NCBI RefSeq assembly: GCF_000956525.1
Contig: NZ_JYIW01000015.1
Coordinates: 1-64,000 of the forward strand
Source of the DNA: Microbacterium oxydans
Lineage (GTDB): Bacteria; Actinomycetota; Actinomycetes; Actinomycetales; Microbacteriaceae
Direction of reading: 5' to 3'
DNA: 64,000 nucleotides
Notes under the pieces: model-generated
Told to the model about the DNA's origin: nothing
What the model saw: the letters and a program-made list of their open reading frames with translations, nothing else
Databases searched by the model: none
Part shown: positions 1 through 64,000 of the stretch, piece after piece
Position numbering within the stretch: position 1 is the first letter of the stretch
Layout of the letters: every line of letters starts with the position of its first letter
Translations under genes and position numbers: made by a program

Positions 1-77
1 GTCGGGTGCTTCGACGGGCTCAGCAACCCACGGGGTGGGGTCGGGGTCGGGTGCTTCGACGGGCTCAGCAACCCAGG
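1..77. repeat. Two copies of the CTTCGACGGGCTCAGCAACCC palindromic repeat inside a coding region
   Basis: The half-site GCTTCGACGGGCTCAGCAAC occurs twice about 47 bp apart. It belongs to the same family as the array at 6267-6640. Here both copies are read in frame on the minus strand as WVAEPVEA, forming the C-terminal tail of the partial ABC-like protein. Confidence 0.85.
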
Positions 78-735
78 GGTCGAGGTCGTCGTCGGGCAGC
101 GCGAGGGGTTCGATCGGGCCGGAGGCGTTGATCGCGCCGAGCTCCTGCATCCGCTCCAGTGCCACAGCAGCCGAGCCGCCGACGATCACGAGCATGGCGT
201 AGCCGCGGTCGGCGAACTCGCCGGCGATGCGCCACCAGCCGTCGGGGCTGCCGCCGTGGCGGTCGGGCGAGACGAGCACGACGCCATCGACGCCCTCCCG
301 GAGCACCGCCAGCTCGCACAGGATGCGCACGCGCGCGGCCGGGTCGATGTTGCCGATGGGCACTGCGGCCAGCTCGTGGAAGCCCAGCTGCGTGAGCCAG
401 CGCCGTGCGTGCAGCGGGGTCGCGCCCACGCCGGCGAACATGAGTTCTTCGCCGACGACGCCGGCGAGCGTGATGTCGGCGTGCGGATCGCTGACGTCCG
501 GCGCGTCGACCAGCGCGACGCGCCGGCGGATCTCCTTGGTCTTCGGGACGCCGTCGATGGTCACCTGGCCGGTCTCCGGCCGCATCCGCCCACTCGCGAT
601 CAGGCCGAGCACGGTCGGTCGCTGCTCGGTCTCCGCGATCGCGAATCGCACGGCCCCGGTGTGGAACTCGAGGCTCGTCGTGGGGAGCGCCTGGCCGCCG
701 CGTCCCTTGCTCACCTCATGCAGGGTGATCCTCAT
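1..735 (-). CDS. Degenerate ABC-transporter ATPase-like protein (partial, C-terminus beyond left edge)
   Basis: The reading frame stays open for 245 codons from the ATG at 735 to the window edge, and the start overlaps the stop of the upstream TetR gene by four bases (ATGA), so the two are co-transcribed. The fold follows an ABC ATPase: an N-terminal beta region, then SGRMRPETGQVTIDG around residues 48-62, as in the segment after Walker A of real ATPases. The key motifs are absent, however. The Walker A position reads AETEQRPT with no GK, no LSGGQ signature is visible, and the Walker B position reads VVLVSPDRHG rather than LLLDEP. It is therefore probably a pseudo-ATPase. In Actinobacteria a TetR gene plus such a protein often precedes a YhgE/Pip-type membrane protein, but that neighbour would lie outside the window. 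The last ~30 visible residues contain WVAEPVEAPD twice, which is translated palindromic repeat. Confidence 0.75.
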   Translation of the reverse strand, partial: MRITLHEVSKGRGGQALPTTSLEFHTGAVRFAIAETEQRPTVLGLIASGRMRPETGQVTIDGVPKTKEIRRRVALVDAPDVSDPHADITLAGVVGEELMFAGVGATPLHARRWLTQLGFHELAAVPIGNIDPAARVRILCELAVLREGVDGVVLVSPDRHGGSPDGWWRIAGEFADRGYAMLVIVGGSAAVALERMQELGAINASGPIEPLALPDDDLDPWVAEPVEAPDPDPTPWVAEPVEAPD

Positions 736-1361
736 GCGTGCGCCGCCATGGTCTCGGGGGACAGGATCTCGGGATGCGTGCGCAGCAGCTCCTCGGCCTC
801 TCGCCAGGAGAGCCCGGCGACCGAGAGCACCGCGCTGACGGCGACCTTCGCGGCATCCGGCAGTGATGCATCGGTGCGCGACACGACGACGCGTGCCATC
901 TCCTCGATCAATCGCGCGAGCGTGGGTGCGGCGATGTCGGTGCGGAAGACGCCCTCGTCCTGTCCGCGTCGGGTGAGATCGGCGACCGTGCCCCGCAACG
1001 GAGCGAGCGCCTCAGCGGTGTGGTCCACGTGCGATTCGTCGAGCGCGAGGGCGGCGGTGACCTGCACGTGCGCGGTCTCCTGCCACAGGCGAGCGGCGAG
1101 CCGGGCGAGCGCGATCCGGGCATCAGGGTCGGCCACCGATGCGGCGATCGCGTTGAAGCGCCGCGCCCCATGGGCGATGAGTTCGCGGATCAGCGCCTCG
1201 CGGTCGCCGAAGTGTCCGTAGAGGGTGCGTCGCGAGAGCCCGGCGCTGCGGGCGATCGTGTCGATCGAGGCGTGCGGGTCGATCGCGAGGGCGGAGCGGG
1301 CCGCAGTCAGGATGCCGATCCGGTTCTCGACGGCATCGCGGCGGGGGGCACGGGAAGTCAT
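732..1361 (-). CDS. TetR/AcrR family transcriptional regulator
   Basis: A 209-residue protein with an N-terminal TetR helix-turn-helix at about residues 15-60, including IDTIARSAGLSRRTLYGHFG, followed by a helical ligand-binding and dimerisation domain. It should bind a palindromic operator and release it on binding a ligand. It overlaps the ABC-like gene downstream by four bases, so it probably regulates that gene and itself. The operator candidate TGCACACCGGTGTGCA lies in its own promoter at 1380-1395. The family is certain from the sequence; the ligand is unknown. Confidence 0.92.
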   Translation of the reverse strand: MTSRAPRRDAVENRIGILTAARSALAIDPHASIDTIARSAGLSRRTLYGHFGDREALIRELIAHGARRFNAIAASVADPDARIALARLAARLWQETAHVQVTAALALDESHVDHTAEALAPLRGTVADLTRRGQDEGVFRTDIAAPTLARLIEEMARVVVSRTDASLPDAAKVAVSAVLSVAGLSWREAEELLRTHPEILSPETMAAHA

Positions 1362-1366
1362 GCCTC

Positions 1367-1396
1367 TATCGTACGATCATGCACACCGGTGTGCAA
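1367..1396 (-). promoter_or_regulatory. Promoter and operator of the TetR-ABC operon
   Basis: On the minus strand TTGCAC (1391-1396) is separated by exactly 17 bases from TACGAT (1368-1373), a good sigma-70-like promoter just upstream of the ATG at 1361. The perfect 16-bp palindrome TGCACACCGGTGTGCA (1380-1395) overlaps the -35 box and spacer, the expected place for an autoregulating TetR repressor. Confidence 0.7.
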
Positions 1397-1433
1397 GATA
1401 AATCGGATGACTCACAGCATCCGATCGGTGTCC

Positions 1434-1519
1434 GTTCACAATTCAGCAAAGAACGAGCGTTCTTGGGGATCCGAGGCGCATTCCGGGCCGAACAGGCTCG
1501 ATCTTGCTGAATTGTGCAC
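1434..1519. repeat. MITE-like inverted-repeat element, copy 1
   Basis: An 86-bp intergenic element bounded by inverted ends, GTTCACAATTCAGCAAAGAAC at left and a matching TCTTGCTGAATTGTGCAC end at right. The interior differs from the other two copies (22298-22382 and 51891-51987) and contains a small GAACG/CGTTC hairpin. No coding capacity is seen. It lies between the TetR promoter and the argG terminator. Confidence 0.8.
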
Positions 1520-1540
1520 GTGGGCGGGGGCCAGGAACGA

Positions 1541-1576
1541 GAGAAGGGGCGGATGCCGCAGCATCCGCCCCTCCTC
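1541..1576 (-). terminator. Hairpin terminator after argG
   Basis: The perfect 11-bp stem GGGGCGGATGC / GCATCCGCCCC with loop CGCA (1546-1571) is extended by a further near-matched GAGAA/TCCTC. It lies about 25 bp past the argG stop. There is no T-run, which is usual in high-GC actinobacteria. A degenerate copy of the palindromic repeat (1578-1600) fills the space up to the stop codon. Confidence 0.75.
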
Positions 1577-1601
1577 AGTGGTCGCTGAGCCCGTCGAGGA
1601 G

Positions 1602-3956
<2,355 letters not shown>

Positions 3957-3964
3957 TCGCATCC

Positions 3965-4009
3965 GGCATCCGGCGTCCCGGCATCCGGCGTCCCGGCATC
4001 CGGCGTTCC
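3965..4009. repeat. Three 15-bp tandem repeats of GGCATCCGGCGTCCC
   Basis: Three head-to-tail units (3965-3979, 3980-3994, 3995-4009; the last has one change) start nine bases after the ZIP gene stop. The unit contains GGCATCC, an oligomer abundant throughout the window. Confidence 0.85.
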
Positions 4010-4096
4010 GGTCGCACTTGATGCCGCCTGACCCGCGCCGGGGCGGCGCGAACTGCGACCGGAACGGCGCACGGCCACACGAACTGCGACCGGACG
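4004..4096. repeat. Inverted repeats of the AACTGCGACCGG family
   Basis: A left half-site CGTTCCGGTCGCA (4004-4016) faces two right half-sites reading GAACTGCGACCGGA (about 4050-4063 and 4081-4094). The same half-site forms the perfect 19-bp-arm element at 19680-19748. This fills most of the 268-bp gap between the ZIP gene and the hydrolase; no gene is seen there. Confidence 0.7.
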
Positions 4097-4224
4097 GACC
4101 GGAGCCCGCCAACCGGCGGACGAACCGCGGCGGAACGGCACCGGGCGGCGGGTTACGCTCGACCCTGACGTGCAGGATGCTGGCGGGACGCCGCCACGCG
4201 GACGGCGAGAACAAAGGAGTTCTG

Positions 4225-5196
4225 ATGACTGACACGACCCTGACCTGCCCGCCGTTCGATCCGGAACTGGAAGCCGCCCTCGCCCTCATCGGGGATCAGA
4301 TGCCGTCGACGCTCACGCCCGAGATGATCCCCATGCTGCGACAGTCTCCGGTGACCGGCACCGAGGAGGTCTTCGCACTGCTCGACGAACGCGGCTTCAC
4401 CCGTCGCGACGTGACGATCGCCGGCCACGACGGTGACGACATCGTCGTCTCGGTGGTGGAGAAGGCGGGCCGAACCGGCACAGGACCGGGCTTCTTCCAC
4501 ACGCACGGCGGCGGCATGATCCTCGGCAACCGCTGGCTCGGCGTCGCGGGCTTCCTCGACTGGGCTGAGCGGTTCAACGGCGTCATCGTCACGGTCGAAT
4601 ACCGCCTGGCGCCGGAGTTCCCCGACCCGTATCCCGTCGAGGACTGCTACGCGGGTCTCGTCTGGACGGCCGAGCACGCGCAGGAGCTCGGCATCGAGAC
4701 GAACCGCATCCTGATCGGCGGTGGCAGCGCCGGCGGCGGCCTCGCGGCCGGCACGGCCCTGCTCGCCCGTGACCGCAAGGGGCCGGCGTTGATCGGTCAG
4801 CTGCTCATCTACCCGATGCTCGACGACCGCGACGAGACCGTGTCCACGAAGCAGGTCGACGGCATCGGCGTGTGGGACCGTGGCTCCAACGTCACCGGCT
4901 GGACCGCGCTGCTCGGCGATCGGGTCGGCACCGATGATGTCTCCATCTACGCCGCGCCGGCGCGGGCGACCGATCTCTCCGGCTTGCCGCCGGCGTTCAT
5001 CGACTGCGGCAGCGCCGAGGTGTTCCGCGACGAGGACGTCGCCTACGCCACGAAGCTCTGGGAGGTCGGGGTCCAGGCCGAGCTCCACGTGTGGGCCGGC
5101 GGGTTCCACGGTTTCGACGGCTTCGCCCCGCACTCCGCGGTCGCGCAGGCCATGGTCGCGGCGCGCGACGACTGGGTCAACCGCCTGCTCGGCTGA
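4225..5196 (+). CDS. Alpha/beta hydrolase, hormone-sensitive-lipase type esterase
   Basis: A 323-residue cytosolic esterase/lipase. The HSL oxyanion motif HTHGGG is at residues 92-97, the nucleophile elbow GGGSAGG at 165-171 (Ser168), and the catalytic histidine in GGFHGFD at about 295. The acidic residue lies in the GSAEVFRDED stretch (Glu265 or Asp269); most relatives have Asp in a GxxDPLRDE context. AAAGGAG at 4212-4218 supports the ATG at 4225. The true substrate, likely an acyl ester, is unknown. A PucR/CdaR-like regulator follows after a hairpin and may control it. Confidence 0.9.
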   Translation: MTDTTLTCPPFDPELEAALALIGDQMPSTLTPEMIPMLRQSPVTGTEEVFALLDERGFTRRDVTIAGHDGDDIVVSVVEKAGRTGTGPGFFHTHGGGMILGNRWLGVAGFLDWAERFNGVIVTVEYRLAPEFPDPYPVEDCYAGLVWTAEHAQELGIETNRILIGGGSAGGGLAAGTALLARDRKGPALIGQLLIYPMLDDRDETVSTKQVDGIGVWDRGSNVTGWTALLGDRVGTDDVSIYAAPARATDLSGLPPAFIDCGSAEVFRDEDVAYATKLWEVGVQAELHVWAGGFHGFDGFAPHSAVAQAMVAARDDWVNRLLG

Positions 5197-5201
5197 TCCG
5201 C

Positions 5202-5240
5202 TCCACCCTCCGGGGTCGTCGGTCGACCCCGTAGGGTGGA
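5202..5240 (+). terminator. Strong hairpin between hydrolase and regulator genes
   Basis: TCCACCCT-C-CGGGGTCG and CGACCCCG-T-AGGGTGGA pair as two 8-bp blocks with one mismatch around a five-base loop. The hairpin starts five bases past the hydrolase stop and ends 11 bases before the next start. It is probably a terminator, so the regulator may have only weak read-through or its own start signal. Confidence 0.7.
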
Positions 5241-5251
5241 ATCCCCGTGCG

Positions 5252-6259
5252 ATGGAGCCCGACATGCAAGATCTGCTGGGGCGGCTCACCGCCCTCGATC
5301 CGGACGCGAGCGAGACGCTCAAGGTCGTCGCCTACTTCGACACGCTGGTCGCGCGCTCGGTCGGGGTCGAGAGCATGCTCCGCGGTGCCGCCGTGCTCAG
5401 TGGAGCGACCGTCGGACAACGGGATCCGCGTCGGATCATCCGGGTCAGGGCCGACGGGGTCCGGGTGGAGCCCGTCGATCCGGGCGGACGCTGGATGCTG
5501 CGCGAGAGCGGACCCGATGCCGTCGCCTGGATCGAGCGCGACGGCGACCCGCACACGAACGACGCGATGATCCTCGAGCGACTGACGCTCGCGCTCGGCA
5601 TCCTGCGGGCACGACGTGCGGGCGATGCGGAGAGCGCCGTCGAGGTCGCGATCAGCACGTTCACGAGTGCCGAGGAACGGGCGGCGGCGCTCCAGAGACT
5701 CCGGCTGCCGGCCGGTGCGCTCCGGGTCGTCGCCTCCCCACCGGACCCGGCGCCGCTGCCGCAGCATCCGTCGGCCGTGGTCGCGACCAGACACGGCCTG
5801 ACCCGTGCGACGATCATCCCGGCAGGCACCGGCGATGCGCACGTCTGGTCTGATGCCGGCGATCTGCGCGTGGGAATCGGGACGGCTCAGGATGCCGCGC
5901 GCCTCCCCGACTCGTGGGCTGCCGCGCTCATCGCGGTCCGGTTGACGACGGCTGCGGAGCCGGTGGTCGGTGCCGATGATCTCGGCGCCGTGCTGCTCAT
6001 CGCCGAGGCCGCCGAGACACGAGCACTGCATCCGGATGCCGCCGCGCTCGCCGCCCTCGACGACCGCAGCCGTGAGCTGCTCGACGCGGTCGTCGACGAG
6101 CAGAGCGTGCGCGCGGCGGCCGTTCGACTCGGTCGGCATCACTCCAGCGTGCAGGATCGGCTGACGGCCTTGATCGAGCAGCTCGGCTACGACCCGCGCA
6201 CCCCGCGGGGTCAGGCGCGGTTCGTCGTGGCGCGGATGCTGCTCCGCCTCGCCGGCTGA
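5252..6259 (+). CDS. PucR/CdaR-like helix-turn-helix regulator (probable)
   Basis: A 335-residue soluble protein. The N-terminal half looks like a GAF-type sensor region, beginning with a segment about multiple DASETLKVVAYFDTLVARSVG. The C-terminal ~60 residues (LLDAVVDEQSVRAAAVRLGRHHSSVQDRL, split here for length: from about residue 275) resemble the PucR C-terminal helix-turn-helix, in which a linear array of helices recognises DNA. The start is uncertain between the ATGs at 5252 and 5264. It sits 55 bp after the esterase and probably regulates it. The effector is unknown. Confidence 0.65.
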   Translation: MEPDMQDLLGRLTALDPDASETLKVVAYFDTLVARSVGVESMLRGAAVLSGATVGQRDPRRIIRVRADGVRVEPVDPGGRWMLRESGPDAVAWIERDGDPHTNDAMILERLTLALGILRARRAGDAESAVEVAISTFTSAEERAAALQRLRLPAGALRVVASPPDPAPLPQHPSAVVATRHGLTRATIIPAGTGDAHVWSDAGDLRVGIGTAQDAARLPDSWAAALIAVRLTTAAEPVVGADDLGAVLLIAEAAETRALHPDAAALAALDDRSRELLDAVVDEQSVRAAAVRLGRHHSSVQDRLTALIEQLGYDPRTPRGQARFVVARMLLRLAG

Positions 6260-6266
6260 GGCGGTT

Positions 6267-6640
6267 GGGTCCCTGAGCGTGTCGAAGGGCCCGACGCTTC
6301 GACAGGCTCAGCGAACCAGCGGGGCGGCGCAGCGACCCAGGTGGGGCCTTTGGGTCCCTGAGCTTGTCGAAGGGCCGACGCTTCGACAGGCTCAGCGAAC
6401 CAGCGGGGCGGCGCAGCGACCCAGGTGGGGCCTTTGGGTCCCTGAGCTTGTCGAAGGGCCGACGCTTCGACGGGCTCAGCGACCCAGCGGGATGGCGCAG
6501 CGACCCAGGTGGGGCCTTTGGGTCCCTGAGCGTGTCGAAGGGCCCGACGCTTCGACAAGCTCAGCGACCCAGTGGGCAGCTCAGCGACCCAGCGGGGCGG
6601 CTCAGCGAACCAGCGGGGCAGCGCAGCGACGCACGCGGGC
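6267..6640. repeat. Tandem array of palindromic GGTCCCTGAGC/GCTCAGCGACCC repeats
   Basis: Four head-to-tail units of 85, 84, 84 and about 120 bp (starting 6267, 6352, 6436 and 6520). Each holds an inverted pair, GGGTCCCTGAGCNTGTCGAAGGG and CGCTTCGACAGGCTCAGC. The last unit decays into short GCTCAGCGACCCAG copies. This accounts for the whole 383-bp space between the converging regulator gene and the last MoxR-operon gene. The open frames across it are translated repeat, not genes. Confidence 0.92.
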
Positions 6641-6642
6641 AC

Positions 6643-7743
6643 TCAGAACCCGGGGTAGTCCTGCAGCTTCTGCTCGAACTCGGCGCGATCGGCCTCGCTC
6701 AGCACGGCGCTGCCGAGCACTGACAGCTGCAGCCCTTCCAGGGGCTCGCCGGTGCGCGCGTTCTGCGCCTCGCGGTTCGCGCGGAAGTCGCCGCTCGGAT
6801 CATTCGCGAGGTCGTAGATGTTCGCGTAGAACCGCAACGGGTCAGGGTAGTTCTCGGTGTAGTACTCCCAGGTGTGCTGCGTGCGCGGATCGTCGCTGCC
6901 GTACAGCTTCGCGATCATGGTCGGGTCGATGCCCGACGTGGCCGGCTCGTTGAAGCTGGAGAGGTTCCAGAGCCCGTGATCGACCATGACCTCGTCGATC
7001 ACCTGCATGACCTCGAGCTTGCGGTCGTAGTCCTGGATCGGCTCGTTGGTGGCCCAGCCGACCGAGGTGTACTCGTACAGCATCGACTCGCCGCCGTAGC
7101 CGTTGCGTTCAGGACGGAGGTCCTCGTCGCCCACCTGCACCCAGGTGTAGCCGAACTCGTCGGTCAGCCGTTCGCGGATGTCGGTGAACAGGCTGTCGGC
7201 ATCCGCCCGCACGGCTTCCAGCGACTGCTGGCTCAACACATCCTGCGGGTTCGTGCCCTTGATGCCCGGGTACGCCTCTGCGTGCTTCTGCTCGTCGGAC
7301 TTCGCACCCTCGTAGTTGCCGGATGCCGAGGTCTGCAGCGCGCTCATGCCGCCGACGGTCGCGACGTTGAACAGGATCGTCACGATCAGCGCGACCGCGC
7401 CCAGCCGGCGTCCTCGTGCGGAGATCAGAGCGGCGACGATCACGCCGACCACGAGCAGCTGCAGCGTCAGCATCGTGACGCCGTAGAGCGCGTCGGTGGC
7501 TCCGCCGATCAGGGTGCCGAACAGGATCACCACGAACAGGATGCTGCTGACGAGTGCGATCCACCCGATCGCGTTCGCCGACCGCTGCTCCTCGGCGTCG
7601 AGCGTCGCGACGACGGGCACCGGCGGCACCCACGATGACGGTGCATCCGCTCGACGCGCGCCGCGGTACCCGCCAGGCGGGGGCACGGGCGGTGCGCCCT
7701 CGGTGCCGGCGACGTAGCGCGCCCGCTGCTTCTCGTGATCCAT
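6643..7743 (-). CDS. Membrane protein of unknown function, last gene of the MoxR operon
   Basis: A 366-residue protein not recognised by family. After a proline-rich cytoplasmic N-terminus (about 55 residues), hydrophobic segments lie around residues 58-80, 88-110 and 117-137, followed by a soluble ~230-residue C-terminal region rich in acidic and aromatic residues. The start is ATG at 7743, whose A is shared with the preceding stop (TGATG); an ATG six bases earlier is an alternative. Position at the end of a MoxR / vWA operon suggests a membrane partner of that system. Confidence 0.8.
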   Translation of the reverse strand: MDHEKQRARYVAGTEGAPPVPPPGGYRGARRADAPSSWVPPVPVVATLDAEEQRSANAIGWIALVSSILFVVILFGTLIGGATDALYGVTMLTLQLLVVGVIVAALISARGRRLGAVALIVTILFNVATVGGMSALQTSASGNYEGAKSDEQKHAEAYPGIKGTNPQDVLSQQSLEAVRADADSLFTDIRERLTDEFGYTWVQVGDEDLRPERNGYGGESMLYEYTSVGWATNEPIQDYDRKLEVMQVIDEVMVDHGLWNLSSFNEPATSGIDPTMIAKLYGSDDPRTQHTWEYYTENYPDPLRFYANIYDLANDPSGDFRANREAQNARTGEPLEGLQLSVLGSAVLSEADRAEFEQKLQDYPGF

Positions 7744-8489
7744 CACCATGGCTTGTCCGTCCCGGAGCTCCCAGGATCGTCGCCATCCTGCTGCTGATCC
7801 CGTTCCTGCGTGCCCTGGTCGAGCTTGTCCTGCAGGTCCTGCAGCTTGTCGTCTGAGGGCTGCGGCTTCTGCTCCTGCGGCTGCTCCTCCGGCGGCGGTG
7901 GCTGGTCCTGCTGCTTCTCGGTGAGGCGCTGCTCCGTGTCGTCGAGGGTGTCGCCCATGTCGCGCTGCGGGTCGGAGGACTGCTGCTGTGCCTCGTCGCT
8001 CCGGCACTCGTCAGGGGTCTCGAGCGTGATCGTGAGCGCTTCGCCGTAGAACGTCTCGGCACGGGCACCGTCGCCGTCAGCTCTCGCGGCATCGCCTTGG
8101 CGTTCGATCACGAGGGCGAGGTTGATGCGTACGCCGCAGACCTCGAGACCGGTGGCGAGCGTGAGCGCCCGCTCGAGCTGTGCCCTGGCCTCCGGCAGCT
8201 GCTCGGCTCCGGCCAGCGCCGTGCCGACGTTGAACGGCGCCTTGTACGGCTCGAACCAGTTGAGGAACTCCTGGCCGCGGGCAGAGGCCTCCGACCCCGC
8301 GTAGTCGTCGACGACGTACGAGGTGATCGCCTGGTGGGCGAAGGCGTACATGCTGAGGATCTTGCCGACGAACAGCAGGGCGGCGAGCGTGAGCGGCAGC
8401 GTGCCGATCGCGATCCACCGGCGGATGCTCCGGCGCCGGCGGTTCGCGGCGAGCAGCGCGGCTGCGGGGTTGGGCTGGGTGGTCGTCAT
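7743..8489 (-). CDS. Single-pass membrane protein with TPR-like region and charged tail
   Basis: A 248-residue protein. One transmembrane helix lies at about residues 25-48, followed by a helical region (about 75-150; FNVGTALAGAEQLPEARAQL) that looks like tetratricopeptide repeats. The final ~90 residues are low-complexity Gln/Pro/Glu/Asp. Such TPR proteins are regular members of MoxR/BatABCD-type operons, where they help assemble membrane complexes. Its start overlaps the end of the vWA gene before it, and its stop overlaps the start of the next. Confidence 0.82.
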   Translation of the reverse strand: MTTTQPNPAAALLAANRRRRSIRRWIAIGTLPLTLAALLFVGKILSMYAFAHQAITSYVVDDYAGSEASARGQEFLNWFEPYKAPFNVGTALAGAEQLPEARAQLERALTLATGLEVCGVRINLALVIERQGDAARADGDGARAETFYGEALTITLETPDECRSDEAQQQSSDPQRDMGDTLDDTEQRLTEKQQDQPPPPEEQPQEQKPQPSDDKLQDLQDKLDQGTQERDQQQDGDDPGSSGTDKPW

Positions 8490-9736
8490 CGCGCACCTCC
8501 GTCCGGCTGGGACGCTTCGACAGGCTCAGCGACCCACTTCCGAGTCGGCTGGGGCGCTTCGACAGGCGCAGCGACCGACATCTTCCGAGTCGGCTGGGGC
8601 GTCGGGCGCGGAGCGCGAAGCCCACGCAGTCGGGCGATCAGCATGGTCGCTCTCGTCAGCTCGAAGCCGAGCAGCGCGACGATCAGGAGCGCTGCGATCC
8701 AGTACAGCTCGATCACGTTGCCGACCTCACCGGATTCGGCGTAGCTGGTGGTGGTCGACGGCGCCTCCGGCAGCGTCGGCGGGGTGTCGGCCGTGCGGTG
8801 CTGGTACTCGACGCCGAGCTGCTCGGCCACGGTCTTCAGGTTCGCCTCGTCGATGGTCGAGAGCGCGTCTGCGCCCTGGTATTCGATGTAGCCGGAGTCG
8901 TCGGGTCCGAGTCCGCCGGTCGTGATGCGCATGGGTCCGCCCTCGGCTGTGCCGTAGCCGAACACCGCGCCCGAATCCGTGTACTTCGCGCTCTCGCTGA
9001 AGGGCTCGGGAGTCGTGGCGGCGGTCTGCTCGCCATCACCGAAGTAGAACACCATGCGCGAGCGATCCGGCGACGATTCGGCCGCCGCCTGCAGCGTCTC
9101 GGCGACCAGCGGCGCCGCGATGCCGATCGAGCTGCCTCGCGATCGACTCGTGACCTCGGGGCGCAGCACCCCGAGCGACCCGACCAGCGCCGTGGTGTCG
9201 GTGGTCAACGGCATCCGCAGCTGGGCGGCCGCGTCGAAGGTGACCAGCGCGAACCTGGCACCGGGATACTCCGTGACCAGCGCCGCCACGTCTTCACGCA
9301 CGCCGTCGAGGCGAGGCTGTCCGTCGGCCCAGTCCTCGGCCACGATGCTCGACGTGGTGTCGACGACCAGCAGGATGTCGGTGTCGGTCGCGAGGGTCTG
9401 CGTCGCGCCTCCAGGGATGCCGGGGCGCAGCAGCATCACCAGACAGGCGAGCACCATCACGAGCCGCAGCGACCAGAGGGTGCGGTGCGCGTGGCCCTTC
9501 GACAGGCTCAGGGACCCAGGGGGAGACTGCTTCAGGGACCCAGGGGGAGACTGCTTCAGGGGCCCAGGGGGAGACTGGGTCGGGGACCCAGGGGGAGACT
9601 GGGTCGGGGACCCAGGGGGAGACTGCTTCAGGGACCCAGCGGGCGCTGGGCGCACGATGATCCAGATGATCAGTGCGATCACGGGTGCGAAGAGCAGCAG
9701 GAGCAGCAGCGGATGCAGGACGGGCTGGACGATCAC
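8486..9736 (-). CDS. von Willebrand factor A membrane protein with repeat-expanded loop (BatA/BatB-like)
   Basis: A 416-residue protein: TM helix ~5-28, a second at ~88-104, a vWA domain with MIDAS motif DTTSS at 126-130, and a last TM at ~355-375. The GTG at 9736 overlaps the upstream stop (GTGA) and follows GGAGGGTGAG, making it better than the GTG at 9751. Two features are foreign. Residues ~35-80 between TM1 and TM2 are five copies of SPPGSLKQ/SPPGSPTQ, encoded by a 24-bp tandem repeat that ends in SLSLSKG. The C-terminal tail reads AAPVEAPQPTRK and WVAEPVEAS, from palindromic repeats at 8511-8598. vWA proteins of MoxR operons act in metal-dependent chaperone complexes at the membrane. 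Confidence 0.88.
   Translation of the reverse strand: MIVQPVLHPLLLLLLFAPVIALIIWIIVRPAPAGSLKQSPPGSPTQSPPGSPTQSPPGPLKQSPPGSLKQSPPGSLSLSKGHAHRTLWSLRLVMVLACLVMLLRPGIPGGATQTLATDTDILLVVDTTSSIVAEDWADGQPRLDGVREDVAALVTEYPGARFALVTFDAAAQLRMPLTTDTTALVGSLGVLRPEVTSRSRGSSIGIAAPLVAETLQAAAESSPDRSRMVFYFGDGEQTAATTPEPFSESAKYTDSGAVFGYGTAEGGPMRITTGGLGPDDSGYIEYQGADALSTIDEANLKTVAEQLGVEYQHRTADTPPTLPEAPSTTTSYAESGEVGNVIELYWIAALLIVALLGFELTRATMLIARLRGLRAPRPTPQPTRKMSVAAPVEAPQPTRKWVAEPVEASQPDGGAR
8511..8598. repeat. Two 44-bp tandem units containing the palindromic repeat, inside a vWA gene
   Basis: GCTTCGACAGGCTCAGCGACC (from 8513) and GCTTCGACAGGCGCAGCGACC (from 8556) are each followed by CTTCCGAGTCGGCTGGG. Both are read in frame as the last ~35 residues of the vWA protein. 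Confidence 0.88.
9491..9639. repeat. 24-bp minisatellite (5.4 units) next to a palindromic repeat, inside a vWA gene
   Basis: Units begin at 9511, 9535, 9559, 9583 and 9607, with a partial unit at 9631. Each contains GACCCAGGGGGAGACT followed by GCTTCAGG or GGGTCGGG. A palindromic-repeat half-site (GGCCCTTCGACAGGCTCAGG) abuts at 9492. Because 24 is divisible by three, unit gain or loss keeps the frame. Confidence 0.93.
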
Positions 9737-10719
9737 AGTCTCACCCTCCACAACACCACGATGAACGCGAGGAGCCCTGCCATCAGCACGACGATCCAGA
9801 GGTTGGGGGTGTCGGTCCAGACGATCTGCGCCTCGCCGCGCAGCTCCGTCGCCTCCTGCTCCTGCACCTGTTCCACGATGTCGGCGACGGTCGTCGTGTC
9901 GCGGAGTCCGAACGCCGCACCGCCGGTCGCCTCAGCGGCAGCGGTCAGCTCGGCGCTGACGTCGGCATCCTTGCCCTGCACGGGGTTCAGCGCGAACACC
10001 CGCACGTCCTTCGAGGCGGCGTAGGCGGCTGCCTCCTCGAGCGTGACGATCGAGGCGCCGTTGATCTCGTTGTCCGTCGCGAAGATCACCGAACGCGAGC
10101 GCTGGTCGTCCGGACGGTCGAAGCCCATCGTGCAGGCGGCGAGTCCGTCGCCGATCAGCGATGCGCCGTTGCCGTTGAGGGTTCCCACCCAGTGCTCCGG
10201 GATCTCGTCGACGTAGTCGAAGCTCTGCATCATGGTCTCGAGGTGTCCGCGGATGAACTCGTAGTCATCGGTCAGCGGGAAGATCTGCACGGGCGAGCTG
10301 TTGAAGATCGTCAACCCGATGCGCTCCCCCTCGAAGCCCTCCAGCAGCTCCTCGAACACCGACAGCACCTCGACGTCGACCTCGGTCATCGAGCCCGACA
10401 CGTCGAGGCAGAGCATGATGTCGCGGCTGGTGTTCACGGGCTGGATCGTCTGCGACGACATCGGGCGTGCGGCGACGACCCCGGCGGCGATGACGGTGAT
10501 CACCCCGATCGCGAGGATGCCGGTCAGGGCGACGGTGCGCCGGACGAGCGCCTCGCGGAACGAGGGGAGCGCTCGCAGCCGTTCGGCGCGGGCGATGCGG
10601 ACGGCGTCGGTCGCGTCGGCGCGACCGCCCCGGCGCAGTCCGAGGATGAGCCCGAGGGTGATCGCGACGACGGCCACGCCGACGACGGCGAGCAGGACCC
10701 AGAGGTTCGCTAGTGCCAT
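9733..10719 (-). CDS. von Willebrand factor A membrane protein (BatA-like)
   Basis: A 328-residue protein. TM helices lie at about residues 5-28 and 62-84, a vWA domain follows with the complete MIDAS start DVSGSMT at 106-112, and a final TM lies at about 305-325. This is the normal layout of Bat-type vWA proteins, which bind Mg2+ through the MIDAS and work with MoxR ATPases. The start at 10719 overlaps the end of the preceding 162-residue gene (stop at 10710) by ten bases. It lacks the repeat insertions of its paralogue downstream. Confidence 0.92.
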   Translation of the reverse strand: MALANLWVLLAVVGVAVVAITLGLILGLRRGGRADATDAVRIARAERLRALPSFREALVRRTVALTGILAIGVITVIAAGVVAARPMSSQTIQPVNTSRDIMLCLDVSGSMTEVDVEVLSVFEELLEGFEGERIGLTIFNSSPVQIFPLTDDYEFIRGHLETMMQSFDYVDEIPEHWVGTLNGNGASLIGDGLAACTMGFDRPDDQRSRSVIFATDNEINGASIVTLEEAAAYAASKDVRVFALNPVQGKDADVSAELTAAAEATGGAAFGLRDTTTVADIVEQVQEQEATELRGEAQIVWTDTPNLWIVVLMAGLLAFIVVLWRVRL

Positions 10720-11198
10720 GTGCGCACCACCGTCCGCGCCGCTTCGGCACCGGCGACCGGGTCGACCGGGGGTCCCTGGCGGAAGATGCTCGGGTAGTAG
10801 TGGCGACCCATGGCATCGATCAGCGCGGGGTGCACGCCGCGGGCCTTCAGGTCTTCGAGCGTGAGCACCGGGGCCTCGAGGCCGCTGTACTCGTTCACGA
10901 AGGTGCGGACGACTCGGCTGAGCTCGAGATTGGCGTTGCGCGGCGACAGCCGGCGTTCGCGGTAGTCCGTCTCGATCTGCTGGATGCGCTCGAAGTACTC
11001 CGTGCGCAGCTGCGAGAGCACGTCGGCGGTGAGCACCGGCTGCTGCGTGGCATCGGCGACGACCAGGTTGCGTCGCTGTCGGGTCAGCATGATGACCAGC
11101 CAGGCGGCAGTGATCAACAGGATCAGGATGCCGATGGCCAGCAGCATCCATCCCCAGCCGTACTGGGCAGGGGGATACAGCTCGTCAGAACCGGGCAT
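10710..11198 (-). CDS. Small single-pass membrane protein of the MoxR operon
   Basis: A 162-residue protein with one TM helix (about 17-39) and a helical cytoplasmic part rich in Arg/Glu (residues 55-110). It corresponds in position and size to the small membrane proteins (DUF4381-like) that lie between DUF58 and vWA genes in other MoxR operons, though the match to that family is by context. Start and stop both overlap neighbours by about 10-14 bases, indicating tight translational coupling. Confidence 0.8.
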   Translation of the reverse strand: MPGSDELYPPAQYGWGWMLLAIGILILLITAAWLVIMLTRQRRNLVVADATQQPVLTADVLSQLRTEYFERIQQIETDYRERRLSPRNANLELSRVVRTFVNEYSGLEAPVLTLEDLKARGVHPALIDAMGRHYYPSIFRQGPPVDPVAGAEAARTVVRTWH

Positions 11199-12072
11199 TC
11201 GACCTCCGGTTCAACAGCTGCAGCAGCTGCGCCACCGCATCAGCCTGACCGTCCAGCACGGCGTGACTGATCTCCATCCGCTGCAGCGTCTCGGCGAGGC
11301 GCGCGGCATCCGCGTCGGTCTGCGCAGCGAGCTCCTGCACGATGCCGAGGTCGCCCTGCACGAAGTCCGGCACCTGCCAGCTGCTGTCGACGTCTCGGCG
11401 GCCGCGGCCGGTCGCGTGGTCGAGCACCGGCTCGGCATCGCGAACCGTGAGCCAGAGCACATCGTGCTGCACGCGCAGGCGCCGGAGCATCCGCTCGGTC
11501 TCGTCGGTGATCGGCGTTTCGTCGGTGACGATCACGACGATCATGCGTCGCGAGATCGTGCGGGTCACGTACGACAGCAGCGCGTCGCGGTCGCTCGGGG
11601 CCGTGCTGTCGTCGATCGCCCGATCGATCGTGCGCAGGGCGTGCTCGAGCGCGCCCTCGCTGCGGCCGGGAGCGAGACGTCGCACGCGCGCGGCGTCTCC
11701 GTACACCGCCGTGAAATCGTCGCCGTGGCGCAGGGTGAGCACGCCCAGCGCGCCCGTCGCGAGGATCGCCAGATCCTTCTTCGACTGCTCGTCGGCGGCC
11801 AGCGCGGCCATCGACCTGCCCGTGTCGACCACGAAGAGGATGGTGTGCATGCGGGTCGCCCTGTGCCGCTTGACCAGGGGAGTGCCGAGCCGCGCGGTCG
11901 CCCGCCAGTCGATGTCGCGCACCTGATCGCCGTACTCGTACTTGCGCAGGTCCTCGAAGTCCAGACTGCGCCCGTGCAGCAGCGAGGCATAGGCGCCGTC
12001 GAGCGCATGCATCGAGGTGCGCGACGAATGGATGAAGAGCTTGCTCTTCACCTGCGCGATCAGACTGGCCAT
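11185..12072 (-). CDS. DUF58 domain protein
   Basis: A 295-residue protein with the typical DUF58 motif GRSLDFEDLRKYEYGDQVRD followed by IDWRATAR around residues 34-62, and a vWA-like core (TILFVVDTGRSMAA, ~77-90) that lacks a perfect MIDAS. DUF58 proteins are constant partners of MoxR ATPases. The start codon directly abuts a palindromic-repeat copy (12073-12095), so its ribosome-binding region is made of repeat sequence and no clear Shine-Dalgarno is present. A neighbouring start cannot be excluded. Confidence 0.9.
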   Translation of the reverse strand: MASLIAQVKSKLFIHSSRTSMHALDGAYASLLHGRSLDFEDLRKYEYGDQVRDIDWRATARLGTPLVKRHRATRMHTILFVVDTGRSMAALAADEQSKKDLAILATGALGVLTLRHGDDFTAVYGDAARVRRLAPGRSEGALEHALRTIDRAIDDSTAPSDRDALLSYVTRTISRRMIVVIVTDETPITDETERMLRRLRVQHDVLWLTVRDAEPVLDHATGRGRRDVDSSWQVPDFVQGDLGIVQELAAQTDADAARLAETLQRMEISHAVLDGQADAVAQLLQLLNRRSNARF

Positions 12073-12095
12073 GGGTCCCTGAGCGTGTCGGAGGG
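12073..12095. repeat. Palindromic-repeat copy between moxR and DUF58 genes
   Basis: GGGTCCCTGAGCGTGTCGGAGG immediately precedes (on the minus strand) the DUF58 start at 12072 and lies seven bases from the MoxR stop. Confidence 0.85.
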
Positions 12096-12101
12096 TCGGG
12101 G

Positions 12102-13199
<1,098 letters not shown>

Positions 13200-13296
13200 C
13201 TGGTGGCTCCCTCGATGTTGCGGAGGCACACGTGACGTCCAGCCCCCGGGAAACAGCGTAACCGCATCGGCTCCGAGGTCGGCCAGGCTGGTCGCG

Positions 13297-13992
13297 TCAG
13301 GGCGTGCGGATGCCGCGGCGGCGCCCGATCCAGACCACGCCGGCCGCGACGCCGATCACTGCGATCGCGATGCCGACGATGTACCCGGAGACGCCGAGAT
13401 ACCCGCCGGGGACGAGGTGCGGGTCGAGGAAGGGGTACGGGTACCACCACGGATCGCCGGTGGCCGGCGCGATGATCAGGTTCGCGCGGACGAGCGTGTA
13501 GACGGCCCACACGATCGGGAAGATCGCGGTGATGAAGATGCTGTTCCATCCGAGTGCCCTGCGACGCGGTGCGAACAGCACATCGGCGAGCAGGAACAGC
13601 GGGATGACGACGTGCAGCACCTCGTTCGACCACGGCACGGTCACGCCCTGCGGCAGCTGGACGTTGCGCAGCAGCGTGTTGTAGACGATGCCGGTGATGA
13701 TCATGTACGTGCTCACGCACACCAGGAGCACAGCGAGCCAGTGCGGCTCCGCGTCGGTCGTGCGGCGGTGCCGGATCGCCCAGACCGCGCCGATGGCGAG
13801 CACGACTGCTGCGAGGAGGTTCGACTCGATCGTGAAGAAGCTGAAGAAGTTCGCCGCCACCGTCGGGAGGTGGGTTCCCCACTCGGTGGTCGACTGAAGC
13901 GCATTCTGCATCGATCTCGACAGCTGGGCGATGATCGCCGCAAGTGCGAGGATGGATGCCGCGATGCGTGCGTAGGGCCACCAGGTCTTCAT
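13297..13992 (-). CDS. Pr6Pr family membrane protein
   Basis: A 231-residue polytopic protein with six predicted helices. The pattern resembles Pr6Pr / FAR-17a-like proteins: [13 protein letters not shown] after the first helix, [15 protein letters not shown], a conserved [14 protein letters not shown], and a final [14 protein letters not shown] loop. Function in bacteria is unknown. The ATG at 13992 has GGAGG upstream; the longer open frame runs into the palindromic control region and was not used. It is transcribed divergently from the GntR gene. Confidence 0.85.
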
Positions 13993-14053
13993 TTCGCCTC
14001 CGTCGCCACTGTAGCGGCGGGGTTGCAGGATGCGGTTGCAGTTCTCGGATGCG

Positions 14054-14077
14054 GTTGCCGCTTTCGAAAGCGGCAAC
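14054..14077. promoter_or_regulatory. Perfect 24-bp palindrome in the Pr6Pr/GntR divergent region
   Basis: GTTGCCGCTTTC is followed directly by its complement GAAAGCGGCAAC with no loop. Two related GATGCGGTTGC words lie just to the left (from about 14030). With TATAC (about 14085) nearby, it may be an operator for the divergent GntR regulator, or a hairpin. No assignment is certain. Confidence 0.5.
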
Positions 14078-14182
14078 TTGTCGCTATACATGGCTCAGAC
14101 CCGATGCTGTCGAGACGACTCGATTCGCCGACGGCTGGGGTGCGCTCTGGGGGCGCGAGAATGACGGGGAAGGCGGGGAATC

Positions 14183-14851
14183 ATGGTCGATTCGAACCTG
14201 CGGGCGCGGTTGGGCCCGCTCGGCCAGGGCGCAGTGCTCGGTGACCGTGTGTTCGAGACGATCAGCGACGCGATCGTGTCCGGACGACTCGCCCCCGGTG
14301 AACGGGTCAGCGACAAGGAGATCGCCGAGGCGCTCGACATCTCACGCACCCCCGTGCGCGAGGCGCTGCAGCATCTGTCGTGGCTCGGTCTCGTCGAGGT
14401 GTCGCCGAACCGCTTCACCAAGGTCACCACGGTCAGCGCTGAGACGATCGCGCACACGATCGAGTACACCGGCCTCCAAGCAGGAGTCGCCATCCAGCTC
14501 GCGGTTCGCCGGATGGATGACACGGCGCTGCTCGAGGCCGTCTCACTGCTCGACCGCATGATCGCGGCATCCGATGCCGAGCACGCCGCCGACCTCATGC
14601 TGTCCGCCCGGATGTTCGTCGGCTTCCTCACCAGGCAGTCGGGCAACCCGCTCTTCATCGCGGGGATGTATGCAGCCGATCTGCTGGTGACCAGGAACCT
14701 GCGCGGCACCGACGTGATGCTGGGCACCGTGGAGTCACGTGGCGAGTGCTATCGGCAGATGCGAGATGCCATGCTCTCGAGAGACGGGGACGCCGCCGAG
14801 CAGTGGTTCCGGCACGTGCACCGGGAGATCATGGCGCTGCTTCCGGGCTGA
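14183..14851 (+). CDS. GntR family (FadR-type) transcriptional regulator
   Basis: A 222-residue protein. The winged helix-turn-helix is at about residues 20-85 (SDKEIAEALDISRTPVREAL), and a helical FCD-like effector domain fills the rest. Metal-binding histidines of classical FCD domains are not obvious, so the ligand may bind without metal. It is divergent from Pr6Pr and 126 bp upstream of the cyclase gene; which it regulates is unclear. Confidence 0.9.
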   Translation: MVDSNLRARLGPLGQGAVLGDRVFETISDAIVSGRLAPGERVSDKEIAEALDISRTPVREALQHLSWLGLVEVSPNRFTKVTTVSAETIAHTIEYTGLQAGVAIQLAVRRMDDTALLEAVSLLDRMIAASDAEHAADLMLSARMFVGFLTRQSGNPLFIAGMYAADLLVTRNLRGTDVMLGTVESRGECYRQMRDAMLSRDGDAAEQWFRHVHREIMALLPG

Positions 14852-14977
14852 GTCGATTCATCGCGGTTCATGTCGCTGCGACGAAATTCTCGGAAGAACG
14901 CTGGATCGACTGCCCGGTATATCGGTAGCCTCCTCACCAGGGGCGCCGCTTCGCGGCGTGGCGAGGGAGGGCAGCGG

Positions 14978-17137
14978 ATGAGCGACACCGGTGTGAGCAC
15001 CACGACGAGCGCTGGCGAAGGGCGACCGAAACGGGTCCGCGCCGGCTTGAGCATCCAGTCGAAACTCCTCATCATGCTGCTCGCGGTGAGCCTGGTGTCG
15101 TCGGTCATCGTCGGAGCCATCGGCTTCATGAACGGACGGCAGTCGCTGCACGATGCGGCGGTCGACCAGCTCATCACGATCCGCTCCATGCGCGCCGCCG
15201 AGATCACCGACGCGATCGAGGGCATCAAGCGGGATGCCTCGTTGAACTCGCGCAACCTCAGCGCGCAAACGCTGTCCGCGGAGGTGAACGCGGGCTTCGA
15301 GGAGCTCCAGCAGCAGGAGGTGACGCCGGAGGAGCGGGCGCAGCTCGAGACGTACTACACCGACACGTTCATCCCGGAGCTCGAGGGCCGCACCGGCGAC
15401 CAGTACGGCGACAGCGCGTTCATCCCCGAATCGCCAGCCGGACAGTACCTGCAGACGAAGTTCACGGTCGAGAACACCGACTTCGACGCGGACTACGACA
15501 CCCTTCTGAACGACAACGACCCCGGTGACGGCAGCACCTACGCCATCGCCAGCGCGCGTTACGGCGACTACTTCACCCGGCTCGTCACGGAAGCCGGGTA
15601 CGAGGATGCGCTCCTGATGAACCTCGATGGCGATGTCGTCTTCTCCGCGTACAAGGGTGCGGAGCTCGGCACGAACCTGCTCACCGGCCCGTATCGAGAC
15701 ACGACGCTCGCGCAGGCATACGTCGACGCGGTCGCCACCAACTCGGTGAGCACCGTCGTGCTCACCGACTTCGAGCGATGGATCCCATCGCTCAACGTGC
15801 CCACGATGTGGGTGCTCTCGCCGGTGGGAAGCAGCAGTCGGATCACCGGAGTGATGGCCTTCCAGGTGTCGATCGAGACCATCAACAATCTGACCACCGG
15901 TTCGGAGGGATGGAAAGAACAGGGACTCGGAGACACCGGTGAGGTGTACCTCGTCGGGCGAGACGACCTGATGCGCAGCAACGCCCGACGACTCATCGAG
16001 GATCCGGAGCACTACGAGCAGCTTGCGATCAACGGCGGCACGCCGCCGAGTGTGGCGAAGCGGATCGTCGAGGTCGACGGCACCGTGCTGCTCCAGCCGA
16101 TCAACACGGTGGCGGTGGCGGATGCGCAGGCCGGGCGCAGCGGTACCACGACCGGACGGGACTACCTCGGCGGTGACAGCGTGACCGCTTATGCGCCCCT
16201 GGAGATCGACGGTCTCGATTGGGTGATCGTCGCCCGCATCGACTCCGCAGAGGCCTTCGCGCCCGTGAGTGAGTTCACGAGGATCGTGCTGCTGTCGCTG
16301 CTCGGCATCCTGCTCGGCGTCTCGCTGCTCTCGCTGCTGCTGGCCCAGGTCTTCACGAGGCCCATCCATCGACTCGTCGGCGCCGTGCACCGAGTCGCCG
16401 AGGGCGATCTCGACGTGCAGGTGCCGCAGGGCTCGCGCGACGAGTTCGGCGACCTCGGCAGCGCGTTCAACGATATGGCGTCGAGTCTGCGCATCAAGCA
16501 GGAGCTGATCGAGGATCAACAGGCCGAGAACGAGAAGCTGCTGCTCACGCTCATGCCCGAGAGCGTCGCGACGAAGTACAAGCAGGGCGACGAGACGATC
16601 TCCGAGGCGCACGAGAACGTGTCGGTCGTGTTCGCCGAGCTCATCGGCTTCGACGAGTACGCCCGCGGACTCTCCGGTGACCAGGAGATCGGACACCTGA
16701 ACACGCTGATGCGCGGCTTCGACGAGGCCGCGGAGAAGGCCGGCGTCGAGAAGGTGCGAACGCTCCGCGGCGGCTACCTCGCGTCGTCCGGGCTGGTCGT
16801 GCCGCGCGTCGACAATGTGCGGCGCAGCGTCGACTTCGCCCGCAACCTGATCGGCGTGATCGAGCGCTTCAACGCGCAGAACGGTTCGTCGATCGGGCTC
16901 CGCGCCGGCGTCGACACCGGCACCGTGACGAGCGGTCTCGTCGGACGCACGAGCCTCGCCTACGACCTGTGGGGCGACGCCGTGAACCTCGCCTACCGCG
17001 TGCGCTCGGTCACCGGCGAACCCGGCATCTACGTGAGCCAGAACGTGTACGACCGCTCGCGTGAGATCTTCACCTTCGTCGAGGCCGGAACGGTCGAGAC
17101 CCACGGCAAGGCCGAGACGGTCTGGAAGGTGGTCTGA
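14978..17137 (+). CDS. Transmembrane class III cyclase-like protein (HAMP-cyclase homology) lacking one metal ligand
   Basis: A 719-residue protein: TM1 ~27-50, an extracytoplasmic Cache/sensor-like domain of ~380 residues, TM2 ~432-455, HAMP (~455-508), a short coiled linker, and a class III nucleotidyl cyclase domain (~540-719). The domain keeps the nucleotide and transition-state residues LWGDAVNLAYR (664-674, Asn670 and Arg674). At the metal sites it reads FAELIGF (Glu554 instead of Asp) and RTLRGGY (Gly598 where GDAY-type cyclases have Asp), so normal two-metal catalysis is doubtful. GGGAGGG precedes the ATG at 14978. One base separates its stop from an MscS-type channel gene carrying a cyclic-nucleotide-binding domain, strongly suggesting they work as a pair. 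Extracellular signal unknown. Confidence 0.9.
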   Translation: MSDTGVSTTTSAGEGRPKRVRAGLSIQSKLLIMLLAVSLVSSVIVGAIGFMNGRQSLHDAAVDQLITIRSMRAAEITDAIEGIKRDASLNSRNLSAQTLSAEVNAGFEELQQQEVTPEERAQLETYYTDTFIPELEGRTGDQYGDSAFIPESPAGQYLQTKFTVENTDFDADYDTLLNDNDPGDGSTYAIASARYGDYFTRLVTEAGYEDALLMNLDGDVVFSAYKGAELGTNLLTGPYRDTTLAQAYVDAVATNSVSTVVLTDFERWIPSLNVPTMWVLSPVGSSSRITGVMAFQVSIETINNLTTGSEGWKEQGLGDTGEVYLVGRDDLMRSNARRLIEDPEHYEQLAINGGTPPSVAKRIVEVDGTVLLQPINTVAVADAQAGRSGTTTGRDYLGGDSVTAYAPLEIDGLDWVIVARIDSAEAFAPVSEFTRIVLLSLLGILLGVSLLSLLLAQVFTRPIHRLVGAVHRVAEGDLDVQVPQGSRDEFGDLGSAFNDMASSLRIKQELIEDQQAENEKLLLTLMPESVATKYKQGDETISEAHENVSVVFAELIGFDEYARGLSGDQEIGHLNTLMRGFDEAAEKAGVEKVRTLRGGYLASSGLVVPRVDNVRRSVDFARNLIGVIERFNAQNGSSIGLRAGVDTGTVTSGLVGRTSLAYDLWGDAVNLAYRVRSVTGEPGIYVSQNVYDRSREIFTFVEAGTVETHGKAETVWKVV

Positions 17138-17138
17138 C

Positions 17139-18566
17139 ATGCTCGACGAGGCGTTCCGGGACGGGTGGGGGTGGTGGGTCGTCGCGCTCGCCGTCGGCGT
17201 GCCGGTGCTGCTCGTCGTCCTCACCGAGCTGATCAACGGCCTCCGCCGCCGCAACAGCCCGATCGCCGGACCGCTGCGTCTGCTGCGCAACGGCGTGATC
17301 CCAGCCGGCGCGCTGTTCGCCCTGCTGTTCTTCGCGATCCAGTCCCCGGCCGATCAGGTGTGGACGCGCGTGGTCGCGACGATCTTCGGGTTCCTCGTGA
17401 TCCTGCTGGTGCTGTCGTCGTTCAACGTCGCGCTGTTCGCCAACGCCGCGCCCGACTCCTGGCGCAAGCGCATCCCGTCGATCTTCATCGAGATCGCCAG
17501 ACTCGTGCTGGTGGCGCTCGGCCTCGCGCTGCTGTTCTCGTGGGTGTGGGATGCCGATGTCGGCGGCCTCTTCACGGCGCTCGGTGTCGGGTCGATCGTG
17601 ATCGGCCTCGCGCTGCAGAACGCGGTCGGCGGCGTCATCTCCGGCCTGCTGCTGCTGTTCGAGCAGCCCTTCAAGATCGGCGACTGGCTCGACACCGGCG
17701 GCGTGAAGGGGCGCGTGGTCGAGGTGAACTGGCGCGCCGTGCACATCCAGACCGGCAACAGCATCCAGATCGTGCCGAACTCCACGCTCTCCGGCGCATC
17801 GTTCACGAACATGAGCGCGCCAACGGGCATCTACTCCGCCACGACGACCGTGACGTTCGCGACCGACGACCCGCCGCACGAGGTGATGGCGCTGCTGACC
17901 GAGGTCGCCGAGGCGCTGCCGATGCGCCTGGAAGACGAACGCCCTGACGTGGACTACCTCGGCAAGGGCGCGTATGAGGTCACGATCCCCGTGAGCGCGC
18001 CCGGTGAGGCGCAGCGTGCGCTCTCCCTCTATCTGTCGTGGCTCTGGTACGCCTCGCGTCGCCGCGGGTTCGCGCTCGACGGTGACGCGACCGATCCGAT
18101 CGCCGAGCCTGCTCGACTGGTCGAGGCGATCGAGAAGGTCGGACCGACGTTGCACCTTCGCGATGAGGACCGCGAGGCGATCCTCGCCGGTACGAGGCTC
18201 GAGCGCTACGGCGTCGGCGAGCTGGTGCTGGGCTCGGGCGTCGTGCCGGATCGCGTGCTGATCGTCGTCTCCGGTCGGGCTGCGCTCGGCGTCGAGGCCG
18301 ATGGCGGGCGGATCGACTTCGCCGCGGCCGAGCACGGCGACATGATCGGGCACACCGCACTGACCAGGGAGCGCACGCAGACGGTCGCCGTGGCATCCGA
18401 CATCCTGACCGTGCTCTCGGTGCCGCTGTCGATCATCGATCAGCTGATCCAGACGCGTCCGCGGCTCGCGGCCGAGATCGGCGAGGCGCTCGAGCTGAAG
18501 CGCAAGCTCGCCGCGGATGCGCTGAGCGCACTCGGCCTGTCGCGGCCGATCGCGCGCAAGCGCTGA
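17139..18566 (+). CDS. MscS-type channel with C-terminal cyclic-nucleotide-binding domain
   Basis: A 475-residue membrane channel. Several N-terminal helices lead to the MscS pore and beta domains (about 140-260; GVGSIVIGLALQNAVGGVIS, FKIGDWLDTGG, IQIVPNSTLSG). A CNB domain (about 340-455) follows. Its phosphate-binding cassette reads GDMIGHTALTRERTQTV: the arginine is kept (Arg412), but the usual Glu of GE.AL is His405. Such fusions (bCNG-type) are known to be gated by cyclic nucleotides instead of tension. It begins one base after the cyclase-like gene, with GGAAGGTGG as ribosome site. The altered cassette leaves ligand identity open. Confidence 0.9.
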   Translation: MLDEAFRDGWGWWVVALAVGVPVLLVVLTELINGLRRRNSPIAGPLRLLRNGVIPAGALFALLFFAIQSPADQVWTRVVATIFGFLVILLVLSSFNVALFANAAPDSWRKRIPSIFIEIARLVLVALGLALLFSWVWDADVGGLFTALGVGSIVIGLALQNAVGGVISGLLLLFEQPFKIGDWLDTGGVKGRVVEVNWRAVHIQTGNSIQIVPNSTLSGASFTNMSAPTGIYSATTTVTFATDDPPHEVMALLTEVAEALPMRLEDERPDVDYLGKGAYEVTIPVSAPGEAQRALSLYLSWLWYASRRRGFALDGDATDPIAEPARLVEAIEKVGPTLHLRDEDREAILAGTRLERYGVGELVLGSGVVPDRVLIVVSGRAALGVEADGGRIDFAAAEHGDMIGHTALTRERTQTVAVASDILTVLSVPLSIIDQLIQTRPRLAAEIGEALELKRKLAADALSALGLSRPIARKR

Positions 18567-18597
18567 TTCGCGGCTCGTCCGCACGAGGTGGGACGCA

Positions 18598-18657
18598 GTG
18601 AGGGGTCAAGACGCGCCGTTCGCGTGCACGTGTGAACGGCGCGTCTTGACCCCTCAC
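18598..18657. terminator. 60-bp inverted repeat between converging genes
   Basis: Two perfect 24-bp arms, beginning GTGAGGGGTCAAGACGCGCC (18598-18621) and ending GGCGCGTCTTGACCCCTCAC (18634-18657), flank a 12-base loop that is itself nearly symmetrical. It lies between the convergent MscS and EamA genes, and the EamA stop codon sits in the right arm. A bidirectional terminator is likely; a mobile palindrome is possible. Confidence 0.75.
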
Positions 18658-19595
18658 CGCGAGGCGCTGCGTTGCCGCCACCGCAGCCGGGTGACGAGCA
18701 CGCCCAGGAGGCACAGCGCGCCGCCGAGGAACATCAGGGGTGTCGGCACCTCGCCGAGGATCGCCCAGGACATCAGGATCGCGATCGCCGGAACGACGTA
18801 CGTGGTCGCCGAGGTCTGACCCGCGGTGCTCCGCTGCAGGACGTATGCCCAAGTGGTGAAGGCGATCGCGGTGGGGAAGATGCCGAGGTAGACGACCCAC
18901 ATGGTGGCGTCGAGCGGGGCGGACTGCAGCGCGCCGATGAGGCTGCCCGTCCACGGGAGCAGTGCGATGGTGCCGGCGACAGCGCCGAGGAACGTGAGCG
19001 TCGTCGCGTCGGTGCCGGCGCTGAGCAGCCGCTTCTGCAGCAGGGTGCAGCCGGCGTACATGACGGCGGCGAGGAGGGCGAGCAGCAGGCCGGTGATGTC
19101 GGGCCCCTCGGCGGTCGAGGAGTTCATGCCGATCAGCACCACGCCGAGGAAGGCGATCGGCGCACCGATCACCAGCGGCTTCGGGAACCCCTCGCGCAGG
19201 AACAGTCCGCTGAAGATCACGACCATGAGGGGTGCGAGATTCACCACCATCGCGGCGGTGCCGGCATCGAGGGTGCGCTCGGCGGCGTTGAGGGCGAGGT
19301 TGTAGACGCAGAACCAGCCGACGCCCCAGACGGCGATGAGCCACCAGTGCCGACGATCGGGCAGACGGATGCCGTGGCGCACCGCGATGATCGCGAGCAC
19401 CACACTGCCCACCGCCATGCGCAGCAGCGCCAAGGCGCCGGGGTCGTAGTGCGGACCGGCCCCGCGGATGCCGATGAACGCGGATGCCCAGAGAACGACC
19501 GTGACCAACGCGGCGATCAGGACGAGAGGGCCCTGGGTCTTCGGGGTGGCGGTGGGCGTGCGGACGCCGTGTTCGCCGGGTGCGGCTTCTGACAT
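18654..19595 (-). CDS. EamA family transporter (DMT superfamily)
   Basis: A 313-residue inner-membrane protein with ten predicted helices in two EamA halves. Typical features are [20 protein letters not shown] at the end of the first helix and GILxEVPTPL-like [16 protein letters not shown] in the second half. Members export metabolites or amino acids; the substrate is not predictable. The ATG at 19595 gives a complete first helix, although GGAGG touches the start codon, so the exact start is uncertain. Its last codon overlaps the large inverted repeat. Confidence 0.88.
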
Positions 19596-19679
19596 CCTCC
19601 GATCCTGGCATCGGGCTCCGACATCGGCGATCACCTGCACCGCCAGCATCCGTCGCTTTTCGGTCATTCCTGGCGGAGC

Positions 19680-19748
19680 CCCGCTTCCGGTCGCAGTTCG
19701 CGCCGCCCCCTCGGGCTCGAGACGGCAGCAACTGCGACCGGAAGCGGG
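19680..19748. repeat. Inverted repeat with perfect 19-bp arms (AACTGCGACCGG family)
   Basis: CCCGCTTCCGGTCGCAGTT (19680-19698) and its exact complement AACTGCGACCGGAAGCGGG (19730-19748) flank a 31-bp GC-rich loop. The same half-site occurs at 4004-4096. It lies between the divergent EamA and purA genes, about 100 bp before purA. Confidence 0.85.
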
Positions 19749-19845
19749 CCGAAGGGGCCGGAACGGCCTCCCGATAGGATGGAAGCGCCCGAAGAGGGCC
19801 AGCTCATCGGCCGGTGCAAACCCGGCGAAAGCAGGGGGGACACCC

Positions 19846-21132
19846 ATGCCAGGAATCGTGATCGTCGGCGTGCAGTGGGGCGACGAAGGAAAAGGCAAGG
19901 CCACCGATCTTCTCGGTGAGCGCACCGACTGGGTGGTGAAGTTCAACGGCGGCAACAACGCCGGACACACCGTCGTCGTCGGCGACGAGAAGTACGCGCT
20001 GCACCTGCTGCCGTCCGGCATCCTCTCCCCGGGCGTGAACCCGGTGATCGGCAACGGCGTCGTGATCGACCTCGAGGTGCTCTTCTTCGAGCTCGAGGCG
20101 CTCTCCGCCCGCGGCATCGACGTCTCGCGGCTGCGCGTCAGCGCCAACGCGCACATCATCACCGCATACCACCGCACGCTCGACAAGGTCACCGAGCGCT
20201 TCCTCGGCAAGCGCATGATCGGCACGACCGGCCGCGGCATCGGACCGGCATACGCCGACAAGATCAACCGCGTCGGCATCCGCGTGCAGGACATCTTCGA
20301 CGAGAACATCCTGCGTCAGAAGGTCGAGGGCGCCCTCGATCAGAAGAACCATCTGTTGGTGAAGATCTTCAACCGCCGTGCCATCACGGCCGACGAGATC
20401 GTGGAGGATCTGCTCTCCTACGCAGAGCGGCTGCGCCCGATGGTCGCCGACACCGGCTACCTGATCTCCCAGGCGCTCGACCGCGGCGAGGTCGTCGTGT
20501 TCGAGGGTGGCCAGGCCACCATGCTCGACGTCGACCACGGCACCTACCCGTTCGTGACCTCGTCGTCGGCGACGGCAGGTGGAGCATCCACCGGTTCCGG
20601 CGTCGGTCCCGGCGCGCTCGACCGCATCGTCGGCATCGTCAAGGCGTACACGACCCGTGTCGGCTCCGGCCCGTTCCCGACCGAGCTCTTCGACGAGCAG
20701 GGCGAATGGCTGCGCTCCGCCGGGTTCGAGTTCGGCACCACGACCGGCCGGCCGCGCCGCGTCGGCTGGTACGACGCCCCCATCACCCGCTACGCGACCC
20801 GTGTCAACGGCATCACCGATCTGGTGCTCACGAAGCTCGACATCCTCACGGGTCTCGAGCGCATCCCGGTCTGCGTCGCCTACGACGTCGACGGCGAGCG
20901 CTTCGACGAGGTGCCGGTCAACCAGACCGACTTCCACCACGCCACGCCCATCCTGGAGTACTACCCGGGCTGGAGCGAGGACATCTCGACCGCGCGTTCC
21001 TTCGATGACCTGCCCCAGAACGCGCAGGACTACGTGCTGGCGCTCGAGGGCATGAGCAACACCCGCATCTCGGTGATCGGCGTCGGCCCTGAGCGCGACC
21101 AGGTCATCGTCCGCCACGACCTGCTCGACTGA
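19846..21132 (+). CDS. purA: Adenylosuccinate synthetase
   Basis: A 428-residue enzyme making adenylosuccinate from IMP, aspartate and GTP, the first committed step to AMP. The N-terminal P-loop-like GDEGKGK (12-18, catalytic Asp13) and NNAGHT (catalytic His41) are present, with [13 protein letters not shown] and the GTP-binding [12 protein letters not shown] later. Length is normal. The start at 19846 follows AGGGGGGA; a TAGGAT -10-like box lies near 19775. Confidence 0.98.
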
Positions 21133-21141
21133 GTCAGCCCG

Positions 21142-22263
21142 ATGACGCGGTTCTGGCTCGGCGGCTACGGCGAGGGCATGGAAGGGCAGGCCGAGGGCAT
21201 CGGCTTGCTCGCCGGCGACTCCGGGCGCGAGGCGAACAGCCTGTCGTACCGCGGGGCCGTCACCCGGACGCCGTCGCCGTCGTGGCTGGCATCGCATCCG
21301 CGGCTCGACGTGGTCTACGCGGCGCTCGAAGGGGATGCCGCAGTGCAGGCCTTCGCCCGCTCCGGCGACCGGGCGCTGGTGCCGCTCGGCGAGCCGGTCG
21401 TGGCGGGTGACTCCGTCTGTCATCTCGCCGTCGCGCCGGACGGGCAGTCGCTGATCGCGAGCTGCTACGGCGATGGACGTGTCGTGCGGATCGGCCTGGA
21501 TGCCGACGGGCGGTTCGTGCCAGCGGCCGGAGACCGTGCCGCCAAAGCGGCGGCGCTTCGGGCTGCGCTGTTCGGGGACGACGGTTCGGACCCGGCGGAT
21601 GCCGCGGATGCGCCGCTTCCTGCCGGAGTCGGTGTGCCGGCTGCCGATCCGTACGACGCCGACCGGGCGTCGCATGCGCATTCGGCTGCGTTCCTTCCGG
21701 ATGGACGCATCGCGACCACCGATCTCGGGTTCGACCTGGTGCGGATCTGGCGGCCGACCGGCGACGGGCTCCGCCTCGACCACGAGGTCGTGCTGCCGCA
21801 GGGCACCGGACCGCGGCACATGGTCGTGCATCCGAGCGGCCACCTGCACGTCGTGACCGAGTACTCGTGCGAGGTCTTCACGCTCGCGGCGGCCGTCGAC
21901 GGCACCTGGCACGTCGTGTCGGTGGCGCTCGCGAGCCCGATCGCCGAGATCGGCGTCGACTTCCCCGCCGAGCTCGCCCGCACGCGCGACGGCGCCTTCC
22001 TCTACACCGCGCTGCGCGGCAGCAACACGATCGCCGCGCTGCGCGTGCGTGGCGGCGGCGAGTCGCTCGAGCCGACGGCCCTCGCGGACTCGGGTGTGGA
22101 CTGGCCGCGCCACCACCTCGTGTACGAGGGCAAGCTGCTGGTCGCCGGTCAGCGCTCGAACACGATCAGCCTGCTCGACCTCGACGAGCGCACCGGGGCG
22201 CCCCTCGGCATCCGCCATCAGGCCCAGGTGCCCACCCCGACGCACTTCCTGCCGGTGCGCTGA
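21142..22263 (+). CDS. Lactonase-fold (beta-propeller) protein, 6-phosphogluconolactonase-like family
   Basis: A 373-residue soluble protein with repeated beta-propeller blades: SWLASHPRLDVVYAALEGD, HLAVAPDGQSLIASCYGDG, SHAHSAAFLPDGRIATTDLG, GTGPRHMVVHPSGHLHVV and PRHHLVYEGKLLVAGQRSN. These are typical of the seven-bladed Pgl/lactonase family (PF10282). It may hydrolyse 6-phosphogluconolactone or another lactone, but specificity cannot be read. It starts nine bases after purA and may be co-transcribed. There is no signal peptide. Confidence 0.85.
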   Translation: MTRFWLGGYGEGMEGQAEGIGLLAGDSGREANSLSYRGAVTRTPSPSWLASHPRLDVVYAALEGDAAVQAFARSGDRALVPLGEPVVAGDSVCHLAVAPDGQSLIASCYGDGRVVRIGLDADGRFVPAAGDRAAKAAALRAALFGDDGSDPADAADAPLPAGVGVPAADPYDADRASHAHSAAFLPDGRIATTDLGFDLVRIWRPTGDGLRLDHEVVLPQGTGPRHMVVHPSGHLHVVTEYSCEVFTLAAAVDGTWHVVSVALASPIAEIGVDFPAELARTRDGAFLYTALRGSNTIAALRVRGGGESLEPTALADSGVDWPRHHLVYEGKLLVAGQRSNTISLLDLDERTGAPLGIRHQAQVPTPTHFLPVR

Positions 22264-22297
22264 GCCCGGTTCGTCGCGCGAGGCTCGGCGGGCCCGC

Positions 22298-22382
22298 GTG
22301 CACAATTCAGCAAGAACGTCGGTCCGCCCCTGACGAACGGCCGATTCGGGCCGGTCGCCGAGATTCTTGCTGAATTGTAAAC
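22298..22382. repeat. MITE-like inverted-repeat element, copy 2
   Basis: An 85-bp element with ends CACAATTCAGCAAGAA (22301-22316) and TTCTTGCTGAATTGT (22364-22378). The interior is unrelated to the other copies apart from length. It sits between the lactonase stop and the MFS promoter. Confidence 0.85.
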
Positions 22383-22399
22383 AGGGCAGCTCGGCCGAC

Positions 22400-22430
22400 T
22401 TGACCTCAACCATTGTTGAGGTTCTACGGT
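22400..22430 (+). promoter_or_regulatory. SoxR/MerR-type promoter of the MFS gene
   Basis: TTGACC (22400-22405) and TACGGT (22425-22430) are 19 bases apart, the overlong spacer typical of MerR-family targets. The dyad CCTCAAC-CATT-GTTGAGG (22404-22421) lies between them and closely resembles the CCTCAAG...CTTGAGG SoxR box. The ATG at 22438 begins about seven bases past the -10, so the transcript is probably leaderless. No MerR gene is in the window. Confidence 0.75.
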
Positions 22431-22437
22431 CGGATGC

Positions 22438-23847
22438 ATGACGACAGACACAGGCGAGATGCGCGCCACGACGGCGAACGAGCCGGGCATCCTCAGCGGC
22501 GCGTACCTCTGGATCACGATCGGGGCCTGTGCGCTCGTCTTCCTCGGCGCGTTCGAGTCCCTGGCCGTGACCACGGTGATGCCGGCGGTGAGCGCCGACC
22601 TCGACGGGGAACGGCTGTACGCGCTCGCTTTCGCAGGCCCGCTCGCGACCGGCGTGATCGGCATGGTCGCCGCCGGCAACTGGGCCGACCGTCGGGGCCC
22701 TGTCGAGCCGCTCTACACCTCGGTCGGCGTCTTCGTCATCGGACTCCTCGTCGCCGGCTTCGCCCCCACCATGGAGGTGCTGGTCGCCGGGCGGTTCGCG
22801 CAGGGCCTCGGCAGCGGCGCCCTGACCGTCGCGCTCTACGTCGTGGTCGCCCGGGTGTACCCGCGCTCGCTGCACCCCGCGATCTTCGCCGGATTCGCGG
22901 CCGCGTGGGTGGTGCCGTCGCTGATCGGTCCGACCGTCGCCGGTGCCGTGACCGAACTGTGGAGCTGGCACTGGGTCTTCCTCGGAGTCGTCGTGCTCGT
23001 GCTCGTCGCGCTGCTCATGGTCGTGCCGGCGCTGCGCGGCCTGGCGCACAATGACGGCGATGCCTCGACGCCCTGGGCGCTCGGACGCCTCGGCTGGTCG
23101 GTGCTGGCCGCGCTCGCGGTGCTGGGGCTCAACCTGCTCGGCGACATCCCGGGTGCCGGCCCGCTGCTGGCGGTCGCCGCCGCGGTCCTGGCGCTCGTCG
23201 CCGTACGGCCGCTGCTGCCGCGGGGCACCCTGCGCGCGCGTCGCGGTCTGCCCTCCGTCATCCTGGTGCGCGGTCTCGCGGCCGCCGCGTTCTTCGGCAC
23301 GCAGGTCTACATCCCGTACCTGCTCACGGAGCGATACGCCGTCTCGCCGACTCTCGCCGGCCTCTCGCTGACCGGTGGTGCCCTGGCCTGGTCGGTGGCG
23401 GCGACCGTGCAGGGTCGCATGGGCGCGCGGCTGTCGAGCGTCACTGCAGTGCGGGTCGGGACGGTGCTCGTGCTCATCGGCATCGGTCTCGCGCTTGCGA
23501 CGGCCGCCCTCAGAGCGGATGCCGCACTGATCATCGCCGCGTGGGTCGTCGCCGGCCTCGGCATGGGGCTGATGAGTCCGCGCACGAGCGCCCTCACCCT
23601 GGCGATGTCGACGCCCGAGACGCAGGGCTTCAACAGCTCGGCCATGACGGTCGCCGACTCGTTCGGCAGCGCGCTGGCGCTCGCGATCACCGGTGTGCTG
23701 TTCGCGAGCCTCGCGACGGTCGCAGATCCGTTCACCGCCGTCTTCACGCTCGCCGCCGTGATCGGCCTCGCCGCCGTGGTGCTCGCGCCCCGGCTCGCAC
23801 CGAAGGGTGGGGCGGCGGTGGAGGTCGGGGAGTCGGTGGCGGGGTAG
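22438..23847 (+). CDS. MFS transporter (multidrug-exporter type)
   Basis: A 469-residue protein with about 14 hydrophobic segments, resembling drug:proton antiporters. FESLAVTTVMPAVSADL at the first helix and GNWADRRG in the loop between helices 2 and 3 are the usual MFS motifs; VAGRFAQGLGSGAL is motif-B-like. A MerR/SoxR-type promoter immediately upstream suggests induction by a redox-active or drug-like compound, supporting an export role. Substrate unknown. Confidence 0.9.
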   Translation: MTTDTGEMRATTANEPGILSGAYLWITIGACALVFLGAFESLAVTTVMPAVSADLDGERLYALAFAGPLATGVIGMVAAGNWADRRGPVEPLYTSVGVFVIGLLVAGFAPTMEVLVAGRFAQGLGSGALTVALYVVVARVYPRSLHPAIFAGFAAAWVVPSLIGPTVAGAVTELWSWHWVFLGVVVLVLVALLMVVPALRGLAHNDGDASTPWALGRLGWSVLAALAVLGLNLLGDIPGAGPLLAVAAAVLALVAVRPLLPRGTLRARRGLPSVILVRGLAAAAFFGTQVYIPYLLTERYAVSPTLAGLSLTGGALAWSVAATVQGRMGARLSSVTAVRVGTVLVLIGIGLALATAALRADAALIIAAWVVAGLGMGLMSPRTSALTLAMSTPETQGFNSSAMTVADSFGSALALAITGVLFASLATVADPFTAVFTLAAVIGLAAVVLAPRLAPKGGAAVEVGESVAG

Positions 23848-23866
23848 CCGGTCTCGGCATCCGGAA

Positions 23867-23965
23867 CATCGCCCTGCGACGTGCAGGAGGAATGGCCGGA
23901 TGCAGGAGCGGTTCGCGGCGATTCCTCCTGCGACCGGCGGATGCTCCTGCGCGTCGCGGGCGATG
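23867..23965. repeat. Nested palindromic element, GTGCAGGAG family, copy A
   Basis: A left arm beginning CATCGCCCTGCGACGTGCAG pairs with a right arm ending CGCGTCGCGGGCGATG, with only a few mismatches. Each arm contains two GCAGGAG words. It makes up most of the 234-bp gap between the MFS and reductase genes. A related copy is at 46500-46582 and a fragment near 25590-25620. Confidence 0.75.
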
Positions 23966-24081
23966 TCGCGGCGGAACCAGGGTCTCGCTGCCAGAACATC
24001 CGCCCCGGCGCGCCGGGAACATCCGGCACGGCATCCGATGTTGGTCTTGAACATGGCGACCGGCGACGAGAGGCTATGGGC

Positions 24082-25515
24082 ATGACTGCTGAGAAGACGG
24101 ACGAGTACGACCTGATCGTCGTGGGCGCAGGCCCTGTCGGAGAGAACGTCGCCGACCGCGCCGTGCAGGGCGGGTTGACCGCGATCATCGTCGAGAGCGA
24201 GCTCGTCGGCGGGGAGTGCTCGTACTGGGCGTGCATGCCGTCGAAGGCGCTGCTGCGTTCGGCGCAGGCGTTGCGGGCGGCGCAGCACGTCGCCGGCGCA
24301 AAGGAGGCGGTGACCGGCACGCTCGACGTGCGGGCCGTGTTCGAGCGCCGCGACTCGTTCACGAGCAACTGGTCGGATGACGGGCAGGTGAAGTGGCTCG
24401 ACTCCGCCGGCATCGACCTCGCCCGCGGCCACGGCCGACTGACCGGTGAGCGCGAGGTCACCGTCACCGACGCCGACGGCGGCACCCGGGTGCTGCGCGC
24501 CAGGCACGCGGTCGCGATCAGCACGGGGTCGGATGCCGTGATCCCGCCGATCGACGGACTGCGCGAGTCCTCGCCGTGGACCAGCCGCGAGGCCACCAGC
24601 GCCGAAGAGCTCCCTGACTCCCTCGCGATCATCGGCGGCGGAGTGGTCGCTGTCGAGATGGCGACGGCGTACGCGGCCCTCGGATCGGCGGTCACCCTGA
24701 TCGCCCGCGGTTCCCTGCTCGGCTCGATGGAGCCCTTCGCCGGCCAGCTCGTCACCGCCGGCCTGCGCGAGCTCGGCGTCGAGGTGCACACCGACACCGG
24801 CACGACCTCGGTGCACCGTGGAGCCGAAGGCGTCACGATCACCCTTGCCGACGGCTCGACGATCGTTGCGGCAGAGGTCCTGGCCGCGACCGGTCGTTCG
24901 CCGCGGAGCGGGGACATCGGCCTCGAGACGGCCGGGCTCACGCCGGGCAAGTGGATCGAGACGGATGACACGCTCCGCGTCCCCGGATCCGAGTGGCTGT
25001 ACGCGGTCGGCGACGTGAACGGACGGGTGCTCCTCACCCACCAGGGCAAGTACCAGGCGCGCGCGGTCGGCGATGTGATCGTCGCCCGCGCCAACGGCGA
25101 TGACGTGGATGACGCGCCGTGGGGCCGTCACGTCGCGACGGCGGATCACGCCGCTGTGCCGCAGGTGACGTTCTCGATCCCGGAAGTCGCATCGGTCGGC
25201 CTCACCGAGAGCGCTGCCCGCGAGGCAGGGCGCACGATCGAGGTCGTCGACTACGACCTCGGCGCGATCGCCGGCTCGAGCCTGTACGAGGACGGCTACG
25301 CGGGGCAGGCCCGCCTGGTCATCGACACCGAGCGCGACATCGTGCTCGGCGCGACCTTCGTCGGACCGGAAGTCGCCGAGCTCGTGCACGCGGCGACCAT
25401 CGCGGTCGTCGGCGAGGTCCCGATCGCGCGCCTCTGGCATGCGGTGCCGTCGTATCCGACGGTGAGCGAGGTCTGGTTGCGACTGCTCGAGGGCTACGGA
25501 CGGAACTCGGCATGA
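24082..25515 (+). CDS. FAD-dependent pyridine nucleotide-disulfide oxidoreductase
   Basis: A 477-residue flavoenzyme of the dihydrolipoamide dehydrogenase / mercuric reductase group. The FAD motif GAGPVG is at 15-20, the redox-active pair at Cys46/Cys51 in GGECSYWACMPSK, an NAD(P) motif IIGGGVVAVEMA, and the C-terminal dimer motif reads LWHAVPSYPTVSE with the catalytic His. The cysteine motif differs from GGTCLNVGCIPSK of Lpd but keeps the CxxxxC spacing. The start at 24082 has GAGAGG at proper spacing; ATG at 24076 is too close. The electron acceptor is unknown; lpd itself is unlikely as no 2-oxoacid dehydrogenase genes are near. Confidence 0.9.
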   Translation: MTAEKTDEYDLIVVGAGPVGENVADRAVQGGLTAIIVESELVGGECSYWACMPSKALLRSAQALRAAQHVAGAKEAVTGTLDVRAVFERRDSFTSNWSDDGQVKWLDSAGIDLARGHGRLTGEREVTVTDADGGTRVLRARHAVAISTGSDAVIPPIDGLRESSPWTSREATSAEELPDSLAIIGGGVVAVEMATAYAALGSAVTLIARGSLLGSMEPFAGQLVTAGLRELGVEVHTDTGTTSVHRGAEGVTITLADGSTIVAAEVLAATGRSPRSGDIGLETAGLTPGKWIETDDTLRVPGSEWLYAVGDVNGRVLLTHQGKYQARAVGDVIVARANGDDVDDAPWGRHVATADHAAVPQVTFSIPEVASVGLTESAAREAGRTIEVVDYDLGAIAGSSLYEDGYAGQARLVIDTERDIVLGATFVGPEVAELVHAATIAVVGEVPIARLWHAVPSYPTVSEVWLRLLEGYGRNSA

Positions 25516-25640
25516 TCCGCCGGGGGCGGTCGGGGAATCGGATGCTGCGACGCGGCATCCGTTCCGGCGCCCGCTCCGAACAGCTGATGGACGTGCAGGA
25601 TGCTCCTGCGCGCCCGCACGATCGCAGGGATTGTTACCCA

Positions 25641-25675
25641 CATTGACGGCACCTCGCGCAACCCCGCTGTCAATG
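25641..25675. promoter_or_regulatory. Inverted repeat in the DUF427 promoter region
   Basis: CATTGAC (25641-25647) and GTCAATG (25669-25675) are inverted around 21 bp. TATACG (25688-25693) lies about 30 bases before the DUF427 start as a possible -10, so the right arm would overlap the -35 area. This may be an operator. The rest of the 207-bp gap holds a fragment of the GTGCAGGAG palindrome and nothing else recognised. Confidence 0.4.
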
Positions 25676-25722
25676 TCGGCGACCTCTTATACGCTCATAC
25701 CCGAATCCGAGGAGGCAGGACC

Positions 25723-26025
25723 ATGAAGGCTGTACTCGCAGGAACCGTCATCGCCGACGCAGCAGAAGGCGATCTCGTGAAGATCGAGGGGAACTGGTAT
25801 TTCCCGCCCGCATCCATCACCCCTGGCGCGCTCGTCGAGAGCCCGACCGCATACCGATGCCCCTGGAAGGGCGACGCCCAGTACTTCTCGATCCAGGTCG
25901 ACGACACCCTCCACAAGGATCTCGCCTGGTCGTACCCGACCCCGTATCCCTCTGCATTCGACCGCGTCGGCACCGACTTCTCGGGCTACGTCGCGTTCGA
26001 CCCGAGCGTCGAGATCTCGCAGTGA
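25723..26025 (+). CDS. DUF427 domain protein
   Basis: A 100-residue protein, a single DUF427 domain from GTVIADAAEGDLVKIEGNWY to the end. It contains the conserved YFPPASI, YRCPWKGDAQYFS and WSYPTPYPSAFDRVGTDFSGYVAFD blocks (the last split here at about residues 68-92). The biochemical role is not established. AGGAGG supports the start. It lies 64 bp before the OpuC-type operon and might be co-transcribed. Confidence 0.93.
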   Translation: MKAVLAGTVIADAAEGDLVKIEGNWYFPPASITPGALVESPTAYRCPWKGDAQYFSIQVDDTLHKDLAWSYPTPYPSAFDRVGTDFSGYVAFDPSVEISQ

Positions 26026-26089
26026 CCTCCGTCTGCCGCAGTCGCGGAGCTGACGCACGCCTCGTCGATCGACCGACCGGAGACCAGCC

Positions 26090-26950
26090 ATGATCGAATT
26101 CCGCAACGTCACCAAGCAGTTCCCCGACGGGACCGTCGCCGTCGACGACTTCAGCCTGGTGCTCCCTTCGCGAAAGACCACGGTCTTCGTCGGCTCCTCC
26201 GGCTGCGGCAAGACCACACTGCTGCGCATGATCAACCGGATGGTCGAGCCGACCTCCGGTGACATCGAGATCGACGGCGAGAACGTCCTGGTGGGCGATC
26301 CGGTGCAGCTGCGCCGGCGCATCGGCTACGTGATGCAGAACTCCGGGCTGATGCCGCACTTCTCGGTCATCGACAACGTGGCCACCGTGCTCCGCCTCAC
26401 GGGCGTGAAGAAGCCGGAGGCCCACAAGCGGGCACGCACCCTGCTCGACACGGTCGGCCTCGACCAGGCGCTCGCCGAGCGCTACCCGAGCCAGCTCTCC
26501 GGCGGGCAGCAGCAGCGGGTCGGTGTCGCGCGCGGCCTCGCCGCCGACCCGAACATCCTGCTCATGGACGAGCCCTTCGGTGCCGTCGACCCGATCGTCC
26601 GCGCCGACCTGCAGCAGGAGACGCTCCGACTGCAGCACGAGCTCGACAAGACAGTCGTGTTCGTCACGCACGACATCGACGAGGCGTTCCTGCTCGGCGA
26701 CCAGGTCGTCATCCTCGACAAGGGCGCGCGGATCGTGCAGGTCGGCAGCCCGAGCGAGATCATCGAGAACCCTGCGGATGACTTCGTCGCGGCGTTCATC
26801 GGTGCAGACCGCGGCCGCCGCGCGCTGCACCTGAAGGAGACGCCGCACGGCACCGTGGTCGTCGACTCCGAGGGACGCACGCAGGGCGCGATCATCGCAG
26901 CCCCCGAGACGGATGCCACCACGACCGCCGGGCAGGACGGACGGGCGTGA
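26090..26950 (+). CDS. Compatible-solute ABC transporter ATP-binding protein (OpuCA-like)
   Basis: A 286-residue ATPase with Walker A GSSGCGKT (35-42), signature LSGGQQQR, Walker B LLMDEPFGAVDP and a switch histidine in FVTHDIDEA. The family is that of osmoprotectant (glycine betaine/carnitine/choline) importers, although the C-terminal CBS domains of full OpuCA proteins are missing. It is the first gene of a four-gene operon, and its stop overlaps the next GTG start (GTGA). Confidence 0.93.
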   Translation: MIEFRNVTKQFPDGTVAVDDFSLVLPSRKTTVFVGSSGCGKTTLLRMINRMVEPTSGDIEIDGENVLVGDPVQLRRRIGYVMQNSGLMPHFSVIDNVATVLRLTGVKKPEAHKRARTLLDTVGLDQALAERYPSQLSGGQQQRVGVARGLAADPNILLMDEPFGAVDPIVRADLQQETLRLQHELDKTVVFVTHDIDEAFLLGDQVVILDKGARIVQVGSPSEIIENPADDFVAAFIGADRGRRALHLKETPHGTVVVDSEGRTQGAIIAAPETDATTTAGQDGRA

Positions 26951-27627
26951 ACTGGGTCACCGACAACCTCGGGCTGATCTTCGAGCTGACGCTGGTGCAC
27001 CTGCGTCAGAGCATCGTGCCGATCGTGCTCGGGTTCGTGCTGTCGCTGCCGCTCGGCTGGGTGGCCTGGCGGTATCGGCTCGTGCGCGGGCCGATCATCG
27101 TGCTCACCGGCCTGCTCTACACGATCCCGTCGCTGGCGCTGCTGATCCTGCTGCCGGCCACGCTCGGCTACTCCGCGATCAGTGAGACGAACCTGGTGAT
27201 CGCGCTGACGATCTACGCGGTGGCGATCCTCGTGCGTGCGGTCGCCGACGGGCTCGACTCGGTCGACGACGGCGTCCGTCAGGCAGCGACGGCCACCGGG
27301 TTCGCACCGTTCCGACGCTTCTGGGCGGTCGAGTTCCCGCTCGCCGGCCCCGTGATCCTCGCAGGGCTCCGGGTCGCCGCTGTCAGCACGATCTCACTCG
27401 CGACCGTCGGCATCCTGATCGGCGTCACGAACCTCGGGTACCTGTTCACGAACGGACTCGAGCGCCGGATCATCGCCGAGGTGCTCGCCGGCGTCGTCGC
27501 GGTCGTCATCATCGCGCTCGTGATCGACCTGATCCTGCTGCTGATCGGCCGGGCGCTGATGCCCTGGACGACGGCAGCGAGCCGGGTCTCCGCGAGCCGC
27601 GCCGTTCCAGTGAGGGCAGCCGCATGA
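26947..27627 (+). CDS. Compatible-solute ABC transporter permease (OpuCB-like)
   Basis: A 226-residue inner-membrane protein with five or six helices and the permease EAA-type loop DDGVRQAATATGFAPFRRFW. The GTG at 26947 overlaps the upstream stop, and the end overlaps the second permease start (ATGA). It pairs with the next gene to form the channel of an osmoprotectant importer. Confidence 0.93.
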   Translation: MNWVTDNLGLIFELTLVHLRQSIVPIVLGFVLSLPLGWVAWRYRLVRGPIIVLTGLLYTIPSLALLILLPATLGYSAISETNLVIALTIYAVAILVRAVADGLDSVDDGVRQAATATGFAPFRRFWAVEFPLAGPVILAGLRVAAVSTISLATVGILIGVTNLGYLFTNGLERRIIAEVLAGVVAVVIIALVIDLILLLIGRALMPWTTAASRVSASRAVPVRAAA

Positions 27628-28358
27628 ACCTCTTTGCAGACGCCATCGCCTGGATGCTCTCGCCCGAGCAGTGGACCGGCAACTACGCCCTGCCCAAGCT
27701 CCTCGCCGAGCACCTCACGCTCACCGCGATCTCAGTGCTGATCGCTGCGGCCATCGCCCTGCCGCTCGGCTGGCTGATCGGCCACACCGGTCGCGGTCGC
27801 GAGATCGCGGTCGCCATCTCCGGTGCAGCGCGGGCGATCCCCGCCTTCGGCCTCATGGTGCTGCTGGTGCTCGTGCTCGGGGTGCTGCGCGTTCCCGAAG
27901 CCGCGATCACCACCTTCGTGCTGCTCGCGATCCCCTCGCTCCTCGCCGGTGCCTACACGGGCCTCGAGGCCATCGATCGACGCGTGATCGATGCCGCGCG
28001 GGCCATGGGCATGACCGAATGGCAGCTCTTCTGGAAGGTCGAAGTCCGCCTGGGCCTGCCGCTGCTGGTCGGCGGCATCCGTTCAGCACTGCTGCAGGTC
28101 ATCGCGACCGTCACGATCGCCGCCTACGTCAACCTCGGCGGACTCGGCTGGCCGATCATCCAGGGCATCCCGCTGCGTCGCTTCGACCAGGTGCTCGGTG
28201 GTGCGCTCATCGTCGCAGTGCTCGCGCTGCTCGTCGACCTGCTGCTCGCGGCCGCGCAGCATGCGGCCGTGCCGCGCGGACTCCGCACCGGTCGTCCGGC
28301 CCGCCGTCGTACCCGTCCGCTGACGCCCGCACCGGCGCCGGCGGCAGCCACCGCCTGA
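27624..28358 (+). CDS. Compatible-solute ABC transporter permease (OpuCD-like)
   Basis: A 244-residue permease with six helices and the cytoplasmic loop DRRVIDAARAMGMTEWQLFW, where the ATPase docks. The C-terminal 25 residues are Pro/Arg/Ala-rich and appear disordered. It is coupled to the preceding permease by a four-base overlap. Confidence 0.93.
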   Translation: MNLFADAIAWMLSPEQWTGNYALPKLLAEHLTLTAISVLIAAAIALPLGWLIGHTGRGREIAVAISGAARAIPAFGLMVLLVLVLGVLRVPEAAITTFVLLAIPSLLAGAYTGLEAIDRRVIDAARAMGMTEWQLFWKVEVRLGLPLLVGGIRSALLQVIATVTIAAYVNLGGLGWPIIQGIPLRRFDQVLGGALIVAVLALLVDLLLAAAQHAAVPRGLRTGRPARRRTRPLTPAPAPAAATA

Positions 28359-28423
28359 TCCTCCGTCCCAGCACCAGTTCCAGCACACAGCACCAGTAGA
28401 AGTCCCAGAGAAGAGAGAAGTCC

Positions 28424-29347
28424 ATGTTCACAGCACGAGGCAAGCGCTCCGTCCTCGCCATCGGCCTGGTGGCCGCGGCGACACTCGCCCTGTCCGCCTG
28501 CGGCGGCAACCCGCTCGACGAGCCGTCGAGCGACGCCGGATCGGCGTCGGGCAGCTCCGACACGATCGTCGTCGGCTCGCAGGGGTACTACTCCAACGAG
28601 ATCATCGCCGAGATCTACGCCCAGGCGCTCGAGGGTGCAGGCTTCACGGTCGAGAAGAAGCTCAACATCGGTCAGCGCGACGCGTACATGCCCGAGGTCG
28701 AGTCCGGTGAGATCAACGTCTTCCCCGAGTACACCGGCAGCCTGCTGGAGTACCTTTCGGACGACGACGTCACGGTCACCTCGCCGGAGGACGTCTACAC
28801 CGCCCTCACGAAGGCACTGCCCAAGGGGCTGACCGCGCTCGACTACGCCGAGGCATCCGATCAGGACACCTACACGGTGCTCAAGAGCTTCGCCGAGGAG
28901 CACAACCTCAAGACCATCGGCGACCTCAAGAACGTGACCTCGACCGTCACGATCGGTGCACCGCCGGAGTTCGAGCAGCGTCCGTACAACCCGGCCGCCG
29001 CCAAGGAGGTCTACGGCGTCGACCTGGCGTTCTCGGCCACCGGCCCGACCACGCTCGAGTCGCTGCTCGCCGGTGAGATCCAGGTCGCCGACATCTACAC
29101 CGCCGACCCTGCCTTCGAGACCGAGGACATCGTTGCGCTGGAAGACCCGGAGAACCTCATCATCTCGTCGAACGTGGTGCCGATCGTCTCGAGCGACATC
29201 GCCGATGAGGTCTCCGACGTGCTCAACGCGATCAGCAAGAAGCTGACCGCCGAGGAGCTCGTGTCGCTCAACGTGCTCAGCACGGTCGACCAGAAGTCCT
29301 CGGCCGACATCGCCAAGCAGTGGCTGGCTGACAACGACCTCGGCTGA
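28424..29347 (+). CDS. Compatible-solute binding lipoprotein (OpuCC/OsmF-like)
   Basis: A 307-residue extracellular substrate-binding lipoprotein. The signal peptide ends in lipobox LSAC (acylated Cys26), followed by a Ser/Gly/Asp linker. The OpuAC fold starts at IVVGSQGYYSNEIIAEIYAQ and includes VFPEYTGSLLEYL, a typical family block. It would deliver glycine betaine, choline or a related osmolyte to the two permeases upstream. It ends the four-gene operon. Confidence 0.94.
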   Translation: MFTARGKRSVLAIGLVAAATLALSACGGNPLDEPSSDAGSASGSSDTIVVGSQGYYSNEIIAEIYAQALEGAGFTVEKKLNIGQRDAYMPEVESGEINVFPEYTGSLLEYLSDDDVTVTSPEDVYTALTKALPKGLTALDYAEASDQDTYTVLKSFAEEHNLKTIGDLKNVTSTVTIGAPPEFEQRPYNPAAAKEVYGVDLAFSATGPTTLESLLAGEIQVADIYTADPAFETEDIVALEDPENLIISSNVVPIVSSDIADEVSDVLNAISKKLTAEELVSLNVLSTVDQKSSADIAKQWLADNDLG

Positions 29348-29521
29348 GTTCGTTCTCGCGCTGAAGCGCTCGTCCTGTTGTCGATTGCAGCAGTGGGGCG
29401 GGCGCTTCGGTATGCGGGGGCAGGGCGCACCGCACCCTGAGTCGTCTGATTCTCGAAATCGACTTCTTTCCCAGACCGCCGCGATGCATAATTATTGTTT
29501 CAACGAAATGGTTGTGCAGGC

Positions 29522-30187
29522 ATGGAGATATCCACGAAGGAAGCCGCCCGCAGGCTCGGGGTGACTCCTCAGCGTGTCCTGAGGATGCTCCGCGACCAGC
29601 AACTCACAGGACGCCGGATCGAACGGACCTGGCTGGTCGATGAAGCATCCGTGATCGCCCGCTCCACGTTGACGTCGATGCCAGGACGCCCCTGGGCGAT
29701 ACACACGACGCTCCGCATCATCCGGGCGCTGTCGAACCGTCAGCCGCTTGGAGCCCGCGATGCCGGCGCGCTCTCGCGGTTGAGCACCGACGGCGCGGCG
29801 GCGAAGATCGCGCAGGCGGTCAGCGTGCGCCGCTTCTCGACTCGGTGGATCGAGGACGTCCCGCAGTATCTTTCCTTGACGGGCGAGAGCGCGATCGATC
29901 GCATCACTTCGAACCCCTGGAGACAATTGCATCCAACGCTTCACTCGGTGCACGGGTACCCGCGGCGTGGCGAAGAACTCAGGGACGTCGTGCGCCGGGC
30001 GCGACTCGTCGAAAATCCTGAGGGTGACGTGCATCTTTACGAGTTCGAGGGCATCGACTTCCCCTGGGACGAGACTCCCACGGCGTTGATCGCCGTGGAT
30101 TGCAGTCGTTCGACCGCGGTGCGTGTCCGTTCCGTGGGGTTGGATGCGCTCGCGGAGATGAAGGTCCGATGGTCGAGTTCCACCTGA
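29522..30187 (+). CDS. Helix-turn-helix (excisionase-type) protein, probable antitoxin or regulator partner of a nucleotidyltransferase
   Basis: A 221-residue soluble protein. An N-terminal excisionase/MerR-like helix-turn-helix reads TKEAARRLGVTPQRVLRMLR (about 4-23), with the wing LTGRRIERTWLVDEASV. The middle and C-terminal regions are not recognised. Its last 19 bases overlap the start of a nucleotidyltransferase-like gene, a common arrangement for AbiEi/AbiEii-like or related toxin-antitoxin pairs, where the first protein represses the operon and counters the toxin. AT-rich CATAAT (29487-29492) may be its -10. Base composition appears less GC-rich than neighbours, consistent with acquisition. 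Confidence 0.7.
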   Translation: MEISTKEAARRLGVTPQRVLRMLRDQQLTGRRIERTWLVDEASVIARSTLTSMPGRPWAIHTTLRIIRALSNRQPLGARDAGALSRLSTDGAAAKIAQAVSVRRFSTRWIEDVPQYLSLTGESAIDRITSNPWRQLHPTLHSVHGYPRRGEELRDVVRRARLVENPEGDVHLYEFEGIDFPWDETPTALIAVDCSRSTAVRVRSVGLDALAEMKVRWSSST

Positions 30188-30893
30188 CCGGAATCGATGT
30201 GGCTGCGCCGCCGTGGTCGTTGCTCATCGAGGTCGCAGATGCGACACCTGATCGCAGTTGGGTGCTGGTCGGAGGAATGATGACCCACCTGCACGCGCTG
30301 CGCGGTCGCGTCAGCGCCAGCCGTCCGACGATCGACGTCGATCTGCTGGTCAACCTCGACGTCATCGCGGCGCAGATCGGTGCGGTGGCAGGGCCGCTGC
30401 AACACCTGGGGCTGCAACCCGTTCAGTCCCACGGGCAGTTCATCGATTCGCCCGCGATGGTGACGTCGTCGACATCATGGTCAGCCGCACCGCCCCCGCG
30501 GCACGGTGGGCGCGTCGCCCCGTCATGAGAGCCCCGGGAGCCAGCCTCGCACTCCAAGAGCACGACGCCGACATCATCGATGTCGATGGGCGGGCCGATG
30601 TCCGGATCTACGTGCCCACCTCGACCGCCGCGATGGTCCTGAAAGCCGCCGCGTATGTCGATGACCGGCGAGATCGAGATCGTCATCTCGAGGACCTCGT
30701 CATTCTTCTCGCGGCAGACACGAGACCTGCACCGGACTATTCAGGCATTCCGAGATCGCAGCGCCGGCATCTCACACCTGCCATCGCACAGCTCGCGAAC
30801 CCCGAACACCGCGCGTGGTCGATCCTCGACCCTCTCGACCGTCAGCTCGCACGAGTCGCGTTCGAAGAGCTCGCCCTCATCGCTCCGAGCTGA
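30169..30893 (+). pseudogene. Nucleotidyltransferase (AbiEii-like) gene with a frameshift
   Basis: The first part (frame of ATG 30169) encodes VLVGGMMTHLHALRG and RPTIDVDLLVN, matching the GG...RxTxDxD core of AbiEii/MNT-type nucleotidyltransferases. After FIDSPA the frame becomes meaningless, while an overlapping frame continues the expected protein (RDGDVVDIMVSRTAPAARW through MVLKAAAYVDDRRDRDRHLEDLVIL) to a stop at 30893. Restoring one missing base near 30445-30460 would give a ~240-residue protein. It is therefore a recently broken gene or a sequencing error. The intact product would be a toxin or a nucleotide-transferring effector paired with the HTH gene. Confidence 0.75.
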
Positions 30894-30918
30894 TCGTCGC
30901 CAGGATGCCTCAGCCCGC

Positions 30919-32148
30919 CTAGACCCTGGCGTCCTGTCGGGGCACCAGGACCTGCTTGATGATGATGAGGATGGATGCCGCGACCGGCACCGCCACGAGC
31001 GCGCCGAGGAGTCCGAGCAGCGTGCCACCCGCGAGGGCGCCGATGACCACGAGCGACCCAGGGATCGAGATCGCACGGTTCATGACTCGCGGCGTGATCA
31101 CATACGCCTCGACCTGCATGTAGATCAGGTACACGATCCCGAAGATCAGCGCGCCGATCGGGTTGGTGAAGAGCGCGAGGCCGGTGCCGATGACCCAGAA
31201 GATCACCGAGCCGACGAGCGGGATCAGTGTGATGCAGAACGCGACCGTGGCCATCAGCGGCGGGAACGGCAGTCCGAGGAAGAAGTAGAGCGCGAAGGCG
31301 AGCACGGCGTTGAGGAACGCCAGCACGACCATGCCCATCACGTAACCGCCGACCGAGTCGGTGATCTGGTCGGTGATGTCGGCGGCGCGGGCACGGTCGC
31401 GGGCCGGCGCGAGGCGCAGCAGCGCCTGCTTCATGCCGGGGAGCGTGGCGACGAAGTACAGGGTCAGCACGAGCACCACGATCACGCCGGAGATCGCGGT
31501 GGCGATCGAAGCGCCGACCTGCAGCGCACCGCCGCCGATCGCTGCGATGTTGCCCGGATCGGTGAGGAACTTCTGGATGTCGGCCACGAGCGATTCGAAC
31601 TGGTCGCCGAACTGCGCCTCGAGCGTCGCGTAGATGTCGCTGCGGGTGAAGTCCGCGATCATCCCAGGCACGGAGCGCACGAAGCTCGCGATCTGCTCGA
31701 TCACGATGGGCAGCACCGTCCACAGGATGAGCGCGACCACGACGATGAGGCTGAGGATCACGACGACCACCGAGATCGCCCTCGACAGGCCGCGGCGTTC
31801 GAGGAAGCGCACGGCGGGATCGAGGCCGAGCGCGGCGAAGAGGGCGAGCGCGATGTAGATGAGCACGGTCGACAGGTTCGAGAGCGCGAGGCCGAGCAGG
31901 ATCGCGGCGAGACCGCCGAGTGTCACCAGGAAGCCGAACACGAACGGCTTGTCGATGCGCGTCCAGAACGAGCGGCTCGGTGCCATCGGCTCGACGACCG
32001 CGCGCGGTCGGCTGCTCGGCGGAGCGGATTCCTCAGAGGCGGACGCCGGGACCGGTGAGCCCGGGTCGCCCTGCTCGGGTGCCGGGGCGACCGGGCGGTC
32101 GTCGGCATGCTCAACGGGCGGGGATGCCGGCGACTCGTCGTTGCTCAT
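30919..32148 (-). CDS. AI-2E transporter family membrane protein
   Basis: A 409-residue protein. A ~65-residue Pro/Glu-rich cytoplasmic N-terminus precedes about eight helices arranged as in the AI-2E/YdiK family: DPAVRFLERRGLSRAISVVVV early, GGYVMGMVVLAFLNAVLAF and YVITPRVMNRAISIPGSLVV late. Relatives include TqsA and Na+/H+ antiporter-like proteins, so actual transport of AI-2 is not implied. It is convergent with the nucleotidyltransferase. Confidence 0.92.
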   Translation of the reverse strand: MSNDESPASPPVEHADDRPVAPAPEQGDPGSPVPASASEESAPPSSRPRAVVEPMAPSRSFWTRIDKPFVFGFLVTLGGLAAILLGLALSNLSTVLIYIALALFAALGLDPAVRFLERRGLSRAISVVVVILSLIVVVALILWTVLPIVIEQIASFVRSVPGMIADFTRSDIYATLEAQFGDQFESLVADIQKFLTDPGNIAAIGGGALQVGASIATAISGVIVVLVLTLYFVATLPGMKQALLRLAPARDRARAADITDQITDSVGGYVMGMVVLAFLNAVLAFALYFFLGLPFPPLMATVAFCITLIPLVGSVIFWVIGTGLALFTNPIGALIFGIVYLIYMQVEAYVITPRVMNRAISIPGSLVVIGALAGGTLLGLLGALVAVPVAASILIIIKQVLVPRQDARV

Positions 32149-32209
32149 GTGCTCACGATAGCGGGGGCAATCGCCGTGCCAGGAGCGCTCGCGGCTCTAG
32201 AGTGGTGGC

Positions 32210-32509
32210 ATGACTGCCGCTGACGACCCTCGGGCCGAACTTCTTCGACTTCGCGCCAGCATCGACAACATCGACGCCGCGCTGATCTTCATGCTCGCCG
32301 AGCGCTTCCGTGCCACGCAGCAGGTCGGGCAGCTGAAGGCCGAGCATGAGATGCCGGCATCCGATCCGGGGCGCGAGGAGCAGCAGGTCTCCCGGCTGCG
32401 CGCGCTCGCCGAGGACGCCCACCTCGACCCGGAGTTCGCCGAGAAGTGGTTCAACTTCGTGGTGGCAGAGGTCATCCGCCACCACACCGAGGCGGCCGAG
32501 GGGCGCTGA
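32210..32509 (+). CDS. Chorismate mutase (AroQ type)
   Basis: A 99-residue all-helical enzyme converting chorismate to prephenate, for phenylalanine and tyrosine synthesis. LRASIDNIDAALIFMLAERF and the helix with QVGQLK provide the expected Arg, Asp and Lys of the AroQ active site. Size suits a free-standing secreted-less mutase. TAGAGT (about 32196-32201) lies just before the ATG, suggesting a leaderless transcript. Confidence 0.9.
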   Translation: MTAADDPRAELLRLRASIDNIDAALIFMLAERFRATQQVGQLKAEHEMPASDPGREEQQVSRLRALAEDAHLDPEFAEKWFNFVVAEVIRHHTEAAEGR

Positions 32510-32520
32510 GCCCCGGGTGA

Positions 32521-33114
32521 TCAGACGGCCAGGATGCGTCCGGTGATCACGCCCTCGACCGACCGCACGTAGGCGGTCGCGACTTCCTCGTCGGTGACGG
32601 GACGGTGCCCGGGGAACGACGAGTGGTAGCCGGGCGAGTTCGCCAGCACGTCGGGTGAGATCGCATTGACGCGGATGCCGCGCGGCGCCTCGGCCGCGGC
32701 CGTGATCGCGAACGACTCGAGCGCGCCGTTCGCCATGGCGGCCGCTGCGCCGGTGGCGATGGGCTCGCGGGCCAGCACGCCGCTGGTCAGGGTGATCGAT
32801 CCCCCGTCGGCGAGGTGGGGCAGCGCCTGGCGGACGACCTCGATCTGCGCGAGCGTCTTGCCGGTGAAGGCGGCGATGTAGTCCTCGCGCGTGAGCTCGG
32901 CGAGCGGCTTGAACGGCACCGAGCCGACGGCGACCACGACCGCGTCGACCGTGCCGACTCGTTCGAACAGTGCGCCGATGGATGCCGCATCGTTCACGTC
33001 GACGGCTTCGTCGCCGCTGCGCGAGGCGCGGATGACGTCGTGTCCGCGTGCTGCGAGCGCGTCGGCGACGACACCGCCGATGCTGCCGGTCGCTCCGATG
33101 ACGAGTGCCTTCAT
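32521..33114 (-). CDS. Short SDR-fold protein lacking the YxxxK catalytic pair
   Basis: A 197-residue Rossmann protein. The NAD(P) motif GATGSIGG begins at residue 8, and VAVGSVPFKPLAELT and TLTSGVLAREPI follow the SDR order. Where SDRs carry YxxxK it reads GAAAAMANGALESF, with no Tyr or Lys, as in a distinct group of short atypical SDRs. Binding of a dinucleotide is likely; oxidoreductase activity is not assured. GGAGGACATC precedes the ATG at 33114. Confidence 0.85.
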   Translation of the reverse strand: MKALVIGATGSIGGVVADALAARGHDVIRASRSGDEAVDVNDAASIGALFERVGTVDAVVVAVGSVPFKPLAELTREDYIAAFTGKTLAQIEVVRQALPHLADGGSITLTSGVLAREPIATGAAAAMANGALESFAITAAAEAPRGIRVNAISPDVLANSPGYHSSFPGHRPVTDEEVATAYVRSVEGVITGRILAV

Positions 33115-33211
33115 GATGTCCTCCCGGTCTGTCGCGGCATCCGTCCGGACACCCCTCCGAGTCTTCCACTCCGAGCGACGAGGAGGGCGGACCTCCACCC
33201 GATCCGTCCGG

Positions 33212-34324
33212 TCAGCGGGCGCTGAACGCGTGCGAGACCACGCGGGCGGCTGCGCCGCGCAGCACGGCGTCGTCGAGTGCGCTGCCACGCACCTCCGGAC
33301 CGCGCGAGGGGTGCGATGCGGCCTGCACGGCAGTCGCAGCAGCGGCGATCAGCTCGTCGTCCACGGTCGCCGATGGTCCGCTCAGCACGATCGTCGGCAG
33401 GTCGACCGCAGCGGCGATCACCGACAGCGATGTGCCGAGCCGGGTTCCCGCCGCGGCGAGCACGTCGCCGCGCTCGGCTGCGGTCGCCTCGTCGAGTCGG
33501 CGTGTCAGCGCGGGGACCGATGCCCAGGCGTGCACGCAGCCGATGCGTCCGCACGGGCAGGTGTCGCCAGGGTCGCCGCCGGCGATCACGTGGGCGAGCT
33601 CGCGCGCTCCGGTCGAGCGCTCGACCGGAGCGCCGTCGTCGTCGAAGGCGCGGATGGCGGTGCCGATGCGTGTGCCCATCCGCACGAGGAGGAAGTCGCT
33701 GTCGAGGCCGCCGAACTGCAGCTCGGCATCCGCTGCGAGATCCGCATCGTCGAACAGGTGCACCGGTGCGTCGACGGTCTGGGCGAGCAGGGCATGGAGA
33801 CCGAGGAGCGCCGGTGAGCCGCTCGGTACACCGACGCCGACGCCGAGCGGAGGGCTGGACGCCAGCAGCGCGAGCTCGGCGACGATCGCGCCTGCCGCCT
33901 GCACGGCGTCTCCGTCGGTCGGGCGCACGCGCCGATGCGCGAGACCGCCGTCCGGTGTGGCGAGGGCGCCGACCACCTGGTGGGGTGCGCTCAGGTCGAG
34001 CGCGATCACCTGCACGGCGCGCTGGTCGAACTCGAGCATGACCGCCGGCTTGCCTGGCCGCGAGTCCTGGCTCTGGCCGCTCTCGCGGATCACGCCCTCG
34101 TCGATGAGGCTCTTCACGACCTCGGAGATGGTCGGTCGGGCGAGCCCGGTGATGCGAGCGAGGTCTGCGCGGCTGACGCCGGAGCGCTGCATCAGGGTGC
34201 GCAGCACGAGGCCGCGGTTGCGGTCGCGGATGGCGCGCGCGTGGGTGTTCGTCAGCGGGGCACGCTGTGTGACGGACGATGCATCGGTCGAGACGATCGA
34301 GGGCATGAGCGGATGCCGGGTCAT
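33212..34324 (-). CDS. ROK family transcriptional regulator
   Basis: A 370-residue protein. The N-terminal winged helix (SRADLARITGLARPTISEVV, about 50-69) is followed by a ROK sugar-kinase-like domain with zinc motif CPCGRIGCVHA and a regulatory sugar site. Members such as NagC or XylR repress sugar genes. It is divergent from a second ROK regulator, with a palindrome between them at 34433-34448. Position next to the amino-sugar locus suggests control of sugar uptake genes. Confidence 0.92.
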   Translation of the reverse strand: MTRHPLMPSIVSTDASSVTQRAPLTNTHARAIRDRNRGLVLRTLMQRSGVSRADLARITGLARPTISEVVKSLIDEGVIRESGQSQDSRPGKPAVMLEFDQRAVQVIALDLSAPHQVVGALATPDGGLAHRRVRPTDGDAVQAAGAIVAELALLASSPPLGVGVGVPSGSPALLGLHALLAQTVDAPVHLFDDADLAADAELQFGGLDSDFLLVRMGTRIGTAIRAFDDDGAPVERSTGARELAHVIAGGDPGDTCPCGRIGCVHAWASVPALTRRLDEATAAERGDVLAAAGTRLGTSLSVIAAAVDLPTIVLSGPSATVDDELIAAAATAVQAASHPSRGPEVRGSALDDAVLRGAAARVVSHAFSAR

Positions 34325-34432
34325 CGGCCGGGTCGGGCGGCCGAAGCCGTCGTGACCGGGCGTCCTAAGATCGAAGTGGCGGGCACGGTGCTCCTTCGCG
34401 GGCGGCGATACGGTGACGAGACCCGGATCTGC

Positions 34433-34448
34433 TCACTAAGTTTAGTGA
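34433..34448. promoter_or_regulatory. ROK-type operator between divergent regulators
   Basis: TCACTAAGTTTAGTGA has 7-bp arms and an AT-rich centre in an otherwise GC-rich stretch, resembling XylR/ROK operators built on TTAGT/ACTAA. It would allow either regulator to control both genes in the 205-bp divergent gap (34325-34529). Confidence 0.65.
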
Positions 34449-34529
34449 ATAAACGAACTCCGCGCGAGCCTCTGCGGCAGCGCGGGATGTATCGATCACG
34501 TCGCCCGACGTGTGGAGGAACGGAAGCCC

Positions 34530-35696
34530 ATGCCGAACAGCGATGACGTTCGCGACACGCAGGCCTCCGTTCGTCGTGCGAACCTCCGCCGAGCGCTGCA
34601 GCTGGTGTTCCGCAGCCCCGGATCGCAGACCAGGGCGGGCATCGCGCGTGCGACCGGGCTGACCGCCGCCACCGCATCGTCGCTGGTCGCCGAGCTCATC
34701 GCGAGCAGGCTCGTCGTCGACGGCGAGCAGGCCGCGAGCACCGGAGGCAAGCGCGCGACGACACTGAGCGTCGACGCCGACCATCACCTGCTCCTCGGGC
34801 TCGTGATCCAGCCGACGAGTGCCCGTGTCTCCCTGTTCGCGCTCGACGGCACGGAGGTCGACACCCGACGCATCGCCTACACCGCCGCGACGCGCGACCG
34901 GGCTCTCGACGAGGTCGTCGCGACCGTCGCCGCGACGTACGGCGGCCGCATGCTGGCAGCCGGCGTCCAGCTCCCCGGCACGACCGACGGGCGTTCAGTG
35001 CTCGAGAGCGTGCAGCTCGACTGGCGCGATGTGCCGCTGGCCGAGCGCCTCGAACCGCTGCTCGGAGCACCGGTGATCCTGGTCAACGACGTCGATGCCG
35101 AAGCCATCGCCGAAGCCGGCATGGACGAGTCTCCATCCGGCTACCGGCTCTTCATCCACCTCGGCGGCGGCGTGGGGGCGGCGATCACCCTCGACGGCGA
35201 GCTCGCACCAGGGCCGAGAGACCGTGCCGGCGAGATCGGCCACGTGCAGGTCGAGTTCGGAGACACTGCACGGGCGTGCCGGTGCGGTCGGGTGGGCTGT
35301 CTGGAGTCTGCGGCGTCGCTCTCGGCGCTGCTCGGCGAGGAGTTCGTCGACGGGATGGATCCGCAGACGGTCGTCGCCCTCGCCGCTGCCGCGGATGAAC
35401 ACGATCTCGCTGCCGGGGCGCGTGCGCTCGCCAGGGCGATCAAGCTCATCAGTGCACTGCTCGACCCGGCCGAGGTGGTCATCGGCGGACCGGCGGCCGT
35501 GCTCGGCGATCGCTTCCTCGCCCTGTTGCAACACGAGACCGACTACCAGGCCAGTGGCACGGCGAGCGTCCCGGTGCGCTACGCCGACACGCGGGCGACC
35601 GAGGCGGCCGGCGCTGCGCAGGCAGCGCTGACCGCTGTGCTCGGCGTTCGGTGGAGCCCGACCCAGCTCATCTCGGCCTCCGGCACCTCGGCCTGA
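34530..35696 (+). CDS. ROK family transcriptional regulator / sugar-kinase homologue
   Basis: A 388-residue protein with a winged helix (RAGIARATGLTAATASSLVAE) and a ROK domain with GGGVGAAI, DRAGEIGHVQVE and zinc cluster CRCGRVGCLES. It lies directly next to the sugar ABC operon (converging 3' ends 60 bp apart) and probably senses the imported sugar or its phosphate. The GTG at 34512 is an alternative start; ATG 34530 with GGAAG upstream is preferred. Confidence 0.9.
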   Translation: MPNSDDVRDTQASVRRANLRRALQLVFRSPGSQTRAGIARATGLTAATASSLVAELIASRLVVDGEQAASTGGKRATTLSVDADHHLLLGLVIQPTSARVSLFALDGTEVDTRRIAYTAATRDRALDEVVATVAATYGGRMLAAGVQLPGTTDGRSVLESVQLDWRDVPLAERLEPLLGAPVILVNDVDAEAIAEAGMDESPSGYRLFIHLGGGVGAAITLDGELAPGPRDRAGEIGHVQVEFGDTARACRCGRVGCLESAASLSALLGEEFVDGMDPQTVVALAAAADEHDLAAGARALARAIKLISALLDPAEVVIGGPAAVLGDRFLALLQHETDYQASGTASVPVRYADTRATEAAGAAQAALTAVLGVRWSPTQLISASGTSA

Positions 35697-35755
35697 ATCC
35701 GCCCGCCGGGGCGCTCACAGCTCGGCCGAGCCCCGGCATCCGGTGTGCCGACCGC

Positions 35756-36682
35756 CTACTTGACGCTGCCTGCGGTGAGACCGCCGACGAGGCGCTTCTC
35801 GATGAGCATGAACAGGATGACGACGGGCAGGATCGCGACGATCGAGACGCCGAACACGTACTGCCAGCTGGTCTCGTACTGGCCGACGAACTTCGTCAGG
35901 GCCACCGAGAGCGGCTGGTTCTTGTCGGTGGAGAGGATGACGAGCGATGCCGCGAACTCGTTCCAGCAGGCGACGAAGGTGAAGACGATCGCGGTGACGA
36001 TGCCGGGCCAGACGAGCGGCAGGTTGATCTTGAACAGGACGGTGAAGCGACCGGCTCCGTCGATCTGCGCGGCCTCGTCGATCTCCTTCGGGATGCCGGC
36101 GAAGAACGAGTGCATGATCCAGACGGCGAACGAGAGGTTGAAGGCGGCGTTGATGAAGATCATCGCGACCCAGGTGTCGCCGAGTCCGAGGGTGGTGAAC
36201 TGGCGGAAGAGGCCGGAGGTGAGCACTGCCGGCTGCAGCATCTGGGTGACGATCACGAGGAACAGGAACACCATGCGGCCGGGGAACTTGAACCTGGCCG
36301 TGTAGTACGCGGCGGGGAGCGAGACGGCGAGCACCAGCAGGGTCGCGAAGACCGCGATGACGATGGTCGAGATCAGGTTGTAGGGGAGCGGCGTCTCCGG
36401 GGTCGACCACATGGTGATGTAGTTCTCCCAGTGCCATTCGGTGGGGAGATACGTGGGGTCGACGGAGCGGATCTGCGGCTTGGTCTTCACCGACCCGAAG
36501 AACATGATCAGGTACGGCAGGACGAAGATCGCGAGCACGAGGAACCCGGCGGCGGTGCGCAGGATGACCCGGGGCAGGGTGACCTGGTCTTCGGTGTAGC
36601 GGCGCTTGCGGCCAGGGATCGGCGGCAGGGCGTGTCCGCCGCGACGGGTGGTGGTCACGAGTTCGGTCTCGGTCACGGTCAT
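35756..36682 (-). CDS. Sugar ABC transporter permease (MalG-like)
   Basis: A 308-residue inner-membrane protein with six helices. The EAA loop PKEIDEAAQIDGAGRFTVLF, contacting the ATPase, is canonical for carbohydrate importers of the CUT1 family. It starts two bases after the partner permease stop. No ATPase gene is in the operon, so a shared MsmK-type ATPase encoded elsewhere must energise it. Confidence 0.95.
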   Translation of the reverse strand: MTVTETELVTTTRRGGHALPPIPGRKRRYTEDQVTLPRVILRTAAGFLVLAIFVLPYLIMFFGSVKTKPQIRSVDPTYLPTEWHWENYITMWSTPETPLPYNLISTIVIAVFATLLVLAVSLPAAYYTARFKFPGRMVFLFLVIVTQMLQPAVLTSGLFRQFTTLGLGDTWVAMIFINAAFNLSFAVWIMHSFFAGIPKEIDEAAQIDGAGRFTVLFKINLPLVWPGIVTAIVFTFVACWNEFAASLVILSTDKNQPLSVALTKFVGQYETSWQYVFGVSIVAILPVVILFMLIEKRLVGGLTAGSVK

Positions 36683-36684
36683 GA

Positions 36685-37665
36685 TCAGACCTCCTTCATG
36701 GGCTTGACGATCTTCACGTAGGCGGCGACGATCAGGATCACGATCAGGAACGCGATCACCGACAGGGCGCTGGCGACATCGACCTTCTTCTGCAGCTCGA
36801 TGTACTTGAAGATCAGGGTCATGATCGTGTCGGCACCGTAGCCGGGGATCGAGCCGGTCATCACCTTGAGGATCGGCAGCGAGTTGAACACGTTGATGAT
36901 GTTGATCAGGATCGCCACCGCCAGGGCGCTGCGCAGCTGCGGCAGGATGATCGACCAGTAGGTGCGCGCGGGGCCGGCGCCGTCCATCTTCGCGGCCTCG
37001 ATCGCATCCGCCGGCACCGACTGCAGGCCGGCGAGGATCGTGTACGTCGTGAACGGGAGCGACACGAACACGGCGATCACGATCGACCAGGCGAACGCGG
37101 TGGCGGGGTTCTTGGTCCACCCGTAGCCGACGGAGTCGTCGGAGAGCCCGATGTCGTAGAGGAACTTGTTGAACACCCCGAAGTACGGCTCGAGGCTGTA
37201 GTAGAAGACCATCGTCGTCATCACGACGGATGCCGCCCACGGGATGATGACCGCCATGCGGACGATCTGGCGCCCGGGGAACGCCTTGTTCAGGATCTGC
37301 GCGAGTCCGAGCGAGATCACGACCGTGAACAGCACGACCGACACGACCCAGATGACCGTGCGGCCCAGGATCGGCCAGAACTCCGCGAACGCGAACACGG
37401 TGGCGAAGTTGTCGAACCCGACGGAGCCCTTGTCGAGTCCGGAGAGGGAGATGTCGCGGGTGGAGTTGAAGAACATCACGCCCGCGGGGAAGAGCACGAC
37501 CCCGAAGATCAGCAGGACGGCCGGACCGATCCACGGCAGGGCCTGCAGGAGGTCCTTGGCGCGGGCTCCGGTGGGCTTGCCGCGTGCCGGGCCTTCGCCG
37601 CTGGGGGTGCGGGGGCGGCCGGTGGCCGCCCCCGCCTGGTTCGAGGACTCTGTCGTCTGGCTCAT
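36685..37665 (-). CDS. Sugar ABC transporter permease (MalF-like)
   Basis: A 326-residue permease. A ~35-residue polar N-terminus is followed by six helices and the EAA loop PADAIEAAKMDGAGPARTYW. It forms the translocation channel with the MalG-like protein. The gap to the binding-protein gene is about 30 bases. Confidence 0.95.
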   Translation of the reverse strand: MSQTTESSNQAGAATGRPRTPSGEGPARGKPTGARAKDLLQALPWIGPAVLLIFGVVLFPAGVMFFNSTRDISLSGLDKGSVGFDNFATVFAFAEFWPILGRTVIWVVSVVLFTVVISLGLAQILNKAFPGRQIVRMAVIIPWAASVVMTTMVFYYSLEPYFGVFNKFLYDIGLSDDSVGYGWTKNPATAFAWSIVIAVFVSLPFTTYTILAGLQSVPADAIEAAKMDGAGPARTYWSIILPQLRSALAVAILINIINVFNSLPILKVMTGSIPGYGADTIMTLIFKYIELQKKVDVASALSVIAFLIVILIVAAYVKIVKPMKEV

Positions 37666-37696
37666 GATGTTCTCGAACCTTCCCGGTCGGCAGGCG

Positions 37697-38947
37697 TCAG
37701 CCCGCGTCGACCTGTGCCTGGATCTGCTTCAGCACGTCAGCCGCGGACTGCGACTGGAGCTGACCGAACAGCGACTTGAACGCGCCGTCGGCTGCCGACC
37801 AGCTGGCGTTCGTCGACGGGTAGAACTGCGCGTCCGGCAGCACGTCGAGGAAGGGCTTGAGTGCCTCTTCGCCGGCGAGCGCCTCGGAGCCCGACTTCGT
37901 GACGGGGAGGAAGCCCTCGGCCTGCACCCACGGCACGTACACGTCTGCCGAGTAGTAGTAGTCGAAGAACTTGGTGATCGCTTCCTTCTTGTCGCCGTCG
38001 TTCTGGAAGGCCATCAGCTGGTCCATCACGCCGAGGGTGAACGGCGAGCCGTCCTTGGTCGGGATCGGGACGATGGAGTAGTCCAGGTCGGGGTTGCCCT
38101 CCTCGATCTGACCCACCGTCGGCGGGAGGCCGACCTGCATGCCGATCTTGCCCTGGATGAAGATGTCCATCAGCGGCGAACGCTGCGTGGAACCCGGGTC
38201 GGCCTGCGTCGCACCGGCGTCGATCATCTTCTTGATCTGCTCGGCCCCGACGAGGTTCTCCGGGGTGTCGATCGTGATCTCCGACGCATCGCCGAACGAT
38301 CCGCCGCCGCCCCACAGCCACACGGCCGCCTCTGCCTGTGCCTCTTCGGATCCGAGCGGCATGCCGTAGCCGGCCACACCGCCACCGAGGGCGGACACCT
38401 TGGTCGCGGCATCCAGCAGCGAGTCCCAGTCGGTCGGTGCCTCGACGCCGGCCTGATCGAGCAGCGCGTTGTTGACGAACAGGGCACGAGCCGATGCGAT
38501 GAGCGGCAGCGCGTACGCGGTGCCGTCGACCTCGGCGTTCTTGAGGAACGAGTCCTGGAAGTCCGAGTAGGTGTCGTCCGAGACGACGTCCTTCACCGGG
38601 TAGAGGAGCTCGTCGCCGACGAACCCGGCGAACGGTCCGCCGTTGTAGATGTCCGGTGCCTCGCCGGCCTGGATCTTGGTGGAGACGACCTTCTCGAGGT
38701 TGTCCCAGGACTGCACCTCGAGCTTGACCTTGATGTCGGGGTTGGCCTTCTCGAACCCGTCGATCACGGTCTCCCAGTTGGCCTTGGTGCCGTCCGAGTA
38801 GCTCGGGACGAGGAGGTCGATCGTGGTCGAACCTCCGGCATCGCCGCCGCTGTCGCCGGACGAGCCGCCGAATCCGCACGAGGCGAGTGTGAGTGTGGCG
38901 GTGGCCGCAAGAGCGACCGCCGCTCCGAATCGCAGTGACTTCTTCAT
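37697..38947 (-). CDS. Extracellular sugar-binding lipoprotein (CUT1 family)
   Basis: A 416-residue lipoprotein with signal peptide and lipobox TLASC (Cys24), then a Gly/Ser linker and a two-lobed binding domain. YSDGTKANWETVIDGFEKAN, PDIYNGGPFAGFVGD and IFIQGKIGMQVGLPPTVGQI are typical of family 1 solute-binding proteins. It delivers a sugar to the two permeases downstream. Promoter TTGATT-N17-AATAAT is at 39095-39123. Confidence 0.95.
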   Translation of the reverse strand: MKKSLRFGAAVALAATATLTLASCGFGGSSGDSGGDAGGSTTIDLLVPSYSDGTKANWETVIDGFEKANPDIKVKLEVQSWDNLEKVVSTKIQAGEAPDIYNGGPFAGFVGDELLYPVKDVVSDDTYSDFQDSFLKNAEVDGTAYALPLIASARALFVNNALLDQAGVEAPTDWDSLLDAATKVSALGGGVAGYGMPLGSEEAQAEAAVWLWGGGGSFGDASEITIDTPENLVGAEQIKKMIDAGATQADPGSTQRSPLMDIFIQGKIGMQVGLPPTVGQIEEGNPDLDYSIVPIPTKDGSPFTLGVMDQLMAFQNDGDKKEAITKFFDYYYSADVYVPWVQAEGFLPVTKSGSEALAGEEALKPFLDVLPDAQFYPSTNASWSAADGAFKSLFGQLQSQSAADVLKQIQAQVDAG

Positions 38948-39094
38948 GGGTGTTGCATTCCTCACTGTGTGGTGTTGCCGATCCGTCCGGCGGGTGTCAC
39001 TCGGTGAGGAGCTGGCTCGTCGTTCGGGGAGGGGAGGGCGCGGGTGCACAGTCGCTGGGCAGTTCACGCGACGGTGCGTGGTGGAACCGTACTG

Positions 39095-39123
39095 ATTATT
39101 TGTCAGGCTCATATACAAATCAA
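39095..39123 (-). promoter_or_regulatory. Promoter of the sugar ABC operon
   Basis: On the minus strand TTGATT (39118-39123) and AATAAT (39095-39100) are exactly 17 bases apart, in an AT-rich divergent region. The leader to the ATG at 38947 is about 140 bases. Confidence 0.65.
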
Positions 39124-39131
39124 GAAGTTCC

Positions 39132-39161
39132 TTGAGGGAATCTTCGTAAGCGTCATACTAT
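39132..39161 (+). promoter_or_regulatory. Promoter of the amino-sugar catabolic operon
   Basis: TTGAGG (39132-39137) precedes CATACT/TACTAT (39154-39161) by 16-18 bases. The AT-rich stretch after it, with repeated AAACAATCACAAAAG-type words, is like DeoR-family operators, matching the DeoR gene at the operon end. Confidence 0.5.
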
Positions 39162-39220
39162 GATCGAAACAAGCTTCAAACAATCACAAAAGCGCAAAGA
39201 TTGATTCGAAAGGCATCACG

Positions 39221-40117
39221 ATGACCGAACCGCAGCCCGGAGCGCACATGCGCGCAGAACTCACCTCGCAGCCGGAGGCCTGGGCAGCGGCCGCCGATCT
39301 TCGCGATGCCCAGGCGTTGCTCCCCGCCTCCGGTGCGCGCGTCGCGGTCGTCGGCTGCGGCACGTCGTGGTTCATGGCGCAGTCCTACGCCGCGCTGCGT
39401 GAGACGGCCGGTCAGGGCGAGACGGATGCCTTCGCGGCATCCGAATCGTTCGTCGACCGCGGCTACGACGCCGTCGTCGCGCTCACCCGGTCGGGCACCA
39501 CGACCGAGGTGCTCGAACTCGTCGACCGCATCAAGGGCCGCGTTCCGACGATCGGCGTGATCGGTGATCCCGAGTCGCCCCTGGTCTCGCTCGTCGACGA
39601 GGCGGTGCTGCTGCCCTTCGCCGACGAGCAGTCGGTCGTGCAGACCCGATTCGCGACGACCGCGCTCGCGCTGTTCCGGGCCTCCCTCGGCGAAGACCTC
39701 AGCGGCGCGATCGCGGATGCCGCAGCAGTGCTCGACGCGGACTTCGACGACGAGCTGCGCGATGCCGAGCAGTACACGTTCCTCGGACGCGGCTGGACGG
39801 TCGGGCTCGCCCATGAGGCAGCCCTGAAGATGCGCGAGTCGTCGCAGTCGTGGACCGAGTCGTACCCGTCGATGGAGTACCGGCACGGTCCGCTCGCGAT
39901 CGCAGCCCCAGGTCGGGTGACCTGGCAGTTCGGCGAGGCACCGGATGGGCTGGCCGCGCAGGTCGAGGCGACGGGCGCACGGTTCGTGCAGCATCCGATC
40001 GACCCGCTGGCCGACCTGGTTCGGTTGCACCGGGTCGCCCTGGAGCGCGCGGTCGCACGCGGGCTCGACCCCGATCAGCCGCGCAACCTCACCCGGTCCG
40101 TCATCCTGGATGCATGA
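39221..40117 (+). CDS. SIS-domain sugar isomerase/deaminase (AgaS-like)
   Basis: A 298-residue enzyme with two SIS domains. The first contains VVGCGTSWFMAQSYAALRET and LTRSGTTTEVLELV, the second FLGRGWTVGLAHEAALKMRE and the sugar-phosphate loop ESYPSMEYRHGPLAI. This is the aldose-ketose isomerase/deaminase family (AgaS, GlmS-C). It likely converts an amino-sugar phosphate (such as galactosamine- or glucosamine-6-phosphate) to the keto sugar phosphate with release of ammonia. It is the first of five same-strand genes with a ROK kinase, PfkB kinase, aldolase and DeoR repressor. Confidence 0.88.
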   Translation: MTEPQPGAHMRAELTSQPEAWAAAADLRDAQALLPASGARVAVVGCGTSWFMAQSYAALRETAGQGETDAFAASESFVDRGYDAVVALTRSGTTTEVLELVDRIKGRVPTIGVIGDPESPLVSLVDEAVLLPFADEQSVVQTRFATTALALFRASLGEDLSGAIADAAAVLDADFDDELRDAEQYTFLGRGWTVGLAHEAALKMRESSQSWTESYPSMEYRHGPLAIAAPGRVTWQFGEAPDGLAAQVEATGARFVQHPIDPLADLVRLHRVALERAVARGLDPDQPRNLTRSVILDA

Positions 40118-40141
40118 CCGAACACACCACCGGGACCGCTG

Positions 40142-41122
40142 ATGACCAGGCCTGATGACGTCACGGGGGCGAGCGACGCCTCGCCGCGAACGCACGCATC
40201 CGTGCGGTCGATCGGTGCCGGCGCGCCGGTGCTCGCCTTCGACGTCGGCGGCACCGACATCAAGTCGGGGTTGTTCGACGCCGATGGCCGCGTGCTCGGG
40301 TTGCGTCGATCGCCCACGCCGCAGGTCGAAGGCGACAAGACCTCGGCAGTGATCGAGCAGCTCGGGCTGCTGGCGGCCGAGGTGCGCGCCGAGCACCCGG
40401 AGGTGCAGCCGCAGGCGGCAGGGCTCGTGGTGCCGGGGATCGTCGATGCGGATGCCGGACTCGGCGTGTTCGCGAGCAACCTCGGGTGGCACGACTCACC
40501 GCTCCGCGACCTCGCGAGTGCGCGCCTCGGCGTGCCGGTGGCGTTCGACCACGACGTCAGAGCGGCGAGCTGGGCCGAGCATCGCCTCGGTGGTGCCCGC
40601 GCCTACGAGAACTCGGTCGTGCTCGTGATCGGCACCGGGATCGCCGGTGCCCTGCTGGTCGGCGGCGAGCCGTACACCGCCGGTGGCTATGCGGGCGAGA
40701 TCGGCCATTCGCCGGTCGCCGATGGGCCGACCTGTGCGTGCGGCGCTCGCGGCTGCCTGGAAGCAGTCGCCTCGGCCGGAGCGATCGCCCGCCGGTACCG
40801 CGACGCCACCGGGATCACCCCGGACGGCGCGCGAGACGTGATCGCCCGCGCAGCGGCGGGGGAGCCGGCGGCATCCGACATCTGGGACTCCGCGCTCGAC
40901 GCCCTCACCCTCTCGCTCGCGCAACTCACCGCCGTCTTCGCGCCGGAAGCCGTCGTGATCGGCGGCGGGCTCTCGCGGGCGGGCGACGCGCTGTTCGATG
41001 AGCTGCGCACCCGGCTCGCCGCCCGCCTCAGCTTCCACCGCCTCCCGGTGCTGGTCCCGGCCGAGCTCTCGGGCAACGCCGGGCTGATGGGCGCCGCGCT
41101 GCGCGCCAGGGAGCTCACATGA
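40142..41122 (+). CDS. ROK family sugar kinase
   Basis: A 326-residue kinase without a DNA-binding domain. The phosphate loop DVGGTDIKSG, catalytic FDHDVRAASWAE, sugar-binding EIGHSPV and zinc motif CACGARGCLEA are all present. It should phosphorylate a hexose or amino sugar after uptake, in keeping with the importer nearby. The end overlaps the PfkB start by four bases (ATGA). Confidence 0.92.
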   Translation: MTRPDDVTGASDASPRTHASVRSIGAGAPVLAFDVGGTDIKSGLFDADGRVLGLRRSPTPQVEGDKTSAVIEQLGLLAAEVRAEHPEVQPQAAGLVVPGIVDADAGLGVFASNLGWHDSPLRDLASARLGVPVAFDHDVRAASWAEHRLGGARAYENSVVLVIGTGIAGALLVGGEPYTAGGYAGEIGHSPVADGPTCACGARGCLEAVASAGAIARRYRDATGITPDGARDVIARAAAGEPAASDIWDSALDALTLSLAQLTAVFAPEAVVIGGGLSRAGDALFDELRTRLAARLSFHRLPVLVPAELSGNAGLMGAALRARELT

Positions 41123-42063
41123 TCCTCACCGTCACGCCGAATCCGGCGCTCGACCTCACCTGGCACGTCGACCGGCTCACGGTCGGCGGCACGCATCGAG
41201 CCGACGCGGGTGCCGCGCGCGCGGGCGGCAAAGGCCTGAACGTGGCCAGGGTCGCGCATGCGCAGGGCGCTGCAGTCAGGGCGATCACCACGGTCGGTGG
41301 CCGCACCGGCGAGGAGTTCGCCGAAGAGCTGCGGGCCAGCGGTGTGCCGCATTCACTGGTGCCGGTCGCAGGCGCGACGCGGCGCAGCATCGCGGTCGTC
41401 GACGCCGCACTCGGCGACACCACGATCGTGAACGAACGCGGGCGCAACCCGAGCGACGCGGAATGGGGCGAACTGGTCGCAGCCGTCGTCGATGCGGTGC
41501 CGAGCGCAGCCGTGCTCGTGATCTCGGGCAGCCTCCCGCCGGAGGCACCGGAACCGCTCCTCTCGGTGCTCATCACGGTGGGGCAGGACGCCGGAGCATC
41601 CGTCATCGTCGATACCTCGGGCCCCGCACTGCTGCTCGCTGCCGACGCCGGAGCCGCGGTGCTCAAGCCGAACGCCGCCGAGCTCGTCGAGGCCACCGGC
41701 ATCGACGACCCGATCGAGGCAGCGCGCTCGCTCATCGCCCGCGGCGCCGGACTCGTGCTGCTCTCGCTCGGTGCCGAGGGGATGCTGGCGGTCACGGCAT
41801 CCGATCTCCTGCACGCGCGACTCGACGCGCCCCTGGCAGGCAACCCGACCGGTGCCGGCGATGCCGCGGTCGCCGCCTGCGCACACCTGCTCGCCGAAGG
41901 GCAGCGCGACCCCGAGCGCATCCTGCGTCGCGCCACTGCCTGGTCAGCGGCAGCGGTGCTCATGCCGCTCGCCGGCGACATCTCCCCCACCTGGACCGAA
42001 CTCGAGCAGCGCCTCATCGTCGCCCGCCCCGACCCCACCGCCTTCCGGAAGGACCCTGCGTGA
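41119..42063 (+). CDS. PfkB family kinase (1-phosphofructokinase / tagatose-6-phosphate kinase type)
   Basis: A 314-residue ribokinase-fold enzyme. It starts TVTPNPALDLTWHVD, typical of LacC/FruK kinases, has GGKGLNVARVAH and NERG, and ends with the anion-hole motif GNPTGAGDAAVAA. It would make a ketose bisphosphate for the aldolase that follows. GTGA joins it to the aldolase gene. Confidence 0.93.
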   Translation: MILTVTPNPALDLTWHVDRLTVGGTHRADAGAARAGGKGLNVARVAHAQGAAVRAITTVGGRTGEEFAEELRASGVPHSLVPVAGATRRSIAVVDAALGDTTIVNERGRNPSDAEWGELVAAVVDAVPSAAVLVISGSLPPEAPEPLLSVLITVGQDAGASVIVDTSGPALLLAADAGAAVLKPNAAELVEATGIDDPIEAARSLIARGAGLVLLSLGAEGMLAVTASDLLHARLDAPLAGNPTGAGDAAVAACAHLLAEGQRDPERILRRATAWSAAAVLMPLAGDISPTWTELEQRLIVARPDPTAFRKDPA

Positions 42064-42917
42064 CCCTCGTCTCCGCCCACGATCTCGTCTCGACCGCTGC
42101 TGCGGCCGGCACGGGCATCGGCGCCTTCAACGTGATCCACCTCGAGACCGCCGAAGGGCTCGTGCGGGCCTCCGAGCTCGCCGGGCTGCCCGTGATCCTG
42201 CAGATCTCGCAGAACTGCGCCGACTACCACGGTGGCCTCGAGCCGATCGCGCTCGCGACGCTCGCCGTGGCCCGGCGCGCGCAGACGCCGGTCGCCGTGC
42301 ACCTCGACCACGCAGAGCGACCGGAGCTCGTCGATGAGGCCATCGCACTCGGCTTCGGCTCGGTGATGTTCGACGGCGGCGCGCTGCCCTACGACGAGAA
42401 CGTGGCACTGACCGCCGAGGTCGCGGCGCGCGCTCGGGCGGCCGGCGTCTTCATCGAGGGCGAGCTCGGTGAGGTCGGCGGCAAGGACGGCGCGCACGCG
42501 CCGGGCGTTCGGACCGACCCGGACGAGGCCAGGGCGTTCGTCGCTGCGACCGGGGTCGATGCCCTCGCCGTGGCCGTCGGCTCCTCGCACGCCATGACCG
42601 ATCGCACGGCATCCCTCGATCTCGAACTGATCGCCCGACTGCGCGAGGCGCTCCCGGTGCCGCTCGTGCTGCACGGCTCGTCCGGGGTCGCCGACGACGA
42701 GATCGCCGCGGCCGTGCGCGCCGGCATGACGAAGATCAACGTCTCGACGCATCTGAACGGCTTCTTCACCAGGGCGATCCGCGAGAAGCTCGCCGCCGAT
42801 GCTACCCTCGTCGATTCGCGGAAGTACCTCACCCCCGCGCGCGACGCGCTCGCCGCTGAGGCCGCACGGCTGCTGTGTCTGTTCGCCGCTGCCGGGGGCG
42901 ATACGGTGGCGGGATGA
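42060..42917 (+). CDS. Class II ketose-bisphosphate aldolase (GatY/KbaY-like)
   Basis: A 285-residue zinc aldolase. Zinc and substrate residues are seen in VHLDHAE, EGELGEVGGKDG, AVGSSHAM, VLHGSSGV and TKINVST. Given the kinase before it and the AgaS-like enzyme, tagatose-1,6-bisphosphate is the likely substrate, with fructose bisphosphate the alternative. GTG 42060 overlaps the upstream stop; its own stop overlaps the DeoR ATG (ATGA). Confidence 0.92.
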   Translation: MTLVSAHDLVSTAAAAGTGIGAFNVIHLETAEGLVRASELAGLPVILQISQNCADYHGGLEPIALATLAVARRAQTPVAVHLDHAERPELVDEAIALGFGSVMFDGGALPYDENVALTAEVAARARAAGVFIEGELGEVGGKDGAHAPGVRTDPDEARAFVAATGVDALAVAVGSSHAMTDRTASLDLELIARLREALPVPLVLHGSSGVADDEIAAAVRAGMTKINVSTHLNGFFTRAIREKLAADATLVDSRKYLTPARDALAAEAARLLCLFAAAGGDTVAG

Positions 42918-43693
42918 AGCGCGCGTCGCGGCTCAACGCCATCCTCGACCTCCTCGCCGACGGGGGAGAGGTGACGGTCGACGACCTCGTCGCCCGCTTC
43001 GGGGCATCGCCGGCGACCACCCGACGCGATCTCGACTCGCTCGCCGAGCAGCGACTGCTCACCAGGACGCACGGCGGCGCGGTCGCGCAGACCGTCGCCT
43101 ACGAGCTGCCCATCCGGTACAAGAGCCACCTGCGCACCGAGCAGAAGGAGCGCATCGCTCAGGCAGCGGCCGAACTCGTCGCGCCTGGCATGGTGGTCGG
43201 ACTCTCCGGTGGCACGACGACCACTGCGATCGCCGCAGCCCTCGCGGCCCGTGACGACCTGGCCGCGGGCGCCGGCATCACGGTCGTGACGAACGCGGTC
43301 AACATCGCCGCCCAGCTCGCCACCCGCCCTGAGATCAAGGTCGTCGTGACCGGTGGCGTGATCCACTCCCGCAGCTACGAGCTCGTCGGACCGTTCGTCG
43401 AGCAGCTGCTGCGCGGTGTACGCCTCGACATCGCCTTCATCGGCGTGAACGGCATGGATGCGCTCTCCGGCGCGAGCACCCACGACGAGCGCGAGGCGGC
43501 CGTGAACCGCATGATGGCGGAACGCGCGCGTCGCGCCGTGGTCGTGACCGACAGCAGCAAGCTCGGGGTCGCGGCCTTCGCGGCGGTCGGCGGCGTCGAG
43601 CTGTTCCCGACCGTGCTGACAGATGCAGGGGCGGATGCTGAGGCCATCGCCGCGCTGCGGGCGGCCGGCTACGAGGTCCTGCTCGCCGACTGA
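42914..43693 (+). CDS. DeoR family transcriptional regulator
   Basis: A 259-residue repressor with an N-terminal DeoR helix-turn-helix (VTVDDLVARFGASPATTRRD) and a sugar-phosphate-sensing C-terminal domain (GLSGGTTTTAIAAAL, TGGVIHSRSYELVG, VVVTDSSKLG). It is the last gene of the sugar operon and probably represses it and the divergent ABC genes until a sugar phosphate accumulates. Confidence 0.94.
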   Translation: MKRASRLNAILDLLADGGEVTVDDLVARFGASPATTRRDLDSLAEQRLLTRTHGGAVAQTVAYELPIRYKSHLRTEQKERIAQAAAELVAPGMVVGLSGGTTTTAIAAALAARDDLAAGAGITVVTNAVNIAAQLATRPEIKVVVTGGVIHSRSYELVGPFVEQLLRGVRLDIAFIGVNGMDALSGASTHDEREAAVNRMMAERARRAVVVTDSSKLGVAAFAAVGGVELFPTVLTDAGADAEAIAALRAAGYEVLLAD

Positions 43694-43699
43694 CTGCCG

Positions 43700-43724
43700 G
43701 CACCCGTCCGATTCGGACGGGTGC
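43700..43724 (+). terminator. Hairpin terminator after the deoR gene
   Basis: GCACCCGTCCG / CGGACGGGTGC form an 11-bp perfect stem around ATT, seven bases past the stop. A second inverted repeat, CTCCGCAGGGC / GCCCTGCGGAG (43724-43734 and 43759-43769), follows immediately. From 43770 to the CHAT stop at 43954 I see nothing recognisable. Confidence 0.85.
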
Positions 43725-43953
43725 TCCGCAGGGCCCCGACGCCCCCGATATCGTCGAAGCCCTGCGGAGTGCCGCGGTCTGCGGCCACCCTCCGAAGTCG
43801 GTGTTGTTGTCTGCCCGCGTTCCCCAGATCGCGGATTCCCCAGTCGACTGCGCCTCCCTCGCGCCTCGAAACCTCCGAAGCCCTTCGCATCAGCACCTTC
43901 CGAACATCAGGAGCGATGATCCCGCCCGCTGATACAGCGAATGGAGAAAAAGT

Positions 43954-46413
43954 TCAGAATCCGCTGCCGTGGCTCTGGAACGGGGCTCGATGCCCGGTCG
44001 AGACGGATGCCGAGGCGAGCGCCTCCGCGGGTGCGGCGCCGGCGGCGAGTTCGTCGTGCACGGCGCCGAGCAGCTCGCACGCGACGTCGTCGGCGACCAC
44101 GACCGGGGCCGCGATCACGCAGCTCGTGCCGGCGTGCAACCACACCCGCGTCATCCCCAGGGCCTCTTCGCCCCAGCGCACCGAGGAGCGCCCGAGCTCG
44201 CACGCAGACAGGATGACGGTCTTCGGCGTGCGGCGGATCAGATCGACGTCGTAGCCGAACAGGGTGCCGTCGGCGAGCTCGAACCCCGAGAACAGCGGGT
44301 TGTCGACGGCGTGACGACCGTGCGCGGCGATGTGCAGCAGGTCGACATCGCTCGCGACCGCGGTCACCGCCGACACCGTGGCGTGTTCGCCGTCGAGCAG
44401 GCGCGGCGCGGTGCCCGACCCGGTCCACGCCTCAGTAGCCCGCCGGATCTCCTCGTCGGCGCGCGGCACTCGTGGTCCGGCCGCGAAACCGACGTGCTGC
44501 GGCGGTGTCGCCGCCGTGCTGCTCCGCCGAGACGGCGGTGCGTCGTCGACCCACCGAGAGACCGAGGTCGCGAGCGTGAACGGCGTGCCGTGCATGCCGG
44601 GCAGCATCGCCCACGGCACGCCGGCGAGGATTCCCGGCACCGTGACGACGAGGCGCCGCGCACCGCCCGCAGCCGCGCGGGCGGGGGCGAGCAGCTCGGC
44701 GTCGAGCAGCCGCAGTCGGGCGTCGAGCGACCGGTCGATCACGGTCGACATCGGGCCGCCACGGGTGAGCGCGGCCATGTCGAGATCGGCGCGGAGCCCG
44801 TCGAGCGCGGTCTGCACGCGCGGCCACCCGAGGTCCACGATCTCGGCGCCGCCTGCCGTCACCACGACGGCGTGCAGGGCCGACCCCGTGTACACGTACG
44901 AGAGCACTGCCGTCTGCCCGTCGAGCTGCGACATCGCGGCGCCGAGGTCGAGACGGCCGCGCGTTCCGCCGGTGCCGGTCGACGACCACTGCCGCTCGCG
45001 CACCCGGTCGCGCAGCACCCGCACGCGGGCGTCGGTCGTCCAGTCGTGGCCGGCGAGGTCGGCGCGCAGCATCCGCAGCTCGGCGAGGTCTGCCGCGAGA
45101 TCCTCATCGTGCGGAGGGCGCAGCGGTGCCACCTGCTGACTGAGATGCCTCGCCCGCTCCGACCAGGCGAACACCGTCGCAGGGTCCCTGGTGCGAGCGG
45201 CAGCGCTGAGCCCCGCGAACACGAGATCGGTGCCGTGCATCGCGAGCGAGGCCTGCAGGTCGAGGGCGCCGAAGGACTGCTGCCAGGTCGTGAGCAGATC
45301 GAGCCCGGATGCCGCCGCCTGGAGCGCGTCACCGGTGCGACCGGACGATGCCGCCCGCGCCGCACGCACCTCCTGCGCTCGGAGCCGCAGGGGTGCAGGG
45401 GCATCGTCGGCGATCCGCGGCATCCGTCCCCGACTCGTGCGCAGCGCGGTCAGTCGCAGCGCGGTCGCCTCGGTGCGGAACCCGCCGCGGTCGAGCGCGG
45501 TCGCCGCCGCAGCGATCTCGTCGGCGTGTGGCGCGGACCCTGGTGTCGCGCGCGCCCTGGCCTCGAGCCGCACCGCTTCGGCGCGCGCCGCCCACCCGGC
45601 GCTGCCCAGCGAGGTGAACCGGCGGGCAGCCGTGCGCGCGACGCGCTCGGCCTCCGGGGCATCGTGGCGCAGCAGCGACCGCGCGAGATGGAACTCGGCC
45701 TCGCCGCGCGCCTGCCGCATCCGCTGCGCACCGAACTGCACCGCGACCTGCGCTAGCAGCGCCTCGGCCTCGGTGGTGAGCCCGGCATCGCGCAGCACCT
45801 CGGCCCGGTCGAGATCGCTGATGGCTGCGGCGAGGTCGCTGATCGCGGCGAGCGTCGGCCGCGAGCGGGTCATCAGCGCCAGCGCCGTCACCAGGTCGCC
45901 GCCGAGCAGCGCGGCATAGCCGAGGTTGTGCCGCGCTTCGGCGAGGGGCTCAGCGTCGCCGTTCGCCTCGTACACCGCGACGGCGCGCTGCAGATCGGTG
46001 ACGCACGCGTCGAGGTCGTGCTGCTGCATCCGCACGATCGAACGGTTCATCAGGAAGTTCGCGAGCTCGGTGCTCTCCTCGCGGATCGCCTCGATCGCCT
46101 GCGTGAGTGCAGCCTCGGCCTCGGCGAGTCGTCCGGCGTGCATGAGGAGCGTGCCCAGCTGCCCACTGAGCACCGAGGTGGTCTCGACGCTCAGCCCTGG
46201 CCGGTCGAGCGCCTCACGGCACAGTGCCTCCGCCTCGGTCGGACGCCCGGTCTGCGCGAGCACGTACGCCATGGTCCCGTCGATGCGCGCCCTGAGGTCG
46301 GGGTCATCCGTCCGGTCGGATGCCGTGCCGAGCGCACGCCGCGCAGCCGCGAATCGTCGTGCGTTGGCCGCCTCGACGCCGCGCCGGTGCAGCTCGCTCG
46401 CGGACAGGGGCAT
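43954..46413 (-). CDS. TPR-CHAT protease (caspase-like)
   Basis: An 819-residue cytosolic protein. About 400 N-terminal residues form TPR-like helical repeats (for example NLGYAALLGGDLVTALALM, AEALCREALDRPG). The C-terminal ~280 residues are a CHAT domain of the caspase clan: catalytic His698 in LLHIAAHGRH and Cys738 in VILSACELGRS, with the preceding PRVPRADEEIRRA and GFELADGTLFGYD blocks. CHAT proteases are known effectors in conflict and cell-death systems, usually controlled by linked sensor proteins. It is the last gene of a sigma factor / unknown / S8 peptidase / CHAT cluster. The ATG at 46413 gives a sensible first TPR; the longer open frame crosses a palindromic element. Confidence 0.88.
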   Translation of the reverse strand: MPLSASELHRRGVEAANARRFAAARRALGTASDRTDDPDLRARIDGTMAYVLAQTGRPTEAEALCREALDRPGLSVETTSVLSGQLGTLLMHAGRLAEAEAALTQAIEAIREESTELANFLMNRSIVRMQQHDLDACVTDLQRAVAVYEANGDAEPLAEARHNLGYAALLGGDLVTALALMTRSRPTLAAISDLAAAISDLDRAEVLRDAGLTTEAEALLAQVAVQFGAQRMRQARGEAEFHLARSLLRHDAPEAERVARTAARRFTSLGSAGWAARAEAVRLEARARATPGSAPHADEIAAAATALDRGGFRTEATALRLTALRTSRGRMPRIADDAPAPLRLRAQEVRAARAASSGRTGDALQAAASGLDLLTTWQQSFGALDLQASLAMHGTDLVFAGLSAAARTRDPATVFAWSERARHLSQQVAPLRPPHDEDLAADLAELRMLRADLAGHDWTTDARVRVLRDRVRERQWSSTGTGGTRGRLDLGAAMSQLDGQTAVLSYVYTGSALHAVVVTAGGAEIVDLGWPRVQTALDGLRADLDMAALTRGGPMSTVIDRSLDARLRLLDAELLAPARAAAGGARRLVVTVPGILAGVPWAMLPGMHGTPFTLATSVSRWVDDAPPSRRSSTAATPPQHVGFAAGPRVPRADEEIRRATEAWTGSGTAPRLLDGEHATVSAVTAVASDVDLLHIAAHGRHAVDNPLFSGFELADGTLFGYDVDLIRRTPKTVILSACELGRSSVRWGEEALGMTRVWLHAGTSCVIAAPVVVADDVACELLGAVHDELAAGAAPAEALASASVSTGHRAPFQSHGSGF

Positions 46414-46499
46414 CCCCCCAGGATGCCGTGCCCCGCGCTCGTGCGGAAGGGGCGCCTCCCGCGGCATCCGTTCGACGTGTCGGCCGCGACGCATCGCCG

Positions 46500-46582
46500 C
46501 GACGTGCAGGAGTATCGGCCACCTGCAGGAGCATCCCCCGGGGATCTCTCCTGGAGGTCGCCGATCATCCTGCAGGTGGCGC
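46500..46582. repeat. Near-perfect ~80-bp palindrome, GTGCAGGAG family, copy B
   Basis: A left arm starting CGACGTGCAGGAGTATCGGC mirrors a right arm ending CCGATCATCCTGCAGGTGGC over about 39 bases with some ten mismatches, centred near 46540. Each arm has two GCAGGAG-type words. It fills the gap between the S8 and CHAT genes and could fold as a strong hairpin that lowers CHAT expression relative to upstream genes. Confidence 0.75.
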
Positions 46583-46627
46583 ACCCCACAGGTCGCGCAA
46601 CCCACAGGACGGACGGATGCCTCGGCC

Positions 46628-48181
46628 CTACTCGACCGGCGCCGGCAGCGTCGCCATCACCGCCTGCACGGCATCGGTCGCGGCGTCCGCGCTCACGCCG
46701 CCGACTGCGACGCTGCCCAGGTGGGCCGCGATGCGTCCTGCGACGTACGGTGCCGCGAACGAGGTGCCGCTCCAGACCGAGAAGCCGCCGCGGTAGTCGT
46801 CGGGGTCGATGGTTTCGCGGCGGAGGCCGTCGACGTCGGCCCTGGTCGTCGCCTGCGCGCCGCCGACGAAGGCGGGCGAGGTGCTGACGATCGCCGCCCC
46901 CGGCGCGTAGATCTGCACCCAGGGGCCGACGTTCGAGAACAGGGCGACCGAGCGCGACGACGGGTTCAGGGCCCCGACCGAGACGTGCGGTGCGCCGCTG
47001 TCGGGCGCGATGCCGTTGTCCGATCCGGGCCACGGCCACAGGGACGCCGGGAATGACGGCCGGTCGATCGCATCGTTGCCCGCCGAGCACACCACCACGC
47101 AGCCCAGCTCCCGCGCCTTCGCGAGCAGGGCGAACAGGGTGCGGCTGAAGAGCCCGTCGACCGGGGTCTCGTGGTAGTACCCGAGGGACAGGTTCAGCAC
47201 GTCGATCGGATGCCCCGTCTTCGGGTCCTCGCGGTAGCGGCGCAGCAGCTCGACGACCTGCGCGATCGTGCCGAGCAGCGTGCCCTCGTCGATCACGCCG
47301 AGGGCGCCGGCGACCCGCACCGAGAGGATGTCGGCGTCAGGGGCGGTCTGTCTGATGATGCCGGCGATGAACGTGCCGTGCCCTGCGACCGCATCGATCT
47401 CGCCGTCGAGCTGCCCGTACAGGTCGGGGTAGCGCTCAGGGTCGGCGTCGTCGGTGAGCCCCACCGGCACGCCGTCGAGGGTCACGTGTCTCGTCACGAT
47501 GTCGTCCGGCAGCCAGTCGTGCACGCCGCAGCCCGTGTCGAGCACCGCGACGACCGGACGGCGTCCTCGCTTCGGTGCAGGTCCGCGTCGCGGGGCGGGC
47601 CCGATCCAGGTGACCGGCTGCCGTGCGCCGCGTCCGGGCTCGAGGTAGTCGTCGCTGCCGCCCGCGCCCTCGCCGCGCACCGGGTTGGTGCGGCTGAAGG
47701 GGTTCGTCCGGCTGAACGGGTTGGTGCGGCTGAACGGGTTGAGCCCGACCGGATCGATCGACAGCACGTGCTCGAGGCCGGTGCGCGGCATCGTCGACCG
47801 AGACATGCGCCGTGCGCGCTGCAGCACGCGCCACGCATCCGGAGCGACCGGCGACTCGCCGCGCACCGGTTCGTCGGGCGTGGTGAGTCGTGCCCGCAGG
47901 AACCCCGGCACACCCGGCACGAGCTCTCGCCCCGCCAGTTCGGGGTCGTCGATCTCGAGCTGCCAGCCGAAGGTGTCTGCGGCGTCGCGGAGTGTGCGGA
48001 TCTCCTGGTCGTACGCTTCGAGGTCCTTCTCGTCGCGGATGATCAGCAGGCGTTGCGGCAGGTACGCGGTCGGATAGGCGCGGATGCCGTCGACCGGCTC
48101 CGTGCTCGGATCGAGCGCCGAACCGCGCCGGATCGATCCTTCCGCGCGGTCCTGCCAGCTCCAGCCTCTGGGTTGCTCCAT
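46628..48181 (-). CDS. Cytosolic subtilisin-family (S8) serine protease
   Basis: A 517-residue protein without signal peptide or membrane helix. The complete S8 triad is visible: Asp215 in VVAVLDTGCGVHD, His268 in AGHGTFIAGI and Ser474 in SGTSFAAPYVAG, with oxyanion Asn369 in SAGND. About 200 N-terminal residues form a pro-like region. Just before the catalytic domain (148-167) lies NPFSRT repeated three times, from an 18-bp tandem repeat. It lies between a small unknown gene and the TPR-CHAT protease, both on the same strand, so a functional link is likely. Confidence 0.92.
   Translation of the reverse strand: MEQPRGWSWQDRAEGSIRRGSALDPSTEPVDGIRAYPTAYLPQRLLIIRDEKDLEAYDQEIRTLRDAADTFGWQLEIDDPELAGRELVPGVPGFLRARLTTPDEPVRGESPVAPDAWRVLQRARRMSRSTMPRTGLEHVLSIDPVGLNPFSRTNPFSRTNPFSRTNPVRGEGAGGSDDYLEPGRGARQPVTWIGPAPRRGPAPKRGRRPVVAVLDTGCGVHDWLPDDIVTRHVTLDGVPVGLTDDADPERYPDLYGQLDGEIDAVAGHGTFIAGIIRQTAPDADILSVRVAGALGVIDEGTLLGTIAQVVELLRRYREDPKTGHPIDVLNLSLGYYHETPVDGLFSRTLFALLAKARELGCVVVCSAGNDAIDRPSFPASLWPWPGSDNGIAPDSGAPHVSVGALNPSSRSVALFSNVGPWVQIYAPGAAIVSTSPAFVGGAQATTRADVDGLRRETIDPDDYRGGFSVWSGTSFAAPYVAGRIAAHLGSVAVGGVSADAATDAVQAVMATLPAPVE
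47682..47744. repeat. 18-bp tandem repeat encoding NPFSRT in the S8 protease
   Basis: Three 18-bp units (47682-47699, 47700-47717, 47718-47735) and part of a fourth read on the minus strand as NPFSRT. The second unit has two base changes. Unit number can vary without changing the frame. Confidence 0.93.
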
Positions 48182-48219
48182 GGATCATCCTCTCCGGTGC
48201 GGACCGCGGGGCGGGTCCG

Positions 48220-48675
48220 CTACAGCTCGAACAGCGGCGTCGACAGGGTGCGCTGCTCGTCGCCGACCGTGGTCGTCAGACGCACCTTCGTCAGCCCGGC
48301 CGGCACATCGTCGAATGCGAAACGGCCGGTCTCGGCCGGCGCGGTCGTCCGCTCCCGCTCGCCCTGCGTCAGCACGATCTCGGCCGCGGCCGCGTCGACC
48401 CACCCGTCGACGCGGCGGCGACCGGATGCCGTGGTCGTCACGTGCAGCAGGATGCTGGTGGTGCCGTCGCTGAACTGCAGGGTCAGCGCATCCGCGTCTC
48501 CGCGAACCGCTCCGAGCTGGCCCTCGACCAGTGTGAGCAGGGCATATTCGCGGTTCAGCCCGTCGGCCGCGACCGCCGCCACCATGCGGTCGATCAGGTC
48601 TGCCGGCATCGGGTCGACATCGAGCCAGAGCGATCGGAGGCTCGCGAACAGCGCTGCGTCGTCGTGGTCGCTCAT
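48220..48675 (-). CDS. Small protein of the sigma/S8/CHAT cluster, carboxypeptidase-regulatory-like C-terminus
   Basis: A 151-residue protein not assigned to a family. The N-terminal half is acidic and helical (DLIDRMVAAVAADGLNREYA). The C-terminal half looks like a small beta sandwich (GRFAFDDVPAGLTKVRLTTT), as in carboxypeptidase-regulatory-like domains. Its ATG overlaps the sigma-factor stop by four bases, the usual position of an anti-sigma factor, but no zinc motif or membrane helix is present. Confidence 0.8.
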   Translation of the reverse strand: MSDHDDAALFASLRSLWLDVDPMPADLIDRMVAAVAADGLNREYALLTLVEGQLGAVRGDADALTLQFSDGTTSILLHVTTTASGRRRVDGWVDAAAAEIVLTQGERERTTAPAETGRFAFDDVPAGLTKVRLTTTVGDEQRTLSTPLFEL

Positions 48676-49298
48676 GTCCGTCCCTCCAGCCGCGGCGCCG
48701 GGGGTGCGTCGAGCAGCTCCCGGAGCTTCGCGAGGCACCGCGCCCTGGTCGGCCCGATGCTGCCGACCGGCATCGCGAGGTCCTGGGCGAGGCGCGCGTA
48801 GTCGGGGCGGTCTTCGAAGGCGATCACGCGCAGCAGTCGCTGGCACCGTTCGGCCAGACGCCGCACCGCCGCCCAGAGCCGACGCCGTTCCTCACCGAGC
48901 GCGGCATGCTCCTCGGCCGACGGCTGCTCGGGCAGGAGGGCGTCCAGGTCGTCGGATTCGGTCGTATCGACGCGGCCGTTCGCCTTGCCGACCCGCCAGG
49001 CCTCTCGCCGAGCGGTCGTGGTGAGCCAGGCCGAGACCGCGCGCGCGTCGGCGATGGAGCCGTGCCCGCGCACGAGTTGGAGCCAGGTGGTCTGCACCAC
49101 GTCCTCGGCGAGGGTCCGCTCCAGCCCGTAGGCGCGCACGACGTGCCACAGCACGGGAGTCATCAGCCGTACCAGCTCGTCCATCGCGCGACCATCGCCC
49201 TCGCGCCATGCGTCGAAGAGATCGGCGGCCCGCAGCCAACGCGCAGGGCCGTCATCCGATGCAGGATCGAGAGCGGTGCCGGGTGCACCGTCGATCAT
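48672..49298 (-). CDS. ECF-type RNA polymerase sigma factor
   Basis: A 208-residue sigma factor. Region 2 contains LMTPVLWHVVRAYGLERTLAEDVVQTTWLQ (split, about 45-75), region 4 has LAERCQRLLRVIAFEDRPDYARLAQDLAMPVGSIGPTRARCLAKLRELL (about 155-200) with a helix-turn-helix. It is the first gene of the S8/CHAT cluster, so it probably drives or is controlled together with it. The start is uncertain: ATG 49298 is chosen, ATG 49307 is also possible, and neither has a clear ribosome site. Confidence 0.88.
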   Translation of the reverse strand: MIDGAPGTALDPASDDGPARWLRAADLFDAWREGDGRAMDELVRLMTPVLWHVVRAYGLERTLAEDVVQTTWLQLVRGHGSIADARAVSAWLTTTARREAWRVGKANGRVDTTESDDLDALLPEQPSAEEHAALGEERRRLWAAVRRLAERCQRLLRVIAFEDRPDYARLAQDLAMPVGSIGPTRARCLAKLRELLDAPPAPRLEGRT

Positions 49299-49410
49299 GA
49301 AGCCCATTGTGATCACATCTACCAGGAGCACGGCAAGAGCTTTCTGATACATGTCTGCGTCCAGGAATCGAGCGACGGATGCCGCGGCCCGCAGCCGATA
49401 CCGTGGAGGG

Positions 49411-49629
49411 GTGATCCCTCTCGCCATCGTGCTGTTCCTCAACGCCGCCTTCAACGCCATCGTCTGGCCGCAGTTCTACAAGCGCGTCGCGAAGGATCCG
49501 CGTGCGAAGGACGCGAACGGCAAGGCCACGACGTTCCTGAAGGTGCATGCCGTGCTGATCGGCATCGCCCTGGTGCTCGCGCTGGTCTCGCTGTTGGCTG
49601 GCATCGCCGCGCTGACCGGCGCGCTCTAG
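49411..49629 (+). CDS. SCO4848-like small membrane protein
   Basis: A 72-residue protein with two helices (about 2-20 and 47-70) joined by WPQFYKRVAKDPRAKDANGKA, recognisable as the SCO4848-type actinobacterial membrane protein. The GTG at 49411 follows GTGGAGGG. Function unknown. It is divergent from the sigma-factor gene. Confidence 0.85.
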   Translation: MIPLAIVLFLNAAFNAIVWPQFYKRVAKDPRAKDANGKATTFLKVHAVLIGIALVLALVSLLAGIAALTGAL

Positions 49630-49660
49630 GCAGCGCGCTCTCGGGCGCCGCGCGCTGCGG

Positions 49661-50950
49661 TCAGCGCACCTCGTACTGTCTCGCGTGCTCGGCCCAGCGC
49701 GATTCGACGGGCAGTCCGCGCAGCGCCCGATTGCCCACAGCGAGTCCGGCTGCGAGCAGGCACAGCGCAGCGCATCCGAGGATCGTCGCCTGGCGCCCGA
49801 CGAGGGTCAGGCCGAACCCGGCGATGAGCGGTGCGAGCGGCATCGCGCCCATGCCGAGCACGCCGGCTGCGCTGTTGGCGCGACCGAGCAGGTGCGTCGG
49901 CGTCGCGACCATGAAGTACCCCATCATCCCGGCGTTGAGCGACGGCAGCAGCAGCACGGCGGCGCCCAGCACGACGGCGACCGCCCAGGGCTCGGTCACC
50001 GTCGAGAGCGCGGCGGCTCCGGCTGCGGCTGCCGCGAGCCCGACGATCGCCAGGACGCCGGCGCCGACCCGAGGGACGAGCAGGGGTGCCACGAACGCGC
50101 CGATCAGCATCGCCACTCCTGCCGCGGCGGAGACCGTGCCGATCAGCAACTCGGAGTACCCGTCCTGCTGCAGCGCGTAGATCACGGTGATGATCGCGGA
50201 GTTGAAGCCGAGGTTGATGATCGTGGTGAGGAGCAGCACGCCGCCGAGGTCGGAGCGTGAGAGCAGCCACGCGAACCCCTCGCGCATCTCCCGCCAGGCG
50301 TTCGGCCGGACCGCGGCGGCGGTGGCGGTCGGGGCGGATGCCGGTTCGGCGCGACGCCCGAGCAGCCAGGCGGTGACCGCTGCGACCACGTGGCACAGGG
50401 TCATCACGACGCCGACCAGCCAGCCGCCGACGCCGAGCAGCAGACCGCCGAGTGGTCCGCCGGCGAGCTGCAACGCAGCATCCCTCCCCTGGTTCGCGGC
50501 TTGGGCTCGGCCCATGGCGTCTTCGGGGACGATCTCCTTGATGGCGCTCTCACCGGCCACGTCGAACAGTCCGCTGCGCGCCGCGAGCAGGATGTTCAGC
50601 AGCAGCAGGATGGGGAACGTCAGGCTGCCGGAGAGCGCGAGCGCGGTGAAGACCCCGGCCAGGACGACACCGGCGATGGATCCGATCAGCATCAGCGCGA
50701 TGCGCGGATGCCGGTCGGCGAGGATGCCGCCGACGAGTGTCGTGAGGAGCCTCGCGACCATGCCGGCACCGCCGATGATCCCTGCCTGCGCCGGGTCGTT
50801 CGTCAGGATCAGCGCGAGCAGCGGGACGGCGAATGCGAACAGCGCGCCCGCGAGGCCCTTGCTCGTGTCGCTCACCAGCCAGGTCACGTAGCGGGCGTTG
50901 CGCCACAGACGGTGGGGTGGGATCGCGGTGCTCACTGGTGCGGTGCTCAT
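49661..50950 (-). CDS. MFS transporter
   Basis: A 429-residue protein with about twelve helices of the DHA3/MefA-type family (SDTSKGLAGALFAFAVPLLA, GGILADRHPRIALM, RAQAANQGRDAALQLAGGPL). Such proteins export macrolides and other drugs. It is divergent from an ArsR regulator across a strong operator (50975-51002), suggesting induction by its substrate. Confidence 0.9.
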   Translation of the reverse strand: MSTAPVSTAIPPHRLWRNARYVTWLVSDTSKGLAGALFAFAVPLLALILTNDPAQAGIIGGAGMVARLLTTLVGGILADRHPRIALMLIGSIAGVVLAGVFTALALSGSLTFPILLLLNILLAARSGLFDVAGESAIKEIVPEDAMGRAQAANQGRDAALQLAGGPLGGLLLGVGGWLVGVVMTLCHVVAAVTAWLLGRRAEPASAPTATAAAVRPNAWREMREGFAWLLSRSDLGGVLLLTTIINLGFNSAIITVIYALQQDGYSELLIGTVSAAAGVAMLIGAFVAPLLVPRVGAGVLAIVGLAAAAAGAAALSTVTEPWAVAVVLGAAVLLLPSLNAGMMGYFMVATPTHLLGRANSAAGVLGMGAMPLAPLIAGFGLTLVGRQATILGCAALCLLAAGLAVGNRALRGLPVESRWAEHARQYEVR

Positions 50951-50974
50951 GGGTCGAGCGTAGATGCGCAAGAG

Positions 50975-51002
50975 AAGTTGCGCAAGTCTTATTGCGCAAC
51001 TT
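50975..51002. promoter_or_regulatory. ArsR-type operator between MFS and regulator genes
   Basis: AAGTTGCGCAA / TTGCGCAACTT are 11-bp perfect arms around GTCTTA, with a further TGCGCAAGA half-site at left. TACACT (51013-51018), seven bases before the ArsR start at 51025, is a likely -10 and implies a leaderless message. Confidence 0.8.
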
Positions 51003-51024
51003 CGGGCGCGGATACACTCGGGGG

Positions 51025-51606
51025 ATGAGCGAGGAGCAGAAGCGGCCCGATCCGGTCTGGATGACGACGGCGATGCTCAAGGCGTACACGCATCCGCTGC
51101 GGCGCCAGATCCTCCAGCTCTTCCGTCTGCGCGAGCACCTGCGGGCCGCAGACATCGCCGAGGAGCTCGGCGTGGCAGCGAACAGCGTCAGCTTCCACCT
51201 GCGAGTGCTCGCGGATGCCGGGCTGATCGATGAGGCACCGGAGCGCGCCCGCGACCGCCGCGACCGGGTGTGGGCCGCCAGGCGGCAGGCACTGAGCCTC
51301 GGAGGCCCGGAGCGCCCCGTGACCGACGAGGTGCTCAGCGGTGTGATGGTCAGCGCCATCGCGGACGAGCATCAGGAACTCCTGCGTCGCGTCCTCGCCT
51401 GGACGCCCGAGTACATCAGCGGGCGGACGGCCGAGGTCCACGCCACCTTCTCCCAGCGCTCGCTGCGTCTCACCGGCGCCGAGTTCGACGCGCTGATCGA
51501 GCGCATCAACGACGTGATGACCGAGGCCGTCGATGCCCACGACGGTGACGACCCGGACAGCCGCCCCTGGCAGGTCGACATCCTCGCGGCGGACGATCGG
51601 ATCTGA
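51025..51606 (+). CDS. ArsR family winged-helix transcriptional regulator
   Basis: A 193-residue protein with a winged helix in LKAYTHPLRRQILQLFR and AADIAEELGVAANSVSFHLR, and a C-terminal helical region of ~100 residues longer than metal-sensing ArsR proteins. No metal-binding cysteines are seen, so it likely senses an organic ligand. It probably represses itself and the divergent MFS gene. Confidence 0.9.
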   Translation: MSEEQKRPDPVWMTTAMLKAYTHPLRRQILQLFRLREHLRAADIAEELGVAANSVSFHLRVLADAGLIDEAPERARDRRDRVWAARRQALSLGGPERPVTDEVLSGVMVSAIADEHQELLRRVLAWTPEYISGRTAEVHATFSQRSLRLTGAEFDALIERINDVMTEAVDAHDGDDPDSRPWQVDILAADDRI

Positions 51607-51628
51607 GCTCGGCCCGGCGGACACCGGA

Positions 51629-51670
51629 GACGGATGAGGGGGTGCGCTCCCGCACACCCCCTCATCCGTC
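51629..51670. terminator. Bidirectional hairpin terminator
   Basis: GACGGATGAGGGGGTG (51629-51644) and CACCCCCTCATCCGTC (51655-51670) form a 16-bp perfect stem between the convergent ArsR gene and the small membrane-protein gene. Confidence 0.85.
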
Positions 51671-51690
51671 GAGCGGACCGGTGACCCGGC

Positions 51691-51936
51691 TCAGGGGATG
51701 GCCCGCCGGAAGGCGAGGAACGAGACGCCGGCGAGTGCGGCGGTGACGACGAGCCCCCAGAGGGCGAGGCCGACCGCACCGAGGTCGTCGATCGCCACGC
51801 CGACGTGCCCCCACAGCTCGAGCCTCGTCGCCAGGAACACCAGTCCGACGAGCGCCAGCGTGATCGCGCGGTCGCTCCCCGCCGACCACGGTTCACAATT
51901 CAGCAAGAACTCGTCGCCGCCGACCGCGATGCGCAT
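51691..51936 (-). CDS. Small membrane protein whose start lies in a MITE-like element
   Basis: An open frame of up to 81 residues. The last ~60 form two hydrophobic helices (ITLALVGLVFLATRLELWGH and GLALWGLVVTAALAGVSFLA), which look like a real small membrane protein. The first ~18 residues are encoded by the inverted-repeat element at 51891-51987, so either the element supplied a new start or the true start is a later, unidentified codon. A genuine family is not recognised. Confidence 0.5.
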   Translation of the reverse strand: MRIAVGGDEFLLNCEPWSAGSDRAITLALVGLVFLATRLELWGHVGVAIDDLGAVGLALWGLVVTAALAGVSFLAFRRAIP

Positions 51937-51987
51937 GAGGGCGCGGCGGTCTGCGGCACCCGCCGCCGTTCTTGCTGAATTGTGAAC
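51891..51987. repeat. MITE-like inverted-repeat element, copy 3
   Basis: A 97-bp element with perfect 20-bp ends GTTCACAATTCAGCAAGAAC (51891-51910) and GTTCTTGCTGAATTGTGAAC (51968-51987). It is the best-preserved of the three copies and overlaps the 5' end of the small membrane-protein frame. Confidence 0.9.
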
Positions 51988-52032
51988 GGGCGGCCGTCGA
52001 GCCGACCCCGCCCACGGGGGCGAGCGGCGGGG

Positions 52033-52743
52033 TCAGGCGCGGGGGAGACCGACGTACATCGAGGCGTGCAGCTCTGCGACGTGGTCGAAGGCGAGGCGGC
52101 TCGCGGTCGCGGCATCGTTCGCGCGGAGGGCGTCGACCAGTCGTGCGTGCTCCTCGTTCGAGTCGCGGAGGTAGTCGATCCGGTACGGGATGAAGTAGGC
52201 GTAGAGCTCGTGCGACACCCGGTGGTGGAGCTCGGCTGCGCCGCTGACCCCGGATGCCTCGGCGAGTGCGGCGTGGAAGGCGGCGTCCGCGGTGCGGAAG
52301 CCGGTCCAGTCCGCCGCGGTCCGCATGTCGTCGACCAGGGTGTCCATGCGCGCCAGCGCTGCCGCATCCGGCCGCGCGCTCACGAGTGCTGCCAGTCCAG
52401 CCTCGATCGTGGCGCGCTGATCGATGAGTGCGTGCACATGCGCGGCATCCGCTCGATACGCGTCGATCTCGACGACGGTGCCGACCGTCGGGGCATCCGC
52501 GATGAACGTGCCGCCGGCGTGCCCAGGGCGTCGAACCACGACACCCTCGTCACTGAGCTGCCGGTATGCCCGACGCACGGTCATCTCGCTGACCTCGAAT
52601 GCCCGCGCCGTGTCCTCCGGACCGGGCAGGCGCTGACCGGGGGTGAGCATGCCGAGCTCGACGGCGAGCGAGATCCGCGCCCTGACCGTGTCGACCGCGG
52701 TCGTGCGGCGGATCGAACCGAGGGCGGGGGAGGCCAGGTCCAT
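52033..52743 (-). CDS. GntR family transcriptional regulator (FadR/FCD-type)
   Basis: A 236-residue regulator. The winged helix includes GPEDTARAFEVSEMTVRRAYRQL (split) at about 40-64; the C-terminal FCD-like domain contains AFHAALAEASGV, HELYAYFIPYR, EEHARLVDALRAND and FDHVAELHASM, with histidines placed as in metal-binding FCD sensors. It lies 33 bp beyond the amino-acid permease and is transcribed with it, probably controlling the permease and hydrolase genes. Confidence 0.9.
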   Translation of the reverse strand: MDLASPALGSIRRTTAVDTVRARISLAVELGMLTPGQRLPGPEDTARAFEVSEMTVRRAYRQLSDEGVVVRRPGHAGGTFIADAPTVGTVVEIDAYRADAAHVHALIDQRATIEAGLAALVSARPDAAALARMDTLVDDMRTAADWTGFRTADAAFHAALAEASGVSGAAELHHRVSHELYAYFIPYRIDYLRDSNEEHARLVDALRANDAATASRLAFDHVAELHASMYVGLPRA

Positions 52744-52776
52744 CGCGCTCCCCCGTCTCGTGTCGGTCGGCGCGAC

Positions 52777-54219
52777 TCAGTCCGTCGTGGTCTCCTCGAC
52801 CGGCTGGGTGTCGAGGCGGAAGCGCCTGCCCAACACGATACCGATCACCATGGCCGCGACGGGAATGAGCGCGAGTGCCACGCTCACGGCGACGCTTCCG
52901 CCGGTCACGAGCGTGAAGTTCGACAGCACCAGCCAGAGCGCGAAGGCGAGTCCGACGACGGCGAGGATCGGGAAGACCCTCGCGCCGAGGGTGCGTCCGG
53001 CGGCGAGCTCCGGACGGCGGAGGAAGAACACCAGCACTGCGATCGACGTCGTCAGCATGAGGAGCACCATGCCGACGGTGGCGACGCCGGCCATCGAGCC
53101 GAACACGCCGACGAGCGGGTCGAGTCCGAGGAGCGCGAGGACCGCGAGCAGGATCGCGGCGGTGATCGTCTGCACGACGGACGAGAACGCGGGCGAGTGG
53201 TGGGATGCGTGGCGGCGGCCGAGCCGAGCGGGGAGCACGGCCTTCTGCGCGAGGGTGAACTGGTAGCGGGCGATCACGTTGTGGAACGACAGCACGCACG
53301 CGAACAGGCTCGTGATGAGCAGCACCTGCACGACGTCGCGCAGGATCGGCCCGAGGTACCGCGTCGTGGTGTCGAGCAGCAGGTTGCCCTCGCCGGCGAG
53401 CGTCTGCTGCGCGACCGCGACCGCATTGCCCGCGCCGACACCGGTCACGAGCGCCCAGCAGGAGATGGCGTAGAACACGCCGATGATGATGACGGCGAGG
53501 TAGGTCGCGCGGGGGATGGTCTTCTCCGGGTTCCGGGCCTCGTCGCGGAAGACCGCCGTGGCCTCGAAGCCGATGAATCCGGTGAGCGCGAAGAGCACGG
53601 CGACGCCGATGCCCCCGGAGAACACGTACGACGGGTCGAAGGTCTCGAGCGCGATGCCGTCGGCGCCGCCGGTCGCGAAGATGACCACGTCGAGCACGAC
53701 GACCACCAGGATCTCGAGCGCGAGCGCCACCCCGAGCACCTTGGCGCTCAGGTCGATGTGGCGGTATCCGAGCACCGCGACGATCGCCATCGTCACGAAG
53801 GAGTACAGCCACCACGGCAGGCTCGGACCGCCGAAGAATGTGACGAGATCATCGACGGCCCAGCCCATGTAGCCGTAGATCCCGACCTGGATCGCGGTGT
53901 AGGCGACGAGGGCGGTGAAGGCCGAGCCCAGGCCGAGCCGCGAGCCGAGGCCGGCGGTCACGTACGAGAAGAACGCGCCGGCCTCTTTCACGAACGGCGT
54001 CATGGTGACGAAGCCCACGGAGAAGACCAGCAGGATGACGGCGGCGAGGGCGAAGCCGATCGGCGCGCCCGGCCCGTTGCCGGCGCCGATGGCGATGGGG
54101 ACGTTGCCGCCGATGACGGTGAGCGGAGCGGCCGCGGCGATGACCATGAAGACGATGGCGCCGGTGCCGAGTTGGCCGTCGAGGCGCTGGCGCGGCTCGA
54201 CGAGGGGGGAGACGGTCAT
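52777..54219 (-). CDS. APC superfamily amino acid/polyamine permease
   Basis: A 480-residue protein with twelve helices. The APC motif PLTVIGGNVPIAIGAGNGPG lies in the first helices, and GFIGFEATAVFRDEARNPEK in the sixth is typical. It imports an amino acid, amine or related small nitrogen compound. It sits between the GntR and carbon-nitrogen hydrolase genes, suggesting uptake then hydrolysis of an amide or ureide. Confidence 0.92.
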   Translation of the reverse strand: MTVSPLVEPRQRLDGQLGTGAIVFMVIAAAAPLTVIGGNVPIAIGAGNGPGAPIGFALAAVILLVFSVGFVTMTPFVKEAGAFFSYVTAGLGSRLGLGSAFTALVAYTAIQVGIYGYMGWAVDDLVTFFGGPSLPWWLYSFVTMAIVAVLGYRHIDLSAKVLGVALALEILVVVVLDVVIFATGGADGIALETFDPSYVFSGGIGVAVLFALTGFIGFEATAVFRDEARNPEKTIPRATYLAVIIIGVFYAISCWALVTGVGAGNAVAVAQQTLAGEGNLLLDTTTRYLGPILRDVVQVLLITSLFACVLSFHNVIARYQFTLAQKAVLPARLGRRHASHHSPAFSSVVQTITAAILLAVLALLGLDPLVGVFGSMAGVATVGMVLLMLTTSIAVLVFFLRRPELAAGRTLGARVFPILAVVGLAFALWLVLSNFTLVTGGSVAVSVALALIPVAAMVIGIVLGRRFRLDTQPVEETTTD

Positions 54220-54269
54220 GGTGTCGCTTTCGCAGAGGGTCCGGTGGCGGACGCGGGAGGGGAGGGCGT

Positions 54270-55049
54270 TCAGTAGAGCTCGGGTCGACGGTCGGCGAGG
54301 TACGGGTTCTCCTGCCGGGATCGTCGGGTGGCGTCGGGGTCGATCGTGGCGAGCATGAGGCCGATGTCCGTCGCGCCGAGGGATGCGAGCACCTCACCGT
54401 CGGGAGCGACGATGCTGCTGCGCCCGACGTAGCTGAGCTCGCCCTCGGTGCCGACGCGGTTGACGTAGATCACGTGGACCTGGTTCTCCCACGCGCGCAC
54501 CGGGATGAGCCGCTCGGCGATGTGCGCGTACGGTTCCATCTGCGCGGTCGGCACGATGACGGCATCCGCTCCGTCGAGCGCGGCCCGACGCACGGTCTCG
54601 GGGAACTCGACGTCGTAGCAGATGAGCACGGATACCCGGACGCCGTCGATCTCGACGATGCCGGGGAGCGCGTCGCCCTGCACGAAGAGGCTCCGGTCGA
54701 GCGCGCCGAAGAGGTGCGTCTTGCGATAGCGCAGCAGTTCGGTGCCGTCGCGGTCGATCATGACGAGGGAGTTCGTAACGCCGCCCGTCTCGAGCGTCTC
54801 GGGGAGGCCTGCGACGATCGCGATCCCGGTGTCCTGTGCGATGCGGGCGACCCGGTCGACGAGGGCCGACGTCGCGAGCGGTGCCAGGCGGTCGCCGATG
54901 TTGTAGCCGGTGATGAACATCTCGGGGGTGACGAGGATGCGCGCGCCGCGCGCGGCCGCATCGGCTGCGGCTGCGGCGACGACGGCGAGGTTGGCGTCCA
55001 CATCGCCGGGCGTGCCGTGATGCTGAAGTCCGGCGATGGTCATGGTCAT
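54270..55049 (-). CDS. Carbon-nitrogen hydrolase (nitrilase superfamily)
   Basis: A 259-residue enzyme with the catalytic triad Glu43 (TPEMFITGYN), Lys110 (RYRKTHLFG) and Cys144 (VLICYDVEFPE). It hydrolyses an amide, carbamoyl or nitrile compound; the precise substrate is not readable. GAGGAGC supports the start at 55049. It is the first gene of a three-gene unit with the APC permease and GntR regulator, following a GntR-like operator. Confidence 0.92.
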   Translation of the reverse strand: MTMTIAGLQHHGTPGDVDANLAVVAAAAADAAARGARILVTPEMFITGYNIGDRLAPLATSALVDRVARIAQDTGIAIVAGLPETLETGGVTNSLVMIDRDGTELLRYRKTHLFGALDRSLFVQGDALPGIVEIDGVRVSVLICYDVEFPETVRRAALDGADAVIVPTAQMEPYAHIAERLIPVRAWENQVHVIYVNRVGTEGELSYVGRSSIVAPDGEVLASLGATDIGLMLATIDPDATRRSRQENPYLADRRPELY

Positions 55050-55078
55050 GCGGATGCTCCTCGTGCCTCGATGCACCT

Positions 55079-55107
55079 ATCAAACAGATCAAAGTGATCT
55101 ATTTGAT
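55079..55107. promoter_or_regulatory. GntR-type operator upstream of the hydrolase-permease operon
   Basis: ATCAAACAGATCA and TGATCTATTTGAT are 13-base arms with a single mismatched pair around AAG. The AT-rich palindrome lies 30 bases before the hydrolase start. It fits binding by the GntR regulator at 52033. Confidence 0.75.
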
Positions 55108-55164
55108 GTCCATTGTGTTTCGCACGTGTGTCATTCCGCAAGCCCTGCCGGCAGAACAGGTCGC

Positions 55165-55659
55165 TCAGCCGGCGCTGTCGCGGCGCTGTTCGCGCCAGTC
55201 CTCGACGATCTGCAGCATCCGCACGGAGAGGAAGCGGAAGAACTCGGCGAGCTCGACAGCGCGATCGTGCGCGCCCTGATCATCAGTGTGCTCGGCGGCG
55301 ATGTCGTCGATGTACTCGGACAGCCGCGTGTAGACGGGCATGTTCCCGACGATCGAGCTGGTGAACGGGTCGTGCACGAACTCGTAGCGGTCGCGGCGTT
55401 CACCCGGTCGCGCGCGTCGCTGGATGAAGTGCAGCTGCTGCAGATAGCGCACCGCGCCGGAGACCGCGGCGGACGAGACGCCGAGACGCTCGCAGAGCTC
55501 GGCTGCCGTGTACCCGCCCTCCGGAGCGGCGACCAGCGCCATCATCACGCGAGCCGGCATCCGGGCCATGCCCGCAGCGGTCATCATGGCCGCTGCCTGC
55601 TCTGCGGGCTCGACCCCTCGATGTGCCGCCGCGAGGTCGTCTGTGCTGTCGTCGGGCAT
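55165..55659 (-). CDS. MarR/GbsR family transcriptional regulator
   Basis: A 164-residue regulator. The winged helix reads AAELCERLGVSSAAVSGAVR, and a wing follows with RRARPGERRDRYEFVHDP. A helical C-terminus follows for dimerisation. It is the last gene of the ABC exporter operon, nine bases after the permease, and probably acts at the palindrome 58301-58322. Confidence 0.9.
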   Translation of the reverse strand: MPDDSTDDLAAAHRGVEPAEQAAAMMTAAGMARMPARVMMALVAAPEGGYTAAELCERLGVSSAAVSGAVRYLQQLHFIQRRARPGERRDRYEFVHDPFTSSIVGNMPVYTRLSEYIDDIAAEHTDDQGAHDRAVELAEFFRFLSVRMLQIVEDWREQRRDSAG

Positions 55660-55668
55660 CGATTCCTC

Positions 55669-57294
55669 CTATGCGCCGGGGGCGAGCTCGCGCCGCCGCA
55701 TCAGGGTCAGGGCACCGGCGCCTCCGGCTGCCAGGGCGAGCACCAGCCACCAGAGGCCGCGCAGATCCACCCCGGTCCCGTCGACGACCGGGGTCACCGC
55801 GAACGGCGAGAGGTTCGCGCTCCACTCCGGCAGGCCGAACAGCGGGCCGAACATGCCGAGCAGGGCTGCGAGCAGCACGAGGCTCCAGGCCACCGCCGAG
55901 GTCGCCCGCGGGAGCAGCACGAACACCAGGGCGGCGAGCACCGCGAAGATCGAGGCCGCGACCGCTTGACCGAGCCCCGCGACCGCCACGACGCGGACCA
56001 GCGCCTGATCGCCGCCGTTCGACCAGATGCCGATCCAGCCGGCGAGCACCGCTGCGGCGACCACGATCAGCACGGCGACGACCCCGACGACCACGAAGTC
56101 CGCGAGCCACCGGACGCGACCGACCGGCGAGGCGAGCACGGCCTCGGCGGTGCCCCGCGCCTCCTCCTGCCGCGCGCGCACGACGGTCTGCACGGCGCAG
56201 CATGCCGCGAGGATGCCGAGCAGCGTGAAGAACACGGTCACCACGACCTCGTCGAGACCGCCGGTGGCGCCGCCGATCTTCTGCAGGATGTCGGCGACGG
56301 CCGGGTTCTCTCCCGAGATCTGATCCACCAGACCGCTCAGTCTGGTGGCGAGCATGCCGGTGATCGCGCCGCCGACCGCCCACCCCACGATGGAGCCGGC
56401 GGTGAGCCGCCACACCAGTGCGTGCGGCGACGCGAGCGCCGGTCGCGCCGAGATCCGACCGGGGCGTTCACCCACGAAGCTCGCATCGATGTCGCGCAGG
56501 GACTGCAGGGCGACGGATGCCGCGGCGAACACGAGCCCGACGCCGAGACCGAGCAGCAGCGGCCAGACGAGATCGGTGTCGTACGGCCGGGTCTGCTCGA
56601 CCCAGCCGAACGGTGACAGCCAGGCCGGCCACCCGCTCGTCATGGTGGTCAGATCACTGCTCGGTGTGCCGGCCGCGTTGCCGATGCCGCGGATCAGGAA
56701 CGCCGCGACGAGCACCCAGACCGTCAGGGAGTTCGCTCCGCGTGAGGTGCGAAGCAGTTGTGCTGCGAACAGTCCGACGCCGAGGAACACGATCCCGCAT
56801 GAGCCGGCGGCTGCGCCGGCGAGCAGCGACCCCGCGATCGGCAACCCGGTGGCGATCAGTGCGAGCGCCGTGAGCGCGGCGAGTACGACGTTCGCGAGGA
56901 TGCCGTGCACGATCGTCGCGATGGTCTGCAACCGGCGCCCTGCCGGGGTCGCCCAGACGAGCTCGGCACGACCCGCCTCCTCATCGCCCCGCGTGTGCCG
57001 CACCGCGAGGAACGTGCTCATCAGCGCGGCGAGCAGCGCCAGCCAGGGGAGCACCTCGAACGCGAGGAAGGCGCCCGCTGATGCGCCGGACGGCAGCCCG
57101 CGGAACATCAGGATCACCGGATTCGCGAGCGCTGCCGCGAGGATGCTCTGCCGATCGGCGAGCGTCGCGTACGACTGGCTGACACCCGCGTAGCCCGCGA
57201 AAGCCATCAACGCGGTGCCGAGGATCCACAGCGTCAGCTGCAACCGGTCGCGGCGTAGACGCTGCCGGAGCAGCACGCCGAAGGAGGTCATCAC
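55669..57294 (-). CDS. ABC exporter permease (polyketide-antibiotic exporter type)
   Basis: A 541-residue membrane protein with about twelve helices in two similar halves, like TipC/exporter-of-polyketide-antibiotics permeases. Each half contains an elbow after the first helices: RHTRGDEEAGRAELVWATPA and RARQEEARGTAEAVLASPVG. It overlaps the ATPase by four bases and works with it in efflux of a drug or signal. Confidence 0.9.
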   Translation of the reverse strand: MMTSFGVLLRQRLRRDRLQLTLWILGTALMAFAGYAGVSQSYATLADRQSILAAALANPVILMFRGLPSGASAGAFLAFEVLPWLALLAALMSTFLAVRHTRGDEEAGRAELVWATPAGRRLQTIATIVHGILANVVLAALTALALIATGLPIAGSLLAGAAAGSCGIVFLGVGLFAAQLLRTSRGANSLTVWVLVAAFLIRGIGNAAGTPSSDLTTMTSGWPAWLSPFGWVEQTRPYDTDLVWPLLLGLGVGLVFAAASVALQSLRDIDASFVGERPGRISARPALASPHALVWRLTAGSIVGWAVGGAITGMLATRLSGLVDQISGENPAVADILQKIGGATGGLDEVVVTVFFTLLGILAACCAVQTVVRARQEEARGTAEAVLASPVGRVRWLADFVVVGVVAVLIVVAAAVLAGWIGIWSNGGDQALVRVVAVAGLGQAVAASIFAVLAALVFVLLPRATSAVAWSLVLLAALLGMFGPLFGLPEWSANLSPFAVTPVVDGTGVDLRGLWWLVLALAAGGAGALTLMRRRELAPGA

Positions 57295-58283
57295 GCACGC
57301 TCCTGCTGCGCACGGCGTGCACGACGGGTGCCGGGGCCAGCGGCATTTGTCCCGCCGTCCTCAGCGGACTCGAGCGCGGCGAGGTCGTCGCCGTAGTGAC
57401 GCAGGAACAACTCCTCGAGCGACGGCGGCGCGACGCGCAGGTCGCTGATGCCGAGCTCGGCGAGGGCCGGCAGCACGGTCGCAGTGCGGTCGCTGTCGAC
57501 GGTCAGCCGGATGCGCTCGCCCTGCTGCACCGGGTCGTGCACGTCGGCGATGCGAGCGACCTGATCGAGGGAGACGCCGGATGCCGCGAACGACACGTCG
57601 CTGCGGGTGAGGTGGCGCAGTTCGGTGAGCGTGCCCGTCTCGACGACGCGTCCGGCGCGGATGATCGACACCCGGTCGCAGAGCTGCTCGACCTCGCTCA
57701 TGATGTGGCTCGACAGCAGCACCGTCGCGCCGTTCGCATGGGCACGGGCGACCTCGCGCTGGAAGATGACCGCCATGAGCGGATCGAGTCCGCTCGTGGG
57801 CTCGTCGAGGATGTAGAGGTCGGCCGGCACGGCGAACGCCGCGATCAGGGCGACCTTCTGCCGATTGCCCTTCGAGTACGCCCGGCCCTTCTTCCGCGGG
57901 TCGAACTGGAACGCGTCCATCAGCCGCTGCTTCTCGTGCCGGTACGCCGGCTCCTTCGTGCGGGCACCCCGCAGCCTGGCGAGCAGATCGATAGCCTCGC
58001 CGCCCGACAGGTTCGGCCAGACGCTGACATCGCCAGGAACGTATGCGATGCGCCGGTGCAGGTCGACCGCACGGCTCCACGGATCTTCCCCGAACACGGT
58101 CGCCTCGCCCCCGCTGCGGCGCGCGAGCCCGAGCAGGATGCGGATCGTGGTCGACTTGCCGGCACCGTTCGGGCCGAGGAAGCCATGCACCTCGCCATGC
58201 TCGACGGTCAGGTCGAGACCATCGAGCGCGTGCACGTGGCCGTACTGCTTGACGAGGTTCGCGGTGGCGATGACTGCGGTCAT
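57291..58283 (-). CDS. ABC exporter ATP-binding protein
   Basis: A 330-residue ATPase: Walker A GPNGAGKS, a divergent signature YSKGNRQKVALIAAF, Walker B LYILDEPTSGLDPL and His switch LLSSHIMSE. The type is the drug-exporting (DrrA/CcmA-like) class. A C-terminal ~100-residue extension ends in a basic tail. It is the first gene of the ATPase-permease-MarR operon with an operator at 58301. Confidence 0.95.
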   Translation of the reverse strand: MTAVIATANLVKQYGHVHALDGLDLTVEHGEVHGFLGPNGAGKSTTIRILLGLARRSGGEATVFGEDPWSRAVDLHRRIAYVPGDVSVWPNLSGGEAIDLLARLRGARTKEPAYRHEKQRLMDAFQFDPRKKGRAYSKGNRQKVALIAAFAVPADLYILDEPTSGLDPLMAVIFQREVARAHANGATVLLSSHIMSEVEQLCDRVSIIRAGRVVETGTLTELRHLTRSDVSFAASGVSLDQVARIADVHDPVQQGERIRLTVDSDRTATVLPALAELGISDLRVAPPSLEELFLRHYGDDLAALESAEDGGTNAAGPGTRRARRAQQERA

Positions 58284-58300
58284 GCGCGGGAGCGTACGCC

Positions 58301-58322
58301 CGATTCACAACTTTGTGAATCG
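58301..58322. promoter_or_regulatory. Operator upstream of the ABC exporter operon
   Basis: CGATTCACAACTTTGTGAATCG is a perfect 10-base-arm palindrome with centre CT, 17 bases before the ATPase start and about 50 before the methyltransferase start. It fits a MarR/GbsR dimer. Confidence 0.75.
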
Positions 58323-58373
58323 GACGAAAACGATGCATGCGAAATCCTTACGAGGCCCGCGTACAGTGGGCTG

Positions 58374-59633
58374 GTGCCGGAGTTCCCCTACAGTCGCCTG
58401 CGCCGCTGGCCCGACGTCGAGGCGGACAACCTGCAGGCGTACGACGCGACAGATCTGCTGCTCGTGGAGCGCGCGCTCGCGATCTCGACGGATGCTGGAA
58501 TCACCGGCGCCGAGATCGCGGTGATCGGCGACGAGTACGGCGCCATCACGCTGGCGCTCATCGATGCAGGGCTGCGCGGCATCCGCGTGCATCAGGACCT
58601 TGCGACCGGACGACGGGCCCTCGCCCGCAACGCCGAAGAGCTCGGGCTCGACGGCTCCCACGCGCACGAGCTCGACACCGCGCTGCTCGACGGCGCGAGG
58701 CTCGTGCTGCTGCAGCTGCCGAAGTCGCTGGCAGAGCTCGAACAGATCGCGGATGCGGTCGCGCGATGGGCGGCGCCGGATGTGCAGCTCGTCGCCGGTG
58801 GCCGCGTCAAGCACATGACCCTGGCGCAGAACGAGGTGCTCGCCGGCCGCTTCGCGCACGTCCAGGCACAGCGTGCCGAACGGAAGTCGCGACTCATCGT
58901 GGCCGCCGAGCCGTCGCCGGTGCCGGACGAGCCGCCGTTCCCCGTGGTCGTGCAGCACGAGGGATTCACGCTCGCGGCCTTCGGCGGCGCCTTCGCCGGC
59001 GCCCGCATCGACATCGGTACGCGCGTGCTGCTCGACGTGCTCGGGAGCGGGGCCCTTCGACAGGCTCAGGGACCCAGGGCGGAGCGACCCGGTGGGGGGA
59101 GTGGGGCCCTTCGACAGGCTCAGGGACCCAGGTTGGCGGGACCCAGGGTGGAGGGACCCGGTTCGGAAGAGTGGGTCGCTGAGCCTGTCGAAGCGTCGCC
59201 GACCGTGGTCGACCTCGGCTGCGGCACCGGCGCGCTCGCCGTCTCGTTCGCGCTCGCGCACCCGACGGCCAGGGTCATCGCGACCGATCGCTCGGCGGCC
59301 GCCGTGGCATCCGCTCGGGCGACCGTGGCTGCGAACGGACTCACCGAACGCATCACGGTCACGCACGACGACGCAGCCTCCGAACTCGAGACCGCGAGCG
59401 CCGACGTGGTGCTGCTGAATCCGCCGTTCCACCTCGGAGCCAGCGTGCACACCGGCGCGGCGACCCGCCTGTTCGAGGCCGCGGCGCGGCTGCTCCGACC
59501 CGGCGGCGAGCTGTTCACGGTCTACAACTCCTCGCTCGGTTATCGAGCGGAACTCTCCAGGCTGATCGGAGCCACCGAACAGCTCCACCGCACCCCGAAA
59601 TTCACGGTGACGCGGAGCATCCGTCGCGGCTGA
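58374..59633 (+). CDS. RsmC/RlmG-like methyltransferase with repeat-derived insertion
   Basis: A 419-residue protein. The N-terminal domain (~1-200) is a degenerate methyltransferase fold, and the C-terminal domain has SAM motif VVDLGCGTGALA and catalytic NPPFH, as in 16S/23S rRNA guanine-N2 methyltransferases. Between them, about residues 226-275, is an in-frame insertion made of three palindromic-repeat copies, reading ALRQAQGP twice and WVAEPVEAS. The GTG at 58374 is the best start. It likely methylates rRNA; target position is unknown. Confidence 0.9.
   Translation: MPEFPYSRLRRWPDVEADNLQAYDATDLLLVERALAISTDAGITGAEIAVIGDEYGAITLALIDAGLRGIRVHQDLATGRRALARNAEELGLDGSHAHELDTALLDGARLVLLQLPKSLAELEQIADAVARWAAPDVQLVAGGRVKHMTLAQNEVLAGRFAHVQAQRAERKSRLIVAAEPSPVPDEPPFPVVVQHEGFTLAAFGGAFAGARIDIGTRVLLDVLGSGALRQAQGPRAERPGGGSGALRQAQGPRLAGPRVEGPGSEEWVAEPVEASPTVVDLGCGTGALAVSFALAHPTARVIATDRSAAAVASARATVAANGLTERITVTHDDAASELETASADVVLLNPPFHLGASVHTGAATRLFEAAARLLRPGGELFTVYNSSLGYRAELSRLIGATEQLHRTPKFTVTRSIRRG
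59051..59196. repeat. Three palindromic-repeat copies inside a methyltransferase gene
   Basis: GGCCCTTCGACAGGCTCAGG occurs from 59051 and 59105; an inverted copy GGGTCGCTGAGCCTGTCGAA lies at 59173. The total insertion keeps the frame and stays in the linker between the two methyltransferase domains. Confidence 0.92.
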
Positions 59634-59642
59634 CGAGGGCCG

Positions 59643-59676
59643 TCATTGTCGCATCGAGGTGCATCGAAGACAATGA
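59643..59676. terminator. Hairpin after the methyltransferase gene
   Basis: TCATTGTC / GACAATGA arms (59643-59650 and 59669-59676) flank a loop with two GCATCGA words, ten bases past the stop. Probable terminator. Confidence 0.6.
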
Positions 59677-59737
59677 TGAATCAGCTGGCAATCCCCCGGT
59701 CAGGCGACGATTCTCGACCATGTCCGCCGAACGGGAT

Positions 59738-59766
59738 TTGCCCCTGACCGGCCATTTTGTTACGTT
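59738..59766 (+). promoter_or_regulatory. Promoter of the glycine-betaine operon
   Basis: TTGCCC (59738-59743) and TACGTT (59761-59766) are 17 bases apart. The gap from 59634 to 59987 has no gene. The transcript would have a ~215-base leader before the GTG at 59988, long enough for regulatory structure, but none is recognised. Confidence 0.5.
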
Positions 59767-59987
59767 GGTCTGCGGGCCCGACGGCCCGAAGACCAGTCCG
59801 CGACCACGTCCTTCTTTCGATGAGCTGTGCTGCGAAGAGGCGTGGACGTACGGTCGATGCTCTATCGCGGCGGATCCGAAATCCGCCGCCCGTGCCGCCA
59901 CAGCAGACATGTCGAACGGCCTTGAGAGCCTCACCCGGGCGTAACCGAAGCAGGCTCAGCCACCCGAAGGCGAGCCGCAGGGGAAAC

Positions 59988-61310
59988 GTGTCCGAAATCG
60001 CACTTGAAGCGCGCAATCTGTACAAAGTGTTCGGGAAGAATCCGAACAACGCCGTCCGTCGACTGAAGGCCGGTGAGAGCAGAACAGACGTCACCGATTC
60101 CGGAACCGCTGCCGTCATCGACGCCAGTTTCACCGTGAACCGCGGCGAGATCTTCGTGATCATGGGGCTCTCCGGCTCCGGTAAATCCACCATCATCCGC
60201 ATGCTCAACGGCCTGCACGACGCGACCGACGGGTCTGTCACCGTGAGCGGCGATCCGATCACCGGCATCCCGGCGTCGAGGCTCCGTGAGATCCGTCGCG
60301 ATCGCATCTCGATGGTGTTCCAGCACTTCGCGCTGCTGCCGCACCGCACGGTCGCCGCGAACGTCGCCTACCCGCTCGAGCTGAAGGGCATCGGCAAGGC
60401 CGAGCGGCTCGCGAAGGCCGAGGAGATCCTGACGCTGGTCGGCCTCGAGGGCCAGGCTGACAAGCTGCCGTCGGAACTGTCCGGCGGCATGCAGCAGCGC
60501 GTCGGCATCGCCCGCGCGCTCGCAGCCGACAGCGACATCCTGCTCATGGACGAGGCGTTCAGTGCCCTCGACCCGCTGATCCGTCGCGAGATGCAGGAGC
60601 AGCTGCTCGAACTGCAGCAGAAGCTGCAGAAGACCATCGTCTTCATCACGCACGACCTCAACGAGGCCATGTTCCTCGGCGACCGCATCGCCGTCATGCG
60701 CGATGGCCGCATCGTGCAGATCGGCACGCCGGAGGACATCCTGATGGACCCGGCCAACGACTACGTCGAGCAGTTCGTGCAGGACGTCGACCGTGCCCGC
60801 GTGCTCACCGCAGCGAACGTCATGGAGCGCCCGCGCCCGGTCGTCGCCGAGACCGCCGGCCCCCGCACCGCGCTCCGTCAGATGCGCGACGCCTACATGT
60901 CGGCCACGTACGTGACCGGACGCGACCGCAAGCTGCTCGGCATCGTGACCGATCGCGACGCCGTCAAGCTGGTGCGCAACGGCACCTCGACGCTGCGTGA
61001 CGTCATCAAGCCGGTGCCGCAGAGCGTGAGCGAGGACGAGGTCCTGATGAACCTGTTCGTGCCGTCGGTCGAGTCGCCGCTGCCGCTCGCCGTGACGGAT
61101 GCCGACGGGCGCCTGACCGGCGTCATCCCTCGCGTCACGCTGCTCGCCGCCCTCGGCCCCGGCCCCGGCGCGACCGGTGAGCTGACGCTCCCGCTCCTGC
61201 CCATGCCGCAGGCCGAGATCGATGCCGTGCTCGATGACGGATGGACCGCCGATCCGCCCCCTGCGACAGGCTCAGGAACGCAGACTTCGACGATCGAGGA
61301 GGTGCGCTGA
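59988..61310 (+). CDS. Glycine betaine/proline ABC transporter ATP-binding protein (ProV/OpuAA-like)
   Basis: A 440-residue ATPase with Walker A GLSGSGKS (60-67), signature LSGGMQQR, Walker B LLMDEAFSALDP and FITHDLNEA. C-terminal CBS domains (about 285-400) are the osmotic/ionic-strength sensors of this family. The last ~20 residues (PATGSGTQTS region) come from a degenerate palindromic repeat. AGGGG precedes the GTG at 59988. The stop overlaps the permease start by one base (TGATG). Confidence 0.95.
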   Translation: MSEIALEARNLYKVFGKNPNNAVRRLKAGESRTDVTDSGTAAVIDASFTVNRGEIFVIMGLSGSGKSTIIRMLNGLHDATDGSVTVSGDPITGIPASRLREIRRDRISMVFQHFALLPHRTVAANVAYPLELKGIGKAERLAKAEEILTLVGLEGQADKLPSELSGGMQQRVGIARALAADSDILLMDEAFSALDPLIRREMQEQLLELQQKLQKTIVFITHDLNEAMFLGDRIAVMRDGRIVQIGTPEDILMDPANDYVEQFVQDVDRARVLTAANVMERPRPVVAETAGPRTALRQMRDAYMSATYVTGRDRKLLGIVTDRDAVKLVRNGTSTLRDVIKPVPQSVSEDEVLMNLFVPSVESPLPLAVTDADGRLTGVIPRVTLLAALGPGPGATGELTLPLLPMPQAEIDAVLDDGWTADPPPATGSGTQTSTIEEVR

Positions 61311-62263
61311 TGGATGGTTTCCGCATTCCCATCGGCAGTTGGGTCGCGACCGGCGTCGACTGGATCAAGGCCAACCTCGACGGACTGCTCGACGTGGTCT
61401 CGTTCGTCGTCACCTTCCTCGTCGACGGACTCACGTCGCTGCTGCTGCTTCCGTACTTCTTCGTCGTGATCGCGATCGCGGCGCTCGTCGCCTGGGTCGT
61501 GCGCTCGTGGCAGCTCGCCCTCGGCACGATCGTGTCGTTCGCGCTGATCGTCGCGATGGGCCTCTGGGTTCCCGCGATGCAGACGCTCGCGCTCGTGCTC
61601 GTCGCAGCCGTGATCGCGGTGCTGATCGCCGTGCCGCTCGGCATCTGGTCGGCGCGCAACGCCACCGTCCGTGCCGTGCTGAAGCCCGTGCTCGACTTCA
61701 TGCAGACCATGCCGGCCTTCGTCTACCTGATCCCGGCGATCGTGTTCTTCAGCATCGGCGTGGTCCCCGGCCTGGTCGCCACGGTCATCTTCGCGCTGCC
61801 TCCCGGCGTGCGACTGACCGAGCTCGGCATCCGCGGTGTGGACTCCGAGACCGTCGAGGCCGGTCAGGCGTTCGGTGCGAAGCCGGGGCAGATCCTGCGC
61901 GGCATCCAGCTTCCGCTCGCGATGCCGACGATCCTCGCCGGCATCAACCAGGTCATCATGCTCGCGCTGTCGATGGCGGTCATCGCCGGAATGGCGGGAG
62001 CGGACGGACTCGGGAAGATGGTCGTCGAGGCGATCTCCACCGTCAACATCGCTAAGGGCGTGGAGGCGGGACTCGGCGTCGTGCTGATCGCCGTCTTCCT
62101 CGATCGTGTCACCGCTGCCCTCGGCACGCTGGGGCAGAACCGCGCATCCCTGCTCGGTGTGCTCAGCCGCCGCACGGCGCAGCGCAACGCGGCCGCCGCG
62201 ACCGCGGCATCCGCCACGGCCACCGAGACGCCCGTCGAAGAGAAGGAGCTCCAGAATGCGTAA
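61310..62263 (+). CDS. Glycine betaine/proline ABC transporter permease (ProW/OpuAB-like)
   Basis: A 317-residue permease. It has about seven helices, TMPAFVYLIPAIVFFSIGVV, the ATPase-docking loop SETVEAGQAFGAKPGQILRG, and LPLAMPTILAGINQ. A polar Ala/Thr-rich tail follows. The translation start has GAGGAGG at good distance. It overlaps the binding-protein start by eight bases. Confidence 0.95.
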   Translation: MDGFRIPIGSWVATGVDWIKANLDGLLDVVSFVVTFLVDGLTSLLLLPYFFVVIAIAALVAWVVRSWQLALGTIVSFALIVAMGLWVPAMQTLALVLVAAVIAVLIAVPLGIWSARNATVRAVLKPVLDFMQTMPAFVYLIPAIVFFSIGVVPGLVATVIFALPPGVRLTELGIRGVDSETVEAGQAFGAKPGQILRGIQLPLAMPTILAGINQVIMLALSMAVIAGMAGADGLGKMVVEAISTVNIAKGVEAGLGVVLIAVFLDRVTAALGTLGQNRASLLGVLSRRTAQRNAAAATAASATATETPVEEKELQNA

Positions 62264-63185
62264 TCGCACGCTCACATCCATCGCGGCCATCGGCGCCGTG
62301 GGAATCCTCGCTCTCTCCGGCTGCGCGAGCGACGGTGCCGGCGGCACCATCGAACTCGGCGGAGGCGGCGGCAACAGCGGTGGCGGAGGCGACAAGGGCA
62401 CGATCACCCTCGGGTTCCTGCCGTCGTGGACCGACGGTCTCAGCACCGCGTACCTGCTGCAGGACCAGCTCGAGAAGATCGGCTACACGGTCGAGATGAA
62501 GACGCTCACCGAGGCCGGCCCGCTCTACACGGGGCTCGCGCAGGGTGATGTCGACGTGTTCCCGTCGGCGTGGCCCGAGGTCACGCACGCCGAGTACATG
62601 AAGACCTACGGCGAGTCGATCGAAGACCTCGGCACGTACTACGACAACGCGCGCCTGACGCTCGCGGTGCCGGAGTATTCCGAGCTCGACTCGATCGAGG
62701 ACCTCGCAGGCAAGGGGTCCGAGTTCGACGGGAAGATCTACGGCATCGAGCCCGGTGCAGGTCTGACGGCTCAGACGCAGAAGATGCTGCCCGAGTACGG
62801 GCTCGACGGCGAGTACCAGCTCGTCACGTCATCGACCGCCGCGATGCTCACCGAGCTCGGGTCGGCGACCGACAAGCAGGACGACATCGTCGTCACGCTG
62901 TGGCGGCCGTTCTGGGCGAACGACGCCTTCCCGGTGAAGGACCTCGAAGACCCCAAGGGTGCGATGGGTGAGGCCGAAGGGCTGCACTTCCTCGGCACCA
63001 AGGGGTTCGCTGCGGAGTTCCCCGAGGCAGCGGCGCTGATCGAGCAGATCGCGCTGGACGACGAGCAGTACGGTGCGCTCGAAGACCTGGTCGTGAACGA
63101 GTACGGCGAGGGCAAGGAAGCGGATGCCGTCGACGCCTGGCTCGAGGAGTACGGCGACCAGTTCGACTGGGTCGTCGCCAGCTGA
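62256..63185 (+). CDS. Glycine betaine-binding lipoprotein (OpuAC/ProX-like)
   Basis: A 309-residue lipoprotein with lipobox LSGC (Cys23), a Gly-rich linker and the OpuAC domain (FLPSWTDGLSTAYLLQDQ, VFPSAWPEVTHAEYMKTYGE, VTLWRPFWANDAFPVKDLED). Trp residues in SAWPE and TLWRPFW are the kind that form the betaine cage. It completes a second compatible-solute importer in the window. Confidence 0.94.
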   Translation: MRNRTLTSIAAIGAVGILALSGCASDGAGGTIELGGGGGNSGGGGDKGTITLGFLPSWTDGLSTAYLLQDQLEKIGYTVEMKTLTEAGPLYTGLAQGDVDVFPSAWPEVTHAEYMKTYGESIEDLGTYYDNARLTLAVPEYSELDSIEDLAGKGSEFDGKIYGIEPGAGLTAQTQKMLPEYGLDGEYQLVTSSTAAMLTELGSATDKQDDIVVTLWRPFWANDAFPVKDLEDPKGAMGEAEGLHFLGTKGFAAEFPEAAALIEQIALDDEQYGALEDLVVNEYGEGKEADAVDAWLEEYGDQFDWVVAS

Positions 63186-63187
63186 GA

Positions 63188-63243
63188 CTCGGGAGGAGTT
63201 CTCCGCGTCGGGAGGAACACCTGCGCGGAGGGCTCCTCCCGAG
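63188..63243. terminator. Hairpin terminator between converging genes
   Basis: CTCGGGAGGAG (63188-63198) pairs with CTCCTCCCGAG (63233-63243), with further pairing of CTCCGCG and CGCGGAG inside. It terminates the betaine operon and the facing permease gene. Confidence 0.8.
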
Positions 63244-63264
63244 CGGCTGAAGTCCGCCCGACGG

Positions 63265-64000
63265 TCACCTGACCTTCTTCCGGTACGAGATGGTGGCGGC
63301 CGCGAAGGCGACCACGAGGATGCCGACGCACCAGGCGAGGGCGACCCAGATGTCGGTGCCGACGGGCTTCCCGGCGAAGAGCGCCTGGATCGTGTTCACG
63401 ATCGAGGTGACCGGCTGGTTGTCGGCGAACCACCGCACCGGACCGGGCATCGTGTCGGTGGGCACGAATGCCGAGCTGATGAACGGCAGGAAGATCAGCG
63501 GGTACGAGAACGCGCTCGCGCCGTCGATCGTCTTCGCGTTCAAGCCGGCGATGATCGCCAGCCAGGTGAGTGCCAGGGTGAACAGCATCAGGATGCCGAT
63601 CACGGCGAGCCAGGCCCAGACGCTTGCCCCGGTGCGGAACCCCATCAGGAATCCGACCCCGAAGATGATCGCCAGGGTGATCGCGTTCGCGGTCAGGGAC
63701 GTGAGCACGTGGGCCCACAGCACGCTCGACCGTGCGATCGGCATGGAGTGGAATCGTTCGAAGATGCCGCTCTGCATGTCGGTGAACAGTCGGAACGCCG
63801 TGTAGGCGATCCCGGAGGCGATCGCGATGAGCAGGATGCCCGGAAGCAGGTAGTTCACGTAGTTCTCGGCGCCGGTGCTCTGTCGGAGCGCGCCGCCGAA
63901 GACGTACACGAACAGGAGCATCAGCGCGATCGGAGTGACCGCCGTGGTGATGATCGTGTCCGGACTGCGGAAGATGTGCCGCATGGAGCGGCCGGTGAGC
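63265..64000 (-). CDS. ABC-2 type drug exporter permease (DrrB-like; N-terminus beyond right edge)
   Basis: The frame is open to the window edge; codons before ATG 63984 continue as LTGRS, so the true start is probably beyond the window. About six helices, SGIAYTAFRLFTDMQSGIFERF (split), a RSSVLWAHVLTSL loop and TMPGPVRWFADNQPVTSIVN, a block typical of DrrB/NodJ-type ABC-2 permeases, are present. The ATPase partner should be on the right, outside the window. Confidence 0.9.
   Translation of the reverse strand, partial: LTGRSMRHIFRSPDTIITTAVTPIALMLLFVYVFGGALRQSTGAENYVNYLLPGILLIAIASGIAYTAFRLFTDMQSGIFERFHSMPIARSSVLWAHVLTSLTANAITLAIIFGVGFLMGFRTGASVWAWLAVIGILMLFTLALTWLAIIAGLNAKTIDGASAFSYPLIFLPFISSAFVPTDTMPGPVRWFADNQPVTSIVNTIQALFAGKPVGTDIWVALAWCVGILVVAFAAATISYRKKVR

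Follow-up and report, generated by a model that had tools for sequence, protein, structure and literature searches.

Genes A and B lie next to each other in the window, the whole stretch of 64,000 nucleotides of Microbacterium oxydans DNA that was analysed, and encode a membrane receptor ending in a class III cyclase fold and an MscS-superfamily channel ending in a cyclic-nucleotide-binding (CNB) fold, respectively. Judged by the residues at its active site, the cyclase domain of A is very probably silent as an enzyme in the cell, and A and B are in all likelihood partners in one function; the loss of catalysis and the partnership are both well supported. Taken together, the lost catalysis, the altered CNB pocket and the constant pairing suggest that A acts on B in some way other than through a nucleotide, perhaps by touching it. 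The best reading is that the pseudo-cyclase and the CNB-like domain are used as conformational modules.

Architecture of the two genes

The first-pass annotation described A as a sensor-TM-HAMP-cyclase protein and B, one base further on, as an MscS pore fused to a CNB domain, and both the domain order and the spacing are borne out (Table 1). Pfam matches Guanylate_cyc (E 7e-32, 110.8 bits), HAMP (E 3e-16, above cut-off) and dCache_1 (E 9e-11, 42.2 bits, slightly below the curated cut-off of 45) in A. Together with hydropathy and an AlphaFold2 model (mean pLDDT 83.8), these matches place the dCache domain between two TM helices and HAMP past the second. The nearest solved folds to the model are class III cyclase domains, with Z of ~20-23, and methyl-accepting chemotaxis proteins also match the sensor-HAMP part. 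A sigma-70 promoter scan 5' of A found none.

Pfam matches MS_channel_2nd (PF00924; residues 162-226, E 4e-19, 69 bits) and cNMP_binding (residues 356-439, E 7e-07, 29.6 bits against a cut-off of 27.5) in B, whose AlphaFold2 model has a mean pLDDT of 86.9. The closest solved structures to its pore half, a pore helix followed by the beta domain, are MscS channels (Foldseek E ~1e-12), and those to its C-terminus are CNB domains, with a Z of 17.7 to the CNB domain of Mesorhizobium loti. The inverted repeat that follows B is a possible bidirectional terminator.

Table 1. Features of the A-B locus, in positions of the window
Feature	Position	Strand	Basis or remark
Gene A, cyclase-fold receptor, 719 aa	14978..17137	+	ATG 14978, stop ending 17137; TM-dCache-TM-HAMP-signalling helix-degenerate class III cyclase
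A TM helix 1, residues 30-48	15065..15121	+	hydropathy; helix 26-92 in model
A extracytoplasmic dCache sensor region, residues ~50-430	15125..16267	+	Pfam dCache_1 200-419; model
A TM helix 2, residues 436-454	16283..16339	+	hydropathy
A HAMP domain, residues 454-505	16337..16492	+	Pfam
A class III cyclase-fold domain, residues 542-713	16601..17116	+	Pfam, fold comparison; predicted catalytically dead
A first metal-site position, E554 replacing Asp	16637..16639	+	register against Rhizobiaceae homologues and AC9
A second metal-site position, R597-G598 replacing Gly-Asp	16766..16771	+	register against AC9 and Rhizobiaceae homologues
A transition-state positions N670 to R674	16985..16999	+	both present in window; not conserved across family
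Gene B, MscS-superfamily channel, 475 aa	17139..18566	+	ATG 17139, stop ending 18566; five predicted TM helices, C-terminal CNB fold
B pore helix, residues 141-175	17559..17663	+	model, Foldseek
B MscS beta domain	17622..17816	+	Pfam match
B CNB-fold domain	18204..18455	+	Pfam, fold comparison; genome's only Pfam cNMP_binding match at E 0.001
B phosphate-cassette equivalent, G-H-T-A-L-T-R-E	18348..18371	+	His at the place of the canonical Glu; most frequent residues in the family G-Q-T-A-L-T-R-E
28-nt inverted repeat after B, before convergent transporter gene	18594..18661	.	complementarity 96 percent; loop of 12 nt; not followed by a run of T

Pairing of A and B across genomes

Full-length A was found in 44 of the 299 family genomes sampled and B in exactly those genomes; the two genes are adjacent in 44/44, so the pairing is not due to chance. 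They lie on the same strand with B downstream; 43 loci have a spacing of -14 to +20 nt, and the window one of +1. Only whole-protein matches were counted as A, from the 229 genomes that match at E 0.001; most of the uncounted matches that were listed fall over the HAMP region, and the whole-protein match of one genome (G041) is made of two pieces. In the class sample of 394 genomes, which overlaps the family sample in part, both genes were found in one and the same set of 30 genomes, with at least 33 copies of each and two pairs in three genomes; 27 of the 33 loci were read separately, and the other 6 are family-sample loci or the window. Further copies may have been missed, since the best three candidates were scored per genome in the family search and the best two in the class search.

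Within Mycobacterium, A is carried by 118 of 148 genomes. The 65 loci fetched from these copies, besides those read earlier, all have B adjacent (65/65, some repeating loci already read), and B runs off the end of the fetched stretch in two loci (L267, L295). The first-pass annotation had made its proposal depend on the pair staying together in close relatives. A and B were found in the same genomes of both samples, and they are adjacent at every locus read except L164, where the decay is joint: one deletion spans residue 590 of A to the C-terminus of B. Two distant Actinomycetota of other classes carry an A1-B-A2 triplet, in which the channel is flanked by two receptors. Among the 14 flanking-gene clusters listed, none is widely common to Mycobacterium and the other carriers; off-frame ORFs in the GC-rich DNA inflate the clustering, which is used here for those 14 only.

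Loss of the catalytic residues in A

Both metal sites of the window's A are altered, with E554 at the first aspartate (D1) and R597-G598 where Gly-Asp is expected. The complete set of D1, D2 and the transition-state Asn (N) and Arg (R) is present in 0/197 scorable relatives, and Gly-Asp occurs at the second metal site in none of 198 rows. Column 598 (D2) contains ten different residues, with Asp in 5, and both metal positions are Asp in only two of the 198 rows (L077, L297). The transition-state residues, N670 and R674 in the window, are kept unevenly (N in 94/198, R in 105/198), and 73 of the 107 mycobacterial rows have Gln at the Arg position. The set is also absent from all four A domains of the two triplets. 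In contrast to this variation, the base-site Asp D663 is conserved in 192/198 rows and R594, which stands at the Lys position, in 189/198, so that the domain may have kept the ability to bind a ligand; a family motif, R-T-x-R/H-x-G-Y-L-A-S-C-G-L-x-V-P-R, is conserved around the lost Gly-Asp.

An alignment artefact was rejected as the source of the lost residues, as the same register was obtained with AC9, with the Rhizobiaceae homologues and with six cyclases of the family outside the pair. These six, which were aligned over both sites out of 12 controls given and 7 aligned, all keep both aspartates (6/6). A decaying pseudogene was likewise rejected: the cyclase domain is still constrained and is more conserved than the sensor (entropy 1.04 vs 1.21, over the 192 of 198 rows kept after gap-rich rows were dropped), and the frames are open apart from the exceptions given below. 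Residual or regained activity may occur in single species, in view of the two rows with both aspartates and of L322, whose A has D2, N and R with Glu at D1 and whose B has the CNB Glu.

The exceptions among the frames are an in-frame TAG in A of G577 (L110), a frame of A that continues into B in L166, the deletion across both genes in L164, and one in-frame stop within the B match (G286, G111 and G570).

The CNB domain of B

The window's B has His at the place of the canonical phosphate-cassette Glu, and that Glu is present in 1/194 relatives and lost in the other 193. The Arg place of the cassette is taken by a small residue in the profile alignment. Of 13 control CNB domains given for comparison, 9 aligned. 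This argument is weaker than the one for the cyclase, because the four unpaired MscS-CNB channels read, from rhizobia and from Burkholderia, all lack the Arg as well (4/4), although 3/4 of them keep the Glu. The CNB domain is the less conserved part of B, with an entropy of 1.42 vs 0.57 for the pore.

Other cyclases and unpaired homologues

At E 0.001, the window's genome (G000) has no class III cyclase match (PF00211) besides A and no Pfam cNMP-binding match besides B. Another class III match is absent from 40 of the 44 family carriers, this genome included, and another cNMP-binding match above the curated cut-off is absent from 30, a count that omits 9 matches below the cut-off; counting weaker matches to E 0.001, 24/44 carriers have none. 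Neither kind of match was found in 29/44 carriers (23/44 with the weaker matches).

Homologues of A with an intact site exist on plasmids of Rhizobiaceae. The four that were read keep D1, Lys, Gly-Asp, N and R (4/4), and a B homologue was found within 4-5 kb of none of them; a plasmid search with B gave no match over 80 percent of the query. As the unpaired intact homologues all come from one family, the contrast between intact and lost sites is effectively one event.

Tests of contact and co-evolution

Two kinds of covariation were sought between A and B, and neither defines an interface. Mutual information with APC over 192 concatenated pairs (Neff 113) gave within-protein scores no stronger than those between the proteins, so that it is uninformative on contact and measures phylogeny. 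Distance-matrix partial correlations over 87 pairs (L110, L127, L140, L149, L164 and L166 left out) are weak and unspecific: +0.17 (bootstrap sd 0.05) for the first half of the cyclase domain vs the CNB domain, +0.25 for the sensor vs TM1-2, and +0.22 for the HAMP region vs TM3-4 and pore. In trees built without these six loci, L267, L295 and rows of >85 percent identity, 74 splits of A have support of at least 0.95, of which 41 recur with support in B and 11 are contradicted by a supported split of B. Mycobacteria are not monophyletic under the rooting used.

Proposed mechanism and alternatives

In the proposed mechanism, the dCache domain of A would sense an extracytoplasmic ligand, and HAMP and the signalling helix would relay the change to a dimer of the cyclase fold that makes no cyclic nucleotide. 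This dimer would alter the state of the MscS pore, most likely by touching the cytoplasmic part of B, which includes a CNB fold devoid of the canonical cAMP/cGMP contacts, and the opening or closing of B would pass small solutes or ions. As a whole, an obligate receptor-channel unit in which a pseudo-cyclase dimer acts on the pore stands at about an even chance. The same balance applies to contact in place of a diffusible messenger, which we infer for the step from A to B, and solute release is the likely output of the unit. The most specific form of the reading is put forward tentatively, at somewhat under even chances: in Mycobacterium and Microbacteriaceae, a dead-cyclase receptor would gate an MscS channel via direct contact with its CNB-like domain, the messenger having been discarded, and in the distant Actinomycetota two different pseudo-cyclase receptors would serve one channel.

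The strongest rival, though a rather unlikely one, is that the degenerate pockets still bind: the pseudo-cyclase would hold a nucleotide or other ligand without turnover, the CNB-like domain would bind a different ligand (nucleotide or lipid), or both. The near-constant D663 and R594, the conserved loop around the lost Gly-Asp and the retained CNB fold (Z 17.7) are consistent with this, whereas the metal-site and transition-state positions vary, and a conserved position may equally serve folding or an interface. The same loop would also suit an altered site that runs another reaction, for instance phosphotransfer, with a product acting on B; ten different residues in the D2 column are unlike a new catalytic site, and we regard such changed chemistry as very unlikely.

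Some MscS-CNB channels are gated by nucleotides, and the first-pass annotation had proposed, from gene order and domain names, a self-contained circuit in which a local nucleotide changes in response to an external signal. The pairing upholds a dedicated sensor-channel unit; the nucleotide link loses its support with the catalytic set, absent as it is from every scorable relative and from the genome's only class III match. Production of cAMP or cGMP by A near the membrane, with the nucleotide opening B, is accordingly not supported by the residues (0/197 for the catalytic set, 1/194 for the CNB Glu), while the intact sites known here belong to homologues of which the four read are unpaired. 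It has a slim chance at best.

That A and B are merely co-transcribed and work separately agrees with the lack of an interface in the covariation and distance-correlation tests. It is nevertheless highly improbable, given that both genes occur in the same genomes of both samples while the flanking clusters listed are not the same in Mycobacterium as in the other carriers, and that the channel sits between two receptors in two distant lineages. Least credible is a C2-like half of the kind seen in mammalian adenylyl cyclases, with A providing N and R and a second cyclase the metal aspartates: both halves of AC9 match the profile, the GD aspartate is missing from its C2 half as well, and the window keeps N670 and R674, but in 40/44 carriers there is no further class III match to act as partner, N and R are kept in only about half of the rows, and the mycobacterial Arg is mostly Gln.

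If the contact-based reading is true, A and B form a bacterial receptor-operated channel with a cyclase fold as its mechanical output domain and show a route from a cyclic-nucleotide circuit to a direct one. This gene group would then also leave the counts of mycobacterial adenylate cyclases, in which its members figure as producers of cAMP.

Comparison with known systems

The Mycobacterium loci have the same order as the window, dCache-HAMP-cyclase and then MscS-CNB. Rv2435c (listed orthologue MSMEG_3578) and its neighbour Rv2434c, which presumably has an MscS part, are the probable mycobacterial counterparts of A and B. Rv2435c is reported with a dCache domain (PMC4822843) and groups with mammalian-type cyclases (PMC3961136), and Rv2435c or MSMEG_3578 is among listed adenylate cyclases (PMC3938503, PMC7739888). 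Rv2434c is given as a membrane protein with a possible role in cyclic-nucleotide binding and cAMP signalling, the wording there being 'cyclic glycine-binding' (PMC11205783). In the portions consulted, the two genes are nowhere treated as a unit and the lost catalysis is not mentioned; PMC2447327, which names both genes, may already mention the adjacency or the lost residues.

The dCache-HAMP-class III cyclases on plasmids of Sinorhizobium, Ensifer and Pararhizobium share the architecture of A and are co-linear with it at 32-33 percent identity (in one case 33 percent with 4 gaps over 689 columns). They differ from A in the intact catalytic residues (4/4) and in being unpaired within the 4-5 kb read. 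Similarly, the bCNG MscS-CNB channels are like B in the MscS pore, the beta domain and the C-terminal CNB domain, and B differs from them in its receptor-gene partner and in the lost phosphate-cassette Glu. No A homologue lies within 3 kb of four MscS-CNB genes on plasmids of Rhizobium, Ensifer and Burkholderia, and 3/4 of these channels keep this Glu.

Both halves of the proposed unit have precedents. In LapD-type degenerate signalling receptors, an inactive enzyme domain that follows HAMP serves as the conformational output, and KCNH channels contain a CNB homology domain, whose CNB fold is not known to rely on cyclic nucleotides. These proteins belong to other enzyme families than A and B, and LapD still binds its nucleotide.

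Locus and protein architecture

The receptor gene, A, encodes in order a TM helix, a dCache sensor, a second TM helix, HAMP, a signalling helix and a class III cyclase domain, as assigned from Pfam, hydropathy and a structure model, and its closest named relative (85 percent identity) belongs to a Microbacterium. The channel gene, B, begins 1 base past the stop of A, and its product carries five predicted TM helices, an MscS beta domain and, at the C-terminus, a CNB fold. A GntR-FCD regulator gene lies upstream of A on the same strand, separated by 126 bases, and a convergent transporter gene lies downstream of B beyond an inverted repeat. Two genes upstream of A is a Pr6Pr family membrane protein gene (NCBIfam; 13297-14091, minus strand). 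Plasmid records of Phaeobacter, Leisingera and Salinivibrio contain methyl-accepting chemotaxis proteins that match the sensor and HAMP portion of A, and a chemotaxis ligand of these proteins could hint at the signal sensed by A.

Features of the A-B locus and of the distant A1-B-A2 triplets
Feature	Location	Strand	Size	Remarks
Gene A	14978-17137	+	719 residues	
Gene B	17139-18566	+	475 residues	
Inverted repeat	18594-18661		28 nt	96 percent complementary, without a T run; between convergent genes
Triplet A1-B-A2, genome G836	L344/L329/L342	one strand		dCache-HAMP pseudo-cyclase genes flank an MscS-CNB gene
Triplet A1-B-A2, genome G886	L343/L330/L341	one strand		dCache-HAMP pseudo-cyclase genes flank an MscS-CNB gene

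Pairing of the two genes

Of 299 Microbacteriaceae genomes, 44 carry a full-length A, and exactly these 44 also carry B (at least 42 percent identity); weak B matches confined to the MscS part occur in two further genomes. Leaving the window's genome aside, the other 43 carriers have the two genes side by side in the order A-B on the same strand, spaced by -14 to +20 nt (+1 in the window). The class sample (394 genomes) likewise holds A and B in an identical set of 30 genomes, with 33 copies each; A is upstream of B in all 27 of the 33 loci that were read, the remaining 6 being family-sample loci or the window. Among the named loci, B is present in 79 of 80, 2 of these being truncated at a contig edge. 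The remaining locus, in Microbacterium sp. 8M (L164, 3944-5821), carries one deletion that removed the last part of A together with almost the whole of B and fuses residue 590 of A in frame to the C-terminal end of B; both genes of this locus have decayed together. The pair is obligate among the genomes and loci examined. At a Leifsonia aquatica locus (L166:3884-7513) the A frame, 1210 codons long, stays open into B, apparently through a frameshift close to the 3' end of A that reflects either sequencing error or gene fusion.

The trees of the two genes are largely congruent: of 74 well supported splits for A, 41 are also seen for B, with 11 in conflict. Carriers outside Microbacteriaceae and Mycobacterium include Occultella aeris (77 percent), an Arthrobacter (73 percent) and Kitasatospora arboriphila (47 percent), which points to joint transfer of A and B. 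None of the 14 flanking-ORF clusters listed is widely common to mycobacteria and the remaining carriers.

A is present in 118 of 148 Mycobacterium genomes, with B next to it in all 65 loci read and a 4-nt overlap in 53 of these. The probable M. tuberculosis counterparts are Rv2435c and its probable channel partner Rv2434c, which we take to have an MscS part. Rv2435c is described as carrying dCache (PMC4822843), is grouped with mammalian-type cyclases with MSMEG_3578 as the listed orthologue (PMC3961136), and is counted with the latter among adenylate cyclases (PMC3938503, PMC7739888). Five annotated H37Rv cyclases are mentioned as lacking demonstrated activity, in a passage that does not state whether Rv2435c is one of them (PMC3961136). 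Rv2434c, a membrane protein with a possible part in cAMP signalling according to PMC11205783, seems dispensable in the modern Beijing lineage, since all modern Beijing strains reportedly carry RD311, a 213-bp deletion inactivating the gene (PMC8386458). Both Rv names also occur in PMC2447327.

Catalytic residues of the cyclase domain

Alignment of the family profile to human AC9 places R-x-G-Y on G-D-C-Y of the catalytic half, and Gly-Asp at the second metal site is found in 0 of 198 distinct A-B pairs. The second metal-site Asp column reads N 104, G 27, E 21, S 14, Q 13, A 6, R 5, D 5, H 1, T 1 and one gap, and the first D 142, E 48, Q 6, N 1 and one gap. The transition-state Asn column holds N 94, S 60, D 34 and others, and the Arg column R 105, Q 81 and others. 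The full D-D-N-R set occurs in 0 of the 197 rows having letters at all four positions; two rows (L077 and L297) have both Asp, each without the Asn or Arg. As a control, six other class III cyclases of Microbacteriaceae aligned over both sites keep both Asp. The cyclase domain of A is thus predicted to be catalytically dead.

Co-linear homologues of A on plasmids of Sinorhizobium and relatives (32-33 percent identity) differ. The four read contain F-A-D-L-V-G-F, K-T-V/L-G-D-A-Y-M-A and D-T-V-N-L-A-S-R, and no B homologue lies within 4-5 kb of any of them; these homologues retain the catalytic motifs and stand without B, whereas the paired A proteins have lost the catalytic set.

The CNB domain of the channel

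Some bacterial CNG channels are gated by cAMP. The CNB fold of B is intact in the structure model. The phosphate-cassette Glu column in 194 relatives reads Q 100, L 39, S 13, V 13, H 8, I 7, G 5, M 4 and a few others, Glu being kept in one, and a small residue occupies the Arg position in the profile aligned to the Toxoplasma CNB-domain protein 9ya0 (TGME49_219070). Nine aligned CNB domains of other proteins in carrier genomes have Glu (6) or Asp (3) at the cassette position. In four unpaired MscS-CNB genes, from Rhizobium, Ensifer and Burkholderia, the Glu is kept in 3 but the Arg in none; absence of the Arg therefore does not set the paired family apart. The CNB site of B is likewise altered, a weaker argument than that from the cyclase domain. 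The CNB domain is far more variable than the pore (entropy 1.42 vs 0.57). The sole relative with the cassette Glu (L322, genome G741) has a cyclase domain with the second Asp, Asn and Arg, and Glu at the first Asp position; regained or residual nucleotide chemistry is possible there.

Messenger supply and distant triplets

Class III is described as the only cyclase class found in Actinobacteria (PMC2447327). A search covering class III cyclases and cNMP-binding domains gave one match of each in the window's genome at E 0.001, both inside the A-B pair. Another class III match is absent in 40 of 44 family carriers, another cNMP-binding match over the curated cut-off in 30 (24 counting weaker matches), and both in 29 (23 counting weaker matches). 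Judged from these domain matches, little seems left in carriers as source or target of a messenger.

A B-profile search of 110 Actinomycetota genomes recovered close homologues and also two full-length relatives (~27 percent identity) from other classes, each lying in a triplet with A-type genes on either side of B. In the tree, the upstream triplet receptors group apart from the downstream ones, each group with full support. The catalytic set occurs in 0 of their 4 A domains; the upstream receptor of G886 retains G-D-A-Y. Synthesis of a nucleotide is difficult to square with two distinct dead receptors on either side of one channel, an arrangement that fits a protein assembly.

Proposed mode of action

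Conservation of its sensor, HAMP and signalling helix indicates that A continues to signal, and its cyclase domain still has some role, being better conserved than the sensor (entropy 1.04 vs 1.21). B is the only strict companion of A found. From these three observations we read A as a conformational receptor for B, in which the cyclase-fold dimer would act on the channel, probably via the cytoplasmic part of B; covariation tests showed no A-B interface. LapD-type receptors, with a degenerate enzyme domain as conformational output behind HAMP, and KCNH channels, whose CNB fold does not use cyclic nucleotides, are precedents. The main rival to this conformational reading is that one or both pockets, that of the A cyclase domain and that of the B CNB domain, bind another ligand; in its favour, R594 and D663 of A, which lie where active cyclases recognise the base, stay conserved across the family.
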